In this document: positions 1-64,000 of the stretch, in pieces
Position numbering within the stretch: position 1 is the stretch's first letter
Layout of the letters: each line of letters opens with the position of its first letter
Source of the DNA: Acidimicrobiia bacterium
Lineage (GTDB): Bacteria > Actinomycetota > Acidimicrobiia > Acidimicrobiales > Poriferisodalaceae
Reading direction: 5' to 3'
DNA length: 64,000 nt
NCBI GenBank assembly: GCA_022820925.1
Contig: JAJEEO010000008.1
Coordinates: forward strand, 124,001 to 188,000
The notes under the pieces: generated by a model
Seen by the model: only the letters and a program-made list of their open reading frames with translations
What the model was told of the DNA's origin: nothing
Databases searched by the model: none
Made by a program: the position numbers and the translations under genes

Positions 1-1133
<1,133 letters not shown>

Positions 1134-1344
1134 GCTGCACCTCCCTCCTGCTGAGCATCCATCGTCGTATCTGTCGTCGATGGCCGTACAAGGGTCGCAC
1201 ACGGCTGGTACGGGCGCGACACCCCGTTGGTCGATTTGGATTGACCGCCAAGGATGGCACAGCACGGGCTGCGCGGCGCGATCCGTTGCTGCGGCGGCGT
1301 CTGAGCCGCCGCGCCCCGCACGGGGAGCGGTCAGGGCGCGCCGG

Positions 1345-1350
1345 TAGGCT
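1345..1350 (+). promoter_or_regulatory. -10 element TAGGCT, probable leaderless promoter of tig
   Basis: TAGGCT ends 9 nt before the GTG of tig and no Shine-Dalgarno fits between. The spacing is slightly longer than in the other cases in this window. Confidence 0.4.
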
Positions 1351-1359
1351 CCGCGCTTC

Positions 1360-2910
1360 GTGAAGACGACGCTGACGCCGCTGGATCCAGCGGATTTCAT
1401 CGGGCCCGCGCCGGTTTCCGAACCCGACTCCTCCGCTGGGGACGAGGCGCCGGTTGCGGCAATCGTCGATGACGTGGGCGCCGATGACGTGGGCGCCGAT
1501 GAGGCGGACCGCGACAACTCCCCTCCGGAGCGATTCGTCGGCCCGCGAGTCAAGCTGACCGTCGAGGTCGACGCCGAAACCTTCGACGCCGATGTCGACG
1601 CTGCATTCCGCAAGCTCGCTCGTGAAGTGCGCATCCCGGGATTCCGTCCAGGGCGGGCGCCGCGCCGGGTGCTGGAATCTCACTTCGGTGTCGACATCGG
1701 GCGCGCCCAGGCCCTCGAAGAGGCCCTGCCCCGCTACTACGCCGAAGCCGTGCGTGACAACCAGGTCGACGTGGTCAACCAGCCCGAGCTGGAATTGACC
1801 CTCGACGGGAGCGACGGACCGGTGGCGTTCGAGGCCACCGTCGAGATCAGGCCGGTCGTGGCGATCTCGGGCTACCACGACATGAAGGTGGAGATCCCGA
1901 GCCCCGAGCCGTCCGACGAGGAGGTCGACGCACGCATCGACGAGACGAGACGCCAGTTCGCCGACATCGCCGAGGTGGACCGTCCGGCGTCGGAAGGCGA
2001 CCGCGTCACGATTGACATCGAGGGCTCCGTCGAGGGCGAACCGCTTCCTGGGCTCTCGGCGCAGGACTACCTCTACGAGGTGGGCAGCGGCGGCATCGTT
2101 CCCGAGGTCGACGAACAGCTCATCGGCTGCGAGGCCGGCACCGAACTGACCTTCAGCGCAACCCATCCCGTGCAGACCGACATGGAGATCGACTTCGAGA
2201 TAACGGTCAACGCCGTGTCTGAGCTGGTGCTGCCCGAGCTCACCGACGACTGGGTGGACGAGAACACCGAGCATGACGACGTTGAGGAACTGCGCGAGGC
2301 GACGGCCCGGCAACTGGGTTTCGGGCTCATCATGCAGGCCAACATGGCGCTGCGCGAGGAAGTGCAGAAGCGGCTCGCGAGCCTCGTGGACGGGCCGATT
2401 CCCGATGCCATGGTGAGCGGGGCGATCGCCGATCGCATGAACGAGCTGGGCAGCGGCCTGCAACAGCGGAACATGACCATCGAGAGCTGGCTGGAGGCGA
2501 CCGGTCAAGAGCCGGTGTCGTTCATCGGCGAGCTGCGTGACGACGCGGAGCGAGGGGTGCGCTTGGACCTCGCGTTGCGTGCCTTGGCCACCGCCGAGGC
2601 TTTGCAGGCCGAAGACTCCGACATCGACGACGAGCTCGAGCGCCTGGCATCCACCGACGGTCGCACCGCCGAGCAGCTGCGCGAGGTCATGGCGGAAAAC
2701 GATGGGCTGGCACAACTCACAGCAGCGATCTGCAAGGGCAAGGCGCTGCAATGGGCCGTAGATGCCGCCACACTCATAGGGCCGGACGGCAACGAGATCG
2801 ATCGCTCAGCACTCGAACTCCCGTCGCCCGCCGGCAGCGACGACGACACTGACTCTGACGACACAGGCTCTGACGAGACTGATACCGACGAAACTGGGGA
2901 AGCAACGTGA
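1360..2910 (+). CDS. tig: Trigger factor, ribosome-associated chaperone and prolyl isomerase
   Basis: Trigger factor binds ribosomal protein L23 at the exit tunnel and shelters nascent chains. The 516-residue product has the ribosome-docking signature GFRPGRAP, an FKBP-like domain at about 210-290 and an alpha-helical C-terminal domain. Two features are unusual. After [11 protein letters not shown] there is an acidic insert of about 50 residues before the conserved [11 protein letters not shown] strand, carrying a duplicated DDVGA unit. The protein also ends in an Asp/Ser/Thr-rich acidic tail. GTG at 1360 is used because the opening MKTT is typical of the family. The stop overlaps the clpP1 start by 4 bp (GTGA), indicating translational coupling. 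Confidence 0.95.
1468..1497 (+). repeat. 15-bp exact tandem duplication inside tig
   Basis: GATGACGTGGGCGCC occurs twice in direct succession and encodes DDVGA twice within the acidic insert near the N-terminus of trigger factor. It is in frame. Confidence 0.9.
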
Positions 2911-3587
2911 CGACCGAGTTCTCCGCAATGGCGGATCCATCTGGCCCGAGCGCCGGACTGCATGGCGCCCGCAACTACCTCGTGCCCACGGTGGTGGAGC
3001 AGACCAACCGGGGCGAGCGTGCCTACGACTTGTATTCGCGGCTGCTGAAGGAGAACATCATCTTCCTGGGCACGCCGATCGACGATGTCGTCGCCAACCT
3101 GGTTTGCGCACAGATGATCCACCTGGAGTCAGAAAATCCCGACAAGGACATCAACATCTACATCAACTCCCCCGGCGGGGACATCAGCTCGCTGTTCGCC
3201 ATCTATGACACGAGCCAGTACATCCGCAACGACATCACCACCATCTGTCTGGGCCAGGCGGCGTCTGCTGCGGCAGTGCTGCTGGCGGCCGGCACGCCGG
3301 GCAAGCGCATGGCGCTGCCCAATGCCCGGGTGCTGTTGCACCAGCCTTACGGCCAGGCGATGGGCCAGGCGACTGATATCGAGCTGGCGGCGCGGGAGAT
3401 CGACCGGATGCGCGAGCGGCTGGAGCGGATCATTGCGCACCACACCGGCCAGGACCTCGAGCGGATCCACGCCGACACCGACCGTGACTTCATCATGGAC
3501 GCCGAGGCGGCCAAGGAGTACGGGATCATCGACGAGGTGATCGCCAACCGCCAGGTGCTCGAGGACGGCCCGATCCGCGCCGCCTAG
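2907..3587 (+). CDS. clpP: ClpP1, proteolytic subunit of the Clp protease
   Basis: A 226-residue serine peptidase of family S14 that forms the proteolytic barrel for ClpX or ClpC. The triad is intact: Ser120 in GQAASAA, His145 in VLLHQP and Asp194 in DTDRDFIM, with the usual 25- and 49-residue spacings. The GTG start overlaps the tig stop; MADPSG at residue 8 is an alternative start giving a more usual length. A second ClpP is encoded at 50286-50906, so the organism can assemble a hetero-oligomeric ClpP1P2 as in other actinobacteria. Confidence 0.95.
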
Positions 3588-3590
3588 TCG

Positions 3591-3671
3591 GAGCGGACGA
3601 CGGGAATCACTGAGCTACCCGCAGCACACCATGTGCTGCCAGCATCATCAGCTTGGAAGGCTGAGGTTCTG
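3591..3671 (-). pseudogene. Degenerate tRNA-Gly copy with hairpin insertion
   Basis: This segment matches the intact neighbouring tRNA-Gly at its 3' acceptor/T-arm end and through the anticodon arm, but the 5' part of the T arm is replaced by about 30 nt holding a perfect 8-bp hairpin (GCAGCACA-CCA-TGTGCTGC, 3621-3639). It stops in the D arm, so the acceptor 5' strand is missing. The insert also contains GCGGGTAGCTCAG on the minus strand, which looks like the 5' end of another tRNA, so the copy may be a chimera. It cannot fold as a normal tRNA. Confidence 0.7.
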
Positions 3672-3674
3672 TCG

Positions 3675-3746
<72 letters not shown>

Positions 3747-3769
3747 GGCGACCGACGAGGGTAGCGACG

Positions 3770-3868
3770 AGCGGACGACGGGAATCGCCGTATCAATGGC
3801 GGCGCCAGAGGCGCCGCGTGCATCATCAGCTTGGAAGGCTGAGGTTCTGGCCATTGAACTACGTCCGC
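3770..3868 (-). pseudogene. tRNA-Gly(TCC)-like copy with a hairpin replacing the T-arm 5' side
   Basis: Acceptor stem, D arm and anticodon arm are identical to the intact tRNA-Gly, and the 22-bp upstream flank is duplicated too. Five nucleotides of the T arm are replaced by about 32 nt with a perfect 8-bp hairpin GCGGCGCC-AGA-GGCGCCGC (3799-3817). A weak T arm, ACGG/CCGT with loop CGATTC, could still form beside what would be a long variable arm, but the conserved TTC of the T loop is lost. It lies promoter-proximal to the intact copy. Whether it is transcribed or charged cannot be told from sequence. Confidence 0.65.
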
Positions 3869-3907
3869 GGCGACCGACGAGGGTAGCGACGCGCTTGGTG
3901 GGGGCGG

Positions 3908-4858
3908 CTAGCGGCCGAGCACCTGCAGGTGCCCCTGGTCGCGTATCCGCTCGATGAACGCTTCGGTGTACGCGTCTTCGGGGTCGTTCCGCACTGCTTG
4001 GTCGATGGCGTAGGCGTCGTCGCCGACCAGGATGCGCCACCGCCCGGCCAGCACGTCGGTCAGGATGATCTCGGCCGCTTGGGAGGCGTTGGTCGGGGCA
4101 TCGTCACGGAATCGGGTGTTGCGGTCGGTGATCATTGCTTCGACCTGCTCATCGCTGAAGGCATCGAGGTCGACACCCCGCGCTGCCATGTTCTTGCGGA
4201 TGAGCGGGATGTCGACGCCGTGTGCGGTGAAGCTGTTGAGTGCGATCGAGGTGCCGATGTGCCCCGGCATCACCACGTGGGCGCTGACGTGCGGCGCGTG
4301 CAGGGCAAGGTCGACTTGCAGCGCCTCGGTGAAGCCCTTCACGGCGAACTTGGCTGCGCAGTACGACGTGTGCGGCAGGCCCGGGCCGACGGTCGCCCAG
4401 AAGCCGTTGATGCTGCTGGTGTTGACCATCGCCCCCGCATCGGAGCGCACCAGCATGTCCATGAACGCCCGTGCGCAATTCAGCACGCCATTCCAGCAGA
4501 CCTCGAAGGTCTTGTCCCAAGCGGCACGCTGGTCGTCGATCACAAAGCTGCCCCCGCCGCCGATGCCGGCGTTGTTGAACAGCAGGTTGATGTGGTCGGT
4601 GTCGTGCTGAGCGGCGACTTCGGCCGCAAACGCGGCCACGGCGTCGGCGTCGGTCACGTCGCACTGGTGCGTGGTGATGCGCACCCCGCTCGATCCGCTG
4701 GCGGCCATCTCTGCCGTACGCGCCAGTTCGTCGGTATTGAGATCGCAGGCGGCTACGTGCGCGCCGGCCGAGGTGAGCTGGCGAACCAGTTCCCTCCCCA
4801 TGCCTGTACCGCCGCCGGTGACGACGGCGATTCGGCCGGTGAGTTCAGTCACTGCCAT
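3908..4858 (-). CDS. Short-chain dehydrogenase/reductase
   Basis: A 316-residue classical SDR that should oxidise or reduce a hydroxyl/carbonyl substrate with NAD(P). The cofactor motif TGGGTGMG is at 14-21, NNAG at 95-98, Ser148/149 precede the catalytic Tyr166-x3-Lys170 (YCAAK). The sequence does not show the substrate. The ATG has GGAGGG upstream and begins 3 bp after the stop of the glyoxalase-like gene at 4862-5374, so the two form an operon. The C-terminus is longer than the 250-residue family norm. Confidence 0.88.
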   Translation of the reverse strand: MAVTELTGRIAVVTGGGTGMGRELVRQLTSAGAHVAACDLNTDELARTAEMAASGSSGVRITTHQCDVTDADAVAAFAAEVAAQHDTDHINLLFNNAGIGGGGSFVIDDQRAAWDKTFEVCWNGVLNCARAFMDMLVRSDAGAMVNTSSINGFWATVGPGLPHTSYCAAKFAVKGFTEALQVDLALHAPHVSAHVVMPGHIGTSIALNSFTAHGVDIPLIRKNMAARGVDLDAFSDEQVEAMITDRNTRFRDDAPTNASQAAEIILTDVLAGRWRILVGDDAYAIDQAVRNDPEDAYTEAFIERIRDQGHLQVLGR

Positions 4859-4861
4859 TGC

Positions 4862-5374
4862 TCAACCCTCCGGGGGCCCGTCGGCGAACATCGCCGCAGC
4901 TGCGGCTTCCATCTCCTCGGGCGTGACGTCACGCACGTGGGTCGCGATCGACCACTTGTGCCCGAACGGGTCGCGGACGCTGCCGAAGCGGTCGCCCCAG
5001 AACATGTCCTCGGGCGGCATCAGCACCTCCGCGCCCATTGCCACCGCCTTGTTGATGGTGGCGTCGCAGTCGGCGACGTAGCGATGCAGCGTGACCGTCG
5101 AGCCAGACAGCGCCGCCGGCGCAGAGGCTTCGCCGCCCCATTCGGGGAAGTCGTCGGCGAGGAAGAGCAGGCCGTCGCCGAGCACCAGTTCGGCGTGCAT
5201 CAGTTTGTCGCTGCCAGGTGCCATCTGGCGGTTGGTCTCCTGTGCGCCGAAGGCTTCGGTGTACCACTCGATGGCATCGGCGGCGCCGCCGGGTGATCCG
5301 TCGGTGCGAGCCCCGATCGTCAGGTACGGCACGACGAATGGCCGGTCCGGGGGTATGGGATTCACGTCACTCAT
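4862..5374 (-). CDS. PhnB-like VOC (glyoxalase/bleomycin-resistance fold) protein
   Basis: A 170-residue protein of the vicinal oxygen chelate superfamily. It shows the PhnB-like pattern AIEWYTEAFGA, HAELVLGDGLLFLADD and FGSVRDPFGHKWSIATH. Its substrate is unknown. The ATG at 5374 (MSDVNPIPPD) is preferred over an in-frame GTG at 5458 because the homologous region begins here and a TANNNT box lies 8 nt upstream. It is the first gene of an operon with the SDR. Confidence 0.82.
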   Translation of the reverse strand: MSDVNPIPPDRPFVVPYLTIGARTDGSPGGAADAIEWYTEAFGAQETNRQMAPGSDKLMHAELVLGDGLLFLADDFPEWGGEASAPAALSGSTVTLHRYVADCDATINKAVAMGAEVLMPPEDMFWGDRFGSVRDPFGHKWSIATHVRDVTPEEMEAAAAAMFADGPPEG

Positions 5375-5382
5375 GGGCGCGG

Positions 5383-5388
5383 ACTCTA
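5383..5388 (-). promoter_or_regulatory. -10 element TAGAGT, leaderless promoter of the VOC-SDR operon
   Basis: On the minus strand TAGAGT stands 8 nt before the ATG at 5374 with no Shine-Dalgarno between them. Confidence 0.45.
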
Positions 5389-5451
5389 GCCACGGCCTGC
5401 TGGCCGCGATGCCGCTGCGGAGGGCCTGCGCGGAGTGCGGAACTTCCCCAC

Positions 5452-5531
5452 GCGTCACCTATTGTCTCCCGCTCTTGTTCGCTGCGCTCGCGGGCCGCTC
5501 GGGCCACGGCTTCGCCATTCGGCTCAGCCTC
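5452..5531 (-). repeat. Interspersed 80-bp repeat, copy 1
   Basis: Read on the minus strand, this 80-bp segment matches 55451-55530 with only a handful of mismatches. In one frame both copies read GEAVARAARERSEQERE without a stop. Here it lies between the divergent VOC gene and mmsA; the second copy abuts the smpB start. No terminal inverted repeats or transposase are attached. Confidence 0.8.
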
Positions 5532-5622
5532 GGGGCGTCCCCATCTGCCCCGCAGGGCTGCGAAAATGCGTTGGCCCCGCACGCTCGCCCGACGCTGAGC
5601 GCTGCCGGCAAGGAGGACTCCC

Positions 5623-7119
5623 ATGAGGCAGGTCGACCACTGGATCGGCGGTCAGTGCACCGCGGGCTCGCCGAAGACGATGTTCGAGGTCACGGACCCG
5701 GTCACCGCCAAGGTGATCGCCACGGTGCCGATGGCGTCGGGGAGCGACGTGGACGCGGCCGTCGGCGCGGCACGCACGGCGTGGGAGCACTGGCGGGAGG
5801 CATCGATCTCGTCGCGTGCCGCGATCATGTTCAACTTCCGGGAGCTGCTCGAAGAGCACCGCCTCGAGCTGGCCGAGATGGTCTCGGCCGAGCACGGCAA
5901 GGTGCGCGCCGATGCGCTCGGCGAGATGCGTCGGGGCATCGAGGTGGTGGAGTTCGCCTGCGGCGTCGGCCAGCTGCTCAAGGGCGAGCGCACCGACGAC
6001 ATCAGCACCGAGCACGACGCCTACACGGTGCGTCAGCCCGTCGGCGTGGTGGCGGGCATCACGCCGTTCAACTTCCCGGCGATGGTGCCGATGTGGATGT
6101 ACCCGGTGGCCATCGCCTGCGGCAACTGCTTCGTGCTCAAGCCGTCCGAGAAGGACCCGTCGGTGGCGGTGCGCATCGGCGAGCTGTTCGCCGAGGCCGG
6201 GCTGCCCGACGGGGTGTTCAACGTGCTGCACGGCGATGCCGATGCCGTGAATGCGCTGTGCGAGCACCCCGGCGTGGATGCGGTGAGCTTCGTGGGCTCG
6301 ACGCCCATCGCCCGGCACGTGCATCGCACGGCGTCGATGGCGGGCAAGCGGGTGCAAGCGCTCGGCGGCGCCAAGAACCACATGATCGTGCTGCCCGACG
6401 CCGACATCGGTCAGGCGGCCGACGCTGCGGTGTCAGCCGGCTACGGGTCGGCCGGCGAACGTTGCATGGCCATCTCGGTTGTAGTGGCGGTGGGCGCGAT
6501 CGCCGACGAGCTGTCGGACGCGATCTGCGAGCGGATCGACGGTCTGCGCATCGGCAACGGGCTCGGCGCCGAGGCGGTGGACATGGGGCCACTCGTGACC
6601 GCCGAGCACCGTGACCGGGTGCTCAGCTACATCGACCTGGGCGAGTCCGAGGGTGCCGTCGTGCAGCGCGACGGCCGCGACCTGGAGGTGGACGGCCACC
6701 CCGACGGCTACTGGGTAGGCCCGACGCTGCTCGACGAGGTCACCACCGAGATGAAGGTCTACGAGGACGAGATCTTCGGCCCCGTGCTGTGCCTGGTGCG
6801 AGTGGACTCGTTCGAAGAGGCGATGGAGCTGATCGAGAACAACCAGTTCGGCAACGGCGTGGCGCTGTTCACCCGCGACGGCGGGGCGGCGCGGCGATTC
6901 CGGCGGGAGGCGCCCATTGGGATGGTCGGCGTGAACGTGGCGATCCCCGTGCCGATGGCGTACCACTCGTTCGGCGGCTGGAAGGACTCGCTGTTCGGCG
7001 ACCACCACATGCACGGCCCTGAGGGAATCCGCTTCTACACCCGCCTCAAGGCGGTCACCGAGCATTGGCCCGACCCCGCCGACCGCGGCGTCGACCTGGG
7101 ATTCCCCACCGCCCGCTGA
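5623..7119 (+). CDS. mmsA: Methylmalonate-semialdehyde dehydrogenase (CoA-acylating)
   Basis: A 498-residue aldehyde dehydrogenase that should convert methylmalonate or malonate semialdehyde plus CoA and NAD to propionyl- or acetyl-CoA, in valine, inositol or beta-alanine breakdown. PFNFP is at 148-152 and the catalytic Cys281 lies in GSAGERCMAIS. The usual ALDH general-base Glu is replaced in LGGAKNH, as is typical for the CoA-dependent MMSDH branch. The ATG has a strong AAGGAGG site. It is a single gene in the divergent region and no other mms or iol genes are adjacent. Confidence 0.93.
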   Translation: MRQVDHWIGGQCTAGSPKTMFEVTDPVTAKVIATVPMASGSDVDAAVGAARTAWEHWREASISSRAAIMFNFRELLEEHRLELAEMVSAEHGKVRADALGEMRRGIEVVEFACGVGQLLKGERTDDISTEHDAYTVRQPVGVVAGITPFNFPAMVPMWMYPVAIACGNCFVLKPSEKDPSVAVRIGELFAEAGLPDGVFNVLHGDADAVNALCEHPGVDAVSFVGSTPIARHVHRTASMAGKRVQALGGAKNHMIVLPDADIGQAADAAVSAGYGSAGERCMAISVVVAVGAIADELSDAICERIDGLRIGNGLGAEAVDMGPLVTAEHRDRVLSYIDLGESEGAVVQRDGRDLEVDGHPDGYWVGPTLLDEVTTEMKVYEDEIFGPVLCLVRVDSFEEAMELIENNQFGNGVALFTRDGGAARRFRREAPIGMVGVNVAIPVPMAYHSFGGWKDSLFGDHHMHGPEGIRFYTRLKAVTEHWPDPADRGVDLGFPTAR

Positions 7120-7159
7120 GCTCCCGCCAAGCGGGGCAGAGTGCGCCTGCACTGATCAG

Positions 7160-7233
7160 TCGGGAAGGCGGGATTTGAACCCACGACCCCCTGCTCCCAA
7201 AGCAGGTGCGCTACCAGGCTGCGCCACTTCCCG
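7160..7233 (-). tRNA. tRNA-Pro (anticodon TGG)
   Basis: A complete 74-nt cloverleaf on the minus strand: acceptor CGGGAAG, D arm, anticodon stem CCTGC/GCAGG with loop TTTGGGA, T loop TTCAAAT, discriminator A. CCA is not encoded. Confidence 0.95.
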
Positions 7234-7309
7234 AGTGTGAAGAGCTGACCGCCCAGCCCTCGAGTCCGAGCGTACCGGCGGCTTGTCGAGAGGCCCGGGT
7301 CGGCTGAGG

Positions 7310-7501
7310 TCAGTCGTCGACCGAGATGACTTGGGTGGGACAGCTCGCGGCTGCTGTTCGCACGGCGCTGTGGTCCTCGGCGCTGGGGCTGTCGGTGAGC
7401 AACTGCACGAGCCCGTCATTGCCGACCTCGAAGATGCCCGGAGCGATCATCTCGCACGAGCCGCTGCCGATGCACTTGTCGACGTCGATGGTGATCTTCA
7501 C
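7310..7501 (-). CDS. Ferredoxin, [3Fe-4S] type
   Basis: A 63-residue electron carrier with C10-x5-C16 and C54-Pro, the three-cysteine pattern of [3Fe-4S] ferredoxins that commonly serve cytochrome P450s and other oxygenases. The GTG at 7501 (VKITIDVDKCIGSGSC) is chosen because GGAGG lies just upstream and family members begin here; a longer frame continues upstream without homology. No P450 is in the window, so its partner is unknown. Confidence 0.9.
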   Translation of the reverse strand: MKITIDVDKCIGSGSCEMIAPGIFEVGNDGLVQLLTDSPSAEDHSAVRTAAASCPTQVISVDD

Positions 7502-7817
7502 TCTGCCTCCCGATTGCGCTGCGCTTCCAGATTGCGGCGACCTCGGGGCAGTCAATCGAGCGGTTCGCCATGTGCTTACGCATCGTGTTGCCCGAGGTTC
7601 GCTACACGCTACGTCACACCACTTCCGCACCCTACGCACGTCGCATCACGGTGATCGAGCAAACGGCGCAGGCCCGCCGACGCGGAACCGGCGCCGCTTC
7701 GGCCCGCGCCTGCGCCTCGCTGCAGTCGGGCACCGGCGACTCCCGGCCGTTACTCTCAGCGGCGGCCGCAATCGGCCACGGGCGCAACCGCTCCCCCATC
7801 TACCAGGAGGACCCACT
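7502..7817. other. Divergent intergenic region without a recognisable gene
   Basis: 316 bp separate the ferredoxin and LLM enzyme starts. I see a possible -10 box TACTCT at 7751-7756 on the plus strand and the AGGAGG of the LLM gene at 7805-7810. No tRNA, repeat or convincing ORF was found. Confidence 0.5.
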
Positions 7818-8660
7818 GTGAAGATCGGCGTGATGATGTTCCCCACCGACAAGGCCATCGGGCCGGTCGAGTTGGCCAAAGCCACGGAGGAACGGGGCTT
7901 CGAGTCGCTGTGGTTGCCCGAGCACAGCCACATCCCCACCAGCCGCGAGACGCCATGGGGCGGTCGCGAGGGTGCGCCGCCACTGCCCGAGGAGTATTGG
8001 CGCACGCACGACCAGTTCGTGTCGCTGGGCGCTGCGGCTGCGGTCACCGAGAACATCATGCTCGGCACCGGCATCACGCTCGTTGCTCAGCGCGACCCGA
8101 TCTGGCTGGCGAAGGAAGCCGCCACGGTGGACCGGATCTCGAATGGCCGATTCATCCTGGGCATCGGCTACGGCTGGAACAAGGAAGAGCTGGCCCACCA
8201 CGGCGTGAAGTACACCGACCGGCGGGCGATCACCCGCGAGATGATGCTGGCGGTGCGCGAGCTGTGGACCAAGGACGAGGCCGAGTTCCACGGCGATTGG
8301 GTGAACTTCGGCTCGTCGTGGGCGTGGCCGAAGCCCGTTCAGGAAGGCGGCCCAAAGGTGATCCTCGGCGGTGCTGCCGGGCCGAAGACCATCGCCGACA
8401 TCGTGGAGTTCTGCGACGGCTGGATGCCGATCTCGGGCCGCTACGACTTCGACGTGCCGATCAAGCAGATCCGCGAGTCGGCGATCGAGGCCGGCCGTGA
8501 TCCCGATGAGATCGAGTTCGGCCAGTTCGGCACACCGCCCAAGCCGGAGATCATCGAGAGCCTCGCCGAGGTCGGCTGCACCCGGGTGGTGCTCGGCCTG
8601 CCGCCGGCTGACGCCGACACAGTGCTGCCGATTCTCGACAAGTACACCGAGCTGCTGTAG
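7818..8660 (+). CDS. LLM-class F420-dependent oxidoreductase
   Basis: A 280-residue TIM-barrel protein of the luciferase-like superfamily; the short length and ESLWLPEH and NGRFILGIGYGW blocks match the F420-using actinobacterial branch (TIGR03619-like). The reaction cannot be deduced. GTG at 7818 is used because AGGAGG lies 7 nt upstream and homology starts there; an open frame continues far upstream without relatedness. Confidence 0.86.
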   Translation: MKIGVMMFPTDKAIGPVELAKATEERGFESLWLPEHSHIPTSRETPWGGREGAPPLPEEYWRTHDQFVSLGAAAAVTENIMLGTGITLVAQRDPIWLAKEAATVDRISNGRFILGIGYGWNKEELAHHGVKYTDRRAITREMMLAVRELWTKDEAEFHGDWVNFGSSWAWPKPVQEGGPKVILGGAAGPKTIADIVEFCDGWMPISGRYDFDVPIKQIRESAIEAGRDPDEIEFGQFGTPPKPEIIESLAEVGCTRVVLGLPPADADTVLPILDKYTELL

Positions 8661-8700
8661 CCGCCTGCTGGCCTCCCCAGCGGGAACAATCGGGAACAAT

Positions 8701-9363
8701 GTGGCGGTGACTGACAGCGCGCCCGGCGTGGAACAGCTCGACGTCATCGACGAGGTGGGCCGCTACCTGCGCACCGCCCCACGCGACGAGGTGCACGAGC
8801 GAGGCGAGTGGCACCGGGTGTTCCACTGCCAGATCGTCACGCTGCGCGACGGCGCGCCGACGGCGGTTCTGCAGCAGCGTTCCCGCACCAAGGCTGCCTT
8901 TCCCGGCCTGATCGACATCAGCGCTGCCGGCCACCTCGCCGCAGGTGAAACACCGCTCGACGGCATCCGGGAGCTCGAAGAAGAACTCGGCATATCCCCC
9001 GCCAGCACAGATTTGGTGCCCCTCGGCGTCCGCCGACTGGCCGACGACAGCGGCGAGGGCACGCTGAACTGCGAGTTGACCAGCGTGTACCTGCTGCGAG
9101 ATGACCGCCCGCTCACTGACTACGTGCTGGCCCGCGACGAGGTCGACGCGTTGCTCGACGCGCCCATCGCCGACCTGCTCGCGCTGTTCGGCGGTGCGCC
9201 CTCGATCACCGTGCAGGGCATCGCCTCGGCCGGCCATCCCGACGCCAGCAAGGTCACGCTCGAAGTGACGCTCGACGACTTCGTGCCCGGGGCCGAATAT
9301 TGGGTGGTGTTGATGGTGATGGCGCAGCGATACCTCGCCGGCCAAGGTCCGCTCGCCGTCTAG
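8701..9363 (+). CDS. Nudix hydrolase (NUDT3/IPP-isomerase-like branch)
   Basis: A 220-residue protein with a Nudix box at about 80-102, GHLAAGE-x6-RELEEELGI, which would hydrolyse a nucleoside diphosphate linked to another moiety. The box is one residue short between the first Glu and RE (six instead of seven), confirmed in the nucleotides. The metal-binding RExxEE core is intact. GTG at 8701 (VAVTDSAPG) or 8707 (VTDSAPG) can be the start; neither has a clear ribosome site. The 3' end faces the helicase gene convergently. Confidence 0.8.
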   Translation: MAVTDSAPGVEQLDVIDEVGRYLRTAPRDEVHERGEWHRVFHCQIVTLRDGAPTAVLQQRSRTKAAFPGLIDISAAGHLAAGETPLDGIRELEEELGISPASTDLVPLGVRRLADDSGEGTLNCELTSVYLLRDDRPLTDYVLARDEVDALLDAPIADLLALFGGAPSITVQGIASAGHPDASKVTLEVTLDDFVPGAEYWVVLMVMAQRYLAGQGPLAV

Positions 9364-9433
9364 AAGCGTCGCTGATCGCTCGCCCTGCACCCGCAGGTTT
9401 CCCGCCAGGCTCCGAGGCCCAGCTTCGTGCTGT

Positions 9434-12313
9434 TCAGGCGTGTTCGGCGATGAGAGCCAGCATCTCGGCACCGTAGGACCCGAGCTTGGCCGGCCCGATG
9501 CCCGGTACGGCGAGAAGCTGAGCGTCAGTACGGGGACGCTGCGTTGCGAGCGCGATGAGGACTGCGTCCGGGGCCACGACGTACGCCGGCACGCCGTCGG
9601 CACGGCTGCGCTGCAGGCGCCACGCGCGCAACGCTTCGAACAGCGCCGCATCACTCGGATCGGTCGGCGGTTCGGGCTTGGATCGGCGGGTCGCTGGCCG
9701 CGAGCCGGTGCCCGGCAGAGCGGCCGGGTCGACTGCGCCGTCCGGGTCGGCGTGGCCATCGAACCCTGAGCCGGCTCCAGACTCGGCACCTCCCCTGGAC
9801 TCAGCGCCGCTGCCGCGCGCTCGCGACGATGCCCCGATGAGCGCTGGCTCGGGCTCGACAGGCAGCGGCGGCGCGAGCTGGCTGAGTTCAGCCAAGAAAG
9901 GCGACGGCGGATCGTCGCTGATGAAGGTCACAGATTGCGAGGAGCGGGTCAGCGCAACGTGGAAGACGCGGCGTTCTTCCTCGATGTCGTGAGCGAGGCG
10001 GTGCGGCATCAGGCCCGCCGAGGCCTCATAGACGATGACGTGGGGCCATTCGAGGCCCTTCACCCGGTGGACGGTCGCGAGCCGCACACCTGGTTGCCGC
10101 GCCGGATTCGCCTGCGCAGCGCCGCTTGGCGAGCGAGTCTCGTCAATGCCGAAGCCGGCTGCGTCGGAGGCGCCGAATCCCGACAGGCGATCAGCGAGCC
10201 ACGCAGCGAAGCTGGCCGGGTCTGGATGCAGGTGCGCCACCGAGATCAGCGCCCGCAGGTCGTCGCCGTGAGCGGACCTGTCCACGGACCGGCGCGACGC
10301 ATCCAAGCGAGTGTCAAGGCTGTACCCCAAGCCCAGCTCATCGCGAACGATCTCGAGAATGGCTTCGGTGGTGAGCTGCTCGTTCGCGGTTCGCTGTCGC
10401 AGCATGTCGATGTCGTCCGCGTACTCGTCGACCTTGGTCACTGTGCGTTCGTCGCTGAGTCGGGCCGCGAGCGCACGCAGCGCGCCGAGGCTGCGCTGCT
10501 CGCCGATCCACTCGATCACGCGAGGCGAGATTCCACGAGGCGGCCGGCGCGCCGCGTCCGACAGCGCGCCGCTCGGCAGTGCGTGACGGGGCGCGACCGC
10601 CAGCCTGAGCCACGCCAGCGCGCCCGCGACGCCGGTGCGCTCCATGAACCCGCGGCCCAGCGGTGCATCTGCCGCAACGCCCATCTCCCCCAGCACGATC
10701 TGCGGGACGAGCAGCGTGCTGTTGACCCGTGTCAGCACCGCGATGTCGGCCGGCCGGACGCCGCGGTCGACCAGGGCCGTCACCGTCTCCCGCAATGCCG
10801 CAGCCGACTCGGACCCGGTCTTGACGGCGAGTGCCCCATCGTGGCTCGGGCTGTCATCCGGCTGGGGCGCGGTGATCTGCTTGTCGATGCGGCTGCGATT
10901 GTGCGACAGCAGGTTGACCGCGGCGCCCACCACGGGCGGCGGGCAGCGGTAGTTCACGTTCAGATGGTGGCGGGCAGCGCCCGGGAAGTACTTGTCGAAT
11001 TCGATCAGCCACTGCGGTGATGCGCCGGCGTAGCCGTAGATGGTCTGGTCGTCGTCGCCGACTGCGAACACGTCGGCACGGGGGCCCGCCAGCAGACGGA
11101 TCATCAGCAGGTGTGCGGGCGTCAAGTCCTGAAATTCGTCCACGAGCAGCGCACCGCAGGCACGGCGGGCGGCAGCACGAGCTGCCGGATCGGCCAGCAG
11201 GATCTCGATCGCCCCGATGATCTGGTGGTCGAAGTCGACCAGTCCCTCAGCCGCCAATTCCTTGACGTAGCGCGGTGCCAACGTCGAGAACTCCGGCACG
11301 TCAGGCTGGAAATCCCCCTCGACGACTGCCGGGTCACGCAACCCCAGCCGTGACGCGCTCAATGCCTCCAGCCACGGTGCGAGCTGATCGGTCATCGCCC
11401 GCCGACGGCGCTTGACGAGGCCGTCAAGGCGGTCTCGCACACCCATCTCATCGATGACTTCGACCCGGCTCCGACCTACCGGGCGGGCGAATGGGCCAGA
11501 GCCATTGCAGATGGCCAAGGCGATGCTGTTGAGGGTCCGCACCTGCAGTCCCATCAGGTCCTCAGTGCGCTCTTCCATCTCGCGACGGGCCCGGACGTTG
11601 AAGGCCACCAGGCACACGGCCCCAGCGGCAACCCCCAAGTCCCTCACGAGATAGCGGGCCCGCTCGGTGAGCACCCGTGTCTTGCCCGATCCTGCCGGGG
11701 CAACGATGCACGCAGCCCCGCCCAGGTGGCCGACAGCCGCATGCTGATCCGAAGCCAGGTCGGCTTGCGGCATGGCCGGCTGCACCCCGCGCAGGCTCCC
11801 TGCCGCCAGATTGGCTGCAGGCACCACCGGTGCAGCAAGTTCGAACGCCTCCAGCGGCCCGCCGTCGCACCACACCGGCCCGGCATCGGTGACCACATCG
11901 CCGTCGCTCTCGGCATGCGTGCTCGACTCGCCCGCGAGCACCGCGCCGAGCCGGAGTGCCGCCTCGACGGGAGCGAATCGGGCCTGTTCGGGTTGCCGAG
12001 CGTCGACGGTGTTGGCGGTGATCAGGTGCGCCAGCACTTCCGATCGCATGGTCAGCCCTGGCGACAGTTCCCACCACGGTGACCGCCAGACCGGCGACGG
12101 TTCGGGAAACTCGCCCTCGAGCTCGATGATCAGACGGGTCCGCTCCAGCCAAGCCTCACGCAGCCGGCGTCCGGTCGCCGCACTGACGTCGGCGAGGCTG
12201 ACCCGCACCCGCTCGCAACCAGACCATGCGTCGGGCGCAGCGTCGCCTGGACGCACCAGGACGCTGCGTCCCAATTCGGGTGGGCCGGCGAGTGCGTTCG
12301 CGCTGAGTCTCAT
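9434..12313 (-). CDS. UvrD/PcrA-family superfamily 1 DNA helicase with HRDC domain
   Basis: A 959-residue ATP-driven 3'-5' helicase. A ~180-residue N-terminal part of unknown fold precedes Walker A APAGSGKT (205-212), Walker B DEFQD (392-396), the GDDDQTIYGYAGA motif and the TVHRVKGLEWPHV motif. A proline/glycine-rich linker leads to a C-terminal HRDC domain (~890-959) ending GIGPAKLGSYGAEMLALIAEH. The HRDC tail recalls actinobacterial UvrD2, but the N-terminal extension is not a UvrD2 feature I recognise. It probably acts in DNA repair. It is monocistronic, between a convergent Nudix gene and folE on the same strand. Confidence 0.88.
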   Translation of the reverse strand: MRLSANALAGPPELGRSVLVRPGDAAPDAWSGCERVRVSLADVSAATGRRLREAWLERTRLIIELEGEFPEPSPVWRSPWWELSPGLTMRSEVLAHLITANTVDARQPEQARFAPVEAALRLGAVLAGESSTHAESDGDVVTDAGPVWCDGGPLEAFELAAPVVPAANLAAGSLRGVQPAMPQADLASDQHAAVGHLGGAACIVAPAGSGKTRVLTERARYLVRDLGVAAGAVCLVAFNVRARREMEERTEDLMGLQVRTLNSIALAICNGSGPFARPVGRSRVEVIDEMGVRDRLDGLVKRRRRAMTDQLAPWLEALSASRLGLRDPAVVEGDFQPDVPEFSTLAPRYVKELAAEGLVDFDHQIIGAIEILLADPAARAAARRACGALLVDEFQDLTPAHLLMIRLLAGPRADVFAVGDDDQTIYGYAGASPQWLIEFDKYFPGAARHHLNVNYRCPPPVVGAAVNLLSHNRSRIDKQITAPQPDDSPSHDGALAVKTGSESAAALRETVTALVDRGVRPADIAVLTRVNSTLLVPQIVLGEMGVAADAPLGRGFMERTGVAGALAWLRLAVAPRHALPSGALSDAARRPPRGISPRVIEWIGEQRSLGALRALAARLSDERTVTKVDEYADDIDMLRQRTANEQLTTEAILEIVRDELGLGYSLDTRLDASRRSVDRSAHGDDLRALISVAHLHPDPASFAAWLADRLSGFGASDAAGFGIDETRSPSGAAQANPARQPGVRLATVHRVKGLEWPHVIVYEASAGLMPHRLAHDIEEERRVFHVALTRSSQSVTFISDDPPSPFLAELSQLAPPLPVEPEPALIGASSRARGSGAESRGGAESGAGSGFDGHADPDGAVDPAALPGTGSRPATRRSKPEPPTDPSDAALFEALRAWRLQRSRADGVPAYVVAPDAVLIALATQRPRTDAQLLAVPGIGPAKLGSYGAEMLALIAEHA

Positions 12314-12382
12314 CTGCGACTTGCGCTCAGGCAGAACATGTCTCGAGCACAGCGCCGTGCCTGCAGTGTGGCCTGTGGCCCG

Positions 12383-13051
12383 CTAGCGGCCGACGCCGAT
12401 GAGGTGCATCGCCTCCGCACGGGTAGCCGTGTTGCGGAACTGCCCCCGCACCGCCGACGTGATCGTCAGCGACCCCGGCTTCTGCACCCCCCGCATCGAC
12501 ATGCACTGGTGCTCGGCCTCGACAACCACGAGCGTGCCCCGTGGCTCGAGCACCTCCATCAGCTTGTCGGCAACCTGGGTGGTCAGGCGTTCCTGCACCT
12601 GGGGCCGGCGGGCGTAGGCCTCCACCAGCCGGGCCAGCTTCGACAGGCCGGTGATCATGCCCCGCTCCCCGGGAATGTACGCCACATGGGCACGGCCCAC
12701 GAAAGGCATCAGGTGGTGCTCGCACATCGAATAGAACGGGATGTCACGCACCATGACCATCTCGTCATGGCCGGTCTCGAACTGCACCTTCAGGTGATGC
12801 TCAGGGTCTTCCTGCAGACCAGCGAACACTTCTGCGTACATGCGAGCCACGCGCTTGGGTGTCTTCTGCAGGCCGTCACGGTCGGGGTCCTCGCCGATCG
12901 CGAGCAAGATTTCCCGGACTGCCTTCTCGATGCGGTCCGTGTCCACCTGCTGGTCGGTCACCGCGCCATTCGTCTCAGCGATGGACAGCACCTCGGCAGC
13001 GGCGGAGGAGCTCGACACAGCGTCAGCGTCAGAAATTGAGCCGGACGGCAT
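12383..13051 (-). CDS. folE: GTP cyclohydrolase I
   Basis: A 222-residue enzyme converting GTP to 7,8-dihydroneopterin triphosphate, first step of folate and pterin synthesis. The zinc ligands are present: Cys110 and His113 in [10 protein letters not shown] and Cys183 in [11 protein letters not shown]. The first ~35 residues are a Ser/Ala-rich leader absent from shorter homologues. The ATG at 13051 is supported by a TANNNT box 6 nt upstream. Confidence 0.96.
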
Positions 13052-13057
13052 CCGGTG

Positions 13058-13063
13058 AACCTA
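13058..13063 (-). promoter_or_regulatory. -10 element TAGGTT, leaderless promoter of folE
   Basis: TAGGTT on the minus strand is followed by 6 nt and the folE ATG. Confidence 0.5.
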
Positions 13064-13120
13064 CCCGCGTCGGCCGGGGACGCCATAGCGATTTGCGTCC
13101 GCGGGCTGGTGACAGGAATG

Positions 13121-13194
13121 CGCCCCCGGCAGGACTCGAACCTGCAACCGGCGGGATAGAAGCCCGCTGCGCTGTCCAGTTGCGCCACGGGGGC
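13121..13194 (-). tRNA. tRNA-Arg (anticodon TCT)
   Basis: A complete 74-nt cloverleaf on the minus strand: acceptor GCCCCCG/CGGGGGC, anticodon stem GCGGG/CCCGC with loop CTTCTAT, T loop TTCGAGT, discriminator G. Confidence 0.95.
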
Positions 13195-13329
13195 TCGGGC
13201 CACGCAGACCCGACGCCATCCTGCCACCCAACCGGCGCTGGGCCAAGGGTGCGGCGGCGCGGCAGCGGCCCCCTCAGTACATTTCGGGGCAAGCGCGTAC
13301 CTGGCGCCGACGCTCGCAGGAGACCGATC

Positions 13330-13803
13330 GTGACCGCGAACAACTCTGGCTTCCGCTTCGACACCAACGATCTCCAGTGGATCCACTACGAGGGTGGACC
13401 GCGATTCGACTACCCGATCGACTACGACATCGCGGTGCTCGGCCATCAGGAAGACATCGGGCGGCTCGATCTGCTCATTCGCTGGGCACCCGATGCCTAC
13501 TGCCACTTCCATCGCCACGTGGCCACCACGACGTCGCTGGTGCTCGAGGGCGAGCATCACGTCATCGACATCGATGACGACGGCAACGAGCTGCGCCACG
13601 ATGTCCGGCCGGCCGGCACCTACTGCAGCGGCCCAGGCGGCGACGTGCACATGGAGCGCGGCGGCCCGGAAGGCTCACTCGTGCTGTTCTCGATGCAGGA
13701 GCCCACGGGCCGGATGTTCGAGGTGCTCGACGCCGACCACAACATCCTGGCCGAGAACACAATCGAGTCCTTCAGAGAGCAGGCCCGCGAATTCGCTAGC
13801 TGA
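13330..13803 (+). CDS. Cupin-domain protein
   Basis: A 157-residue single-domain cupin. The metal-binding first motif is seen as CHFHRHVATTTSLVLEGE (about 57-74), and the second barrel motif at GDVHMERGGPEGSLVLF. It resembles the ChrR/2,4-dihydroxyacetophenone-dioxygenase-like cupins, but a function cannot be assigned. GTG at 13330 follows AGGAG with 8-nt spacing. It is flanked by tRNA-Arg and a convergent Nudix gene. Confidence 0.78.
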   Translation: MTANNSGFRFDTNDLQWIHYEGGPRFDYPIDYDIAVLGHQEDIGRLDLLIRWAPDAYCHFHRHVATTTSLVLEGEHHVIDIDDDGNELRHDVRPAGTYCSGPGGDVHMERGGPEGSLVLFSMQEPTGRMFEVLDADHNILAENTIESFREQAREFAS

Positions 13804-13847
13804 CCCGGCCGCGCCCGAAATTCTCCGAGCCCACGACAGAGCTGGGG

Positions 13848-14786
13848 CTAGCCGGAGGGCCAGCGCAGGATGCCGGTCTCGGTGCGGCCGTCGGCTTCGA
13901 GATAGTCGGGGTCGCCGGGGAAGGCGATCCGGTCCGGCCCTTCGTTGTCGTAGCGGATCCGCACGTGCTCGTCGTCGGCGGGTGTGCCTCTGCCGGCGGC
14001 AGCAACCGCCTCGGCCACGGTTTCGAAGCGGGCGAGGCGGTGCAGCATGCCGATGGTGGGGGTCATCATCACCATGTCGCCGGCTTCGTTGCGCCGGATG
14101 GCATCTGCCGGGCGAACCCACTGATGCTCGACTGCCTCGTCGTGGTCGGGCAGCGGCACTTGGCCATCCGGCATCGCCGTCAGGAAGAACCGCGTGTCGT
14201 AGCGGCGTGGGGAGCCCAGCGGCGTCACCCAGCGCCCGATGAAATAGACGTTGTCGCCGTCGAGCAGAAGGTCTTCGCTGCGCACCGTCTCGATGAAGTC
14301 ACGCTCGCCGGCATTGACCTCGTCCCGGTACTGGGAGAACCGCTCGGCCACATCGGGCGGAGAGAGATCGATGATGCCCGAAGGCAGATCCCGGGGATCC
14401 TCCACGCCGACCGGGTGGTCGTGATGGGCGAGCAAGATGCCCGCTTCCTCGAACGTCTCCCGCAGGGCCGCAACCCAGAAGGCGATGCCGCCCCGCTCGA
14501 TGCCGATCTGATACGAGGCATCGTCATCGGTCAGGCCCGAAACGGTTTCGTCGGCGATCCGGGTGGCGTCTTCGGGGTCGACAGCGCCGCCGGGGTACAC
14601 CCACATGTCGCCCACGAAGATCGAGCGGGCGTTGCGCTTCAGCATCAGCACATGGGGGTCGTTCTCGTCGGACAGGATCATCACGGTGGCCGCATCGCGC
14701 ACCGGCACGGCCTCGGGGTCGTAGTCGCCCCCGCTCCCGGGTGACTTGGCGCCGACCGAGGCGCGACGCTCGGGTTGCTCACTCAT
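13848..14786 (-). CDS. Nudix hydrolase, NUDT19-like
   Basis: A 312-residue protein with the split Nudix signature GGAVDPED followed, after an insertion, by AALRETFEEAGIL (about 66-118). Long Nudix proteins with this insertion are often acyl-CoA diphosphatases of the NUDT7/19 kind, which is a plausible but unproven role among the many CoA-dependent enzymes here. The ATG gives MSEQPERRASVG; no clear Shine-Dalgarno is seen. Confidence 0.83.
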   Translation of the reverse strand: MSEQPERRASVGAKSPGSGGDYDPEAVPVRDAATVMILSDENDPHVLMLKRNARSIFVGDMWVYPGGAVDPEDATRIADETVSGLTDDDASYQIGIERGGIAFWVAALRETFEEAGILLAHHDHPVGVEDPRDLPSGIIDLSPPDVAERFSQYRDEVNAGERDFIETVRSEDLLLDGDNVYFIGRWVTPLGSPRRYDTRFFLTAMPDGQVPLPDHDEAVEHQWVRPADAIRRNEAGDMVMMTPTIGMLHRLARFETVAEAVAAAGRGTPADDEHVRIRYDNEGPDRIAFPGDPDYLEADGRTETGILRWPSG

Positions 14787-14891
14787 CGGCGGCCCAATCC
14801 CGGCTCAGTCGGTGTCAGCGCGAACCGCGGCCGGCTTCAACAGCAGCAGCCGCGCACACCCGGTCGTCGTCACCTGGCCGCCGCACAGCAC

Positions 14892-15911
14892 TCAGTAGTC
14901 GATGCCCGCGCAGACGAGGCAGTCCTCGCCGTCGTGACTGGCACGGGCCGCTGCTGCGTCCTCGTCGGTCTGGTATTGCGGCGTCGGGTGGCGCTCGACC
15001 CGGTCGTCCTCATAGTCACCGCCACCGGCTGAATCGGCTCCCGCCGTGGCCGCATCGTCACCGTCTGGCACAGCGCACTCGGGCAGATCGGCGGCCCTGG
15101 TGGAGGGCGCGAACACCCGGTCCTTCCACCGGTCCGAATCCGACCAGCGGTAGTGCAGGTGAGCCATGGAACCCGGGACACGCAGATTCTCGAATGCAGC
15201 AAACGTGTCCCGGAGGATCTGCAGGTTGAGTTCGGGTTCATGCGGCTTGCCCGCTGTGCGACCCAGCGGGTAGTCCAGGTACGCGGCGCGGGGCGGCCAG
15301 GCCGCCCGGGTGATGTCGCGTGCGCTCGACATCGACAGCGTCGGGATTCCTTCGGCCTCGATGGCTCTCGCGATCAGACCCCCGGTCTGATGGCAGACAG
15401 GTCACACCGGCACAAGCAGCACCACATCGAGCTCATCGGCTACGCAGCGCTTGGCCAGCTCCGGGATCAGCTCCTCACGGACGCGCCGGGTGCTGTAGAT
15501 GCCGCCCATGAGGGTGTAGGCGTTCGGTCCCAGCTCGCCTATCTCGCCGCTGTCCCGCAGCGCACGCAAGCCCTCGATGGGGAACACGCAACTGATGTCC
15601 GAGCGGGCATCGGTGAGGTCGTAGGCGAAGTGCGTGGCCCGCAGGTCGGACGTGTCCACGTCGGTGGGGATCGCTCGGTACGTCGTGTCGTCGCGGTAGT
15701 GGAATGCCGTCTGGCCGACCGAATAGACGCCGCCCGTGGCGATGAGGCCCACGCGGCACTCGGAGATCGGCTTGGTCAGCGGTGTCCATGGCGGCGGCGT
15801 CTCGCTGTGGACCCAGCGGTACTCGCCGTAACCCAACCCGATGTACTGGGCCGTGATCCGCGGGATGTACTCAACAGGTGGCTGGCGGGCAGCGACAGTC
15901 TCAGCGCTCAC
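14892..15911 (-). CDS. GrdB-like selenoprotein (glycine/betaine/sarcosine/D-proline reductase family) with in-frame UGA
   Basis: Read through a TGA at 15402-15404, the frame encodes 339 residues. The Sec codon is residue 170 in LLVPV-U-PVCHQTGGLIARA, a UxxCxxT redox motif; other members of this family carry Cys or Sec there. Homology continues on both sides without frameshift: GVYSVGQTAFHYRDD and PTDVDTSDLRATHFAYDL before, YLDYPLGRTAGKP after, ending in DCLVCAGIDY. A perfect hairpin 10 nt after the UGA fits a bacterial SECIS. The GTG at 15911 has TACCGT 6 nt upstream (leaderless). Family members reduce or thiol-modify small substrates; the role here is unknown. The alternative is a nonsense mutation in a Cys-type gene. 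SelA, SelB, SelC and SelD are not in the window. Confidence 0.85.
15373..15404 (-). promoter_or_regulatory. Sec UGA codon with downstream SECIS-like hairpin
   Basis: On the minus strand the UGA (15404-15402) is followed by 10 nt, then AUCAGACC-GGG-GGUCUGAU, a perfect 8-bp stem with a GGG loop (15391-15373). The loop begins 18 nt after the UGA and starts with G, both within the described rules for bacterial SECIS elements. Confidence 0.75.
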
Positions 15912-15917
15912 GCTCCT

Positions 15918-15923
15918 ACGGTA
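15918..15923 (-). promoter_or_regulatory. -10 element TACCGT, leaderless promoter of the selenoprotein gene
   Basis: TACCGT on the minus strand, then 6 nt, then the GTG at 15911. It supports that start and active transcription. Confidence 0.5.
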
Positions 15924-16062
15924 CGCGGTCGGCACAGTCCCCGGCAGAGGACAGGCACAAGAAGGCACAGATGCCGGAGCGAAGGAGGCGGGCGCACGTT
16001 CCCGCGCGGCTCCGAAATCCGGTAGCGAGGCCGCGTCACCCGTGGCATCCTTGACCCCCCGT

Positions 16063-16145
16063 GCGGGTCGTAGCTCAGTTGGTTCGAGCGCCACGCGCTC
16101 GCCCCCAGCGAGCGCCATCAGACACAGCGTGGCACTGGAGGCCGG
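16063..16145 (+). pseudogene. Broken tRNA-His copy with hairpin in the anticodon arm
   Basis: The 5' half matches the intact tRNA-His at 16201, then the anticodon loop is replaced by about 37 nt containing a perfect 8-bp hairpin, GCGCTCGC-CCCCA-GCGAGCGC (16095-16115). The copy resumes with TGGCACTGGAGGCCGG and diverges before the T arm, so no cloverleaf can form. Confidence 0.75.
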
Positions 16146-16200
16146 CTGCCGGAAATCCGGTAGCGAGGCCACCGCGGCCGTGGCATCCTTGACCCCCCGT

Positions 16201-16275
16201 GCGGGTCGTAGCTCAGTTGGTTAGAGCGCCAGTTTGTGGCACTGGAGGCCGGGGGTTCGAATCCCCTCGATCCGC
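16201..16275 (+). tRNA. tRNA-His (anticodon GTG)
   Basis: A complete tRNA with encoded G-1 (16201) opposite discriminator C73, as expected for His. Acceptor CGGGTCG/CGATCCG has one G-U pair; anticodon stem CCAGT/ACTGG has loop TTGTGGC; T loop TTCGAAT. Confidence 0.95.
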
Positions 16276-16332
16276 CCGCCGCTCGTCGACCGCTTGTGTC
16301 GGGGGGCCGTCGTTAGCCTTGCGGGGCACCAC

Positions 16333-16406
16333 GCGCCTCTAGCTCAATTTGGCAGAGCAACGGACTCTTAATCCGCAGGTTCTGGGTTCAAGTCCCAGGG
16401 GGCGTA
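16333..16406 (+). tRNA. tRNA-Lys (anticodon CTT)
   Basis: A complete cloverleaf with acceptor GCGCCTC/GGGGCGT (two G-U pairs), anticodon loop CTCTTAA, T loop TTCAAGT and discriminator A. CCA follows at 16407-16409 in the genomic sequence. Confidence 0.94.
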
Positions 16407-16455
16407 CCACTGGCCTGCCGGAGCACTCCGGCCGATGCACCGATGAGGTCGTCAG

Positions 16456-17001
16456 ATGGGCAACGACAGCGAAGCCAGCGAACCGGAGTCGTCCGAGTTC
16501 CACCCTTCGGCCGATGAGTTGATCGAGCACAACCGGCAGGTGGCCGACACCGTCAAGACGCCCGGCATGGCGGCGCCACCCAGCCGTCACGTGGCCATCG
16601 TCACCTGCATGGATGCCCGGATGGACCCGCTGCCAGAGCTGGGTTTGACAGTCGGCGAAGCGCACGTCATCCGCAACGCAGGCGGTGTGATGACCGACGA
16701 CGTCATGCGCTCGCTGTGCATCTCCCAGCAGCTGCTCGGCACCCGGGAGATATTGGTCATACACCACACGAAGTGCGGCATGTGCGGACTCGACGAAGCT
16801 GCCTTCAGCAACGTCCTCGGCCAGCGCCTGGGCGCCCGGCCAAGCTGGCCCATCTGTTCGTTCGCGGACCCCGCCGACGACGTGCGCGCCGCCATCGCAA
16901 CACTGCAAGCCTCACCGTTCATCGAGCACGACACCGCCGTCCGCGGCTTCATCTACGACGTCGACACCGGCCTCCTCAACGAGGTGCCGGCACTCAGCTG
17001 A
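16456..17001 (+). CDS. Beta-carbonic anhydrase
   Basis: A 181-residue cytosolic zinc enzyme interconverting CO2 and bicarbonate. The ligands are visible: Cys51 and Asp53 in TCMDARMD, His104 and Cys107 in HHTKCGMCG, with Arg55 completing the Asp-Arg dyad. It is a short form like the mycobacterial Rv1284 group. The ATG at 16456 is the only good start. The neighbour downstream is convergent. Confidence 0.92.
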   Translation: MGNDSEASEPESSEFHPSADELIEHNRQVADTVKTPGMAAPPSRHVAIVTCMDARMDPLPELGLTVGEAHVIRNAGGVMTDDVMRSLCISQQLLGTREILVIHHTKCGMCGLDEAAFSNVLGQRLGARPSWPICSFADPADDVRAAIATLQASPFIEHDTAVRGFIYDVDTGLLNEVPALS

Positions 17002-17563
17002 CAGCGGTCGGGGCGGTGGGCCAGCCGGGGACGCCTTCGTCTCGCTCGACGCCGGTGCTGTTAAGCAGCCCGCTCACCATCCGGTAGCAACCCGCCGCTG
17101 CGATGAGATGCACCATCTCGGCCTCGCTGAAGTGGGCAACCGCCTCGGCCCAGGTGGCATCGGACACGCAGTCGTCGGAGTACAGGTCGTCCACCACCTG
17201 CAGGAGTGCCGCTTCGGCGGACGTCCAGTTGCCTTCGGGAATCGGCCTGGTGACGAGGTAGATCTCCTCGTCGGTCATGCCCTCGGCTTGGGCGATCAGC
17301 GTGTGCTGGCCGAACTCGTAGACCGACTGGCAGTTCCAGCCCATGCGCAGCACGGCGATCTCGACATCGCGACGCGACAGGTCGCCCCTGTACAGGATGG
17401 CCAGCGCGTACTCGCCGAACGCCTTGGAGATGGGACGGCTGTGCGCGATGGTCGCAATGACGTTGACGGCGTTGGCGAATGAACTCTCCATAGCCTCGCG
17501 GGCTCGCTCGGCCACCTTGGGGATCGGCTCAAGGCGTCGGGAAGTGGGTCGTGGCAGGTGCAT
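16994..17563 (-). CDS. Carboxymuconolactone decarboxylase/AhpD-like protein
   Basis: A 189-residue all-helical protein of the CMD family. The active-site helix reads WNCQSVYEFGQH (76-87), which keeps one Cys and the His but has no CxxC, so peroxidase activity is doubtful; it is closer to decarboxylase-like members. The ATG at 17563 begins the homologous region. Its 3' end overlaps the carbonic anhydrase gene end by a few bases in convergent orientation, and it is divergent from a second CMD-family gene. Confidence 0.82.
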   Translation of the reverse strand: MHLPRPTSRRLEPIPKVAERAREAMESSFANAVNVIATIAHSRPISKAFGEYALAILYRGDLSRRDVEIAVLRMGWNCQSVYEFGQHTLIAQAEGMTDEEIYLVTRPIPEGNWTSAEAALLQVVDDLYSDDCVSDATWAEAVAHFSEAEMVHLIAAAGCYRMVSGLLNSTGVERDEGVPGWPTAPTAVS

Positions 17564-17635
17564 GAGCGAGCAGTCCTCTCGTCGGTCCCGCGAATGTACG
17601 AGAAGTTGCCCCGGTCGTTCACTGGCGCACCTGCT

Positions 17636-17641
17636 TAGGCT
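17636..17641 (+). promoter_or_regulatory. -10 element TAGGCT, leaderless promoter
   Basis: TAGGCT is followed by 6 nt and the ATG at 17648; no Shine-Dalgarno fits between. Confidence 0.5.
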
Positions 17642-17647
17642 GCGGGC

Positions 17648-18217
17648 ATGACCGAGCCAGCCATCTCGACGTTTCCTGTGCCTGACATCGCGGACATGCC
17701 CGACGACCTGCGTGAGCGCATCGAGCTCATCCAATCCAAGACCGGCTTCGTGCCGAACGTGTTCCTCGCGCTGGCGCACCGGCCGGAGGAGATGCGGGCG
17801 TTCATGGCGTACCACGACGCGCTCATGGAGGGCCCGAGCGGGCTCAGCAAGGCCGAGCGGGAGATGATCGTGGTGGCCACCAGCGGGGCCAACAACTGCC
17901 TCTACTGCGTGGTCGCCCATGGCGCGATCCTGCGCATCCGGGCCAAGGATCCGCTGCTGGCCGATCAGCTCGCAGTCGACCCGTCCAAGGCCGATCTCAA
18001 CGACCGGCAACGGGCGATGATCGACTTCGCCCTCAAGATGTGCAGCGAGCCGTGGTCGGCTTCAGCGACCGATCACGAGGAGCTGCGGGCTCACGGCTTC
18101 AGCGACGACGACATCTGGGACATCGGCGCCATCACGGGCCTGTTCGCTTTGTCGAACCGCATGGCCCACCTGACATCGATGCGGCCCAACGACGAATTCT
18201 TCACCATGGGCCGCTAG
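17648..18217 (+). CDS. Peroxidase-related enzyme of the AhpD/CMD family
   Basis: A 189-residue protein matching the uncharacterised peroxidase-related branch (TIGR01926-like). The redox motif NNCLYCVVAHG places Cys84, Cys87 and His91 as in AhpD, so thiol-based peroxide reduction is likely. It is the paralogue of, and divergent from, the CMD gene at 16994. It is convergent with a solute-binding protein gene, overlapping its end by 4 bp. Confidence 0.86.
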   Translation: MTEPAISTFPVPDIADMPDDLRERIELIQSKTGFVPNVFLALAHRPEEMRAFMAYHDALMEGPSGLSKAEREMIVVATSGANNCLYCVVAHGAILRIRAKDPLLADQLAVDPSKADLNDRQRAMIDFALKMCSEPWSASATDHEELRAHGFSDDDIWDIGAITGLFALSNRMAHLTSMRPNDEFFTMGR

Positions 18218-19461
18218 CGGGCCGGATAAACCAGCTCTCCCTCGGCCGCATCGGCGGGCGCGACCACCACGATCTGGCCGTCCTGTACCTGCACGATCCC
18301 CATCGGCTTGGCGACGTTAACGCCGCGCTCGTCGAAACGGACCGGGCCGTAGAAGGTGTCGATGTCGAGGTCTCGCAGCGCCGCGCGCACCGCATCGGTG
18401 TCGAGTCTGCCGGCAGCCTCGATGGCGCGGTGCAGCGCGATCGCGGCCGCTGTTGCCCCCGCTGCCTGATAGATGGGCGGTTCATCCCACAGGCTCTGGT
18501 AGGTGTCTGCGTAGGCGCTCGCCGTGCCGAAGTTCGGACCCTCATAGCCCATCACCGATTCCCACCCAGTGGGGCCGAGCACCCCGTCGGCATCGCTGCC
18601 GATATCGGAGATCAGCTGCGGGTTGGCCGGGCCGACGGTGATGAGCATGGCGTCGGGGCGGAAGCCCTGCTCTTGTGCTGAGCGCAGGAACAGCACGGCG
18701 TCGTCGTAGTGGCCGCCGCCCACGAAGATGTCGGGCTCGAGTGCCGCAAGCTCGGTCATGAGATCGTCGACGCTCTCGACGCCGACCGGATAGCTCTTCA
18801 TCGCCAGCACCTCGACGCCGTTGGCCTCAAGGTGGCGTTGCGCTCCCTGTGCCACCGACGTGGCGAATGGGGTGTCTTCGTGCGCCACCACTGCGGTGCT
18901 CGCACCGCGTTCTGCGAGCAGCTCGATGCTCGACCGTGTGTAGTCCGAGGCGACGACACCGACATAGAACAGGTTGCGATAGCCGCGCTCGAAGAGGCTG
19001 TCGGACGCGCCGTTGCCTTCCACCATGATCACGCCACGGGCCTCCGCCGCAGCGCTGGTCGGCCCGGTGAGCGTGCTGGAGTACGGACCGAGCAGGAAGT
19101 CGACGTGGTCCTCGTCGATGAGCTGCTCGATGAGAGCGGCCGCCCGGTCGGGATCGGACTCGTCGTCGTAATAGATGAGCTCGGCCCGGTAGCGGCCGTC
19201 GCCGACCTGGATCCCGCCGTGCTCCTCGTTCACCCACTGCAGCCAGGTGTCGTAGCCCTGTCGCACAGCCTTGCCCTCGGCAGCGAACCGGCCCGTTTCG
19301 CTCAGCGCCGCGCCAATACGGACCGTGCCGTCGAAGCCGTCATCGGCGCCATCGTCGGCGTCGCCCCCGGTGCAAGCCGCCGCCAGCATGACTGCCACTG
19401 CGACCACTGCTGCCGTGCGAGCCATGCGCCGCCACGGTGTGGGAAGTTGAGATCGACTCAT
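18214..19461 (-). CDS. Branched-chain amino acid/amide-type ABC solute-binding lipoprotein
   Basis: A 415-residue periplasmic-binding-protein-like lipoprotein of the LivJ type I fold. A hydrophobic signal segment ends in the lipobox LAAAC, with lipidated Cys30, then an acidic linker and TVRIGAALSETGRFA. It should capture a small amide or amino acid outside the membrane. No permease or ATPase genes are adjacent, so the transporter is elsewhere. ATG at 19461 follows GGAGG; an upstream in-frame ATG lacks a site. Confidence 0.88.
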   Translation of the reverse strand: MSRSQLPTPWRRMARTAAVVAVAVMLAAACTGGDADDGADDGFDGTVRIGAALSETGRFAAEGKAVRQGYDTWLQWVNEEHGGIQVGDGRYRAELIYYDDESDPDRAAALIEQLIDEDHVDFLLGPYSSTLTGPTSAAAEARGVIMVEGNGASDSLFERGYRNLFYVGVVASDYTRSSIELLAERGASTAVVAHEDTPFATSVAQGAQRHLEANGVEVLAMKSYPVGVESVDDLMTELAALEPDIFVGGGHYDDAVLFLRSAQEQGFRPDAMLITVGPANPQLISDIGSDADGVLGPTGWESVMGYEGPNFGTASAYADTYQSLWDEPPIYQAAGATAAAIALHRAIEAAGRLDTDAVRAALRDLDIDTFYGPVRFDERGVNVAKPMGIVQVQDGQIVVVAPADAAEGELVYPAR

Positions 19462-19591
19462 GTCCAGGCCTCCGGCCTGCGGCAGAGTTGCTGCCTCATG
19501 GCCGGTCGGCAGGGTATGAGCAGGAGGGCGACGCGGCACGCTGAGCTGTTCATGCTGGCCTCACGTCCTACACATTTCCCGCTACCCGCAG

Positions 19592-20044
19592 GTGACTGGT
19601 AGAACCGACCGGGTGGAGCCGAAGGCGCTGCCGGGTCCTGCATCGGAGCGCATGTCGAAGCAGCGATCCCGAGATACGGGACCGGAACGGCTTATCCGCT
19701 CGGCACTGCACCGGCGTGGCCTGCGCTACTTCGTGCACCGCCGGCCGTTGCCCGATATGCGCCGCGAAGCCGACGTGGTGTTCCCCCGCCTACGAGTGGC
19801 GATCTTTGTGGACGGCTGCTTCTGGCACGGCTGCCCCGAGCACGGCACCAAGCCCCGCCGCAACGCCGAGTACTGGGAGACCAAGATCGCCCGCAACCGA
19901 GCCCGCGACGCCGACACCGACGCTCGCCTCCGAGCAGCCGGCTGGACTCCAGTCCGCATCTGGGAACACGAACCCCCCGACCAAGCCGCCGACCAAATAG
20001 AACAACTCATCCGAGCCCGAGCCCGCCACCTCGCGACGCGGTGA
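19592..20044 (+). CDS. vsr: Vsr very-short-patch repair endonuclease
   Basis: A 150-residue nuclease that nicks DNA 5' of T in T:G mismatches arising from deaminated 5-methylcytosine. The core is complete: MSKQRSRDTGPERLIRSALH, catalytic Asp61, and FVDGCFWHGCPEHG with His79 and His84 around the metal/zinc site, then WETKIARNRARD. GTG at 19592 or 19613 may be the start. No cytosine methyltransferase gene is adjacent, which is unusual because vsr normally accompanies one. Confidence 0.92.
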   Translation: MTGRTDRVEPKALPGPASERMSKQRSRDTGPERLIRSALHRRGLRYFVHRRPLPDMRREADVVFPRLRVAIFVDGCFWHGCPEHGTKPRRNAEYWETKIARNRARDADTDARLRAAGWTPVRIWEHEPPDQAADQIEQLIRARARHLATR

Positions 20045-20070
20045 AGGGCTGCGTCAATCGCGAAGCGAAT

Positions 20071-21183
20071 TCAGAAGCCGAGGGCGGTGAGGGGGTCGGT
20101 GTAGGGGATGTCGAGGGCGGCGGCGACGTGGGGCTCGGTGACGTGGCCCTTGTAGACGTTGAGGCCCGCCCGCAGGTGGGGGTCGGTGCGCAGGGCGTCG
20201 AGGCCGTTCCCGGCGATGGCCAGCACCCTGGGCAGCGTGGCGTCGCTGAGCGCCCGGGTTGAGGTCAGCGGCACCGCTCCGGGCATGTTCGCCACGCAGT
20301 AGTGCACGACATCGTCGACCACGAAGGTCGGCTCGGCATGCGTGGTCGGCTTGGAGGTCTCGAAGCACCCGCCCTGGTCGATCGCGACATCGACCACGAC
20401 TGAGCCAGGTCGCATCTGGCTGATCATCTCGGCATTCACCAGCTTCGGTGCCCGTGCACCGGTGACCAGCACCGCACCGATCACCAGATCGGCCTCCAGC
20501 ACCTCGGCCTCGACGGATGCACGCGTCGAGGTGACCGTCACCACCGAAGCACCGAAGCGTTGTTCGAGGTGATCGAGCGCTGTCGGATCGATATCGAGCA
20601 CCCGCACATCGGCGCCCATGCCGATGGCGATCTCCGCCGCGTTCTCGCCGACCACTCCGCCGCCGATGATCACCACACGAGCCGGCGGCACCCCGGGCAC
20701 ACCGCCGATCAGCAAGCCGATGCCGCCGTGCGCAGTCTCGAGCGCCCACGCGCCCGCCTGCACGGCGAGGCGGCCCGCAACCCGCGACATCGGCGCCAGC
20801 AGCGGCAACCCGCCACGCGAGTCGGTGACGGTCTCATACGCGACGCATGCCGCTCCTGATTCCACGAGATCGGCGGTCTGGTCGGGGTCGGGAGCAAGGT
20901 GCAAATAGGCGAACAGGATCTGGCCCGCACTGAGCATCTTGCGCTCGGACGCCTGCGGCTCCTTCACCTTGACGATCAGCTCGGACTTCTCCCACACCTC
21001 GTCGCAGGAGCCGATGTGAGCACCCGCGGCCACGAAAGTGTCATCAGGCACACGGATGCCGGAACCCGCGCCGGTCTCGACGACGACGTCATGCTCGTGC
21101 AGCACGAGCTCACGAACAGCGTGCGGCGTCAGCCCGACACGTTGCTCGCCCGCCTTGGTTTCGCAAGGCAAGCCGATCAGCAT
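20071..21183 (-). CDS. ald: Alanine dehydrogenase
   Basis: A 370-residue NAD-dependent enzyme interconverting L-alanine and pyruvate plus ammonia. It has the N-terminal pyruvate-binding segment (GLPCETKAGEQRVGLTP), KVKEPQ, and the Rossmann motif VVIIGGGVVGENAAEIA, followed by VDVAIDQGGCFET. ATG at 21183 follows AGGAGG at 8 nt; an in-frame ATG nine codons upstream is less likely. It is divergent from a CoA ligase gene. Confidence 0.95.
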   Translation of the reverse strand: MLIGLPCETKAGEQRVGLTPHAVRELVLHEHDVVVETGAGSGIRVPDDTFVAAGAHIGSCDEVWEKSELIVKVKEPQASERKMLSAGQILFAYLHLAPDPDQTADLVESGAACVAYETVTDSRGGLPLLAPMSRVAGRLAVQAGAWALETAHGGIGLLIGGVPGVPPARVVIIGGGVVGENAAEIAIGMGADVRVLDIDPTALDHLEQRFGASVVTVTSTRASVEAEVLEADLVIGAVLVTGARAPKLVNAEMISQMRPGSVVVDVAIDQGGCFETSKPTTHAEPTFVVDDVVHYCVANMPGAVPLTSTRALSDATLPRVLAIAGNGLDALRTDPHLRAGLNVYKGHVTEPHVAAALDIPYTDPLTALGF

Positions 21184-21270
21184 GCGGCCACCTCCTACCC
21201 AGGTGCCCAACTACCCGATGTGCCCCAGACATCGGTGCCCCGGTCGGGGCTTGGATGCACCGGCGAAGTC

Positions 21271-21276
21271 TACGAT
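21271..21276 (+). promoter_or_regulatory. -10 element TACGAT, leaderless promoter
   Basis: TACGAT is followed by 7 nt and the ATG of the acyl-CoA ligase. Confidence 0.48.
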
Positions 21277-21283
21277 CCTCCCG

Positions 21284-22954
21284 ATGAGCCCTAGTGACAC
21301 GGCGGGCCTGATTGACGGCGGTGGCGTCGACGGCTGGACGCTGCCCGATCTCGTGCGGCAGGCGGCGGCCGCCCACGGCAACAGGGAGTTTCTTGCCTTC
21401 GAAGACGGCCGCACGCTCAGCTTCGCCGAGCTCGACAGCCACACCGACCGGCTCGCCACCGCCCTCGCGGATCTCGGCCTGCAGCCGGGCGACCGGCTGC
21501 TGGGGCTGCTCACGAACAGCCTCGAGTTCATGCTGCTGATGATCGCCACCCACAAGCGGCGGGCGATCTTCGTGCCGATCAACACCGACTTGCGCGGTGC
21601 GTTCCTCGAGCATCAGGTCAACAACTCCGAGCCCCGCATCGTGGCCGTCGACCACGGGCTGCTTGAGCGCTTCGACGACATCGAGCCCGGCTCACTCGAC
21701 CCGTCCGAGACCGACATTGAAGCCACGATCCTGGTCGACGACGGCGACTACGGCGCCGGTGCCGGCGGTGTGCTCATGGGCTCGGCGGAGGTCTCCATCG
21801 AAGAGCTGCTCGAGACCGATGTGCGCCCCGAGGCGGTGCTGGCGGCCGAACCCAGCGATGTCTGCACGATCATGTACACCTCGGGCACCACCGGTCCCGC
21901 CAAGGGCGTGCTGATGCCCCAAGCGCACTGCTACCTGTTCGGCCTCGGCACCGCCCGGAGCCTGCTGATCACCCCGGAGGACCGCTTCTACTGCTGCATG
22001 CCGATGTTCCACGCGAACGGCCTGTTCATGCAGGTCTTTGCGTCACTCCACGCCGGCGCCTCGGCGTACGTGGAGAAGCGATTCAGCGTCGGGAAATGGC
22101 TCGACACGGTGCGCCGGCACCAGATCACACTGACGAACGCGCTCGGTGTCATGCCCGAGTTCATCTGGCGCAGCCCGCCGACGGACCGCGACCGTGACCA
22201 TCGGCTGCGAGCCGTCATCGCCCTGCCGGTGGCGCCGGAATGGGCCGCAGCGTTCGAAGAGCGGTTCGGCGTGCGGATCATGCAGGGATACGGGATGACC
22301 GAGGTCAACATGGTCTCCTACACCAGCTTCGACGACCCGGTGATGTCGGGCTGTGCGGGGCGGCCGCTGGCCGACTTCTTCGACGTCATCGTGGCCGATC
22401 CCGAGACCGACCTGCCCGTTGCGGCCGATGAGACCGGCGAGATCCTGGTGCGTCCCAAGGTGCCGTTCTGCTTCAACGTGGGCTATCACCGCATGCCCGA
22501 ACGCACCGTGGCGGCGTGGCGGAACCTGTGGTTCCACACCGGCGATGCGGGACGGCTCGATGTAGCCGGGCGGCTGCACTTCGTGGACCGGCTGAACGAC
22601 CGCATCCGCCGACGCGGCGAGAACATCTCCAGCTACGAGGTGGAGACGGTGATCAACGGACACCACGGCGTGATCGAGTGCGCGGTCGTCGGTTTGCGCG
22701 TCGAGGGTGCCGGTGGGGAGGACGAGGTGCTTGCCGTTGTCGCCGTCAGCGGACCGGCGCCCGACCCCGTCCACTTTCTGGATTGGTGCGTGCCTCGCAT
22801 GCCCCGCCACAGCGTGCCGCGCTACCTGCAGTTCGTGCGCGAGCTCGACAAGACCGCCTCCGGCAAGATCCGCAAGCAGGCCATCCGCGACGCCGGCGTC
22901 ACCGCGGACCTGTGGGACCGCGAGTCGGTCGGCTACACCGTGGCCCGCGGCTAA
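21284..22954 (+). CDS. AMP-forming acyl-CoA synthetase, CaiC-like
   Basis: A 556-residue ANL-superfamily ligase that activates a carboxylate through an acyl-adenylate. The phosphate loop YTSGTTGPAKG, the GYGMTEVN motif, HTGDAGRLD and the C-terminal catalytic Lys in DKTASGKIRK are present. The overall layout is closest to crotonobetaine/carnitine-CoA ligase CaiC, which fits the CaiB-type transferases nearby, but substrate is not proven. The TAA stop lies in the loop of a small hairpin and the 3' end is duplicated just downstream. Confidence 0.86.
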   Translation: MSPSDTAGLIDGGGVDGWTLPDLVRQAAAAHGNREFLAFEDGRTLSFAELDSHTDRLATALADLGLQPGDRLLGLLTNSLEFMLLMIATHKRRAIFVPINTDLRGAFLEHQVNNSEPRIVAVDHGLLERFDDIEPGSLDPSETDIEATILVDDGDYGAGAGGVLMGSAEVSIEELLETDVRPEAVLAAEPSDVCTIMYTSGTTGPAKGVLMPQAHCYLFGLGTARSLLITPEDRFYCCMPMFHANGLFMQVFASLHAGASAYVEKRFSVGKWLDTVRRHQITLTNALGVMPEFIWRSPPTDRDRDHRLRAVIALPVAPEWAAAFEERFGVRIMQGYGMTEVNMVSYTSFDDPVMSGCAGRPLADFFDVIVADPETDLPVAADETGEILVRPKVPFCFNVGYHRMPERTVAAWRNLWFHTGDAGRLDVAGRLHFVDRLNDRIRRRGENISSYEVETVINGHHGVIECAVVGLRVEGAGGEDEVLAVVAVSGPAPDPVHFLDWCVPRMPRHSVPRYLQFVRELDKTASGKIRKQAIRDAGVTADLWDRESVGYTVARG

Positions 22955-22992
22955 GCGGGCGCCAACAGACACAGCGGCCCGCGGCTAAGCGG
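22942..22992 (+). repeat. 17-bp direct repeat duplicating the 3' end of the CoA ligase gene
   Basis: GGCCCGCGGCTAAGCGG, which includes the stop codon, recurs exactly at 22976-22992 after a 17-nt spacer. The spacer and its edges share a 23-nt block, two mismatches, with the broken tRNA-His copy at 16107-16129. Confidence 0.85.
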
Positions 22993-23007
22993 CGAGGTCA
23001 GGCCCGC

Positions 23008-23994
23008 CTACAGGTCGGGGCGAAGCAGGACCCGGCCGGTGGTCTTGCGCTGGTGCAACGCCTGCAGGCCGTCGATCAGGCCGTCGAGCGGCAGCTCCTG
23101 GCTGACGAGCGGGTCGAGCCTGCCGTCGGCCACCTGGGGCCAGATCTCGGCGTAGCACTCGTCGAGCACCTCGTCCTTGCGGCCCCGGTAGCCGCCCATG
23201 TGCACGCCGACCACCGAGTAGTTCTTGACCAGCACGTGGTTCGCCGGTGCCTGGGGGATCGTGCCGCTGGCGAATCCGACCACCAGCAGGCGGCCTTCCC
23301 ACGCCACGAGCCGCCGGGCCACGTCGAAGTACTTGCCGCCGACGGGGTCGTAGATGATGTCGCAGCCCCGCCCCCCGGTGGCATCCATCACTGACTGGTA
23401 CAGATCGTCGTCGTCGTAGTCGATGACGATGTCGGCGCCGAGCTCACGGCAGGTCTCCACCTTGGCGGGCCCGCCTGCGGCAGCAAGCACGGTGCAGCCC
23501 GCAGCTTTGGCCATCTGCACCGCCGCCGACCCGACACCGCCCGCAGCGGCCAGCACCAGCACCGTCTCGCCGGCTTGCATCTGCCCGCGCCGGTTCAGCG
23601 AGAACCATGCCGTGCCGTAGATCACATTCGCCGCGCACGCTGCGGGGATCGACACATCGTCGGGCACGTGCCGGGCCGTGGCGCCCCTGATGAGCGCTTC
23701 GCTGGCATAGCCGCCCCAGCCGGCGGTTCCCGAGCCGATCACGCGGTCGCCGACCTTCAAGTCGCACTCGGGGCCGACCGCGGTCACCGTGCCGCACGCT
23801 CCCATGCCCGGCGTGAACGGCGGATCCCACCGCTCCTGGTACGTGCCCTGGCAGTGCAGGATGTCCGCGAAGTTGAGATCGGCGGCCTCCACGGTGATGC
23901 GTGCCTGGCCCCGGCCCGGCTCGGGCGAGTCGTACTCGTCCAGCTCCAGCACGTCCCACGGGTAGCCCAGCTCGTTCAATCGCCACGCCTTCAT
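23008..23994 (-). CDS. Zinc-independent MDR-family NADPH:quinone oxidoreductase
   Basis: A 328-residue medium-chain reductase related to QorA. The GroES-like N-terminal part contains ADLNFADILHCQGTYQ; the Rossmann motif AAAGGVGSAAVQMAKA binds NADPH. The structural and catalytic zinc cysteines of alcohol dehydrogenases are absent. ATG at 23994 follows GGGGA; the open frame continues upstream without homology. It is divergent from the 2-oxoglutarate oxygenase gene. Confidence 0.87.
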   Translation of the reverse strand: MKAWRLNELGYPWDVLELDEYDSPEPGRGQARITVEAADLNFADILHCQGTYQERWDPPFTPGMGACGTVTAVGPECDLKVGDRVIGSGTAGWGGYASEALIRGATARHVPDDVSIPAACAANVIYGTAWFSLNRRGQMQAGETVLVLAAAGGVGSAAVQMAKAAGCTVLAAAGGPAKVETCRELGADIVIDYDDDDLYQSVMDATGGRGCDIIYDPVGGKYFDVARRLVAWEGRLLVVGFASGTIPQAPANHVLVKNYSVVGVHMGGYRGRKDEVLDECYAEIWPQVADGRLDPLVSQELPLDGLIDGLQALHQRKTTGRVLLRPDL

Positions 23995-24139
23995 CGGTGT
24001 CCCCTGACTCGTTTGCCCGGTCGCATGGACTGGCCCGGCGAGCCGGCCCATGACGGCAGCACCGTAGCAACGAGTCACATCCGCATTCCGGTCAACAGGC
24101 GCGTACGCTCGTGCCTGAGGCTGGGCCGAAGGGGGACAT

Positions 24140-25144
24140 GTGGCGCTCACGACGCAGGACCGCAGCAGAGCACGACCGGCGAAGGACTCAGCAGACGTCA
24201 TTCCGGTCTTGGACCTGGCGCCGCTCAACGAGCCGGTGCCCGATCCCGCAGCTCAAGCTGCGCTGGCTGCCGAGCTGCGCGACGCCCTCACCGAGGTGGG
24301 CTTCTTCTTCATCGTCGACCACGGCGTGGCCGCCAGCACCATCGAGCACATGTTCGACGAGGCCCGGCGCATTCACGCCCTCCCCCAAGACGTCAAGGAC
24401 TCCATCCCAATGGGCAAGGTGGTCGGCGGCTACCTCGGCATGGGCGGCGGAACGTCGTATGCGTCCGACATCGCCGGACCGGTGCGCAAGCCCAACCAGA
24501 ACGAGGCGTTCTTCTGCCACCGGCACGGCTACCACACCCAGAACCAGTTCCCGCCGCTCGAGGGGTTCGCGCAAAGCTGCGAGCAGTACATCGATCAGCT
24601 CATCGCGCTCGGGTCGAGAATGCTGCCGATCCTGGCGCTGTCGCTGGACCTGCCGCCCGACTACTTCGACCCGCACTTCGACGAGCCCAGCGTCTCGCTG
24701 CGCATGTCGCACTACCCGCCGATGGAGTACGACGACAACGAGTGGGGCCTCGCACCGCACACGGACAGCTCGGTGTTCACGTTCCTGCCGGCCAATGACG
24801 TGCCGGGTTTGGAGATCCGCCCGGCCGGCTACGACTGGATCAAGCCGCCGCAAATGGCCGGCTCCTACCTCGTCAACAGCGGCGACATGCTGAAGCGCTG
24901 GACGAACAACGTGTACCTCTCAACGGCGCACCGGGCACGCAACCTCTCGGCCGGCGACCGCTACGCCGTGCCGTTCTTCTATGGGGCCCGCGACGACGCC
25001 GTGGTCGACCCGGTGCCCACCACCGTCAGCGACGAACGCCCCGCACGCCACGAGCCGATCACCTACGGCGACTACCAGCGCTGGTTCCTGAACCGGAACT
25101 ACGAGAACGTCACCGGCGAGAAGGTCGGCACGTTCGAGGGCTGA
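24140..25144 (+). CDS. 2-oxoglutarate/Fe(II)-dependent oxygenase (isopenicillin-N-synthase-like)
   Basis: A 334-residue oxygenase. The N-terminal DIOX_N region holds VIPVLDLAPL and EVGFFFIVDHGV; the iron triad is His207-x-Asp209 and His264, and Arg274 in DRYAVPFF should bind 2-oxoglutarate. The family oxidises amino acids, gibberellins, thymine and others, so the substrate is open. GTG at 24140 follows AAGGGGG. Confidence 0.9.
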   Translation: MALTTQDRSRARPAKDSADVIPVLDLAPLNEPVPDPAAQAALAAELRDALTEVGFFFIVDHGVAASTIEHMFDEARRIHALPQDVKDSIPMGKVVGGYLGMGGGTSYASDIAGPVRKPNQNEAFFCHRHGYHTQNQFPPLEGFAQSCEQYIDQLIALGSRMLPILALSLDLPPDYFDPHFDEPSVSLRMSHYPPMEYDDNEWGLAPHTDSSVFTFLPANDVPGLEIRPAGYDWIKPPQMAGSYLVNSGDMLKRWTNNVYLSTAHRARNLSAGDRYAVPFFYGARDDAVVDPVPTTVSDERPARHEPITYGDYQRWFLNRNYENVTGEKVGTFEG

Positions 25145-25145
25145 T

Positions 25146-25160
25146 CCCCGGCTGCCGGGG
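25146..25160. terminator. Short hairpin between convergent genes
   Basis: CCCCGG-CTG-CCGGGG lies in the 32-bp gap between the oxygenase and the double CoA-transferase. No T-run follows, so a terminator role is tentative. Confidence 0.3.
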
Positions 25161-25176
25161 CCGCAGGCTCCAGCGC

Positions 25177-27660
25177 CTATTCGAGCACTCCGGCCACCGC
25201 CAGCTCGGCAATCTGATCCGCGTCGTAGCCGAGCAGTCGCTCCAGTACTTCGAAGGTGTGCTCGCCGTAGGTCGGCCCGCCGTGGTGAATGCCATCGGAA
25301 CTGCGTGACATCGCGAACCGAGCGCCTTCCACCCACATCGTGCCGTTCGTGGCATGGGTGACATTGCGGAAGTGATTGCGATGCACGAGTTGACCGTCAG
25401 TCGGCATCGTCACCGACGTCGGGATCGCATGAGCGGGTATGCCCCCACGCTGCAAGAGGGCGTCGGCTTCGCTGCCTTCCCGGCACGATGTCCAGGCCGT
25501 GATCGCTGCGTCGATCTCGTCGGCCCGCTCGCGGCGCTCAGCCACGCCCAGCTCTCCGAACCCACCCAGCGACTCCCCGACAATCCAGCACAGTGCCTTC
25601 CACTGGTCGTCGTTCTCGCAGGCGATGGCGATCCAGCGATTCTCGCCCGCGCTCGGGTACACGCCGTGGGGCGACATCTGCGGATGGGCATTTCCCAGCT
25701 TGGCGGGCAACTGGCCGTTGAGCGTGTAGTCGAGCACCGCTGGCGCCAGGAACGACATGGACGCCTCGGCCTGGGAGAGGTCGATGTACTGGCCTTCGCC
25801 GGTCCGGTCTCGATGGTCCAGCGCAGCCAGAATCGCCGTGCTCAGGAATCGTGGCGACACGTAGTCGGTGTAGGCGCCGAAGACGCCGGCGGGGTCACGG
25901 TCAGGCCAGCCGGTCATCTCATAGAAGCCCGACATCGATGCCCCCATCGTCCCGAAGCCTGCGAGCGATGACAGCGGCCCGAACTGCCCGAAGAGGCAGC
26001 TCGACGCCATGATGAGGTCGGGATTCACCTCGCACAGGTCGTCATATGACAGGCCCCAGTCGCGCATCGCTCTCGGCGAGAACGACTCGCAGACCACATC
26101 TGCCCAGCGCACCAGGTCGAGCACCAATTCCCGGCAGGCCGGCTGGTCCATCTTGGCCATGTCGATGGTGATTCCGAGCTTTCCTGCGTTCATGTTCTGG
26201 TAGAGACCGCCGTTGTCGGGGCCGCCCTCGTCGTTGAGGAATGGCTGGATGGTGCGGGCGGCCTCGACCTTGTTCGACGATTCGACTCGCACCACGGTGG
26301 CGCCCCAGTCGGCCAGCACTCGTGTGGCCGCCGGTCCGGCCATCACCCACATGAAGTCGAGGATCTTGACGTCGGCAAGCGGCTGTGCGGGGTCGCGGTG
26401 GCCGGCAGGCACCGCTGCGGTCAGGCGCGCCGACGTCTCCTCGCCAGCCAGCGCAGGCGTGCGCGGCGTCGCGGCGGAGTCAGCCAGCACCGCATCGGTG
26501 TGCTCGCCCATTGTCGGCGGCGGCCCCGCGAGTTCGATGGGTGTTCGGCTCATGAGCGCGAACGGGCCCGGGAACCGCACGGCCTGCTGGTCACCGACAT
26601 CGATGTCGCGCCAGAAGCCTCGCTCGGCGTAATGCGGCGCCTCCACCACGTCTTGCACCGTGGTGATGGGCACCATCAGCAGCCGATGCTCGAGTGCTGC
26701 CGCGAGCAGCTCAGCCTTGGTGCGCCCGGAGGTGAAGTCGGCGGCGACCTGCTGGATGCGGTCGTACTCGCCGAAGCCGATGCGGCCCGTCATCACGCCC
26801 TCGACGAAGTTGATCCAGTCGATCTCGAGGTCGTCGTCGGAGCAGCCGCCTTGGGTGTGCATCCACTCGAACAGCCGCCGGCCGAACGGGCCGATGGACT
26901 CGCCGAACAGGACCGTGGTGGACACATACCCGTCCGCGGCCGGGGAGCGCAGACGCACGGTGAACGGGCCCAGCTTGACGCCGCCGCTGAATCGTGTGGC
27001 CTCGGGCGAGTTGTACAGGTGGCACAGCGACATCGACTGCAGCGCCTGGCCTGCGGCCTGCTGGGCGCTCACGTCGACGTGCTGGCCCCGGCCTGAGCGG
27101 CTGCGCTCGCGCAATGCGATCATCGTGGCGGCTGCTGCTTCGGCCGATGCGTGCAGGAAGCACTGGTCGAGCGGGATGCGCAGCGGCGGCCGATCCTCGT
27201 CGCCAATGATGTTGGACAGCATCGAGGCCGCCGAGACCACGAGGTCGGTCGCGGCCCAGTGCGCCTTGGGGCCGCTCTGGCCGAACGGCGTGATCGACGT
27301 GTAGACGAGTGCGGGATTGGCCGCGGCCAGATCGTCGGCGCCCAGGCCTCTCGCGGTCATCGCACCGGGCACGTCGGACTCGATCACCACATCGGCGCCG
27401 GCTGCGAGCTCGAGCAGCCGGTCACGGCCCTCATCGGTGTCGAGGTCCAGCACGATGCTGCGCTTGCCCCGGTTGTACGACCAGAACCACAGCGATGCCT
27501 CAGGGTCGTCGTCGCGGCCTGCCACGAAGGGTCCGACGGTGCGCGCTGCCGACCCGCCCGGCGGTTCCACCAAAATCACATCGGCACCGAGATCGGCCAG
27601 CACTGCCCCGGCCAACTGGCCCCGATGATCCGACAGATCCAAGACGCGGAGGTCGAGCAC
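25177..27660 (-). CDS. Double-length family III CoA-transferase (two fused CaiB-like domains)
   Basis: An 827-residue protein with two complete CaiB/BaiF domains, about 1-395 and 430-827, where most members have one of about 400. Such enzymes move CoA between carboxylic acids through an Asp-linked acyl anhydride. At the catalytic position the N-terminal half reads VDVSAQQAAG (Gln) and the C-terminal half YIDLSQAEAS (Glu), so neither has the canonical Asp of formyl-CoA transferase; Glu is seen in other members. GTG at 27660 (VLDLRVLDLSDH) follows GGGAG and matches the family start better than the GTG/ATG 12 codons upstream. Confidence 0.9.
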   Translation of the reverse strand: MLDLRVLDLSDHRGQLAGAVLADLGADVILVEPPGGSAARTVGPFVAGRDDDPEASLWFWSYNRGKRSIVLDLDTDEGRDRLLELAAGADVVIESDVPGAMTARGLGADDLAAANPALVYTSITPFGQSGPKAHWAATDLVVSAASMLSNIIGDEDRPPLRIPLDQCFLHASAEAAAATMIALRERSRSGRGQHVDVSAQQAAGQALQSMSLCHLYNSPEATRFSGGVKLGPFTVRLRSPAADGYVSTTVLFGESIGPFGRRLFEWMHTQGGCSDDDLEIDWINFVEGVMTGRIGFGEYDRIQQVAADFTSGRTKAELLAAALEHRLLMVPITTVQDVVEAPHYAERGFWRDIDVGDQQAVRFPGPFALMSRTPIELAGPPPTMGEHTDAVLADSAATPRTPALAGEETSARLTAAVPAGHRDPAQPLADVKILDFMWVMAGPAATRVLADWGATVVRVESSNKVEAARTIQPFLNDEGGPDNGGLYQNMNAGKLGITIDMAKMDQPACRELVLDLVRWADVVCESFSPRAMRDWGLSYDDLCEVNPDLIMASSCLFGQFGPLSSLAGFGTMGASMSGFYEMTGWPDRDPAGVFGAYTDYVSPRFLSTAILAALDHRDRTGEGQYIDLSQAEASMSFLAPAVLDYTLNGQLPAKLGNAHPQMSPHGVYPSAGENRWIAIACENDDQWKALCWIVGESLGGFGELGVAERRERADEIDAAITAWTSCREGSEADALLQRGGIPAHAIPTSVTMPTDGQLVHRNHFRNVTHATNGTMWVEGARFAMSRSSDGIHHGGPTYGEHTFEVLERLLGYDADQIAELAVAGVLE

Positions 27661-27750
27661 GGCAGTCTCCCAGTGGTCAGCGTCCCTTGCGGGCACGCAG
27701 TGGTATCGGTGTTGCGCGCAGAACCTAATGCGCTCTCGCGTGGCCCCTGA

Positions 27751-28365
27751 TCAACGTCCCAGCACGGCTTGGGCCTCGGCGACCCGCAGCGAAACCGGTG
27801 TCGGAACCGCTACGGGGCCGGCGGTGCCGGACAGACCTGTGCTCGTTGTCCAGCGGATCGTCCAGAGCGTCTGCACCGTGCCGCTGAAGCGGCCCAGCAG
27901 CCGCGATGTCGACGCCCGCTGGAACGTGTAGCTGCACGGCGACCGGCTGCCCGGCCACAGCCAGGGCGAGCCCGGCCCGGGACACAACACTGGCGGCGAA
28001 CCGTCTCCGGGCACGAACTGCAGTGTCACCGGCGTCGCGACCAGTGTCACCAGCACCTTGCCGACGGGGATGACGCGCACGACAGGGCGCCAGCTGGCGG
28101 CCGTGACCCAGAACCACGTATCGATCCCAACCAGGGTGCGGACCCGCTGGGCCGGGGGCGCGAAGAACGGGACCGGTGGCGGAAGCGACAGCGCCGACAG
28201 CATCCCGGAGGTCGCCGTTCCCACACTGCCGGTCTGAAATCTGGCGTTCTGGTTGGTTGTCCCAGAAAGGACAGCGGCTGCGGCGGAGGCGGGCTGCGGC
28301 GCCAGGCCGATCCCGGCAATGAGCAGCGCAGCACTGATGAATTTCGTGATGTTTCGCACCGGCAT
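27751..28365 (-). CDS. Secreted protein of unknown function
   Basis: A 204-residue product with a clear Sec signal peptide: MPVRNITKF, a hydrophobic core ISAALLIAGIGLA and an AxA site in QPASA-AA. The mature part has a VGIDTWFWV...WRP segment, FVPGDGSPPVLCPGPGSPW and two Cys, reminiscent of actinobacterial secreted proteins with a PKD-like fold. Overlapping frames exist, but only this one has the signal peptide. Function unknown; it is probably extracellular. Confidence 0.68.
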   Translation of the reverse strand: MPVRNITKFISAALLIAGIGLAPQPASAAAAVLSGTTNQNARFQTGSVGTATSGMLSALSLPPPVPFFAPPAQRVRTLVGIDTWFWVTAASWRPVVRVIPVGKVLVTLVATPVTLQFVPGDGSPPVLCPGPGSPWLWPGSRSPCSYTFQRASTSRLLGRFSGTVQTLWTIRWTTSTGLSGTAGPVAVPTPVSLRVAEAQAVLGR

Positions 28366-28490
28366 ACGGTCGTGCCCCGGCTCCGGCAGGGCAAACGATT
28401 TTCTCGCGGCGACCGAACCGGGCGGCGGGCGGGGACGGCGAACTAGGTTGCCTGCCGAACACGGCACCGTTGCACCAGGAGGGCGCGCTG

Positions 28491-29933
28491 ATGGCCGCAG
28501 ACGACTTCGCCTACGCCACAACCACACAGACGGCTGCTGCGGTGGCTGCGCGAGAGGTTTCCTCCCGGGAGCTGCTCGAGGCCGCGCTCGCACGGGTGGA
28601 TCGGCTCGACGGTCCCGTCAACGCCGTAGTCGCTTTCGACGCGGAGCGTGCGCGCACATCCGCGGACGCCGCCGATGCCGCAGTGGCCCGCGGGGACGAG
28701 CTCGGCCCGCTGCACGGCGTGCCGGTCACCATCAAGGACTCGTTCCAGACCGAAGGCCTCGTCACGACCTCTGGTGCTCCGGCTCTGGCCGACTTCGTGC
28801 CCGAACGCGACGCCGATCCCGTGGCCCGCTACAAGGCTGCCGGTGCAATCGTGTTCGCCAAGACGAACCTGCCGATCTTCGCCGGCGACGCCCAGTCCTA
28901 CAACGCGGTATACGGGACGACCGGCAACCCGTACAACATCGAGCACACACCCGGCGGGTCATCTGGCGGCTCGGGCGCCGCGCTGGCCGCGGGCTATACC
29001 CCGCTCGAGCTTGGCTCCGACATCGGCGGCTCGATCCGCATCCCGTCGCACTGGTCAGGGGTGAGCGGGCACAAGCCCAGTTACGGCATCGTCTCGGCCC
29101 TCGGCCAGATTCCCGGCATGCCCGGCACGCTGAGCCAGGCCGACATCGCCGTTGCCGGGCCGATGGCACGTAATGTCGACGACCTCTCGATGGCGCTCGA
29201 TGTGCTCGCCGGGCCCGACGCCTGGAACTCGAAGGCCTACTCCATCGACCTGCCGCCGGCCCGCCATAGCGACATCTCCGATTTCCGTGTGGCCGTCTGG
29301 CTCGACGAAGAGCTCTGCCCGATTGACTCCGACTACCGGGAACTGCTCCTGGGCGCTGCGAGCGCGCTCGAGAGGGCGGGCGCCCGGGTCGACACCGACG
29401 CCCGCCCGACCTTCACCTTCGAGAAGGCGGTGGACACGTTCTTGCACCTGCTCTCGGCAGCCGAAGCTGGGACGTGGACGCTCGCCGAACTCGAGGAGAT
29501 CGCGTCCTCCGAGGGCGAACCGCAAGGCGATCTGGGCATCTGGTATGCCGCCATGCGGCACCGCGAGTGGCTGAGCTGGCACGAGCGCCGGCTCCAGCAA
29601 CGCAAGCGCTGGGAGGAGTTCTTCGCCGACTGGGACGTGGTGCTGCTGCCGGTGACGCCGACCGCCGCCATCCGCCACGATCACAGCAAGCCCGCGACCA
29701 GCCGCAGGATCACAGTAAACGGCGACAGTCGCCCCTACTTCGACATCATCAAGTGGATGGGGCTGACCGGGGTGTCCTGGCTGCCCGCCACGGTGGTGCC
29801 GATCGGGATGATCGATGACCTGCCGGTGGGCGTGCAGATTGCGGGGCCGTTCCTGGAGGATCGCACCACCTTGGCCGTCGGACGCTTCCTCGAAGAAGCG
29901 CTCGGCGGCTTCCAGCGCCCCGACGGCTTCTGA
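28491..29933 (+). CDS. Amidase (amidase-signature family)
   Basis: A 480-residue hydrolase of amides with the Ser-cisSer-Lys triad: Lys in PVTIKDSF (~83), the Ser of TPGGSSGGSGAAL (~157) and the nucleophile in GSDIGGSIRIPS (~181). The signature-family core is complete and the C-terminal segment is LPVGVQIAGPFLED. The ATG at 28491 follows AGGAGG; a start 7 codons upstream has none. It precedes an alpha/beta hydrolase and a CoA-transferase on the same strand. Confidence 0.9.
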   Translation: MAADDFAYATTTQTAAAVAAREVSSRELLEAALARVDRLDGPVNAVVAFDAERARTSADAADAAVARGDELGPLHGVPVTIKDSFQTEGLVTTSGAPALADFVPERDADPVARYKAAGAIVFAKTNLPIFAGDAQSYNAVYGTTGNPYNIEHTPGGSSGGSGAALAAGYTPLELGSDIGGSIRIPSHWSGVSGHKPSYGIVSALGQIPGMPGTLSQADIAVAGPMARNVDDLSMALDVLAGPDAWNSKAYSIDLPPARHSDISDFRVAVWLDEELCPIDSDYRELLLGAASALERAGARVDTDARPTFTFEKAVDTFLHLLSAAEAGTWTLAELEEIASSEGEPQGDLGIWYAAMRHREWLSWHERRLQQRKRWEEFFADWDVVLLPVTPTAAIRHDHSKPATSRRITVNGDSRPYFDIIKWMGLTGVSWLPATVVPIGMIDDLPVGVQIAGPFLEDRTTLAVGRFLEEALGGFQRPDGF

Positions 29934-30022
29934 ACGTCTCAGCGCCCGGCCGCACGCGCTGCCAGATGATCGCCCCGAGCCGCTTGCCGTGACAGCGCGC
30001 GACCCACGTTGAGCCCCGGACG

Positions 30023-30835
30023 ATGACGGCCACCCGAGATCACCTCCACGCCGTGGTGCACGACGGCGACGGGCCGTTTGCGCTCGTCGTGCACGGAGCG
30101 CTCGGCAGCCGCTCGTACTGGGACGACAACCTGGCTGCGCTGCAGCGCGTGTGCCGCCCCGTCGTCGTGGAGCTGTGGGGTCACGGCCGCTCGCCCAGTC
30201 CTGCCGATCCGGAGTGCTACCGGCCCGGCGGATACGTGACCGAGTTCGAGCGCTTGCGGTTCCGGCTCGGCGCCGATCGCCTCTGGCTGATCGGCCAGTC
30301 ATTGGGTGCGGCGCTGGCCCTGCACTACGTGCTCGCGCATCCAACCCGGGTAATCGGCGCTGTCATCACCAACTCGTCGTCGGCATTCAGCGAGCCCGCG
30401 GTGTGGGCGGAGCGCATCGCGACCCTGGTGGAGGACCGCTGCCGGGAGCTCGAAGCCCACGGCGTCGAGAGCCTGCGGGACAGCTGGATCAATCCCGGCC
30501 GTTCGGCGCGCATCTCCCCCGAGGTCCGGGCCAAGCTGGCCGGCGAGTTCTCCGAGCATGACGCCGCTGGCCTGCTGAACACGTTCCGGCTCACCAACGC
30601 CGGCATGCCGCTGGGCGAGCGCCTCGGGGAGATCGCGGTGCCGGTGCTGCTCACCAACGGCACCGAAGAGGGCCGCTTCCAGCAGCTCCTGCCCGCAGCG
30701 AGGCGCATTCCCGATCTCGAGATTGTGGATCTGCCCGCGTCGCACGCAGTGAACGCGCACGACCCTGCCGGCTGGAACGAGGCCGTGACCCGCTACGTCC
30801 GCCAGCATCAGACCGCCGCCACACTGGCGCTCTAA
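30023..30835 (+). CDS. Alpha/beta hydrolase
   Basis: A 270-residue alpha/beta-fold hydrolase. The oxyanion strand HGALGSRSYWDDN and the nucleophile elbow GQSLGAA (Ser at about 93) are clear, with a late His in LPASHAVNAHD. It probably hydrolyses an ester or lactone; the substrate is unknown. It lies 89 bp after the amidase and 10 bp before a CoA-transferase, so a three-gene operon is likely. Confidence 0.84.
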   Translation: MTATRDHLHAVVHDGDGPFALVVHGALGSRSYWDDNLAALQRVCRPVVVELWGHGRSPSPADPECYRPGGYVTEFERLRFRLGADRLWLIGQSLGAALALHYVLAHPTRVIGAVITNSSSAFSEPAVWAERIATLVEDRCRELEAHGVESLRDSWINPGRSARISPEVRAKLAGEFSEHDAAGLLNTFRLTNAGMPLGERLGEIAVPVLLTNGTEEGRFQQLLPAARRIPDLEIVDLPASHAVNAHDPAGWNEAVTRYVRQHQTAATLAL

Positions 30836-30845
30836 GGGGGCACCG

Positions 30846-32009
30846 ATGGGAACCGGACCGCTCGACGGCATCAAGGTGATCGACGTCTCTTCGGCGGTTG
30901 CCGGAGCCTGGGTGTCGTCGCATCTTGCGGAGATGGGCGCCGATGTCGTGCTGATCGAGAAGGTGGGTGCTTCCGATGTCATGCGCCTGACCGGTGCGAT
31001 CGTCGGCGACCAATCGGGCTGCTGGGTCCAGATGCACCGCAACAAGCGCGGCATGGATCTCGACATCCGCGACGAGCGCGGGCGCGAGATACTGCTGCAG
31101 CTCGTCGAGGATGCCGACGTGTTCATCCAGAACTTCCGCCCCGGCGTGGCAGAACGCTTGCGCATCGGCTACGACAATCTCAGCGCCGTCAACCCCGAAC
31201 TCGTGTACCTGTCGGTGTCGGGATTCGGCCCCGACGGGCCATATGCGCATCAACCGGTGTATGACCCGATCATCCAGTCGCTGACCGGCATGACCGAGGC
31301 GCAGGGCGGCGATTTCGTCAAATCCGCCACGGCAGACAAGACCACGGCGATGACGGGGGCTCAGGCTGTTCTCGGGGCCTTGCTGGCAAGGGCGAACGGC
31401 GTCGGCGGTCAGCACGTCGAGGTCAACCTGCTCGATTCGACGCTGTCGTGGATGTGGCTCGACTATTTCTGGAACGAATCGGTGCCCGACGCGACGCCCA
31501 CGCCGTGCTACAGCGAGTGGTACAGCCCCTGGAAGACGACCGACGGCGCGGTGGGTGCCATCTGGCCATCAGACGATCAGTACCGCCGCGTGTGCCTGGC
31601 GCTCGATGTGCCGCACCTGGCCGACGATCCTCGCTTCGCAACTCGCGAGGCCCGGATACGCAACTCGAATGAACACCAGCAGGAATTCGCCCAGCTGCTC
31701 GGCGAATTCACCATGGCCGAAGCGCTCAAGCTGCTCGAGAGCGCCGACGTTCCCTGTGCGCCGGTGCTGGACATCACCGAAGTGTTCGATGACGCGCAGG
31801 TGCAGCACAACGAGACGGTGCTCACCCACCATCACCCCGTGGCGGGCCAGGTGCGCACCGCCCGCTTCCCGGCCCGATTTTCCAAGACACCGACCGCGCT
31901 GGAGCGCTTGGCCCCGACGAAGGGCGAGCACACCGACGAAGTGCTGGCTGAGCTGGGCCGCTCCCCCGCCGAGATCGCCGATCTCCGCAACCAGGGCATC
32001 GTCGCCTGA
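30846..32009 (+). CDS. Family III CoA-transferase (CaiB/formyl-CoA-transferase-like)
   Basis: A 387-residue single-domain CaiB/BaiF protein. The N-terminal VIDVSSAVAGAWVSSHLAEMGADVVLIEKV binds CoA, and Asp197 in VEVNLLDST sits at the catalytic Asp position. It should transfer CoA between organic acids. AAGGGGGC precedes the ATG. It is the last gene of the amidase-hydrolase-transferase unit. Confidence 0.9.
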   Translation: MGTGPLDGIKVIDVSSAVAGAWVSSHLAEMGADVVLIEKVGASDVMRLTGAIVGDQSGCWVQMHRNKRGMDLDIRDERGREILLQLVEDADVFIQNFRPGVAERLRIGYDNLSAVNPELVYLSVSGFGPDGPYAHQPVYDPIIQSLTGMTEAQGGDFVKSATADKTTAMTGAQAVLGALLARANGVGGQHVEVNLLDSTLSWMWLDYFWNESVPDATPTPCYSEWYSPWKTTDGAVGAIWPSDDQYRRVCLALDVPHLADDPRFATREARIRNSNEHQQEFAQLLGEFTMAEALKLLESADVPCAPVLDITEVFDDAQVQHNETVLTHHHPVAGQVRTARFPARFSKTPTALERLAPTKGEHTDEVLAELGRSPAEIADLRNQGIVA

Positions 32010-32061
32010 ACGTCCCCGCTGTGTGACCGGGACTGCGCTCTGCACCGGTGGCACATCGCGA

Positions 32062-32067
32062 TACGTT
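32062..32067 (+). promoter_or_regulatory. -10 element TACGTT, ancestral leaderless promoter of the zinc-ribbon gene
   Basis: TACGTT is followed by 6 nt and a GTG at 32074 that opens VTDEDIGTPRIRRHRKPDSH. That frame is broken after the 20-bp duplication at 32116-32155. Confidence 0.5.
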
Positions 32068-32115
32068 GACGCCGTGACAGACGAGGACATCGGCACCCCA
32101 CGGATACGTCGGCAT

Positions 32116-32155
32116 CGCAAGCCGGACAGTCATATCGCAAGCCGGACAGTCATAT
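32116..32155 (+). repeat. Exact 20-bp tandem duplication causing a frameshift
   Basis: Two perfect 20-bp copies lie head to tail (32116-32135 and 32136-32155). Removing one joins the GTG-32074 frame directly to the zinc-ribbon frame that now starts at ATG 32154. Confidence 0.95.
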
Positions 32156-32375
32156 GGCCGACGACTCGATCGCGGGACTCGATCCGCATCCACTGATTCG
32201 TCGTCATCAAGTCTCCGAACAGCAACCGTCATGGAGACCGTGCGCGCTGTGCGGCTCGACCAAGGTGGTTTGGAAGAAGACGAACAAGCTTGCGAAAACG
32301 CTGTTTCTCACACCGGCGCTGCTGATGAAGGGAAAGCCGCACTGCGCCGCATGCGGAGCTGTGCGTCAGGCATAG
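32154..32375 (+). CDS. Small zinc-ribbon protein, 5' part out of frame
   Basis: 73 codons remain open, with two CxxC knuckles, CALCGS (29-34) and CAACGA (65-70), separated by a Lys-rich linker. This fits a zinc ribbon that may bind nucleic acid or a partner. The original product probably started at GTG 32074 and was about 93 residues; a 20-bp tandem duplication shifts the frame. ATG 32154 lacks a Shine-Dalgarno, so expression now needs reinitiation or the gene is dead. I do not recognise the family. Confidence 0.55.
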   Translation: MADDSIAGLDPHPLIRRHQVSEQQPSWRPCALCGSTKVVWKKTNKLAKTLFLTPALLMKGKPHCAACGAVRQA

Positions 32376-32520
32376 CTGCCCATCGCGGGAGGTCTCCACA
32401 AGCTGCCGGGAGGTCCGCTGCGGCGAGCGGCTGCTTGAGACACCCTTCAGCCGGTCGTGCGCCCAATCTCCACAGCACCACGCGCCTATTGCTCCAGGGT
32501 GCTATGGGCTAGGACGAAGC

Positions 32521-32790
32521 TCAGGAGGTGAGCCTGTCTAGCTTGCTGGCGATTCCCTCCAAGAGAGCGCTATGGCCGCTTAGCGTTTCGCTGACGCCAC
32601 GCTGAGACTCCTCGAGCCGCCCGAGGCGCTCATTCGTTTCGCCCTGCGAGCGCTCAAGGTCCTTCTGAGACTGCGCGAGACCCTTCTGCGACTCCTCGAT
32701 GCGCTGCAGTGACCTGCGCTGGACCGCAAAGGTCTTATCGAGCACCTCACCCACTGAGGGCATCCGTTGTGCCACCGGCTCGTCGCTCAT
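32521..32790 (-). CDS. Small coiled-coil protein
   Basis: 89 residues, mostly one amphipathic helix rich in Gln, Glu, Ser and Arg, with EESQKGLAQSQKDLERSQ heptad-like repeats and near repeats of EESQ(K/R)G. No membrane segment or known domain. A TANNNT box 6 nt before the ATG supports it as a real gene. It may oligomerise; the function is unknown. Confidence 0.6.
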   Translation of the reverse strand: MSDEPVAQRMPSVGEVLDKTFAVQRRSLQRIEESQKGLAQSQKDLERSQGETNERLGRLEESQRGVSETLSGHSALLEGIASKLDRLTS

Positions 32791-32796
32791 GGGTTC

Positions 32797-32802
32797 AGCG
32801 TA
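32797..32802 (-). promoter_or_regulatory. -10 element TACGCT, leaderless promoter
   Basis: TACGCT on the minus strand, then 6 nt, then the ATG at 32790. Confidence 0.48.
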
Positions 32803-32915
32803 ACCACCCCGAGCGGGACCACCGCAAATGATTTTCTGCGTCCAACTTGTCCCAACGCTCGACCACGATGCCGTCGCTGCCGGCCGCAGCTGCGGGCCGG
32901 GCAGGGCAGCGGGGC

Positions 32916-33791
32916 TCAGAGGCGGGCGAGGGCTTCTTGGACTGCGGTGGCCACGAGGCGGCCGTCCTGCCAGAAGCGGGCCTCAGCGGTGCCGCGGTTG
33001 CCGCCTGCCATCAGCGGTCGCTGCTCGCAGTAGATCCACTCGTCGGCGCGGGCCGGAGCGTGGAACCACATGGCGTGGTCCAGGCTCACCACCTGCACTT
33101 CGCTGTCCAGCCAGGTGACCCCGTAGGGCACGATGACGTTGTCGGCGAGGCAGTCGTCGCTCATGTACGCGATGACCGCTTCGTGGACGGCCGGATCGTC
33201 GGGCAGCCGCCGAGGGGTGCGGAACCAGTAGTCGATACCGCCGCGTGACGAGGGCCCGGTCGGTGCCCATGGCGCGTGGGCCAGCCGATATTCCACCGGG
33301 CGGGTCATGTACGACCACTGCTCGCCGAAGATCGGGCCCACCTCGGCGATGCACTCCTGGTACGTGGGCAGCGACTCGGGCGGCGGCGCATCGTCGGGCA
33401 ACGGGCACTCGATGTCGACCTTGCCGGTCTCGGGCACGTGGAACGTCGCCATGAGCTCGAAGATGAGCCGGTCGAACTGGTGCGCCTGCGCCCGACGGCT
33501 GCAGAACGCCCGCCCGTCGCGCACGCGGTCGACCGTGTACTCGACATCGGCCATGCCGTCGCCGCCCCGCAGGAATACGGCGTGCACCGAGTTCATCAGC
33601 CGGCCTTCCTCCACGGTGCGCTGTGCCGCAACGACCGCCTGCGCCAGCACATGGCCGCCGTACAGCCCGAACTCGTCGAAGCCGGAGCCCTTTCCCCGGA
33701 ACGTGTCGGCCCCGTCGCCGTTGTGCTGCAGGTCCAGCAGGTCCAACAGCTCATCCAAGGCCGTGTCAACGGCCGCATCGGTGTCACTCAC
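32916..33791 (-). CDS. tesB: Acyl-CoA thioesterase II
   Basis: A 291-residue double-hotdog thioesterase hydrolysing acyl-CoA to free acid and CoA. Recognisable parts are FGLYGGHVLAQAVVAAQRTV, the HAVFLRGGDG strand, and the C-terminal repeat SLDHAMWFHAPARADEWI. The start is GTG at 33791. It is convergent with the zinc-ribbon/coiled-coil region and in the same direction as the amidase upstream, with a 108-bp gap. Confidence 0.92.
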   Translation of the reverse strand: MSDTDAAVDTALDELLDLLDLQHNGDGADTFRGKGSGFDEFGLYGGHVLAQAVVAAQRTVEEGRLMNSVHAVFLRGGDGMADVEYTVDRVRDGRAFCSRRAQAHQFDRLIFELMATFHVPETGKVDIECPLPDDAPPPESLPTYQECIAEVGPIFGEQWSYMTRPVEYRLAHAPWAPTGPSSRGGIDYWFRTPRRLPDDPAVHEAVIAYMSDDCLADNVIVPYGVTWLDSEVQVVSLDHAMWFHAPARADEWIYCEQRPLMAGGNRGTAEARFWQDGRLVATAVQEALARL

Positions 33792-33899
33792 GGTCTAGTT
33801 CTCTAGCAGAGAGCGCGCCCGGCGAACCCGACATTCGACGGCAGTGCCGGTGTGGTCGCCTAGCACCGAGCGTGCAGCCGCGCCGGCAGTCCCGGCCGT

Positions 33900-35372
33900 C
33901 TACTCATAGCCAGGCGGCGAAACGAAGCCGCCGAGGGTGCGCTCGATGAGCGACGCGTAGCGGATGCCGCGCCGGTCGCCCAGATGCGGCGCAACGATCT
34001 GCATGCCGACCGGGAGGTTCAGCCCGTCGGCAGTCAGCCCCACGGGGGCAACGGTGCCGGGCAGGTACACGCTGCAGCTCCACCCCGCCCAGAAGAGCTG
34101 GTCCACGCCGAGCTCCTGGTGGCCGTCGATGTCGATGGTTCGAGAAGGACGGGTGCCGGTGTGGTCGTGCACGAATGCGGCCGACGCAGCAATCGGGCAC
34201 AGCAGCAGGTCGTAATCGTCGAAGAACCTCGCCCAGGCGGCCCGGTAGGCCTCGCGCTTGTTGTGATGCATGAACCACTCGCGGTGGCTCATCGTCATCG
34301 CATAGTCGACCAGCGACTGGTAGTCGCCCTCGCCGTCGTTGTACCGGTGGGCACGCGACTGCGCGTCGTTCCACATGGCATCGTCGGCCAGCGCACCGGT
34401 GGCGGCGCGCAGCAGCATCAGGTAGTTCTCGTGGAACTCGTGCTGATCGATGTCGGGAGTCGCCTCGCTGACATCGGCCCCTGCAGCCGCCAGTGCATCC
34501 ACCGCCCGCTGCAGCGTGTCGATCATGGCGGTCGAGTTGCGGATCACCGGCGTGTCGAGCATCACGCCTACCCGGAAGGCCCCGAGCGTGTCGCGGTGCT
34601 CGGGTGCCAGCGCCACGCGGTAGCCGTGCGCATCCAGGCCGGCCGGCCCGGCGAGCACATCGAGCGCCACATCCAGATCGGCAGCGCTGCGAGCCAGCGG
34701 CCCGCACACGGCGATGTCGCTGCCGACCAGCGCACCGGGCACCGCGTGGCCGCCATCGGGCACCAACCCGAATGTCGGCTTGTGGCCGAACACGCCGCAG
34801 TAGTGCGCCGGGTTCCGGATGGACGCACCGATGTCGGAGCCCAGCTCCAGCGACGCCATGCCGGTCGCCAGCGCCACAGCCGAACCGCCCGACGAGCCGC
34901 CCGGGGTGCGGGTCAGGTCCCACGGGTTGTTGGTGCAGCCGTAGATGTCGTTGAAGCTCTGCCAGTCGCCCAGCATGAGCGGCACGTTGGTCTTGCCCCA
35001 GATCACCGCGCCGGCATCCAGATAACGCGTCACCGTGACTGCGTCGGCGCCGGCCACATTGTCGGCCCACGCCGGATTGCCCCACGTGGACGGCGTGCCG
35101 GCCCAGTCGAAGGCCTCCTTGATGGTCATCGGCACGCCGTGCAGCGGCCCCCAGCATTCCCCGGCCGCCAAGGCCGCGTCGGCGGCAGCAGCCCGCTCGC
35201 GCGCCTCGTCGATCCGGGTCACGATCACCGCGTTCACTGCGGGGTTGAAGCGCTCGTACCGGCTGATCGCACCCTCGAGCGCCTCCGCCGCCGACACGCG
35301 CCCCTGGCGGATCAGCGAGGCCAGCTCGACCGCTGGCAAGAAGTTCGGATCTGTGTCGGTTTCGCCCGTCAT
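33900..35372 (-). CDS. Amidase (amidase-signature family)
   Basis: A 490-residue amide hydrolase with Lys in PMTIKEAFD (~77), TPGGSSGGSAVAL (Ser ~152) and GSDIGASIRNPA (nucleophile ~176). It is a distant paralogue of the amidase at 28491. ATG at 35372 (MTGETDTDPNFLPAVEL) is preferred over the upstream start because a TANNNT box stands 7 nt before it. The natural amide is not known. Confidence 0.9.
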   Translation of the reverse strand: MTGETDTDPNFLPAVELASLIRQGRVSAAEALEGAISRYERFNPAVNAVIVTRIDEARERAAAADAALAAGECWGPLHGVPMTIKEAFDWAGTPSTWGNPAWADNVAGADAVTVTRYLDAGAVIWGKTNVPLMLGDWQSFNDIYGCTNNPWDLTRTPGGSSGGSAVALATGMASLELGSDIGASIRNPAHYCGVFGHKPTFGLVPDGGHAVPGALVGSDIAVCGPLARSAADLDVALDVLAGPAGLDAHGYRVALAPEHRDTLGAFRVGVMLDTPVIRNSTAMIDTLQRAVDALAAAGADVSEATPDIDQHEFHENYLMLLRAATGALADDAMWNDAQSRAHRYNDGEGDYQSLVDYAMTMSHREWFMHHNKREAYRAAWARFFDDYDLLLCPIAASAAFVHDHTGTRPSRTIDIDGHQELGVDQLFWAGWSCSVYLPGTVAPVGLTADGLNLPVGMQIVAPHLGDRRGIRYASLIERTLGGFVSPPGYE

Positions 35373-35379
35373 CGTGCTG

Positions 35380-35385
35380 AGACTA
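35380..35385 (-). promoter_or_regulatory. -10 element TAGTCT, leaderless promoter of the amidase
   Basis: TAGTCT on the minus strand, then 7 nt, then the ATG at 35372. Confidence 0.48.
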
Positions 35386-35436
35386 GGAGCCAGTGGGAGT
35401 CCGCGTCGGGGCTCGATTCTGCGGTTCCGTCTCGAC

Positions 35437-36771
35437 TCAGGCCGCAAACGCAGCCGCGGCGCCGTCGAGGAGAAATGCGATGTCTTCGTCGGTGGCAGCC
35501 AGGCTGAGACTGCCGAATCCGCCGCCGGAGAGATAGACGCCAGCCGCTTGGATCGCGTGCTCGAAGCGTTCCAGATCGGCTGCCTCGTCGCTGCTGAGGT
35601 GGGCGTCGCGGTAGTTGCGGATGTGCCGGCGGTGCGGGTGCACCTTGAACAGGCTCCCCCGGCCAGTGACCTGCCAATCCACGCCCGCTGCGTCGATCGC
35701 AGACCGCAGGCCGCTGCGCACCGCGTGACCCATGTCGTCCAAGCGAGCGAAGGCGGCGTGATCGAGTTGGTTCATCGTTGCTAGGCCTGCCGCCATGGTG
35801 ACGGGGTTCGCCGTGAATGTCCCGCCTGAGGGCACCTTGGCCCGAGCGCCGCCGGACCGGGCAAACGTCGACATCGGCCCCTCGCGCCCCGCCACCCCGC
35901 CGACAGGGAAACCTCCGCCGATGATCTTGGCGACCGCAGTGAGGTCGGGGTCGATGCCCAGCAGCGTCTGCGCCCCGCTGTAGCCGAGCCGGAACGAGAT
36001 CACCTCGTCGAGCACCAGCAGCGCGCCCACCTCGCGGGTGGTCTCCCGAACCGCGGCGATGAACTCGGGCTCGATGGCCGGCAGCCCGACCTGGCTGGGC
36101 ATCACGTCGAGCAGCACCGCGGCCAAGCGGTCGCCCTGGCGCCGGATCGCCGCCCGAGCACCCTCGGCATCGTTGAAGTGAATGACGCTGACCTCTTCGG
36201 TCACCGACTCCGGCGTGCCGACCGAATACGGCACCGTCACCGGTGCTGCCGCGTCGCCCCAGTTGGTGGGGTTCGACGCCAGCGACGCTTCGGCGTGGTC
36301 GTAAGTGCCGTGATACGCACCCTCCACCTTGATGACGTTCGGCCGCCCGGTGAACGCACGGGCTGCCTTCAGCGCCCCCATCACCGCCTCGGTGCCCGAG
36401 TTGCAGAATCGGATCAGCTCGAAGCTCTCCACCCGATCGCACAGCAGCGCCGCGAGCTCGATCTCCGCGTTGCTGGCCATCGCGAATGCGGTGCCGCGGG
36501 CCATCTGCGCGCTGACCGCCTTCGTCACCGTCGGATTGGCGTGCCCCACGATGATCGAGGTGAAGTTGTTGTTGCAGTCCAGGTAGCGGTTGCCATCGAC
36601 ATCAGTGACCCAGGCGCCCTCGCCGTGATCGACATAGATCGGGTTCGGCCGCCGCAGCAGCGTCGCCCGCGACACACCGTCGGGAATCCACTGGTGCGCC
36701 TTGCGATACAGCGCAGCCGACTGCGATTCTGAGCGCTGGCCTCCCGCAGGTGGCCCGGTGCGTTCCGCCAT
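35437..36771 (-). CDS. Class III aminotransferase (GSA-aminomutase-like), copy 1
   Basis: A 444-residue PLP enzyme. It shows YLDCNNNFTSIIVGH, RFCNSGTEAVMGALKAAR, VLDEVISFR and the PLP Lys in AKIIGGGFPVGG. The fold is that of glutamate-1-semialdehyde aminomutase, but the surrounding genes suggest a catabolic aminotransferase. It is a close paralogue of the gene at 37988; a Rieske oxygenase sits between them. ATG at 36771 begins MAERTGPPAGG; the upstream ATG is in unrelated sequence. Confidence 0.9.
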   Translation of the reverse strand: MAERTGPPAGGQRSESQSAALYRKAHQWIPDGVSRATLLRRPNPIYVDHGEGAWVTDVDGNRYLDCNNNFTSIIVGHANPTVTKAVSAQMARGTAFAMASNAEIELAALLCDRVESFELIRFCNSGTEAVMGALKAARAFTGRPNVIKVEGAYHGTYDHAEASLASNPTNWGDAAAPVTVPYSVGTPESVTEEVSVIHFNDAEGARAAIRRQGDRLAAVLLDVMPSQVGLPAIEPEFIAAVRETTREVGALLVLDEVISFRLGYSGAQTLLGIDPDLTAVAKIIGGGFPVGGVAGREGPMSTFARSGGARAKVPSGGTFTANPVTMAAGLATMNQLDHAAFARLDDMGHAVRSGLRSAIDAAGVDWQVTGRGSLFKVHPHRRHIRNYRDAHLSSDEAADLERFEHAIQAAGVYLSGGGFGSLSLAATDEDIAFLLDGAAAAFAA

Positions 36772-36832
36772 CGGCTCAGTGTCGCAGAGCGGCCGCTGCG
36801 GCCGACGGAATGTCGACGGAATGCTGCGGCGG

Positions 36833-37978
36833 CTAGATGGCGCCGGCGCGGCGGTAGGCCTCCAGCACGAGCCCGTGGAAGTGGTGCACACCGTGCTCGG
36901 AGAGCCCCGAGCCGTCCGGATCGCACACGATGCGGCCCTGGGTGAACGCCGGCGTGCGCATCCCGTTCTGGACGCTCTCCACGATGCCGATGTCCTCGGG
37001 CTGGAGGATCTCGTCGATGTAGCGCATCGACTCGATGTCCCCAGGGTCCAGCTCTGCCGATTCGAAGTAGAAGTCGATCGTCTCGTGGGTCGTCTCGGGC
37101 CCGGTGGGCACCATCTGCATGATGCTGAAGTTGCCGCGGCCGGGGTAGCGCATCAGGCAGGTGTTGGGCCACAGCCACCACACGGCGAGATCCTTCACGC
37201 TGGAGCCCTCGACGTCGTAGGCCGAGTTGTCCGAGTGGCCTGCGCGTGCCATGTGGCTGGAGTAGATGCCGTGGGTGGTGACGCGGTAGGTGTCCATCTC
37301 CACCAGCGTCACGAAATCGGGGTGGGCGATGTGGCAGTGGTAGCACTCCAGGAAGTTGTCGACGACGTTCTTCCAGTTGGAGGCGATCTCGTAGCTGAAG
37401 CGCCGGACATGGGTCAGCTCGGCCACGTCGGGCGCCCAGCGGGCGATCTCGGCGCCGAAATCCCCGGATTGGACCGCCAGCGCTTCCGCGTCGGGGTCGA
37501 GGTTGACATAGACGAAGCCGCCGAACTCCTCAGCCCGCACTGCCTGCAGGCAGATCTGCGAGGGGTCGAACCCCGGCACCCGATCCGTCTCGCGGGCCCG
37601 GTGCAGCCGGCCGGACAGGTCATAGGCCCAGCCGTGGTACGGGCACACGATGCTGCCGGTGTTGCCGGCCCCGGCAAGCACGTGGTGCGCCCGGTGCTGG
37701 CAGACGTTGTAGAACGCCCGCAGCTCGCCGTCGTTGCCTCGCACCAGCGCGACCGGCATGCCGGCGACCTCCAACGCCAGGTAATCGCCCGGGTTGCGCA
37801 GCGACTCCACGTGGCACACCCACTGCCAGCTGCGTGCGAACACCTCACGCTGCTCGATGTCGTGCCAACGCTGGGAGATGTACGCATCGGCATGCAGTGA
37901 CAGCGAGTTGGCAGGGTCGGCGTCGAAACCCGCAGCGATATTGACAGGAGCTTCGTGGTCAAGCGGCGTCGTCGGCAT
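36833..37978 (-). CDS. Rieske non-heme iron oxygenase, alpha subunit
   Basis: A 381-residue oxygenase. The Rieske cluster uses Cys93-x-His95 (CQHRAH) and Cys112-x2-His115 (CPYHGW); the mononuclear iron site is in DNFLECYHCHIAH with His214 and His219. The residue bridging the two metal centres is Glu211 rather than Asp, as described for carnitine oxygenase CntA and typical of quaternary-amine oxygenases such as GbcA. This favours a betaine- or carnitine-like substrate over an aromatic ring. No reductase is adjacent. A GATAAT box lies 8 nt before the ATG. Confidence 0.9.
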   Translation of the reverse strand: MPTTPLDHEAPVNIAAGFDADPANSLSLHADAYISQRWHDIEQREVFARSWQWVCHVESLRNPGDYLALEVAGMPVALVRGNDGELRAFYNVCQHRAHHVLAGAGNTGSIVCPYHGWAYDLSGRLHRARETDRVPGFDPSQICLQAVRAEEFGGFVYVNLDPDAEALAVQSGDFGAEIARWAPDVAELTHVRRFSYEIASNWKNVVDNFLECYHCHIAHPDFVTLVEMDTYRVTTHGIYSSHMARAGHSDNSAYDVEGSSVKDLAVWWLWPNTCLMRYPGRGNFSIMQMVPTGPETTHETIDFYFESAELDPGDIESMRYIDEILQPEDIGIVESVQNGMRTPAFTQGRIVCDPDGSGLSEHGVHHFHGLVLEAYRRAGAI

Positions 37979-37987
37979 TGCCCCGCA

Positions 37988-39304
37988 TTATCCCCCCGGC
38001 AGCGAAGCCGCTGCGGCCATCAGGAAGTGCTCGATGTCATCGTCGGTGGTGGCCAGATTCAGCGAGCCCAGGCTGTCGCCGATGAAGTACACGCCGTTGG
38101 CCTGCATGCGCAGGCCGAATTGCTCGCTGACTGCCTTCTCGTCGCTGGATTGGTACGAGTCGCGGTAGTTGCGGATGTGACGCCGGTGGGGGTGCACCCG
38201 GAACAGGCTGCCCCGGCCCGTCACCTGCCACTCCAGCCCGGCGCGGTCGAAGAGCGCCCGCAGTCCCGAACGCACTGCTTCACCGATGTGGTCGAGCCGG
38301 GCGAACGCATCGGGGTCGAGTCGCGTCATCGTCTCGAGACCGGCGGCCATCGTGATGGGGTTGGCCGAGAATGTGCCGCCCGAGGGCACCTTGGCCCGGT
38401 CGCCGTCGATCCGCACGAAGGTCTCCATCGGACCGGTGCGCCCAGCGATCGCTCCCACCGGGAATCCCCCGCCGATGATCTTGCCCAGCGTGGTCAGGTC
38501 GGGGTCGATGTCTGCCAGCGTCTGCATGCCCCCGTGGCCCAGCCGGAACGTAATCACCTCGTCGAGCACCAGCAGGGCCCCGACCTTGCGGGTGGTCTCG
38601 CGCACCGCGGAGATGAACTCGGGTTCGAGGTCGGGCATCCCGACCCGGTTCGGCATCGGATCAACCAGCACAGCGGCCAGCTGATCCCCGGCCTGCTCGA
38701 TGGCCGCACGGGCGCCCTCGGCGTCGTTGTAGGCGATGATGCCGACCTCGTGGGCAACTGAGGTGGGCGTGCCGAACGCGTAGGGCACCGTCCGCGGCGC
38801 CGCCGCATCTCCCCAGTTGCTGGGGTCGGCCCCGAGGCTGGCCTCGGCGTGGTCGTAGGTGCCGTGATAGGAGCCTTCCACCTTGATCACGTTGGGGCGG
38901 CCCGTGAACCCACGTGCTGCCTTCAGCGCAGCCATCACGGCCTCGGTGCCGGAGTTGCAGAAGCGGATCAGATCGAAGCTCTCCACGCGCTCGCAGAGCA
39001 GCTCGGCCAGATCGATCTCGACATCGTTGGCAAGCGAGAAGGCCGAGCCCCGCGCCATGCGCTCCGCAACGGCTGCCGAGATGCCCGGGTCGGCATGGCC
39101 GATGATGATCGAGGCGAAGTTGTTGTTGCAGTCGAGGTAGCGATTGCCGTCCACATCGGTGACCCACGCACCGGCGGCGTGGTCGACATAGATGGGATGG
39201 GGGCGCCGCAGCAGCATCGACCGCGACGAGCCGTCGGGAATCGAGCGCTGGGCCCGCTCATAGAGCGCCGCCGACTGCGGTGCGCTCCAGTCCTGCTCCC
39301 GCAT
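37988..39304 (-). CDS. Class III aminotransferase (GSA-aminomutase-like), copy 2
   Basis: 438 residues, aligning end to end with the 35437 gene: YLDCNNNFASIIIGH, KAARGFTGRPNVIKVEGSYH, VLDEVITFR and PLP Lys in LGKIIGGGFPVGA. The two paralogues keep nearly every functional block but differ near the C-terminus, so they may act on different amines. The ATG follows GGGAGG. It ends 9 bp before the start of the Rieske gene, so aminotransferase, Rieske gene and copy 1 could form one operon. Confidence 0.9.
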   Translation of the reverse strand: MREQDWSAPQSAALYERAQRSIPDGSSRSMLLRRPHPIYVDHAAGAWVTDVDGNRYLDCNNNFASIIIGHADPGISAAVAERMARGSAFSLANDVEIDLAELLCERVESFDLIRFCNSGTEAVMAALKAARGFTGRPNVIKVEGSYHGTYDHAEASLGADPSNWGDAAAPRTVPYAFGTPTSVAHEVGIIAYNDAEGARAAIEQAGDQLAAVLVDPMPNRVGMPDLEPEFISAVRETTRKVGALLVLDEVITFRLGHGGMQTLADIDPDLTTLGKIIGGGFPVGAIAGRTGPMETFVRIDGDRAKVPSGGTFSANPITMAAGLETMTRLDPDAFARLDHIGEAVRSGLRALFDRAGLEWQVTGRGSLFRVHPHRRHIRNYRDSYQSSDEKAVSEQFGLRMQANGVYFIGDSLGSLNLATTDDDIEHFLMAAAASLPGG

Positions 39305-39472
39305 CCTGCCTCCCGATCAGGCCGGGATCGTCCCGGCGTCGGCTCAGTCTCGCAAACCGCGCGTGCGCTTTCAGCGCCGCGGCACCCCCGCAGCGAGAGC
39401 AATCGCTGCTGGTTGGACCTCAATCGACGACTGCACAAGCTGTGCGCTGGGCAATGCTGCGAGACTGGGGAG

Positions 39473-42400
39473 ATGAGCGAGTCCACGACCACGCCTGGCC
39501 CCAACGGCACCACCGGTGGGGCCGACCGCTCGCAGCGACGGCCGGCGGCGCCGTGGCGCATCGGCGTGGATGTCGGGGGCACCTTCACCGACCTGGTGCT
39601 GGCCGACGATCACGGTGACACCTGGGTGGCCAAAGTGCCCTCGGTCCCGGCCGACCCGAGCCGTGGTGTGCATGCCGCGCTGGCACGCGTCGCGGTCGAT
39701 GCGGGCCTGCCGCTCGATGAGGTGCTGGCCGACTGCTCGCTGTTCGTGCACGGCTCGACGGTGGCCACCAACACGATGCTGGAGGGAACCGGCGCCACCG
39801 TCGGCCTGATCGGCACCGACGGATTCCGTGACACGCTCGAGATCCGGCGCGGGCTGCGCGAGGACCAGTGGAATCACCGGGCTCCCTACGCCCCCGTGCT
39901 GGTGCCCCGCTACCTGCGGACCACGGTGCCGGGCCGCATCGACGCCGACGGCACCGAGCATGCGCCGCTCGACCTGGGCGGCCTCGGCGAGATCCTCGAC
40001 CGATTCGACAGCCACGGCGTGGAGGCCGTGGCAGTCGCCTTCATGAACTCGTTCGTCAACGACGCACACGAGCAAGCCGCTACCGAGGCGGTGCGCGAGC
40101 AGTGGGACGGCGACTGGGTGACTGCGTCGGCAGCCGTGTCGCCGCTGATGGGCGAGTATGAGCGGACGTCCACAGCAGTGGTCAATGCGGCGCTGTCGCC
40201 GAAGATCGTGTCGTACCTGCAATCGCTGAACGACGATCTGGCGACCGCCGGTTTGCGCCACTCGATCCTGCTGGTGCAGTCCAACGGCGGTGCTGCCTCG
40301 GTTGACCATCTGTCCGAGCGACCGGTGAACCTGCTGCTGAGCGGACCCGCCGCCGCCGTGGGCGCGCTGAACCTGTACCGCGAGGCGGTCGACACCGCAC
40401 TGGACAGCTCTGCGACACGCACTGCGGCGCAGCCGGGCAATCTCGTCTCGATGGAGATCGGCGGCACGTCATGCGACGTGCTGCTGATGTCGGGCGGCGA
40501 GGTGGACACCCGCGACGAGATCATGATCGCCGGCTACCACGTCTCCACCCCGGCCATCGACATCCACACGATCGGCGCAGGCGGCGGCACGATCGCCGGC
40601 GTCGACGAGGCCGGACTGCTGTATGTGGGACCCCAGGGCGCCGGTGCTGTCCCCGGTCCTGCCTGCTACGGCAACGGAGGCGAGCTCCCCACCGTCACCG
40701 ACGCGCAGCTCGTGCTGGGCCGGCTGCGTCCCGGCAAATCGGCCGGCGGCACCTTGGACCTCGACATCGACGCCGCCCGCGAAGCGATCGAGGTCCACGT
40801 GGCTGATCCGCTCGGGATGACTGTCGAGGAGGCCGCCGCAGGGATCGTGGAGGTCGTCGAGCAGCACCTGCTCAGCGCCACCGAGCACATCTCGATCGAA
40901 CGGGGCCATTCGCCCCGGCGGTTCACCATGGTTGCCGCGGGAGGCGCCGGCCCGATGCACGGCGCCTCGGTTGCTGCGGGTCTCGGCTGCGAGCGTGTCT
41001 ATGTGCCCCGGGACGCCGGTGCGCTGTGCGCCATCGGGATGCTGCACGCCGATGTCCGCCAGGACTTCACCCGGTTCCTGATGGGCTCGCTCGACGAGCT
41101 GGACACGGCGGAGATCGAGGCTGGGCTGGCCGAGCTGCAAGCGGACGCACTCGACGTCATGGGCGCCGAAGGCTTTGATGAGTCCGCGGTGACCTTGGAT
41201 TGCGAGCTGGAGCTTCACCACCCTGGCCAGCTGTGGTCGATCCGGGTGCCGGCGTTTGTGGGCAGCGCCGCAACCGTCGACGTCGCTGCCGTGCGCTCAG
41301 CGTTCGAAGCCGAGTACCAGCGCCTGTACGGCCACGTGCAGACCGACGGCACGATCATGATCGCCTCGTTGCGCTTGATCGCCCGCGCATCGACGGGTGA
41401 CGTCGTCCCCACGGCTGCGCCGCTCGCGGTCGCCGACCCTGAGCCGTTCGAGACGAGGTCCGTGTGGCACGGTCCGTCCGGCTGGTGCCCGACGCCGGTG
41501 TACGACGGCGAGACGCTGCGCTCGGGTCACCAGATCGTCGGGCCGGCACTCGTCGAAGAGCTGACCACCACGATCGTCGCCCGCCCCGGCGACCGCTTGT
41601 GGGTGGACGCCAGCGGCGACCTGTTCATCGATCTCGCCCCCAGCGAGGCTGAGGCGGCCGAAGACGGGGCGGTCAGTCGAGCCACGACGACGCGTGCGGG
41701 CGGCGATCTCGACCCGGTCGTGCTGGCCGTCATGCAGAACCGTCTGGACCAGATCAGCCGCCACATGGGCTGGGTGATGACTCGCACCGCCCGCAGCACG
41801 ATCTTCAGCCAGAGTCACGACTTCTCCTGCTTCGTGACGACACCCGACGGGACGCTGGTGGCCAACGCCGACGGCATCCCGATCCACACCGGCGGCGGCG
41901 GTTTCGCCGTGCGGGCGCTGCTGGCCAAGTACGGCGGCCGCATAGAGCCCGAAGACGTGTACCTGCTGTCGGACCCCTACGTCGCCGGCGGCAACCACCT
42001 GCCCGACTGGGTCATCGCCCGGCCGATCTTCGCCGAATCAGTCGAATCAGCCGAAGGCGCTGACGCGCCCCCGCTCATCGGCTTCTGCTGCAACCGGGCG
42101 CACCAGTCCGACATCGGCGGCGGTCTGGCCGGCACCTACAACCCCGAAGCCACCGAGATCTGGCAGGAGGGCATCCGCCTGCCGGTGCTCAAGCTGGTCG
42201 AAGCCGGCACGGTGCGGGAAGATCTCTGGGAGCTGCTGCTCATCAACTGCCGCACCCCCGAGCTGCTCGACGGCGACCTGCTGGCCATGATCGGCTCGAC
42301 CCGGATCGGCGCCGAACGGGTCATCGGGCTCGCAGCCGAGCTGGGCATTGACGCCTACCAGGCCTATCTCGACGGCGTGCTCACCCACGGCGAGCGCCGC

Positions 42401-43492
42401 ATGCGCGCTGCCATCGCCGCCTTGCCCGACGGCACCTACTACGGCGAGGACCGCACCGACAACGACTGCTTCGGACCGGCAGACATCGCCGTGCGCGTCC
42501 GCATGACCGTCACCGGCGACGAGATGGAGCTGGACTTCACCGGCACTGATCCGCAGATCGAGGGCTTCAAGAACAGCTCGGTCGCCAACACCTACTCGTC
42601 GGTGTTCCTGGCGCTGTCGTCGTTCTTCGACACGTCCATCCCTCGCAACGAGGGCACCTACCGGCCAGTCACGGTCATCGCCCCCGAGGGCAGCATTGTG
42701 AATGCCCGGCCGCCGGCGCCGATGACCATGAACACGGTGTACGTGGCACACGAGATCGTGATCGCCACTTGGCAGGCGCTCGCCCAGGCCGACCCCGGCA
42801 GGGCGTGTGCGGCGTGGTCCAAGACGATGCACGGTCATGTGGCCGGTCGCAACGACGACGGCACCACGTGGGTGATGTACCAGTGGCACGCCATGGGCAC
42901 GCCAGGCGCCACAGCAGAGCGCGACGGCTTCGTGCAGATGGGGCACCTGATCAGCCTCGGCGGTCTCGACATGCCGAACCTGGAGTTCCACGAGCAGATG
43001 TATCCGGTGCGCTACGTGCGCCACGAGCAGCGCTGCGACAACGCCGGGCCGGGACGCCGCCGTGGCGGCACCGGGGTGCGGTACGAGGCCGACATCCTCC
43101 AGCCCGCCATCTGGTCGTTCCGAGCGGAGGGCCTCGACACGCCGTCCGGACACGGTGTGCGCGGCGGCGGCACCGGCGGGGTCGGCTTGGAGTGGATCGC
43201 CCCCGTCGACGTTGAACAAGACGGCCCGACGTTCGTGCCGCCCAAGTACGGCGTCAAGCGGATGGGTCCCGCACGCATGATCGCCGACACTCCCGGCGGG
43301 GGCGGCTGGGGCGACGCGTTCGAGCGGGATCCCGATGCGGTGCTGCGCGACGTCATGGACGAGGTCGTCAGCGTCGAGGGCGCCCGTCGCGACTACGGGG
43401 TGGTGATCGGCGACGACGGCCGATCCGTCGGCGTCGAAGCAACCGCTCGACTGCGCAGCGCAGGTCGTGCCGGGGCGGCCGCAGACAGCTGA
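39473..43492 (+). CDS. Fused hydantoinase/oxoprolinase (HyuA-HyuB)
   Basis: A 1339-residue protein joining both subunits of ATP-dependent N-methylhydantoinase/5-oxoprolinase. The A part starts WRIGVDVGGTFTDLVLAD (actin-like ATPase core) and includes HGSTVATNTMLEGTGA and IGAGGGTIA; the B part starts near residue 740 with LDPVVLAVMQNRLDQI and contains FSCFVTTPDG and SDPYVAGGNHLPDW. It should open a cyclic amide or carboxylate using ATP. Fusion is known for eukaryotic oxoprolinases and some bacteria. ATG at 39473 is the first start after the divergent aminotransferase. Confidence 0.92.
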   Translation: MSESTTTPGPNGTTGGADRSQRRPAAPWRIGVDVGGTFTDLVLADDHGDTWVAKVPSVPADPSRGVHAALARVAVDAGLPLDEVLADCSLFVHGSTVATNTMLEGTGATVGLIGTDGFRDTLEIRRGLREDQWNHRAPYAPVLVPRYLRTTVPGRIDADGTEHAPLDLGGLGEILDRFDSHGVEAVAVAFMNSFVNDAHEQAATEAVREQWDGDWVTASAAVSPLMGEYERTSTAVVNAALSPKIVSYLQSLNDDLATAGLRHSILLVQSNGGAASVDHLSERPVNLLLSGPAAAVGALNLYREAVDTALDSSATRTAAQPGNLVSMEIGGTSCDVLLMSGGEVDTRDEIMIAGYHVSTPAIDIHTIGAGGGTIAGVDEAGLLYVGPQGAGAVPGPACYGNGGELPTVTDAQLVLGRLRPGKSAGGTLDLDIDAAREAIEVHVADPLGMTVEEAAAGIVEVVEQHLLSATEHISIERGHSPRRFTMVAAGGAGPMHGASVAAGLGCERVYVPRDAGALCAIGMLHADVRQDFTRFLMGSLDELDTAEIEAGLAELQADALDVMGAEGFDESAVTLDCELELHHPGQLWSIRVPAFVGSAATVDVAAVRSAFEAEYQRLYGHVQTDGTIMIASLRLIARASTGDVVPTAAPLAVADPEPFETRSVWHGPSGWCPTPVYDGETLRSGHQIVGPALVEELTTTIVARPGDRLWVDASGDLFIDLAPSEAEAAEDGAVSRATTTRAGGDLDPVVLAVMQNRLDQISRHMGWVMTRTARSTIFSQSHDFSCFVTTPDGTLVANADGIPIHTGGGGFAVRALLAKYGGRIEPEDVYLLSDPYVAGGNHLPDWVIARPIFAESVESAEGADAPPLIGFCCNRAHQSDIGGGLAGTYNPEATEIWQEGIRLPVLKLVEAGTVREDLWELLLINCRTPELLDGDLLAMIGSTRIGAERVIGLAAELGIDAYQAYLDGVLTHGERRMRAAIAALPDGTYYGEDRTDNDCFGPADIAVRVRMTVTGDEMELDFTGTDPQIEGFKNSSVANTYSSVFLALSSFFDTSIPRNEGTYRPVTVIAPEGSIVNARPPAPMTMNTVYVAHEIVIATWQALAQADPGRACAAWSKTMHGHVAGRNDDGTTWVMYQWHAMGTPGATAERDGFVQMGHLISLGGLDMPNLEFHEQMYPVRYVRHEQRCDNAGPGRRRGGTGVRYEADILQPAIWSFRAEGLDTPSGHGVRGGGTGGVGLEWIAPVDVEQDGPTFVPPKYGVKRMGPARMIADTPGGGGWGDAFERDPDAVLRDVMDEVVSVEGARRDYGVVIGDDGRSVGVEATARLRSAGRAGAAADS

Positions 43493-43669
43493 TCGGAACG
43501 CTCGGCGGTCCCATGCAAGGGCGTGCGCGCCGCCCAGGGCAGCGAACAGCGCTCGTTGAGCCGTGGGCTACTGTCGCGGCTGACGCCGGACTGCTCGCAG
43601 CGGTCGGCGCTCACTCGTGAATGACTCACGGCGCCGCCCACCCGGCGCCAGCCACTAAGGGGGCAACAG

Positions 43670-45982
43670 ATGGCCGCAGCGGGTTCGATCTTGGGCAACC
43701 CCGTACAGCGACGGGAAGACCCCGGGCTGCTGACCGGGGCGAATCACTATGTCGACGACCTCGACATCGACGCCGCACGCGTCGCGTTCGTGCGCTCGCC
43801 TGAGGCGCATGCCGATGTCACCTCGATCGACACCTCCGAGGCCGAGTCGATGCCCGGCGTGGTGGCGGTGTACACCGCCGACAACCTGCCGGCAGACGCC
43901 TTCCAAGGCTTTCCGATGATCGACCCGGCGTACAACCGGCCGCCGCTCGCGACGGGCCGGGTGCGCTACGTCGGCGACCTTGTAGCCGCAGTTGTGGCTG
44001 AGACCCAGAGCCAGGCCAACGACGCCGCCGAAGCGGTTGCCGTCGACTACAGCCCACGGCCGGTGGTCTCAGACTTCGAGACCGCCGCCGATCCCGATGC
44101 ACCGGTCGTGTGGGACGGCCAGGCATCCAACGTGTGCTTCCCGTTCGCCATCCCGGCGCCCGACGAGGAGACCGGCGTGCGACCGAGCGTCGACGCGCTG
44201 GCCGGAGCCGACCAGGTCGTCTCCGAGCGCATCGTCACCCAGCGGCTTGCCGGCGTGCCGATGGAGCCCAACGGCTGCGTCGCCGTGCCGGGCGAGGGCG
44301 GCTCGATGACGCTGTACCTGTCCACCCAGGCTGCGCATTCGATGAAGGAGGCGCTCGCCCCGTCGCTGGGTCTCGAAGCCGAGCAGCTGCGTGTGATCGC
44401 CCCCTGGGTGGGCGGCGGATTCGGACCCAAGGCGAACTGTTACGTGGAGTACATCGTGGCGGGCAAGGCAGCCCAGGCCCTCGGCCGGCCTGTGCGCTGG
44501 ACCGAAACCCGTACCGAGAACATGCAGTCGATGGTGCAGGGCCGCGCCATGGTGATGAACGTCGACCTGGGCGTGCGCAACGACGGCAGCATCGTGGGCC
44601 TCAAGGCGCACGTGATCGCCGATGCCGGCGCCTACCCGGTGATCGGGGCGATCCTGCCGCTGCTCACCGGCATGCTGTCCCAGGCGGTGTACGACATCCC
44701 GGTGATCGACTTCGTCTCGCAGACCGTCGTCACCAACACCACCCCGATTGGTGCCTACCGCGGGGCGGGACGTCCCGAGGCCACCCAGATGGTCGAGCGG
44801 ATCCTGGACAAGGCTGCCGCCGCCATCGGCATGGACCCCGCCGAGATCCGCCGCAAGAACTACCTGCAGCCCGACGCCTTCCCCGCAGCGCTGCAGACCG
44901 GCGTCGTGTACGACTCGGGCGAGTACGAGCGGTCGCTCGATGCCGTGCTCGAGGCTTCGGGGTACGCGGACCTGCGCGCCGAGCAGCAGGCCCGGCGTGA
45001 CTCGGGCGACGCGAAGCTGCTGGGCATCGGCGTGGCGTCGTATGTCGAGATCACCGCCCCGGTGGGCCTGCACGTCGAGTACGGCAGCACCGAGGTGCAC
45101 GAAGACGGCACGGCCACGATCCGGGTAGGCACGTCCAGCCACGGCCAGGGCCACGCCACCGCGTTCGCTCAGATCGTGGAGGGCGTGCTGGGCATCTCGA
45201 TGGACGACGTGACCCACATCGATGCCGACACCGACGAGGTGCCCTCGGGCGCGGGGACGCTGGGCTCCCGCTCGCTGCAGACCGCCGGCTCGGCCGTATA
45301 CCTGTCCAGCCAGGCGGTGCTCGAGAAGGGCAAGCAGCTCGCGGCTCACCTGCTCGAGGCCTCAGCCGACGACATCGTGGTTGCGGAGGGCGGCCTGGCG
45401 GTTGCCGGTGTGCCCACCAGCTCGGTGAGCTGGGCAGAGATTGCCAAGCTCGCCAATGACGACAGCGCCCGTCCGTCGGGCATCACCGCGGGTCTCATGG
45501 CCGAGGAGAACTTCGACGGCTCGGACGCGACGTTCCCGTTCGGCTCGCATGTAGCCGTGGTCGAGGTCGACCAGGACACCGGCGAGGTCGAGCTGCTGCG
45601 CCATGTGGCGGTCGACGACTGCGGCACGATCATGAACCCGCTGATCGTCAACGGCCAGCAGCACGGCGGCATCGCCCAGGGCATCGCGCAAGCGCTGTAC
45701 GAGCACGTCGAGTACGACGACGACGCGAACCCGCTGAACGCCAGCATGATGGACTACCTCATCCCCTCGGCTGCAGAGCTGCCCAGCTTCGAGGTGTCCA
45801 ACACCGAGACGGCCAGCCCGCGCAACCCGCTGGGCGCCAAGGGCATCGGCGAGTCGGGCACGATCGGCTCGACGCCGGCGGTGCACAACGCCGTGTGCGA
45901 CGCGGTCGCCCATCTGGGCATCGACCACATCGACATGCCCTGCAGCCCGCAGAACGTCTGGCGCGCCCTGCAGAACGCCTGA
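43670..45982 (+). CDS. Molybdenum hydroxylase large subunit (xanthine dehydrogenase/form II CoxL family)
   Basis: A 770-residue catalytic subunit binding molybdopterin cytosine dinucleotide. The active-site loop reads AYRGAGRPE (~362), the form II type, not the AYxCSFR of true CO dehydrogenase. The catalytic Glu lies in GAKGIGESGTIG (~727). The usual FAD (CoxM) and [2Fe-2S] (CoxS) subunit genes are not next to it, so it must recruit them from elsewhere or the cluster is split. AAGGGGG precedes the ATG. Confidence 0.9.
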   Translation: MAAAGSILGNPVQRREDPGLLTGANHYVDDLDIDAARVAFVRSPEAHADVTSIDTSEAESMPGVVAVYTADNLPADAFQGFPMIDPAYNRPPLATGRVRYVGDLVAAVVAETQSQANDAAEAVAVDYSPRPVVSDFETAADPDAPVVWDGQASNVCFPFAIPAPDEETGVRPSVDALAGADQVVSERIVTQRLAGVPMEPNGCVAVPGEGGSMTLYLSTQAAHSMKEALAPSLGLEAEQLRVIAPWVGGGFGPKANCYVEYIVAGKAAQALGRPVRWTETRTENMQSMVQGRAMVMNVDLGVRNDGSIVGLKAHVIADAGAYPVIGAILPLLTGMLSQAVYDIPVIDFVSQTVVTNTTPIGAYRGAGRPEATQMVERILDKAAAAIGMDPAEIRRKNYLQPDAFPAALQTGVVYDSGEYERSLDAVLEASGYADLRAEQQARRDSGDAKLLGIGVASYVEITAPVGLHVEYGSTEVHEDGTATIRVGTSSHGQGHATAFAQIVEGVLGISMDDVTHIDADTDEVPSGAGTLGSRSLQTAGSAVYLSSQAVLEKGKQLAAHLLEASADDIVVAEGGLAVAGVPTSSVSWAEIAKLANDDSARPSGITAGLMAEENFDGSDATFPFGSHVAVVEVDQDTGEVELLRHVAVDDCGTIMNPLIVNGQQHGGIAQGIAQALYEHVEYDDDANPLNASMMDYLIPSAAELPSFEVSNTETASPRNPLGAKGIGESGTIGSTPAVHNAVCDAVAHLGIDHIDMPCSPQNVWRALQNA

Positions 45983-46067
45983 GCGGGCCTCGCACCTCGC
46001 GGGTCCCGAACCCGGTAGCTCCGGTCACTTCCGTTACGGGCGCTATCACCGCAGAGAGAACGGGACC

Positions 46068-46073
46068 TAGCGT
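46068..46073 (+). promoter_or_regulatory. -10 element TAGCGT, leaderless promoter
   Basis: TAGCGT is followed by 6 nt and the GTG at 46080. Confidence 0.5.
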
Positions 46074-46079
46074 GGGCGC

Positions 46080-47648
46080 GTGAGCTCGCGCCTCTGCACT
46101 CTGCTGACGGGGGTCACGCTGCTCGCCGCGGCGTGTTCGGGCAGCACCACCGTTCCGACCGCCACAGACGCGCCGGCCGCGCCGGCGGACACGTCGGCAA
46201 GCGAGACGCCCGACGACGGCACGACTGCGACGGCGACGAGCACGACGCCAACAGGCGCAACGGCAGCAGCGGGCGGCACCGCTGCCCCGCCGACGACGGC
46301 GACCCCAGGGAAGATCCAGCTGGATCCGAGGGAGACCGGCGCACTGCGCAATCATCTCGGATTCGAGTTCCCGCCTGCACCTGAGGTGCCCAGCGGCCCG
46401 CTCACGCCCGGGGCCATCAGCGATCTCGACGCTGTGTGGAACAACCTGTCTCCCGAGCTCACCGGCGCGATGGTGGCCCAGATCGGGCACAACCCCGACC
46501 CGCGGCTGGGCTGGGTCGTCTCGGACCTGCTGCGGTTCCTGCCTCCCGGCAGCGACCTTGCATTCGGCGCCGTCTCGGCCTTCGAGCGGCTGACCGGAGC
46601 GAGGCTGGCCGACGATCCCGTGGCGCAGCGCAGCCCCTGGCAGTCGATGACCGACCACCTGATCGCGTGGGATCTTCCCGCGTTCGGGGGATACGTGGAC
46701 TACAAGGCGCGGCTGTTCACACAAATCGACAACCGCTGGCAGCCGTTCTTCGACGACCGGCAAGCCGACATCGACTGGCGCTGGGTGAGCTGGGGAGGCG
46801 TGCTCATCGACGACCGGCCGCTCGGCGATCCCCACCCGTGCCGACGGGGCTGCATTCCCGCCCTCGATGACCCCGCCGTCACCGATGCCGCTGGCGGATC
46901 GTGGTACGCCGCCGACGGCATCGTGTTCGCCGTCGTGATCGGCGACGAGGCGCGGGCCTACCCCCGCCACATCATGGAAATCCACGAGATGATCAACGAC
47001 ACGCTCGGGGGGCGCCGCATCGGCATGCCGTACTGCACGCTGTGCGGCTCGGCGCAGGTCTTCTTCACTGACGACGTGCCCGACGGCGTATCGGTGCCGA
47101 TCCTGCGCACCTCGGGGCTGCTGTCACGCTCCAACAAGGTCATGTACGACCGGCAGACCGCCTCGGTGTTCAACACGTTCACCGGCGAAGCGGTCTCGGG
47201 CCCGCTCCGGCGGCGGGGCGTCGTGCTCAACCAGGCCACCGTGGTCACCACCACCTGGGGCGAATGGAAGGCAGCACATCCCGAGACGACGATCGTGGCC
47301 TCTGACGGCGGCATCGGTCGCAGCTACCCGCTCGACCCGCTGCGCGGCCGCGACGACCGGGGGCCGATCTTCCCGGTCGGCGATGTGGACGAACGCCTCG
47401 CGGTGCACGATCAGGTCTTCGGCGTGGTCACCGACGACGGGACGCCGGTCGCGTTCGCCGTCGATGCCGCAATTGCGACGCTGGCCGTGGGCGGCGACGT
47501 GGCGCTCAACGGGGTCACGCTCCGCCTCGACGGGGGCGGTCTACGAGCCACCGATGCCGCCGGCAACGACATCGAGGGTCACCAGTCGTTCTGGTTTGCG
47601 TGGAGCCAATTCATGGGAGGCACGCTCCTGTGGACTCCGGCGCAATGA
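46080..47648 (+). CDS. DUF3179 lipoprotein
   Basis: A 522-residue exported protein. A signal segment ends in LLAAAC (lipidated Cys19), then a Thr/Ala-rich linker of about 55 residues. The DUF3179 core holds DEARAYPRHIMEIHEMIND, GRRIGMPYCTLCGSAQVF and SNKVMYDRQTASVFNTFTGEAVSG. The paired Cys in CTLCGS is conserved in the family and may bind a metal, but the biochemical role is unknown. It acts on the outer face of the membrane. Confidence 0.88.
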   Translation: MSSRLCTLLTGVTLLAAACSGSTTVPTATDAPAAPADTSASETPDDGTTATATSTTPTGATAAAGGTAAPPTTATPGKIQLDPRETGALRNHLGFEFPPAPEVPSGPLTPGAISDLDAVWNNLSPELTGAMVAQIGHNPDPRLGWVVSDLLRFLPPGSDLAFGAVSAFERLTGARLADDPVAQRSPWQSMTDHLIAWDLPAFGGYVDYKARLFTQIDNRWQPFFDDRQADIDWRWVSWGGVLIDDRPLGDPHPCRRGCIPALDDPAVTDAAGGSWYAADGIVFAVVIGDEARAYPRHIMEIHEMINDTLGGRRIGMPYCTLCGSAQVFFTDDVPDGVSVPILRTSGLLSRSNKVMYDRQTASVFNTFTGEAVSGPLRRRGVVLNQATVVTTTWGEWKAAHPETTIVASDGGIGRSYPLDPLRGRDDRGPIFPVGDVDERLAVHDQVFGVVTDDGTPVAFAVDAAIATLAVGGDVALNGVTLRLDGGGLRATDAAGNDIEGHQSFWFAWSQFMGGTLLWTPAQ

Positions 47649-47722
47649 CGTAGCCTCTGGGCTCGCATGCTGCGCGACGGCCCCCGATCCCGGGCTCGGC
47701 GCGTTACGAGAAGGGGAACCCC

Positions 47723-48967
47723 ATGAGCCCAGTCACAACAAGCAGGGATGCCAAGACCGATCCGGTCATCGTCGCCACCGCACGCAGCCCGATCGGGCGG
47801 GCGTTCAAGGGCTCGCTGACCGAGATGCGTCCCGATGACATGACGGCGCAGATCGTCACCAAGCTGCTCGACAAGGTGCCCGAGCTGCCCCATGGCGACA
47901 TCGAGGATCTCATGCTGGGCTGCGGCCAGCCCGGCGGCGAGGCCGGCTTCAACATCGCGCGGGCTTCGGCCATCCTGGCCGGCCTCGACGAGGTGCCCGG
48001 CACCACGGTCAACCGCTACTGCTCATCGTCGCTGCAGACCATCCGCATGGCGGCCCACGCCATTCGCGCCGGCGAGGGCGACGCCTTCATCGCCGCCGGC
48101 GTGGAGTGCGTCAGCCGCTACGACAAGGGCAACTCCGACAGCCTGCCCGGCACCACCAACCCAAAGTTCCGCGCACCCGGCGAGCGCACCAAGGTGCGCT
48201 CAGAGGGCGGGCACGGCGACTGGGCTCCCGCCCCAGGCCTGCCTGACCTGTACATCGCGATGGGCCAGACGGCTGAGAACGTCGCCGAGCACAAGGGCGT
48301 CAGCCGCCAGGCGATGGACGAGTACGGCGTGATGAGCCAGAACAAGGCCGAGGACGCCATCGGCCGCGGCTTCTTCGAGATGGACATCACCCCGCTGGAA
48401 CTGCCTGACGGCTCGGTGGTCGCCACCGACGACGGCCCCCGCGCGGGCGTCACCTTCGACGCAGTCTCGCAGCTGAAGCCGGTCTTCCGGCCCGACGGCA
48501 GGGTGACTGCCGGCAATGCGTGCCCCCTGAACGACGGAGCTGCTGCAGTCATGGTGATGAGCCGCCAGCGCGCCGAGGAGCTCGGAATCACCCCGCTGGC
48601 TCGCATCATCTCGTCTGGAGTGTCGGCGTTGAACCCCGAGATCATGGGACTCGGGCCGATCGAAGCCTGCAAGGCGGCACTCGCTCGTGCTGGCATGACG
48701 ATCGACGACATCGACATGGTCGAGATCAACGAGGCATTCGCTGCCCAGGTGATCCCCTCCGCCGACGAGCTGGGCATCGACATGGTCGATCAGCTCAACC
48801 TCAACGGCGGCGCCATCGCGCTGGGTCACCCCTTCGGCATGACCGGTGCCCGCATCATGACCACGCTGCTGAACGGCCTCGCCGATCGAGACAAGAGCAT
48901 CGGCCTCGAGTCGATGTGCGTCGGCGGCGGGCAGGGCATGGCCATGATCGTGGAGCGCCTGAACTAG
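47723..48967 (+). CDS. Thiolase (acetyl-CoA C-acyltransferase)
   Basis: A 414-residue thiolase of the degradative/biosynthetic type, condensing or cleaving 3-ketoacyl-CoA. Cys100 in VNRYCSSSLQ is the acyl acceptor; GNACPLNDGAAAV, NGGAIALGHPFGMTGAR and the second catalytic Cys in SMCVGGGQGMA follow. AAGGGG precedes the ATG. It stands alone, with no beta-oxidation partners adjacent. Confidence 0.94.
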   Translation: MSPVTTSRDAKTDPVIVATARSPIGRAFKGSLTEMRPDDMTAQIVTKLLDKVPELPHGDIEDLMLGCGQPGGEAGFNIARASAILAGLDEVPGTTVNRYCSSSLQTIRMAAHAIRAGEGDAFIAAGVECVSRYDKGNSDSLPGTTNPKFRAPGERTKVRSEGGHGDWAPAPGLPDLYIAMGQTAENVAEHKGVSRQAMDEYGVMSQNKAEDAIGRGFFEMDITPLELPDGSVVATDDGPRAGVTFDAVSQLKPVFRPDGRVTAGNACPLNDGAAAVMVMSRQRAEELGITPLARIISSGVSALNPEIMGLGPIEACKAALARAGMTIDDIDMVEINEAFAAQVIPSADELGIDMVDQLNLNGGAIALGHPFGMTGARIMTTLLNGLADRDKSIGLESMCVGGGQGMAMIVERLN

Positions 48968-49032
48968 CCGCCTGCCGCGGCTCGCCCCATAACTGCCGCG
49001 CCTTTCCGCGGCGCGTCGGCAACACTGGCCGG

Positions 49033-49770
49033 GTGAACACGTCCTCGGCGACCGTGCCTCGGCCCATCGAGCCTGCTCGGCCAATCGAAATAGTGCCCTC
49101 GGTCCTGCCTGCGGACTTCGCGCGCCTCGGCGAAGAGTGCGCCGCGCTCGAAGCAGCCGGGGTGGACCGCATCCAGTGGGACGTGATGGACGGCGTGTTC
49201 GTGCCGAACCTCACCTTCGGCCCCGACGTCATTTCCGCCTGCCGGCCGCACGCCCAGGTGATGTTCGAGGCACACCTGATGGTCGTCGATCCCGACCCGA
49301 TGCTCGGTGCCTACGTCGACGCCGGGTGCGAGATGCTGATCGTTCACGCAGAGTCGGTGACGCACCTGCACCGCTCGCTCAACCGGGTAGCTGAGCTGGG
49401 GGCGAAGCCGGCAGTGGCGATCAACCCGTCGACACCGATCGATGCCGTGTCGCACGTCCTCGACCTCGTCGACATGGTGCTGGTCATGACGGTCAACCCC
49501 GGCTTCGGCGGGCAGGCCTACATCGCCACGATGGAGCCCAAGGTCGCCGCGCTGCGCCGACTCATCGACGAGAGCGGGTCGGCGGGGGCTTCGGGCGCCG
49601 GCATCGACATCGAGGTGGACGGGGGCATCTCGGCGGACACGATCAGCGGCGCCGCAGCGGCAGGTGCGAACGTGCTGGTCTCGGGCAGCGCGCTGTACCG
49701 CTACGCCGACGGCCTCGCGCACGGCGTCGCGGACCTGAGATGCCGGGCGGAGGCTGCAACCCGCACGTGA
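49033..49770 (+). CDS. rpe: Ribulose-phosphate 3-epimerase
   Basis: A 245-residue TIM-barrel enzyme interconverting ribulose-5-P and xylulose-5-P. Motifs: VPSVLPADFARLGEE, WDVMDGVFVPNLTFGP, HLMVVDPD, MTVNPGFGGQ and EVDGGIS, containing the metal-binding His and Asp residues. GTG at 49033 adds a short Pro-rich leader. The stop overlaps the next start by 4 bp. Confidence 0.95.
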   Translation: MNTSSATVPRPIEPARPIEIVPSVLPADFARLGEECAALEAAGVDRIQWDVMDGVFVPNLTFGPDVISACRPHAQVMFEAHLMVVDPDPMLGAYVDAGCEMLIVHAESVTHLHRSLNRVAELGAKPAVAINPSTPIDAVSHVLDLVDMVLVMTVNPGFGGQAYIATMEPKVAALRRLIDESGSAGASGAGIDIEVDGGISADTISGAAAAGANVLVSGSALYRYADGLAHGVADLRCRAEAATRT

Positions 49771-50222
49771 CTGCCATGACGGCTCGCCGGCGCTGGTTCC
49801 TCGTCGCCGTGGCTGCCGTCGCTGTCGTCGTCGCTCTGCGAGCCACGGTCTTCGCCGGCGATGATGGGCCGTCGGTCGAGGAGTTCTGCGACGAGTTCGC
49901 CCACCTGCTGCTGATCGACGAGCTCAGCTTGGCTGTCAACCCGAACGACGATGTCAGCACGCGCGAGGCGCTCGAACGCACGGCGCGTCAGTTCGGCGCC
50001 GCAGCGGATGCCGCCCCAGCCGAGATCCAGCCGGACATGCAGCTCCTGGCCGATCTGACCGCAGCGCTGAGCGACGCGATAGTCGATACCGACTCCCGGG
50101 AGACGTTCGACCGGGCTGCTGCGCTCATCTCGGCGCAGGATCCGTACCTCGAGACCCAAGACGCAGCTGCGCAGCGGGTCGTCGACTACGTCACCCGCAA
50201 TTGCATTGCCGCGCCTGGCTAG
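49767..50222 (+). CDS. Small membrane-anchored protein of unknown function
   Basis: 151 residues with one N-terminal hydrophobic segment (WFLVAVAAVAVVVALRATVFA), then an acidic, helical extracytoplasmic part with two Cys (FCDEF and RNCIA) that may form a disulfide. GTG at 49767 overlaps the rpe stop (GTGA), suggesting coupling; ATG at 49776 is the alternative. No family was recognised. The stop TAG lies in the loop of a hairpin. Confidence 0.68.
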   Translation: MTAMTARRRWFLVAVAAVAVVVALRATVFAGDDGPSVEEFCDEFAHLLLIDELSLAVNPNDDVSTREALERTARQFGAAADAAPAEIQPDMQLLADLTAALSDAIVDTDSRETFDRAAALISAQDPYLETQDAAAQRVVDYVTRNCIAAPG

Positions 50223-50276
50223 ACCAGGCGCACGAGCATTGCTGCGCCCGGCTAAGCCGGGCGCAGCTGCGCCTGG
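50203..50276. terminator. Tandem hairpins between convergent genes
   Basis: Two 33-bp units in direct succession each contain a strong palindrome: GCGCCTGG-CTAGA-CCAGGCGC (50211-50231, the stop codon in its loop) and a 12-bp perfect stem with loop TAA (50241-50267). A half copy GCGCCTGG follows at 50269. No T-run is present; bidirectional termination or mRNA 3'-end protection is the likely role. Confidence 0.6.
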
Positions 50277-50285
50277 TTACGGCCG

Positions 50286-50906
50286 CTAAATCATCTCGCC
50301 ACGCTTGACGATCACGTGATCGCACAAGCCGTAGGCCTTGGCCTCCTCGGCGGTGAACCAGCGATCCCGCTCCGAGTCCAGCAGGATCTGCTCGACGTCC
50401 TGGCCGCTGTGCAGGGCGGTGCGCTCGGCCATCAGGCGTTTGACGTAGGCCATCTGCTCGGCCTGGATCGCGATGTCGGATGCCTGGCCGCGTACGCCGC
50501 CCGACGGCTGGTGCATCATCACCCGGGCGTGGGGCAGGCAGTAGCGCTTGCCGGGCGCGCCGGCAGTCAGCAGGAACTGGCCCATCGAGGCACCGAGGCC
50601 GAGGCACACCGTCGCCACGTCGCACGCGATGAACTGCATGGTGTCGTAGATGGCCATGCCAGCCGTGACCGAGCCGCCGGGGCTGTTGATGTACAGCGAG
50701 ATGTCGCGGCCGCGGTCCTGACCCTCCAGGTACAGCATCTGCGCGCACACGACGTTGGCGAGCTGATCATCCACTTCATCGCCGAGAAAGACGATGCGGT
50801 CGTCCAGCAGCCGGTTAGAGATCTGCGTCCAGCCGCTGACGCCGCTGGCGTCGAATGCCCGCTGCGCACCCGGCGCCGGGACGGAGATCGATGGTAGGTC
50901 GGTCAT
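50286..50906 (-). CDS. clpP: ClpP2, second proteolytic subunit of the Clp protease
   Basis: A 206-residue S14 peptidase with full triad: Ser107 in GLGASMGQF, His132 in RVMMHQP and Asp181 in DSERDRWF. It keeps [20 protein letters not shown] and the [17 protein letters not shown] handle. It is clearly distinct from ClpP1 at 2907 and probably forms the partner ring. It is unlinked from clpX and has its own TANNNT box 7 nt before the ATG. Confidence 0.95.
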
Positions 50907-50913
50907 GTGGCGC

Positions 50914-50919
50914 AGGTTA
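50914..50919 (-). promoter_or_regulatory. -10 element TAACCT, leaderless promoter of clpP2
   Basis: TAACCT on the minus strand, then 7 nt, then the ATG at 50906. Confidence 0.48.
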
Positions 50920-50973
50920 CCGACGGCGCCTTCCAGCCCAGCCGGACGGCGTGGCGCAGATCGGCCCTCGAGC

Positions 50974-51555
50974 TCAGAGCTGAGCTGCGAGGGCTCGCAG
51001 CGCGCGGCCGCGGTGGCTGATGCGGTTCTTTTCCTCAGAGGTCAGCTCGGCGAACGTTCTCGGTGCCGCCTCGTCGGGAACGAAGACCGGGTCGTAACCG
51101 AAGCCGCGGTCACCACTCGGCGCCGTGGCGATGGTGCCCTCGACGACTCCGTCGGCCAGCACTTCGCGGCCGTCGCCGAACACGACGGCCACGACGGTCC
51201 GAAAGCGCGCGGTACGCCCGCCGGCAGGCACGTCCCGCAATGCCGACATGAGCTTGGCCAGGTTCGCAGCGGCATCTTGTTGCGGCCCGGCGTAACGGGC
51301 GCTGTGCACCCCCGGCGCCCCGTCCAGCGCATCGACTTCCAGCCCGGTGTCGTCGGCGATGGCCGGTTCGCCGGCCGCTGCACACACGAAGCGGGCCTTG
51401 ATCAGCGCATTGGCAGTCAGCGTCTCGCCGTCCTCGGCCACGTCGCCCAGTTCCGGCGGCCGCGGCACGATCTCGACACCTGACATCGCCTCGCGCAGCA
51501 CCTCGACCATCTCGACTGCCTTGTGGGGGTTGGCGGAGGCCATCACCATTCGCAT
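50974..51555 (-). CDS. rdgB: Non-canonical purine NTP pyrophosphatase RdgB/HAM1
   Basis: A 193-residue house-cleaning enzyme hydrolysing dITP, ITP and XTP to the monophosphates. The start [36 protein letters not shown] and [14 protein letters not shown] are diagnostic. It is the third gene of phosphodiesterase-rph-rdgB, the order found in mycobacteria, with GGAAGG before the ATG. Confidence 0.95.
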
Positions 51556-51642
51556 GGGTTCAGCCTTCCCCAGGCACCACAGCGATGCCGGTGCCGATGT
51601 CCTGGCGGCCTCGCCCGACCTCGTGCCGGGCCATCATCAGGA

Positions 51643-52371
51643 TCAAGCTGGCGGCGTGTCAAGCGTCGCCCGTTGCAGCTCGACGATCTCGGCAATGCCC
51701 GAACGGGCCAAACTCAGCATCGCATCGAGCTGCGCGTCGTCGAACGGATCCCCTTCGGCGGTGCCCTGCACCTCGACGAAGCGCCCGCTGCCGGTCATGA
51801 CCACGTTCATGTCCACCTCGGCCCCGGCGTCCTCGACGTAGGGCAGATCCAGGCAGGCCACCCCATCGACGATGCCTACCGAGATGGCCGCGCACTCATC
51901 GAGCAGCGGATGCTGGCCGATGGCCCCGTCTCGCACCAACCGGGTGCACGCGTCGTGCAGTGCCACATACCCGCCGCAGATCGAGGCCGTGCGCGTGCCC
52001 CCGTCAGCCTGCAGTACATCGCAGTCCACGGTGACCTCGCGCTCGCCCAGCGCCGCCATGTCGCACACCGCGCGCAGCGCCCTCCCGATGAGCCGTTCGA
52101 TCTCGAGCGTGCGGCCCTTCTGCTGGTTGCGCTTGGCCTCCCGGCCCACCCGCTCGGGACTCGACCCGGGCAGCATCGAGTATTCCGCCGTGACCCAGCC
52201 GGTCCCCCGGCCCCGCATCCAGCGCGGCACGTCGTCGTCGATTGACACCGTGCACAGCACCTTGGTGCGGCCGAAGGACACCAACACCGAGCCGGGCGTC
52301 TGGTCGGTGAAGTCGCGCTCGAATGTGACCGGTCGCAGCTCGTCGGTGGCCCGGCCGTCTGCGCGCGTCAC
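51643..52371 (-). CDS. rph: Ribonuclease PH
   Basis: A 242-residue phosphorolytic 3'-5' exoribonuclease that trims tRNA 3' ends. Motifs: RADGRATDELRPVTFERDF, GWVTAEYSMLPGSSPER, GRTLEIERLIGRALRAVCD, TVDCDVLQADGGTRTASICG and MTGSGRFVEVQGTAEG. It begins 34 bp after the phosphodiesterase gene and is probably cotranscribed with it and rdgB. Start is GTG. Confidence 0.96.
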   Translation of the reverse strand: MTRADGRATDELRPVTFERDFTDQTPGSVLVSFGRTKVLCTVSIDDDVPRWMRGRGTGWVTAEYSMLPGSSPERVGREAKRNQQKGRTLEIERLIGRALRAVCDMAALGEREVTVDCDVLQADGGTRTASICGGYVALHDACTRLVRDGAIGQHPLLDECAAISVGIVDGVACLDLPYVEDAGAEVDMNVVMTGSGRFVEVQGTAEGDPFDDAQLDAMLSLARSGIAEIVELQRATLDTPPA

Positions 52372-52405
52372 GACCCGGGCTCAGCTTCGGGCGCCAACGC
52401 AGCCC

Positions 52406-53155
52406 TCACGCGTAGAAGGTCGCGCCCGTGCGGGCTACAGCTACATCGCCATGGAACACGTCGCCGGCCTCGGCAAGATGATCCGCGGGATCCGACCCGG
52501 GCGGCACGTGGGTCACCACGAGCTGGCCCGCGCCCACGTCGTTGGCGTCGGCTGCGAGCCATGCGGCGCTGACGTGGGGGATGCCCGGATCGTCGGTCGC
52601 CGCAAGCAGCGTTCCCTCCCCCACTACGAGATCGGGTGCCGACCGGTTGACGTCCCGGCTGAGCGCAGCGAGCGCCCAGCCCCGGCCCGTGTCCGACGTG
52701 TAGACGATGGATTTGCCGCCGCTCTCGAAGCGCATCGCCAGCGTCTCGACGGGGTGATCGGTCCGCGAGAACAGCACGTCGATGTCGCCGATCCGCGCCT
52801 GGGAGGAATCCTTCACCATCTCCCAGCCGAACAGATCAGAGCTCTCGCCGTAAGCATCGGTGACCTCACGCACGCCCTCGGTCGCGAGGACGCGGATGTG
52901 CTCCATGCCCATGTAGTACTTGGCGGCGTTGTAGATGACCGGCAGCTCGGCGCAGTGATCTGGGTGGTGGTGGCTCACCAGCAGCGCGTCGACCGCCTGC
53001 AGCCGCATGTGACTCTGGAGGTTGGCGAACGTCCCCGGCCCGCAATCCACCCACAGCGCTGTCGTCTCGCTTCGCACGAGGTAGCCGCTGCACGACTCGC
53101 CGGCGGCGGCATAGCTGCCCGAACAACCCAAGACCGTCACCGAGAGCTCGCTCAC
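52406..53155 (-). CDS. Metallo-beta-lactamase-fold phosphodiesterase (Rv1339-like)
   Basis: A 249-residue MBL-fold protein with VSHHHPDHCAELP (metal ligands), DCGPGTFANLQ and a late TSDTG. Its place before rph and rdgB equals that of mycobacterial Rv1339, reported as an atypical cyclic-nucleotide phosphodiesterase. A cAMP-degrading role is therefore inferred; an RNase Z-like activity is the alternative. GTG start with a TANNNT box 8 nt upstream. Confidence 0.86.
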   Translation of the reverse strand: MSELSVTVLGCSGSYAAAGESCSGYLVRSETTALWVDCGPGTFANLQSHMRLQAVDALLVSHHHPDHCAELPVIYNAAKYYMGMEHIRVLATEGVREVTDAYGESSDLFGWEMVKDSSQARIGDIDVLFSRTDHPVETLAMRFESGGKSIVYTSDTGRGWALAALSRDVNRSAPDLVVGEGTLLAATDDPGIPHVSAAWLAADANDVGAGQLVVTHVPPGSDPADHLAEAGDVFHGDVAVARTGATFYA

Positions 53156-53163
53156 GGAGGCCG

Positions 53164-53169
53164 ATACTA
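53164..53169 (-). promoter_or_regulatory. -10 element TAGTAT, leaderless promoter
   Basis: TAGTAT on the minus strand, then 8 nt, then the GTG at 53155. Confidence 0.48.
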
Positions 53170-53225
53170 CGCAAGCAAGCGGCGCGCCTCACATCGGGAG
53201 CGGATCGCCTGTTGGCTACTGGGCC

Positions 53226-54014
53226 TCAGCGCGTCGCGCAGCGCGTTCCGGCAGTCAGCGTCAGCAGACGGCCCGCCGAGTCGAAGACTCCGTCAAGCTC
53301 GCCGCCCGCAGTCTCGAGGACTACCGACGGCGGAGCGCCGGCTGAGCTCGGGACGAAGGTCGCTGCCGGGTAAGCCGTGGCGACTTCGTCGCGCGTGCTG
53401 CCGACGCCGATGCCTGCCGCTGTGCGCAGCATGTACGGATCAGGCCCGAACGTGCCCAAGCGCCACGACATGAAGTGCTCGGCGGCGGAATCTCGGTGCA
53501 GGTAACGGTCTTCGGGATCACCGAAGAACGCCAGCACGCCAGGCCACTCCACCACTCGCAGGCGGCTGCCCGGGCAGTCGCCGTAGATCGAGAACGAATC
53601 GATCCATCCCGTGTCGGCAACCGGCTGACCGAGCGCTTCGATGAGCGTGCCCAGCGCCGGTTCGACCGGTGCACCGAAGCCGACGATGCCCAATCCGTCA
53701 CCGTCGAGCACGACGCCGCGCGGGTTCGGCACTGCCGCAGCGCCGAGCCGTTCGACCTCGGTCGTCGCGGCGCTCTCACCAGCGTTTCGGTTGGCGCCCT
53801 GCGGCGCGGTCACCAGCGACGCCGGAGGCCGGTCACTGCGAGGTGCTTCGGGAGCGAGCGTCGTCTGGGTGACGTCCAGCGCCAGAGGGCTTGTCGGCGC
53901 GGTCGTCGCCGTGACCCGGATCGGCGGGCTGGTGCACGCGCCCGCCAGCAATGCCGACGAGACGGCGAGGCCGGCGAGTGACCGCAGCAGGGGGCGCTGC
54001 GCCGCAGATCGCAT
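53226..54014 (-). CDS. Lipoprotein of unknown function
   Basis: 262 residues. The signal segment SLAGLAVSSALLAGAC carries a lipobox with Cys27. A Thr/Pro/Ala-rich linker leads to a globular domain from about residue 95, with a conserved-looking GDGLGIVGFGAPVEPALGTLIEALGQP block and two Cys. No family recognised. It interrupts the cysM-phosphodiesterase order where mycobacteria have a rhomboid gene and murI. Confidence 0.72.
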   Translation of the reverse strand: MRSAAQRPLLRSLAGLAVSSALLAGACTSPPIRVTATTAPTSPLALDVTQTTLAPEAPRSDRPPASLVTAPQGANRNAGESAATTEVERLGAAAVPNPRGVVLDGDGLGIVGFGAPVEPALGTLIEALGQPVADTGWIDSFSIYGDCPGSRLRVVEWPGVLAFFGDPEDRYLHRDSAAEHFMSWRLGTFGPDPYMLRTAAGIGVGSTRDEVATAYPAATFVPSSAGAPPSVVLETAGGELDGVFDSAGRLLTLTAGTRCATR

Positions 54015-54021
54015 CGCGTCA

Positions 54022-54027
54022 ACGGTA
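54022..54027 (-). promoter_or_regulatory. -10 element TACCGT, leaderless promoter of the lipoprotein gene
   Basis: TACCGT on the minus strand, then 7 nt, then the ATG at 54014. Confidence 0.48.
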
Positions 54028-54058
54028 CGACCGCGAGGCCGGACTTCGGCCCGACGAA

Positions 54059-55006
54059 TCAGAAATAGATGAGGCCGTCAGCGTTGGAGGCAGCGACCTC
54101 GAGATCGTCGGTCCACGCACCGACCGAGAGGTACTTCCAGCCGTGGTCGCTCACCACGAACACGATCGCGCCGCTGTCGACGCTGGCGGCGGCTTTGCGT
54201 GCGCCGGCCAGGGCCGCCCCGCCCGAGATTCCTGAGAACACGCCTTCGGTTGCAAGCATGCGTGTTGCCTCGATCGACTCACGCGGGCGGACGATCATCT
54301 TGCGGTCGAGCAGTTCGGCGCCGCCCCAGTCCTCGAAAATCGGCGGCACGTACCCCTCATCGAGGCTGCGCAGCCCCTCGACCTGCTCGCCTGCAGGCGG
54401 CTCGACTGCCCAGACCTGCACACCCGGGACATGCTCCTTGAGGTACCGGCCGGCGCCGAGCAGGGTCCCGCTGGTGCCCAGACCAGCGATGAAATGAGTG
54501 ATGTCCCCGACATCGGCCGCGATCTCGGGACCGGTCGTGCGGTAATGCACCTGCGGGTTGGCCTCGTTGCCGTACTGGTAGAGCATCGTCCAGTCGGGGT
54601 TGGCGTCGGCGAGATCGAGGGCCATTCGCACGGCGCCGTTGGATCCTTGCTCAGCAGGGCTGGAGATGATCTCGGCGCCGTAGATCTCGAGCATCTGGCG
54701 CCGCTCGGCGGTCACATTGCCGGGCAGCACGATCTTCACCGCATAGCCGCGGCGCCGGCCCAGCATGGCCAGCGCGATCCCGGTGTTGCCAGAGGACGGC
54801 TCGATGATCACCGAGCCCGGCTCCAGGCGGCCTTCGGCCTCGGCCCCCTCCAGCATCGCCAGCGCAACACGATCCTTCACCGAGCCCGTCGGGTTGTGGC
54901 CCTCCAGCTTGGCGTACAGCTTGACTGAGGGGTTAGGGCTGAGGCGGCTGACATCCAGCGTGGGAGTGCCGCCGATCAACTCGTCGATGGAGCGGTAGAC
55001 GGCCAC
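54059..55006 (-). CDS. cysM: Cysteine synthase CysM, probably CysO-dependent
   Basis: A 315-residue PLP enzyme. The Lys is in GHNPTGSVKDRVA, the PLP-phosphate loop and Asn in EPSSGNTGIALAM. In mycobacteria CysM uses O-phosphoserine and the thiocarboxylated sulfur carrier CysO to make cysteine. The gene for a CysO-like carrier lies 42 bp upstream on the same strand, so the same route is expected. GTG start. Confidence 0.92.
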   Translation of the reverse strand: MAVYRSIDELIGGTPTLDVSRLSPNPSVKLYAKLEGHNPTGSVKDRVALAMLEGAEAEGRLEPGSVIIEPSSGNTGIALAMLGRRRGYAVKIVLPGNVTAERRQMLEIYGAEIISSPAEQGSNGAVRMALDLADANPDWTMLYQYGNEANPQVHYRTTGPEIAADVGDITHFIAGLGTSGTLLGAGRYLKEHVPGVQVWAVEPPAGEQVEGLRSLDEGYVPPIFEDWGGAELLDRKMIVRPRESIEATRMLATEGVFSGISGGAALAGARKAAASVDSGAIVFVVSDHGWKYLSVGAWTDDLEVAASNADGLIYF

Positions 55007-55048
55007 GTTGCGGCTCAGCGGTGGAGCTGGCGGCGGGACCGTACCGAC

Positions 55049-55324
55049 TCAGCCGCCGGCAACGGCGGGAAGGATCGACAGCTCGTCGCCGTCGGCCAGC
55101 GCGGTGTCCATCTGGGAGAGGTAGCGCACATCCTCATCGTTGACGTAGACATTCACGAAGCGATGCAGGCTGCCGTCCTCCGCGAGCAAGTTGGGTGCGA
55201 TGGCCGGGAATTGGCCGACCAGCCACGACACTGCCTCGGCCACCGTGGTGCCCTCCGCATCGACCTTCGACTGCCCGTTGGCATGCGGTCGCAGGACGGT
55301 AGGCAAGCGGACGGTGACAGACAT
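55049..55324 (-). CDS. cysO: MoaD/ThiS-family sulfur carrier, CysO-like
   Basis: 91 residues with the ubiquitin-like fold of MoaD/ThiS and the required C-terminal Gly-Gly (ILPAVAGG), which would carry sulfur as a thiocarboxylate. VTVRLPTVLRPHANGQ and FVNVYVNDEDVRYL are typical. ATG at 55324 follows GGGAGC. The metalloprotease Mec that usually frees cysteine from CysO is not visible next to it. Confidence 0.92.
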   Translation of the reverse strand: MSVTVRLPTVLRPHANGQSKVDAEGTTVAEAVSWLVGQFPAIAPNLLAEDGSLHRFVNVYVNDEDVRYLSQMDTALADGDELSILPAVAGG

Positions 55325-55450
55325 CGGAGCTCCCGGTTGGGCGGCTGGTCGGTTGATGGCCAGGAACCAGCACAGCACCTCGACAATTCCCGACCTCGTG
55401 ACTCAGGATTCTAGGGGCCGCATCAGTCGTACCCTCAGGCTGATATGGCG

Positions 55451-55530
55451 GAGGCTGAGCCGATAGGCGAAGCCGTGGCCCGAGCGGCCCGTGAGCGAAG
55501 CGAACAAGAGCGGGAGGTGACAGGTGACGC
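55451..55530 (+). repeat. Interspersed 80-bp repeat, copy 2, upstream of smpB
   Basis: The plus-strand copy of the repeat at 5452-5531. It ends just inside the smpB reading frame and contributes the GGGAGG ribosome site (55512-55517) and the GTG start. The GEAVARAARERSEQERE frame is also open here. Confidence 0.8.
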
Positions 55531-56021
55531 AACAAGCAGGCTCACCCTCACACGCGTCGTCGAGCAGTCGGGTCGTTGTCGCGTCGAACCGGCGCGCGCG
55601 ACGGAACTACGAGGTGCTCGACACCTTCGAGTGCGGCATGGTGCTGCGCGGCACCGAGGTGAAGTCGCTGCGCGCCGGCGGTGCCCAGATGGGAGATGCC
55701 TACGCCCGGGTCCGCAACGACGAGATGTGGCTCATGGGCCTGCACATCGCCCCGTGGACCCATGCTTCGGCGGCCATGGGCCACGAGGTCGAGCGCCCGC
55801 GCAAGCTGCTGATGCACCGCGCCGAGATCAACCGGCTGCGGGCTCGCACCGAGCAGGACCGGCTGCAGCTGATCCCTCTGGAGATCTACTTCCGCGATGG
55901 GCGCGCCAAGCTCGAACTCGGCCTGGCCCGCGGCCGTCGCCTGTATGACAAGCGCCACGCCATCCGCAAGCGCGAGACCGACCTCGAGGCACGGCGGGCG
56001 CTGAGACATCGGCCCGCTTGA
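55524..56021 (+). CDS. smpB: SsrA-binding protein SmpB
   Basis: A 165-residue RNA-binding protein that brings tmRNA to stalled ribosomes; rescued products are then degraded by ClpXP, also encoded in this window. Motifs: ASNRRARRNYEVLDTFECGMVLRGTEVKSLR and GRRLYDKRHAIRKRETD. GTG at 55524 follows GGGAGG at 6 nt, supplied by the interspersed repeat. The tmRNA gene itself was not seen nearby. Confidence 0.95.
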   Translation: MTQQAGSPSHASSSSRVVVASNRRARRNYEVLDTFECGMVLRGTEVKSLRAGGAQMGDAYARVRNDEMWLMGLHIAPWTHASAAMGHEVERPRKLLMHRAEINRLRARTEQDRLQLIPLEIYFRDGRAKLELGLARGRRLYDKRHAIRKRETDLEARRALRHRPA

Positions 56022-56063
56022 CGGCGGCGAGAAATCAGGCCGTCTGAGAGGCGGTCAAGCAGT

Positions 56064-56876
56064 TCAGGCGAATGCCGCGGCTGCGATGCGGGCGACCTGG
56101 GCAGGCTGATCGAAGTCGCCCTGGTGGCCAGCGTCATCGAGCACATGGGTGCCCACCACGTTCGGCAACGCATCAGCCCAGCGCTGCAAGTACGACACCG
56201 GGATGATCCGATCCTTGGCACCGTGCACCAACGTCACCGGATTGGTCACCCGGTGCAGGCGCTCGGCCAAGCCCCACTCGGGCAGCGGCCAGATCAGCTG
56301 GGCCGCAGCCGTGCGCGTCAGGTAGCGGTGCACGCCGTGCTCCACCACCATGTCGGCGGGCAGGTCGGCCGGATCGTCGAAGAACGCCGCCGAGGCCTCG
56401 GTGTCGTCGGTCAGCATCGCCCGCTGCACGCTCAGGGTCGTGCCGAACGGATCGGCCACCGGGTCGTCGTCGTCCCACAGACCGAACGGCGAGATGAGCA
56501 CCAGCGGCCCGAACGCCTCCGGCCGCACTGCTGCCACCTCCAATGCCAGCATGGCGCCCACGCTGGATGCCACCAGCGGAGCACCCGCCAGTCCGGCCAC
56601 ATCGACGATCTCGCTCGTCGCCACTACCCAGTCGTGCAGGTTCCGCAGGCCGTCGGGCTCGCTCGACCCGGTGAAGCCAGGCAGGCTCGGTGCCACCACA
56701 CGGTGTCCCGCTGCGGCCAATTCCTCAAGCACCCCGTGCACACCGGGATTGCCGAGCATCCCGTGCAAGTAGCCCACCGCGGGCCCTTCGCCCAGCTCGA
56801 CGACCCCGACATGGCCGTCCCGGAACGGCAACGTCCCCGGTGCGAAATGGCCTGCGAGCGGCGTCGCCCCACTCAC
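56064..56876 (-). CDS. Alpha/beta hydrolase, candidate C-C bond or ester hydrolase
   Basis: A 270-residue alpha/beta hydrolase with HGMLGNPGVHG (oxyanion), ASSVGAML (nucleophile Ser), Asp in HGAKDRII and His in DDAGHQGDFD. Its layout is like meta-cleavage product hydrolases, and the neighbouring monooxygenase and extradiol enzyme suit that role. GTG at 56876 overlaps the stop of the LLM gene (GTGA), so the two are translationally coupled. Confidence 0.86.
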   Translation of the reverse strand: MSGATPLAGHFAPGTLPFRDGHVGVVELGEGPAVGYLHGMLGNPGVHGVLEELAAAGHRVVAPSLPGFTGSSEPDGLRNLHDWVVATSEIVDVAGLAGAPLVASSVGAMLALEVAAVRPEAFGPLVLISPFGLWDDDDPVADPFGTTLSVQRAMLTDDTEASAAFFDDPADLPADMVVEHGVHRYLTRTAAAQLIWPLPEWGLAERLHRVTNPVTLVHGAKDRIIPVSYLQRWADALPNVVGTHVLDDAGHQGDFDQPAQVARIAAAAFA

Positions 56877-58168
56877 TGGGCGCGGCTCCCCACCGCCGCG
56901 AGCTGCTGGTCGCCTTTGGGCCACCAGTGGTCTTCGTACTCGTCCTCGAACAACCCGGCGACCTCGGGCATCACCTGGGTGGCGTACATCTCGGTGTTCA
57001 TCTTCACCAGCTCGGGATCCATGTTCCCGAAATGGCTGAACACCATCAGGTGGCCCACGTTCATGGTCGTGGCCAGCTCGTGCACCTGCTCGGTGACTTG
57101 GGTGGGATTGCCCAGGATGATGTAGCCCTTCTCCACCATGTCCTCGAAGCTCAGCTTCTTCGAGCCGTACGAGGGCTTGGCAGCGCCGGCCTTGGCGGCG
57201 TCGGCCGCGTTGGCCTCGCGCCGGGCGGTGGCTTCCCGCGCGGCCCGCTCGACCATGCCTTCCACGCCGGCGCGCACCGTGTTGGGCGTCTTGTAACCGG
57301 GCGGGTCGGCATAGCCGGCGTACACGTGCAGGCAGGTGTTGAAGAAGTACTCGGCGGGCTCGCGGTACAGGTCCCACGCCTCGGCCTCAGTGTCGGCCAC
57401 GGCGATGAACTGCGCGAAGCCTCCCTGGAACGGGTTGGTCTCCTTGCCGAGCTCCTGCACCTTCTTCCAGAAGCCCTGCATGGTGCGCAGGCCGGCCTTG
57501 TACCCGAAGTAGCTGAGATAGCAGTACACGAGGTCTTCCGCGGCGCACCAGTCCCAGGTGTCCACCGAGCCGCCGCCGGGAATCCAGATCGGCGGGTGGG
57601 GCTGCTGCACCGGCCGCGGCCACACGTTGACGTAGCGCAGCTTGTTGTAGTTGCCGTTGAAGCTGAACACCTCGTCCGACGTCCACGCCTGGCGGATGAG
57701 ATCGACGCCCTCGTGGTAGCGCTCACGCAGCGTGGCCGGGTTCTGGCCGTAGGCATAGATGGTGTCCATCGGCGAGCCCACTGGGAAGCCGGCGATCATG
57801 CGCCCGCCGGTGATGCCGTCCAGCATGGCGATCTCCTCGGCCACCCGCAGCGGCGGGTTGTAGAGCGCCACCGAGTCGCCCAGCACGACGATGTTGGTGT
57901 CGGGGCAGTTGCGTGACAGCGCCGCGGCGATGATGTTCGGGCTGGGCATCAGCCCGTAGCCGTTGGAGTGGTGCTCGTTGATGCCCACAGCGTCGAACCC
58001 GCACTGTGCTGCGAACTCGAGCTGGTCGAGATACGCGTTGTAGGTCTGGTGGCCGACGGTGGGGTCGTACAGCTTGGGGTCGATGTCCACCCACACCGAG
58101 CGGTGCTGCTCGGGGAAATCCGGCGGCAGCTCCGGATAGGGCATCAGATGGAAGAAGATCGACTTCAC
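56873..58168 (-). CDS. Luciferase-like (LLM-class) flavin monooxygenase
   Basis: A 431-residue TIM-barrel monooxygenase of the bacterial-luciferase superfamily; length and the NEHHSNGYGLMPSPN, LYNPPLRVAEEIAMLD and GRMIAGFPVGSP blocks match the FMN-type group rather than the short F420 group. It probably oxidises an organic substrate with reduced flavin. GTG at 58168 follows GAGGAG. The candidate operator at 58245-58258 lies 77 bp upstream. Confidence 0.88.
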   Translation of the reverse strand: MKSIFFHLMPYPELPPDFPEQHRSVWVDIDPKLYDPTVGHQTYNAYLDQLEFAAQCGFDAVGINEHHSNGYGLMPSPNIIAAALSRNCPDTNIVVLGDSVALYNPPLRVAEEIAMLDGITGGRMIAGFPVGSPMDTIYAYGQNPATLRERYHEGVDLIRQAWTSDEVFSFNGNYNKLRYVNVWPRPVQQPHPPIWIPGGGSVDTWDWCAAEDLVYCYLSYFGYKAGLRTMQGFWKKVQELGKETNPFQGGFAQFIAVADTEAEAWDLYREPAEYFFNTCLHVYAGYADPPGYKTPNTVRAGVEGMVERAAREATARREANAADAAKAGAAKPSYGSKKLSFEDMVEKGYIILGNPTQVTEQVHELATTMNVGHLMVFSHFGNMDPELVKMNTEMYATQVMPEVAGLFEDEYEDHWWPKGDQQLAAVGSRAQ

Positions 58169-58244
58169 GGCGTGCTCCTCGCGGCTCGCCAGAAAATCTA
58201 CTCCGCGTTCGACTCTGCGTCGCTAACGACGCGCGCCTGCTGCG

Positions 58245-58258
58245 CCTAGCGCGCTCAG
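58245..58258. promoter_or_regulatory. Candidate operator (CTGA-N6-TCAG family), left half imperfect
   Basis: CCTAGCGCGCTCAG lies 77 bp before the LLM start at 58168 and overlaps the stop codon of the HpaB-type gene. The right half TCAG and the GCGC core match the other four sites. Confidence 0.4.
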
Positions 58259-59820
58259 TCCCAGTCGCGGCCCACGATGGAGACGTCGTCGGGGTTGAAG
58301 AAGCCCGGGAGGTTCCAGCCGTCGAGGTCGTACTCGGCCATGCACTGCTCGGCGAAGCCTTCGAGCATCTGGGTCATCGATCCCATGCCGGGAATCTCGA
58401 AGTCGGCGACATCGAGATTCTCGTAGCGGATCTGCTCGTTGTTGCCGGCGTAGTTGCGCTCGTACAACTCGTGACGGCCGCCGAACTCGCTGCCCATGGC
58501 ATCCCACAGGAGCTTCATGATCTTCATCCGCTCGAGTGCCGGGATGTCGTTCGAGCCCCGCACATAGCGTTCGAGGTACGGCCGGATCTCGTCGGAACTG
58601 AAGTCCTTCGCGTTCGAGTTGACGTAGATCAGCCCGGAGCCGACCACCGATTCCACGATGTCCTTGATGCGCGGGTAGAAGTACGGCGTGAACGTGCGGT
58701 AGGCCATGCCGTACAGCAGCGACGGCTGCACGGCACCGTTCTCCCACGGGTCAGGGCTCTTGGCCATGGCATCGCTGAGACCCCACATCAGGTTGCGGAT
58801 CGCGATCACCTCGCCCAAGTTGGCCTGGACGCCCCGGAATTCGCGGGTGCCGGTGGCTCGCAGTGCCTTCGACAGCAGGCCGGCGATGAAGTCGAGCTTC
58901 ACGCACAGCCGGGCCAGGCCGTGGAACGTGAATCGAGGGATGAAGCCCGACGCCGGGAAGAAGTTGTTGGCGTTGTCCAAGTCGCCGTAGAGGAACACGT
59001 TCTCCCACGGGATCAGCACCTGGTCGAATACCAGGATCGAGTCGTTCTCATCCAGCCGGCTCGACAGCGGGTAGTCGAACACGCTGCCGGTGGCTGCGGC
59101 CTGCAGCTCGTAGGAGTTGCGGCAGATCAGCTTCACGCCCGGCGAGTCCATCGGCGTCGTGCAGACGATGGCGTAGGCCGGATCCTGCAGCGGCACCGGG
59201 CCGAAGTGGGCGATGAAGTTGTAGTGCGTGAGCGCCGAGCCGGTCGCCACGACCTTGGCGCCCGACAGGATCAGCCCGTTATCGGTCTCGCGCTCCACGT
59301 GCATGCACACGTCGGCGATCTGGTCGGCGCCCAGGTGCCGGTCGACTGGCGGGTGCACGATGGCGTGATTCCAGTACGACACCTCTTCCTGGCTGCGGCG
59401 GTACCAGTACTTGGCATTGTCGTAGTAGTCGCCATAGAACTCGGGGAAGGCCCCCAGCGTGCCCAGGAACGAGGCCTTGTAGTCGGGGCTGCGGCCCATC
59501 CACCCGTAGGTCAGCCGCTGCCAGCCGGCAATCGCATCTCGTGCGCCGACGAGATCGTCCGCGCTGTGCGGCACGCGGAAGAACTTGTGCGTCCTGCCGC
59601 CCGAGCCCGTGTCTGTCTCGCACGTCAGCACGTCCTGCTGGGCAGGATCGTGCAGGGCGTCATACAGCCGGGCGATGGAACGCACGCTGTTGCGGAACGC
59701 CGGATGCGTGGTGACATCACGCACCTTGTCGCCCTGGAAGTACACGGTGCGCCCGTCACGCAGGCTCTCGATGTACTCCTCGCCGGTCATCGGCGACCAA
59801 GTCTCGGTGGACTCGCTCAT
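58255..59820 (-). CDS. HpaB/PvcC-family flavin monooxygenase (4-hydroxyphenylacetate 3-hydroxylase type)
   Basis: A 521-residue FADH2-dependent oxygenase that would ortho-hydroxylate a phenol to a catechol. It has [47 protein letters not shown] and the [23 protein letters not shown] segment of the acyl-CoA-dehydrogenase-like fold. A flavin reductase (HpaC) is not adjacent. ATG at 59820 follows GGGGGGAAG; the frame continues upstream without homology. Confidence 0.9.
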
Positions 59821-59883
59821 CTCGGCTTCCCCCCTGTGTTGCGGCCGGGATTCGGCCCAGACACTAACGCAGGCGGAAATGGA

Positions 59884-59897
59884 ATGAGCACGCTCAG
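59884..59897. promoter_or_regulatory. Candidate operator ATGAGCACGCTCAG
   Basis: A near-perfect TGAGC-AC-GCTCA palindrome 64 bp upstream of the HpaB-type gene, matching the sites before four other minus-strand genes in the cluster. Confidence 0.5.
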
Positions 59898-59920
59898 TGT
59901 TTTGCTGCGGCGGGGCTCGT

Positions 59921-60889
59921 TCAGGGGATGAGCAGGACCTTGCCGGTCGTGGCGCGGCCTTGCAGGGCCTCATGCGCAGCGCGCGCTTCGGACATCGGGA
60001 AGCGAGCTCCGATGCGCACGTCGAGGCGGCCCTCGGCGATCCAACCGAAGAGGTCGTCGGCCCGACCCTCCAGTTCGGTGCGGGTTGCCGTGTGGTCGCC
60101 GAGCGTCGGACGGGTGAGGAACAGCGACCCGCCCGTCGACAGCCGCAGAGGCGGCATCGGCGGCACCGGGCCCGACGCGTTGCCGAAGGTGACCATCATC
60201 CCCCGCGGCCGCAGCACCTCCAGGCCCCGCTCGAACGTGTCGGCGCCCACGCCGTCGTAGATCACATCCAGCGGACGCGGCCCGGCGATCCGCTCGACGG
60301 CGTCGCCGAAGTCGTCGTCGCGGTAGTTGATGACGTGGTCAGCCCCCGCTGCCCCTGCCAACTCGGCCTTGTCGGCGGTACCGACGGTCGTGAACACCTC
60401 AGCGCCGCGCATCTTGGCCATCTGGATGAGCAGCAGTCCGACACCGCCGGCGCCGGCGTGGATGAGGCATCGATGCCCGGGCTCGAGCGGGAAGGTCGAG
60501 CAGGCCAGAAAGTGGGCGGTCATGCCTTGCAGCATCGTGGCGGCACCCAGCTCGGTGCTCGCACCGTCGGGCAGCACGATCGCGACGCGGGCGGGCACCT
60601 GGGCCTTCTCCGCATACGTGCCAGGGTGCCCCGTCCACGCCACCTTGTCCCCGACGGCGATCCCTTCGACGCCGTCGCCCACTTCGGCAACGGCGCCGGC
60701 GCCCTCCACGCCGGAGATGAACGGCAGCGGCATCGGGTACAGGCCGCTGCGGTGGTAGGTGTCGATGTAGTTGACACCCGCCGCCTCGACGTCGACGACC
60801 AGCGTTCCTGGTTCTGCGACCGGGTCGTCGACCTCGGTCCAGACGAGGGCTTCGGGTCCGCCCGGCTCGGTTACCTGGATGGCGTGCAC
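59921..60889 (-). CDS. NADPH:quinone oxidoreductase (QorA-like)
   Basis: A 322-residue zinc-free MDR enzyme. [30 protein letters not shown] (NADPH) and [17 protein letters not shown] mark the QOR group. It may reduce a quinone formed by the adjacent hydroxylase. GTG at 60889 follows GAGGAG; a candidate operator is 69 bp upstream. Confidence 0.9.
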
Positions 60890-60957
60890 GGCAGTCTCCT
60901 CGGGGCGCGCCGCGACTGTCCGGTCACGGGCGGGTCGTACTGAACACAGCGGACCGG

Positions 60958-60971
60958 CTGAAAGAACTCAG
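60958..60971. promoter_or_regulatory. Candidate operator CTGAAAGAACTCAG
   Basis: CTGA-N6-TCAG, extended to GGCTGA/TCAGCC, 69 bp upstream of the quinone oxidoreductase. Its core differs from the GCGC core of the others. Confidence 0.4.
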
Positions 60972-60983
60972 CCGCGGCGGAGC

Positions 60984-61556
60984 TCAGCTGCGATCGAAGT
61001 TGGTCTCGTAGTCGGTGGTGTCGACCAGCAGATCCTCTTCGGGGAGGATGTTTGCGTAGTTGAGCGCGCCGTTGATGTCGTGATCCCAGACCTCGGCGGG
61101 CAGCTCGTAGAGCACCTCGACGCCGTAGCCGTTGGGATCGTTGATGTACACGCTGTGGGTCATGCCGTGGTCGACCCGCAGGTTCATCTTGACGCCGTTG
61201 TCCTTGAGGAACTGCACCTGCTCCAGCCACGATTCCCGGTCGGGATAGGTGATGGCGATGTGGTTGACCGCGCACGCTCCGGAGAACATGTCCCACTGCT
61301 CGGGCGGCTCGGGCAGCTGGGGCATCTCCACCAGGGCGACGTCGTGGTGGTTCACGTCGTCGATGACGCCGCTGTAGAACTGCATCTTGTACGGAGGGAC
61401 GTTGTACCGATCAGCGTCCAGAGCGCCGACCTGCTTGAAGCCCAGCAGATCGCTCCAGAAGTGATGCGATTCCTCCATGTTGCGGACGTTCAGCACGAGG
61501 TGATTCACGCCTCGTGGCGTCACCGCAGTCGTGCGCTTGGCGATGGTGTCGGTCAT
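60984..61556 (-). CDS. Extradiol-dioxygenase-type VOC protein
   Basis: A 190-residue member of the type I extradiol dioxygenase family. The 2-His-1-carboxylate triad is complete: His19 in GVNHLVL, His99 in AVNHIAI and Glu147 in GYGVEVLYE. It would cleave a catecholic ring next to the diol. Its length is that of single-module catechol 2,3-dioxygenase-like proteins. ATG at 61556 follows GGGG; a candidate operator is 107 bp upstream. Confidence 0.87.
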   Translation of the reverse strand: MTDTIAKRTTAVTPRGVNHLVLNVRNMEESHHFWSDLLGFKQVGALDADRYNVPPYKMQFYSGVIDDVNHHDVALVEMPQLPEPPEQWDMFSGACAVNHIAITYPDRESWLEQVQFLKDNGVKMNLRVDHGMTHSVYINDPNGYGVEVLYELPAEVWDHDINGALNYANILPEEDLLVDTTDYETNFDRS

Positions 61557-61662
61557 GAGCTACCCCTGTGATTTCTGTCGACGTGCCTTGCAACGGATGG
61601 TTGGATCCGACCGGCCCGCACTGATGCGGAGCATAGTCACATCTCCAGCCCTTCTGAAAATT

Positions 61663-61676
61663 CTGACTGCGCTCAG
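61663..61676. promoter_or_regulatory. Candidate operator CTGACTGCGCTCAG
   Basis: CTGA-N6-TCAG with the shared right half CGCTCAG, 107 bp upstream of the extradiol-type gene. Confidence 0.45.
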
Positions 61677-61694
61677 CTAATGGCGCGCCGCATC

Positions 61695-62645
61695 TCAGAG
61701 CGCTTCGATCAGCGGCTTGACCTCCGCGGCTATCCACTCGGGGACCGTGTCGTCTTCGTGGCAGAAATGCTCGAACACCACCTCGTCGAGGCCGAGATCG
61801 CGCAGTTGCCCGCAGTGGTCGACGAGCTGGGCGATCGAGCCTTGCCACGGGCCGTGCCCTGCCGCGATGGCATCTTCGAGGCTGATGCCCGAGCCCTCGG
61901 GCGCCATCATGTCCAAGAAGCGCTGCAGCACCATGTCTTCTTGCTGCTTGTCGGGCCCGATCGTGGCGAAGATCAGCATCGACTTGCGAATGTCTGCGGG
62001 GTCTCGGCCCACGTCCTCGCAGTGGCGGGCGAGCGCTTCGTTCGCTGCCCGGAAGCCGTCGACGTCGAGCGGGGTGGTGTTCCACTCATAGGCGTGCTCG
62101 GCAACGATGCGCAGCGTCCGGCGCGGCCCGCTGCCCCCGATGAGGATCGGCGGCCGGCCGGGCGGCGGGTGAGGCTTCGAATTCGTGCCGCTGATGCGGA
62201 AGTACTCACCCTCGAACGTTCCCGAGTCTGAGTACCAGAGCTCCTTCATGAGCGCGATCGCCTCTTCCAGACGGTCGTAACGCTCGGGACCGGCCGGGAA
62301 GTGAATGCCGTAGATCTCGTGCTCGTCGGGATACCAGCCGGCGCCCAGGCCCATCACGAAGCGGCCAGGCGCGAGCGCATCGAGCTGCTGTGCCATGCGG
62401 CCCACGTTGACCGGCTCGCGGAACGTCACCGGCGTGACCAGCGGCCCGAACCGGATGCGTTCGGTCTCCTCCGCTGCCATGACAAACGACAGGTAGACGT
62501 CGATGGCGTCCTTCTGCTTGCCGTTGAAGTAGTGATCAGAACGGAACAGCGAGTTGAAGCCCAGGCGCTCGATGAGCTGGCAGACATGGCGCCACCGTTC
62601 CCAGCCCAGCGGTGTTGCCTCTCCGATGATGATGCCGACGTCCAT
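61695..62645 (-). CDS. LLM-class F420-dependent oxidoreductase
   Basis: A 316-residue TIM-barrel enzyme with FNSLFRSDHYFN, PLVTPVTFREPVNVGRMAQQLD and GRFVMGLGAGWYPDEH, typical of actinobacterial F420-linked enzymes. It could reduce or oxidise an intermediate of the aromatic pathway. ATG at 62645 follows GGGGAGG. No matching operator was found upstream. Confidence 0.87.
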   Translation of the reverse strand: MDVGIIIGEATPLGWERWRHVCQLIERLGFNSLFRSDHYFNGKQKDAIDVYLSFVMAAEETERIRFGPLVTPVTFREPVNVGRMAQQLDALAPGRFVMGLGAGWYPDEHEIYGIHFPAGPERYDRLEEAIALMKELWYSDSGTFEGEYFRISGTNSKPHPPPGRPPILIGGSGPRRTLRIVAEHAYEWNTTPLDVDGFRAANEALARHCEDVGRDPADIRKSMLIFATIGPDKQQEDMVLQRFLDMMAPEGSGISLEDAIAAGHGPWQGSIAQLVDHCGQLRDLGLDEVVFEHFCHEDDTVPEWIAAEVKPLIEAL

Positions 62646-62716
62646 GACTGCCTCCCCGGGTTGGCGAGTCGGAGCGTAGCCTCAGCGCGATTGCCTACTC
62701 GAAGCCGGAGAATGAC

Positions 62717-63151
62717 ATGGCTGATGACACCGACACGGCTGCTGGACGCTCGCTGACGCTCGCGGGAGCCCGCAAGGCACTCGACGCTGCGCTGGCCAAG
62801 GCCGAGGCGATGGATCGGCGGTTCTGCATCGCCGTGACCGACACCTCGGGCGAGCCAGTCGCGACCGCTCGCATGGACGGCGCACCGCGGCTGTCGGCTG
62901 GCATCGCGCTCAACAAGGCATTCACCGTGGCCGGCTTCGGCGGCATGCCCAGCGGCAACTGGTGGAACCTGATCAAGGATGAGCCGTCGCTGGTGCACGG
63001 CATCACCCACACGCCACGCCTCATCGTGTTCGGCGGCGGCGTGGGGATCTTCGCCGACGGCGAGCTGGTGGGTGCCATCGGTGTGTCGGGCGGCTCCGCC
63101 GACGAGGACACCGAGGTCGCCCAGGCCGGCGCCGACGCACTCGCCGGCTAG
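62717..63151 (+). CDS. GlcG/HbpS-family protein
   Basis: A 144-residue small alpha/beta protein of the GlcG/HbpS (heme-binding DUF336) family, with RRFCIAVTDTSGEPVATARMDGA and FGGGVGIFADGELVGAIGVSGG. Some homologues bind or degrade heme, others sit in catabolic operons with no known role. ATG at 62717 follows GGAGA. It is convergent with the RraA-like gene and divergent from the LLM gene. Confidence 0.85.
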   Translation: MADDTDTAAGRSLTLAGARKALDAALAKAEAMDRRFCIAVTDTSGEPVATARMDGAPRLSAGIALNKAFTVAGFGGMPSGNWWNLIKDEPSLVHGITHTPRLIVFGGGVGIFADGELVGAIGVSGGSADEDTEVAQAGADALAG

Positions 63152-63167
63152 CCGGAACCGGCTTGGC

Positions 63168-63893
63168 TCAATTCTGGCGATTTGCCAGCCACTCCTCGAA
63201 CTCGGCGCGGCGGTCCTTCGCGATGGGGAACGTGCCGATCGAGCTCTCGCCCGCAGCGACGCGCTCGATGGCCCACTCTTCTTCGATCTCCTGGGCGTAG
63301 GAGTCGTTGGCGACCTCTTCGGCCAGCAGCGCCGGGATCACCACAGCCCCCTCGCCGTCGCCCACGATGATGTCGCCTGGCAGCACCGTGACGCCGGCGC
63401 ACGCGATCGGCACCTGGTGCTCGAGCGGTGTGTGCAGCCGGCCGAGCGTGGCCGCGTGCGACGACTGGTGGTACACGGGCAGGCCCACATCGGCCACCGC
63501 AGGCGTGTCGCGCAGCGCACCGTCGGTGATGAAGCCGGACGCGCCGAGGTGCTTGATGCGCATCGTGAAGATGTCGCCGATCGTGCCCGCGTGCGGCTCG
63601 CCGCGGGCTTCCACGATCAGCACCTCTTCAGGCTCGATGGACTCCACGGCTCGACGCTGCGCGTTCGGACCCTGCAGGCGGCGCTCGAAGTCCTCACGCT
63701 TGGGAACGAAGCGCAGCGTGTGGGCGTAGCCGAGCATCCGCTGGCCCTCATTGAGCGGGCGGAGCCCGTTGAGGAAGCTGTTCTGCATCCCTCGTCGCTG
63801 CATCTGGCCGGCCAGCGTGGCGGTGGACACCGCGTTGAACTTCATGCGCATGTCGTCGGTGAGCTCCACCGGGCGGTGTTCTGCGTCGGCCAT
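63168..63893 (-). CDS. RraA-family aldolase-like protein
   Basis: A 241-residue protein of the RraA/4-hydroxy-4-methyl-2-oxoglutarate aldolase family. GFITDGALRD provides the Arg-Asp of the aldolase signature and GDIIVGDGEGAVVIP the family end motif. In ring-cleavage pathways such enzymes split the final oxo-acid to pyruvate. RNase E-inhibitor RraA itself is shorter, so aldolase is preferred. ATG at 63893 follows AAGGGGG. Confidence 0.86.
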   Translation of the reverse strand: MADAEHRPVELTDDMRMKFNAVSTATLAGQMQRRGMQNSFLNGLRPLNEGQRMLGYAHTLRFVPKREDFERRLQGPNAQRRAVESIEPEEVLIVEARGEPHAGTIGDIFTMRIKHLGASGFITDGALRDTPAVADVGLPVYHQSSHAATLGRLHTPLEHQVPIACAGVTVLPGDIIVGDGEGAVVIPALLAEEVANDSYAQEIEEEWAIERVAAGESSIGTFPIAKDRRAEFEEWLANRQN

Positions 63894-63981
63894 GGGATCC
63901 CCCTTGTTCTGCGCGGACCGGTCGATTCTGCATGTCGCCGGCACGCGCACTGTGCTTGCAGCAATGTAATCAGCACTCGGG

Positions 63982-63995
63982 CTGAGCGCGCTCAG
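63982..63995. promoter_or_regulatory. Candidate operator CTGAGCGCGCTCAG (perfect palindrome)
   Basis: A perfect 14-bp palindrome 89 bp upstream of the RraA-like gene, the best form of the motif shared with four other genes. Confidence 0.5.
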
Positions 63996-64000
63996 TTTGA

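Follow-up and report, generated by a model that had tools for sequence, protein, structure and literature searches.

A predicted PrdB/GrdB-like selenoprotein in the genome of an Acidimicrobiia bacterium, probably distinct from D-proline and glycine reductases

The window analyzed here (i.e., the whole 64,000-nucleotide stretch of DNA) contains a reading frame with an internal TGA codon, which raises the questions of whether this codon is read as selenocysteine (Sec) and, if so, what kind of enzyme the full-length product may be. A preliminary description had proposed a GrdB-like selenoprotein at this locus. Its coordinates, its 339-codon frame, and the position of the TGA are exact; the gene is on the minus strand, which had not been stated (Table 1). 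The prediction that gene calling would split the gene was also borne out, as standard open reading frame calling returned a 256-amino-acid piece ending at the TGA and a 146-amino-acid piece starting at an internal ATG. The computational checks suggested in that description all turned out in its favor. On the basis of the Sec machinery of the genome, the conservation of the TGA, a joint codon and anticodon change to TAG/CUA in a relative, compensatory changes in a downstream hairpin, and purifying selection on both halves of the gene, we accept that the gene is, as judged from comparative sequence data, a real selenoprotein gene encoding a single 339-residue protein. It is very likely that this selenoprotein is expressed and is neither a D-proline reductase nor a glycine reductase.

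Table 1. Features of the selenoprotein locus and its paralogues (window positions unless a contig is named)
Feature	Position	Strand	Remarks
Coding sequence of the PrdB/GrdB-like selenoprotein	14892..15911	minus	339 residues; GTG start at 15911-15909; stop TGA at 14894-14892
UGA codon for predicted Sec170	15402..15404	minus	Codon 170 of the 339-codon frame
Cys173 codon (partner of Sec170 in U-x-x-C)	15393..15395	minus	Invariant in 56 aligned homologues
C-terminal CxxC (Cys331-x-x-Cys334, ...CLVCAGIDY)	14910..14921	minus	C-terminal CxxC in 54 of 75 homologues
Predicted bacterial SECIS hairpin, AUCAGACC-GGG-GGUCUGAU	15373..15391	minus	Covarying pairs; CAG invariant, CTG nearly invariant
NUDIX-family hydrolase, directly downstream	13848..14786	minus	Same-strand neighbor in 16 of the loci clustered
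L051, PrdB/GrdB-like paralogue	contig C7:159409-160203		In-frame TGA, UPVCHQTIGL
L052, PrdB/GrdB-like paralogue	contig C12:87003-87575		In-frame TGA, UPLCTRTVST; different stem, same CGUGA loop

The motif around the TGA codon reads VVLLVPV-U-PVCHQTGG, and the peptide spanning the Sec site is VPV-U-PVCHQSVGLIAR. Homologues in the family start approximately equally far upstream of a conserved PPV(E/D)YIPR motif, which supports the GTG start at 15911. Upstream of this start (window 15905-15935, minus strand; TACCGTAGGAGC), an AGGAG lies 1 nt from the start codon and is immediately preceded by a TANNNT-like box; given this spacing and the adjacent box, the message may be leaderless.

The source genome (3.28 Mb; 95.6% complete) carries the four genes for which the preliminary description had suggested a search, i.e., those for tRNA-Sec (67 bits; anticodon UCA), SelB (272 bits), SelA (395 bits), and a Sec-type SelD (356 bits). 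selB and tRNA-Sec, whose absence had been named as an argument against a selenoprotein, are thus both present. selA and selB are close together on contig C10, approximately 12 kb from the tRNA-Sec gene. The selD gene (L070; contig C13:426129-427082) has an in-frame UGA of its own (SHGAGUACKLG), downstream of which there is a 7-bp hairpin (GGCGCAG-GUU-CUGCGCC).

Behind the UGA of the window gene, the hairpin anticipated in the preliminary description (8 bp, GGG loop, 10 nt after the TGA) is found at 15391-15373. The stem is perfect and the loop begins 18 nt past the UGA, in agreement with the description of bacterial SECIS elements as hairpins that directly follow the UGA and have a small apical loop containing a G (PMC1088965). 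We examined all TGAs of the window for a fully paired stem of 8 bp or more (G-U pairs allowed) with its loop within the SECIS range, and such stems followed 6 to 7% of the TGAs of this GC-rich window. The folding of the 42-nt segment compared with shuffled sequences gave a z of only -1.4. On both counts, the hairpin by itself is weak evidence, and we rejected folding energy alone as a basis for judging it. The frequency of equally strong hairpins also leaves room for the idea of a broken gene, i.e., a nonsense mutation or an assembly error followed by a chance hairpin. The homologues make this idea barely credible.

Of 61 genomes from the order, 42 contain a relative of the gene, and almost all of these relatives have an in-frame TGA; the orthologues are 88 to 94% identical within the genus, 63 to 72% within the family, and 49 to 55% in the remaining families of the order. 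When genome contigs were scanned, 80 homologous loci were obtained, which according to the record titles belong to Acidimicrobiia and other Actinomycetota, to Gamma-, Alpha-, and Deltaproteobacteria, to Myxococcota, and to one Spirochaeta metagenome-assembled genome; no relatives were found on viral contigs. The codon at the Sec site is TGA in 78 of these loci, TAG in one (Blastococcus tunisiensis), and TGC (Cys) in one. All three paralogues of the source genome have kept the TGA, and its retention across this set refutes in practice the notion of a broken gene. Within the genus, dN/dS is approximately 0.03 to 0.08 before the UGA and 0 to 0.12 after it, which indicates purifying selection on both sides; the decay of the downstream half in close relatives, envisaged earlier as a sign against the selenoprotein, is not what these relatives show. 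Homologues with Cys opposite the UGA, which the preliminary description had proposed to look for, were found in L110 and, in the distant paralogue group C, L185; both are without a hairpin at that place (by-eye reading for L185). Across 296 genomes of Actinomycetota, the family is associated with tRNA-Sec, which was detected in 45 of 51 genomes with the family and in 119 of 245 genomes lacking it (Fisher P = 6e-8, computed from listed counts and ignoring kinship among the genomes). The invariant residues of the family include Y23, W33, D105, Y139, S140, R142, D162, U170, C173, H174, and Q175.

A genome-wide reassignment of UGA (e.g., to Trp) that would involve no selenium is still harder to credit than a broken gene. 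Frames that are open across a TGA do occur, but the same gene is terminated by a TGA for which relatives substitute TAA or TAG, the homologous residue at the internal site is Cys and not Trp, and the genome contains a tRNA-Sec with anticodon UCA together with the full Sec machinery. We also considered whether the final TGA (14894-14892) might encode a second Sec and rejected this candidate: it serves as an ordinary stop codon, for which 23 of 75 homologues have TAA or TAG, and the downstream likeness seen in the closest genomes is not retained elsewhere in the genus.

The codon change in Blastococcus tunisiensis DSM 46838 (L107; NZ_FOND01000003.1) also argues against a broken gene. Its PrdB-like gene has TAG at the Sec codon and retains the hairpin (AUCAGUC-AGUUG-GACUGAU), and its tRNA-Sec (69 bits; at G352:C26:210373) has the anticodon CUA; ARAGORN calls this tRNA Pyl on the anticodon alone. 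Since the codon and the tRNA-Sec anticodon have changed together, a residue other than Sec at this site would be hard to explain. UAG-encoded Sec is known in Geodermatophilaceae (PMC5330540), and the combination observed here resembles the cases reported there; the proteins named in that report are FDH, UGSC-motif, and AhpC proteins, whereas a PrdB-like protein is not among them. The UAG copy offers a cultured host with a built-in control for Sec insertion.

A covariation analysis, of the kind advised in the preliminary description, showed that the hairpin covaries, with compensatory changes at two pairs. Among 88 distinct sequences, 53 have A-U and 25 have U-A at pair 19-27; at pair 15-31, 47 have U-A and 25 have C-G. 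On the 5' side, the 19-27 swap replaces Thr with Ser, and on the 3' side it is synonymous (Gly, GGT to GGA). The CAG codon of the hairpin is invariant and CTG is present in 86 of the 88 sequences, while neighboring codons of the same stretch vary freely. The covariation score was 0.160 compared with 0.072 for shuffled data, and it was exceeded by none of 500 shuffles and by no slid version. Mapped onto the tree, these patterns amount to two or more double changes per covarying pair, so the independent events are few. Nine homologues (L096, L097, L102, L119, L125, L138, L143, L144, and L146) have mismatches at both pairs (C.A and U.U) and retain the UGA and the protein; for L096 and L125, members of an actinobacterial clade with both mismatches, folding predicted a different structure reaching into the UGA. 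This clade speaks against the hairpin model. In paralogue group C, the CGUGA loop is the same but is enclosed by a different stem (GCGUAC/GUACGC). The conservation and covariation of the hairpin in homologues are not weak evidence.

We propose that SelB loaded with Sec-tRNA(UCA) very probably binds the hairpin that starts 10 nt after the UGA, leading to the insertion of Sec170. An AlphaFold2 model of the protein (pLDDT, 90.6; pTM, 0.90) places this residue in an alpha/beta domain, after strand 163-167 and immediately before helix 171-186. In the model, the position of Sec170 at the helix N terminus (U-P-V-C-H-Q-T) would suit the attack of a selenolate on a substrate, after which Cys173 may close a Se-S bond with Sec170. 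The C-terminal CxxC, as a possible resolving or relay dithiol, or a thioredoxin could then reopen this bond. As no GrdE/PrdA-type partner was found, the protein would act alone as a thiol-fueled reductase in an oxygen-respiring cell. A sequence search of the PDB returned nothing useful, and the fold search gave no clear match (best Foldseek E, 0.0098; best VIA Z, 7.7, for microcystinase C); since no fold match stands out, we took no function from the fold.

The family assignment rests on remote homology. The best model by far is TIGR04483 (PrdB), which aligns with residues 38 to 256 at 164.9 bits (E = 2e-48), compared with an equivalog cutoff of 300. PF07355 (GRDB) is just passed (25.8 bits; gathering score, 22) with an alignment to profile positions 218 to 345, around Sec only; its paralogues reach 19.0 and 20.9 in the frames scanned. 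GrdB models score the protein at approximately 42 bits, and TIGR01918 (41.9 bits) does not reach its subfamily cutoff of 65.45. None of the matching NCBIfam models reaches its cutoff for this protein. The earlier label "GrdB-like" thus stands as a statement of remote homology, with PrdB as the closer model at a score well under its cutoff; the GrdB/PrdB name appears to fit the homology of the protein and not its function.

The name PrdB, under which marine surveys list the family, would make the protein a subunit of a true D-proline reductase (or of a glycine, betaine, or sarcosine reductase), and the PrdB model match is in keeping with this. We regard such a role as quite improbable. The protein shares with the PrdB of D-proline reductase (Clostridium sticklandii/C. 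difficile) homology over residues 38 to 256 and Sec (or Cys) in U-x-x-C, but it scores 165 of the required 300 bits, has an additional C-terminal part of approximately 80 residues, and belongs to an apparently aerobic host. Similarly, it shares the PF07355 match and a Cys after Sec with component B of the glycine, sarcosine, and betaine reductases (GrdB/GrdF/GrdH), while its motif is UxxCxxT instead of UxxCxxC and the alignment is limited to the surroundings of Sec. The partner subunit is of the GrdE type, to which we take PrdA to belong as well. PF09338, which represents this type, was absent from the source genome and detected in 1 of 41 genomes searched (39 of 40 relatives were negative). 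TIGR04480 (PrdA) also had no match, in a search that gave no match in any control. The source genome encodes haem-copper oxidases, along with three paralogues of the family. Given the low PrdB and GrdB scores, the absence of PF09338, and these oxidases, it is unlikely that the protein reduces D-proline or glycine in a fermentation. It seems to be a selenol-dithiol redox enzyme that works without a partner, and its host seems to be aerobic.

PrdB and GrdB are Sec-containing subunits that cleave C-N bonds reductively. A relative of GrdB has been proposed to cleave a C-F bond (PMC10838667). By analogy with these two activities, we offer the tentative guess that the window protein may cleave a C-N or C-X bond with a good leaving group. 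About equally probable is the reduction of peroxides or disulfides, in which case the protein would be a general thiol redox enzyme that uses U-x-x-C in the manner of thioredoxin-like selenoproteins and cleaves no C-N or C-X bond. This second possibility agrees with the modeled position of UxxC where a helix starts after a strand, with the C-terminal CxxC of most members, and with the lack of a substrate-specific operon. It is at odds with the C-N-cleaving activity of the homologous enzymes and with the fold search, in which no thioredoxin match ranked above unrelated entries. The many invariant polar residues (Y23, W33, D105, Y139, R142, D162, and H174) also speak against it, since they suggest a specific small substrate.

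The selenoprotein family itself is already known, and the window gene is a well-supported new member. The marine "PrdB" (pfam07355, UxxC) has been listed among selenoproteins since 2005, with 42 sequences from the Sargasso Sea and 235 Sec-containing sequences in the GOS data, where it was among the most abundant families (Sec forms versus Cys forms, 235 versus 110) (PMC1088965, PMC2398784). In a later survey, "PrdB" accounted for 6.4% of marine selenoprotein genes (PMC9402790). The window gene has the same Pfam family, the same U-x-x-C motif, and the same marine distribution, and it presumably belongs to the same subfamily, as judged from the published descriptions. While the surveys comprise reads without hosts or partners, the window gene can be placed in a genome that encodes the Sec machinery and two more paralogues but no partner of the GrdE/PrdA type. 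Our search of the literature on the function of aerobic PrdB-like proteins found none. We consider it probable that the marine "PrdB" family consists of separate stand-alone aerobic selenoenzymes that catalyze a previously undescribed reaction and not that of D-proline reductase; one actinobacterium has three or more paralogous groups of them. By its survey name, the family would carry out a fermentative reaction, which is improbable in a cell that respires oxygen and lacks the partner subunit. The present data add the genomic context in Acidimicrobiia, where three paralogues occur together, the lack of the partner, and a cultured strain whose copy uses UAG for Sec. Since gene calling splits the genes and the matching NCBIfam models remain under their cutoffs for the window protein, a common selenoprotein family is easily overlooked in genomes of actinobacteria.

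The neighborhoods of the 80 loci share no operon across lineages, and synteny is limited to the clade level; several clusters formed automatically consisted of halves of the target gene itself or of frames antisense to it. The NUDIX gene is a neighbor conserved at this level, and any functional link to the selenoprotein is putative. Elsewhere in the vicinity, the leader and first third of a tRNA-His gene are duplicated (window 16014-16093 and 16152-16277, plus strand; 80 nt, 93% identical), with the truncated copy directly upstream of the intact gene. A pair of PF02627 (carboxymuconolactone decarboxylase/AhpD-like) genes lies in opposite orientation at 16994-17527 (minus strand) and 17648-18217 (plus strand).

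Follow-up and report, generated by a model that had tools for sequence, protein, structure and literature searches.

Tandem altered copies of tRNA genes, several with a hairpin in place of a tRNA loop, in a genus of Acidimicrobiia

In the genus of Acidimicrobiia analyzed here, tRNA genes, with or without their promoter flank, are found partly duplicated beside themselves, with a portion of a stem-loop replaced in the copy: the anticodon loop in tRNA-His and tRNA-Met, the core of the whole anticodon arm in tRNA-Lys, and the T arm in tRNA-Gly, with 4–8 nt lost. The altered copies are located on either the 5′ or the 3′ side of the intact gene; between species, they are gained and lost. Because similar broken copies accompany several tRNA genes, both in the genome under study and in its close relatives, something appears to keep making or keeping them. 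The best explanation that we can offer, still a tentative one, is a class of tandem tRNA copies, non-decoding and specific to the genus, that would arise by local duplication and loop replacement through template switching and would subsequently be reshuffled or lost by recombination.

Altered tRNA-His and tRNA-Gly copies in the window

The stretch of DNA analyzed (hereafter, the window) comprises 64,000 nt (G000:C6:124001-188000) of a 3.28-Mb genome, denoted G000. At the His locus, it contains the following features:

16014..16093, plus strand: repeat unit 1, the 5′ flank and the 5′ part of the tRNA-His copy (repeat search: 80 nt, 93% to 16152-16231, spacing 138)
16064..16145, plus strand: altered tRNA-His copy, consisting of the 5′ half, the hairpin insert and 17 nt (anticodon 3′ strand and variable region), with the T arm missing
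16094..16128, plus strand: His insert of 35 nt, in place of GTTT of the anticodon arm
16095..16115, plus strand: His hairpin, perfect, 8 bp with a 5-nt loop
16202..16277, plus strand: intact tRNA-His (GTG) (ARAGORN; Rfam 66.6 bits)

The intact gene is the only tRNA-His (GTG) detected by ARAGORN among the tRNA loci of this genome. The altered copy runs from its 5′ half, which ends in GCGCCA, through the 35-nt insert into GTGGCACTGGAGGCCGG and CTGCC. The flank of the next unit begins right there, so that this copy has neither the T arm nor the 3′ acceptor. The repeat search also yielded a second direct repeat at the locus, in which 16129-16145 and 16236-16252 are identical over 17 nt. The 138-nt-period duplication that includes the upstream flank and the 5′ part of tRNA-His, as well as the loss of the T arm, had been reported in a first-pass annotation of this DNA, and both are confirmed, with 17 nt of the 3′ half preceding the break. 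The same annotation described an 8-bp hairpin that replaces the anticodon loop; the hairpin is indeed perfect over 8 bp, but only GTTT (4 nt, the 5′ side of the loop and the top of the stem) is replaced, and the GTG letters are kept to the right of the insert. An Rfam scan of the window produced tRNA matches only, and the altered His copy itself was not among them.

A similar tRNA-Gly array, which had been noted 12 kb away, is indeed present, and contains Gly(UCC) copies with two different 8-bp hairpins, unlike in their arms, inserted at one shared T-arm site. On the minus strand, copy A is followed by the intact gene and then by copy C:

3770..3868, minus strand: altered tRNA-Gly copy A, a whole tRNA in whose T arm a 33-nt insert replaces GGGTTC (tRNA model score still 42.7 bits)
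3787..3819, minus strand: copy A insert (hairpin 3799-3817, 8 bp)
3674..3746, minus strand: intact tRNA-Gly (TCC)
3591..3670, minus strand: altered tRNA-Gly copy C, from AGAACC of the D-stem 3′ strand, with a 33-nt insert and the last 18 nt of tRNA-Gly
3609..3641, minus strand: copy C insert (hairpin 3621-3639, 8 bp)

A perfect hairpin of at least 8 bp occurs in 0.41% of random 35-mers drawn from the window, compared with all three inserts in the window. Together with the Met insert found in sister species, these inserts share a layout, namely, 33–37 nt that consist of an 8–10-bp hairpin and a 12–13-nt tail, with 4–6 loop nucleotides lost. Intron-bearing tRNA genes were considered and rejected, because removal of the insert would still leave the loop short of 4 (His), 5 (Met) or 6 (Gly) bases.

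Altered copies across tRNA genes and sister species

Three of the 44 tRNA genes of the genome under study, those for His, Gly and Lys(TTT), have altered tandem copies. Across six genomes of the genus, 15 of the 257 tRNA genes are altered-copy loci (three in G000, four in G002, and two each in G003, G005, G006 and G007) vs none of the 43 in the control, which is a single genome (G013) from another genus of the same family. The tally includes exact matches of at least 12–13 nt within 1.2–1.3 kb, together with the results of searches of the Met and Lys loci; some leftover tRNA loci of the surveyed genomes were covered in part, and the Lys locus of G006 comes from a DNA search. Not counted were single short T-loop matches, a 13-nt match in inverted orientation, and the 3′ end of a tRNA-Ala located 1.1 kb off, which resembles an attachment remnant. 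In 489 loci, no two intact tRNA genes sharing an anticodon were found in tandem within 2.5 kb. The first-pass annotation had proposed a recurrent process at tRNA loci, to be refuted by the lack of further examples in the genome and in sister genomes. Such examples are found both in this genome (Gly and, without a hairpin, Lys) and in sister species (His, Gly and Met), and the proposal therefore survives. Also in this genome, three weak matches to the tRNA model (L076, L077 and L078) consist of tRNA 3′ ends only and resemble attachment-site remnants.

The phyletic patterns differ between the loci. Gly copy A is present in G000 alone among the 11 genomes of the genus, and copy C in six (G000, G002, G003, G006, G007 and G008). 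The five genomes without copy C (G001, G004, G005, G009 and G010) retain a single intact gene with its native 3′ flank, that is, the loss is clean. None of the 21 positions of the Gly-C hairpin varies among the six species, whereas 73 of 186 wobble positions do so in the adjacent reading frame (one-sided Fisher test, 6e-5; the test ignores shared ancestry, takes fast sites for comparison and does not tell selection from an effect of local repair). Such constancy is not predicted for mere debris and, for Gly-C, counts against that view. In G007 and G010, an inverted-repeat element of ~90 nt is located 3′ of tRNA-Gly, before the next gene (L083 and L086), and its core has no match in the window.

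At the His locus of G002, the intact gene comes first and is followed, after ~85 bp, by a copy that starts from AGAGCGCCA, carries a homologous insert and continues through the tRNA 3′ end into the native 3′ flank, so that the hairpin copy is on the opposite side of the intact gene relative to G000. The seven genomes G004 to G010 have one intact tRNA-His and no hairpin copy, no match was found at the His locus of G003, and in G001 the contig stops inside the gene, leaving the 5′ side alone visible. Of the two 66-nt His flanks of G000, that of copy 1 is nearest to G009 (0.92) and that of copy 2 to G008 (0.82), which is only suggestive of different lineage origins; the alignments lie partly outside the repeat. 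The region 5′ of tRNA-His in G006, G007 and G001 (L035, L036 and L040) contains a palindromic, MITE-like insert of ~85–90 nt (GGAGGCGGCAGG ... CCTGCCGCCTCC), the core of which has no match in the window at up to three mismatches.

The hairpin copy of tRNA-Met(CAT) is found in four of the 11 genomes (G001, G002, G005 and G007) and is absent from the remaining seven. Its 37-nt insert takes the place of TCATA, anticodon included. The stem consists of 10 bp with one G-T pair, or two in G001 and G002. The hairpin and the final six letters of the insert are nearly constant across the carriers; the six letters that follow the stem vary (CATCAG in G007, CGGTAG in G005, ATTGGG in G002 and G001). The copy is located 5′ of the intact gene in G001, G002 and G005, and G007 has a whole tRNA copy ~1.3–1.35 kb 3′ of the intact gene. 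Between the intact and hairpin tRNA-Met of G007, there is a 311-aa reading frame (L256:1320-2255) with a lipoprotein-like start and a HEAAH motif, for which no Pfam family scored above the cut-off.

The tRNA-Lys(TTT) copy of G000, 99 nt downstream, has GGACTTTT changed to CCCGCATC, without a hairpin. Lys copies with a replaced anticodon arm are present in five of the 11 genomes (G000, G003, G005, G006 and G010) and were not seen in the other six within the sequence read downstream of tRNA-Lys. The Lys pseudo-copy is followed by a second, shorter repeat with a period of ~100 nt in G003 (L365) and by a short repeat in G010 (L368). The DNA from tRNA-Lys(TTT) to the next gene varies among members of the genus (L367, L373, L374, L376, L377 and L378). 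A genomic island at tRNA-Lys was considered, given that the spacer differs by species and reaches ~17 kb in G008, but was rejected because its far end has no tRNA fragment by eye.

Searches outside the genus loci yielded the following. The Met hairpin pattern has 22 matches in viral contigs, none of them in a tRNA (by eye). Among 397 genomes of the order, the Met gap pattern matched five, with only G007 matching in a tRNA (G001, G002 and G005 are outside this sample). The Gly gap pattern, run over genome contigs, matched 41 stretches, of which five are true Gly-C, all in Acidimicrobiia jk18 bins, and 36 have no tRNA context by eye. The matches listed from a phage collection show ordinary tRNA-His similarity only.

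Possible origins of the replaced segments

We tentatively rank template switching in foldable tRNA DNA ahead of three rivals (a mobile hairpin, a tRNA-linked RNA under selection, and integrase scars), because the hairpin arms differ between loci and neither an element nor an enzyme was found; the origin of the hairpins is what we infer rather than observe. Single-stranded tRNA DNA would fold, replication would stall at the tRNA stem-loop, and the stalled replication would switch template, giving rise to both a duplication and a fold-back hairpin. Recombination between the copies would then carry the altered one across to the opposite flank of the intact gene or delete it, so that a single intact gene remains, as in most of the relatives. 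Altered copies would outlast intact duplicates, possibly because their disrupted homology slows deletion, and those within the tRNA transcript may acquire a secondary role as a processed trailer RNA. Template switching has been reported to create perfect RNA stems (PMC8794818).

The occurrence of altered copies on both sides of the intact gene, for His (G000 and G002) and for Met (5′ in G002, 3′ in G007), speaks for this reshuffling. Putative signs of fold-back are found at two loci: a 5′ fragment of tRNA-Tyr in G002 runs into a 10-nt stretch that repeats the tRNA's D arm in inverted orientation (by eye), and at the His locus, the hairpin arm and a 9-nt direct copy of CGAGCGCCA next to the insert border on sequence of the tRNA itself. 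At these two loci, copying from a local template is suggestive. The Met and Gly arms count against template switching, having no local template above chance: in the local template search, the longest matches of the Met insert and of both Gly inserts (8–10 nt) are at the level of a random 35-mer. Furthermore, template switching would be expected to generate hairpins elsewhere, and yet, no hairpin of at least 7 bp is found in the other 69 indels of 20–60 nt in aligned window DNA (the window vs stretches of G004, G008, G009 and G010, 47 to 67 kb aligned each, counted per relative, so that events are partly repeated). Among the listed indels of up to 200 nt, Gly-C is the only one that bears a hairpin.

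The likeness of the inserts of different tRNAs in length and layout, along with CGCCATCAG, which lies beside the hairpin in both His-G000 and Met-G007, also goes against template switching and hints at a shared source. The invariance of the Gly-C hairpin is a further point against this reading. Both features, the latter seen in two of the three tRNAs, as well as the confinement of hairpin indels to tRNA copies and the insertion of different hairpins at the same place in Gly A and C, are compatible with a small mobile hairpin element that enters tRNA stem-loops and replaces a few loop bases, an explanation that we consider unlikely. Such insertions would be tolerated in tandem copies, since the intact gene performs the function. 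The insertion of short hairpins into genes is known from the palindromic elements of Rickettsia and the double-hairpin elements of (fungal) mitochondria, which form dispersed families, whereas none was found here outside tRNA copies in the loci searched. The tail motif behind the hairpin occurs, among these loci, only in the His and Gly-A copies, apart from one viral-contig match in coding-like DNA, which makes a dispersed hairpin family less likely. Also at odds with a mobile element are the wholly different arms at different loci, the failure to find an inserting enzyme, and the loss, rather than duplication, of 4–6 nt of the target.

Selection could have kept the copies as putative functional non-decoding RNAs (tRNA-linked repeats or pseudo-tRNAs) that would be transcribed along with the tRNA and then excised, and in which the hairpin and the adjacent variable 6–7 nt would be the working part. 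The invariant Gly-C hairpin, the near-constant Met hairpin next to six variable letters and the duplication of the 5′ flank with some of the 5′ copies are in line with this possibility, which we nevertheless regard as improbable. The predicted fold of Gly-A is better than those of 200 of 200 shuffled sequences (z −3.2), but the other five have z values from −2.0 to −0.2 (His G002, −2.0; Met G007, −1.5; His G000, −1.0; Lys, −1.0; Gly-C, −0.2), so that RNA structure is weakly supported overall. In addition, the copies are absent from many sister species, and the Lys copies decay. Still more doubtful is the possibility of a dedicated process, particular to this genus, that places hairpins in the loops of surplus tRNA copies, producing a family of non-decoding tRNA-like RNAs in which a conserved hairpin adjoins a fast-changing 6–7-nt stretch, possibly a pairing or recombination sequence.

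Anticodon and T loops are the classic crossover places of tyrosine integrases, and the replaced segments are located in these loops. Both fragment orders occur, and in G007, 1.35 kb with a secreted-type reading frame separates the intact tRNA-Met from the hairpin one. The copies might thus be scars left behind when tyrosine-integrase elements, having recombined in one of the two loops, were lost again, but this seems quite unlikely to us: no integrase was identified among the nine window proteins scanned (eight around the His locus and one at 9.4-12.3 kb), the G007 reading frame belongs to no Pfam family above the cut-off, the spacers elsewhere are only 60–140 bp long, and att exchange would yield hybrid halves instead of a new hairpin flanked by both halves of the tRNA. 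An attachment remnant is marked by a displaced tRNA fragment that bounds an integrase-encoding element, and no such arrangement was found when these nine proteins and the G007 reading frame were considered. The first-pass annotation had dismissed attachment remnants on the grounds that the 5′ end of the tRNA is copied. This argument does not remove an integrase origin because the His copy of G002 and Gly-C carry the tRNA 3′ end and the replaced parts are the anticodon and T loops.

Finally, an artefact of metagenome assembly, brought to mind by the relatives whose record titles identify them as metagenome bins and by a run of N in one array, is extremely improbable, given that the Gly-C junctions are the same in six genomes, with clade-specific differences, and that homologous inserts are shared by two genomes for His and by four for Met.

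Relation to known tRNA copies

Copies of tRNA genes are usually viewed either as working genes or as scars of integrated elements. In Pseudomonas fluorescens, a large-scale duplication reportedly results in a working gene, in contrast to the small altered copies described here. Tandem duplication has been reported as the source of tRNA gene copies in that bacterium (PMC7661048).

The closest known counterparts are tRNA-linked repeats and pseudo-tRNAs. The tRNA-linked repeats (TLRs) of Escherichia coli contain 18–19 bp of the tRNA 3′ end (PMC8144298). As with the TLRs, going by the excerpted description (PMC8144298), the copies here adjoin the tRNA gene in its putative transcript region, and the 3′ end of Gly-C is formed by the last 18 nt of the tRNA just upstream of it; the His copy of the window, which is upstream and has no tRNA 3′ end, departs from this pattern. 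Unlike the TLRs as described, copies here are also found 5′ of the gene together with the 5′ flank, include anticodon-arm and D-arm parts, and carry a loop-replacing hairpin. The pseudo-tRNA tRNAOther of Bacillus cereus is likewise a non-decoding tRNA-like gene that was recruited or retained, but it is a single gene by a genomic island, and the excerpted text of its report describes no tandem hairpin copies (PMC3399842). Integrating elements, too, leave a partial copy near an intact tRNA, but according to the excerpted report, such fragments lie at the ends of 9–23-kb islands (PMC9897764), whereas here the spacing is mostly ~60–140 bp and a hairpin splits the copy. Within the titles and beginnings of abstracts searched, a scope outside which most subscription journals fall, tandem tRNA copies in which a hairpin replaces a loop are not described. 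The His array is a variant of tandem tRNA pseudo-copies and tRNA-linked repeats and does not belong to a defined family.

At four or five loci, closely related species show how altered tRNA copies, with a repeatedly observed loop-replacing hairpin, appear, move and disappear, so that the mechanism of tRNA-locus instability can be traced step by step. If selection maintains the hairpins, they would represent an additional class of tRNA-linked RNAs, found beyond Enterobacteria.
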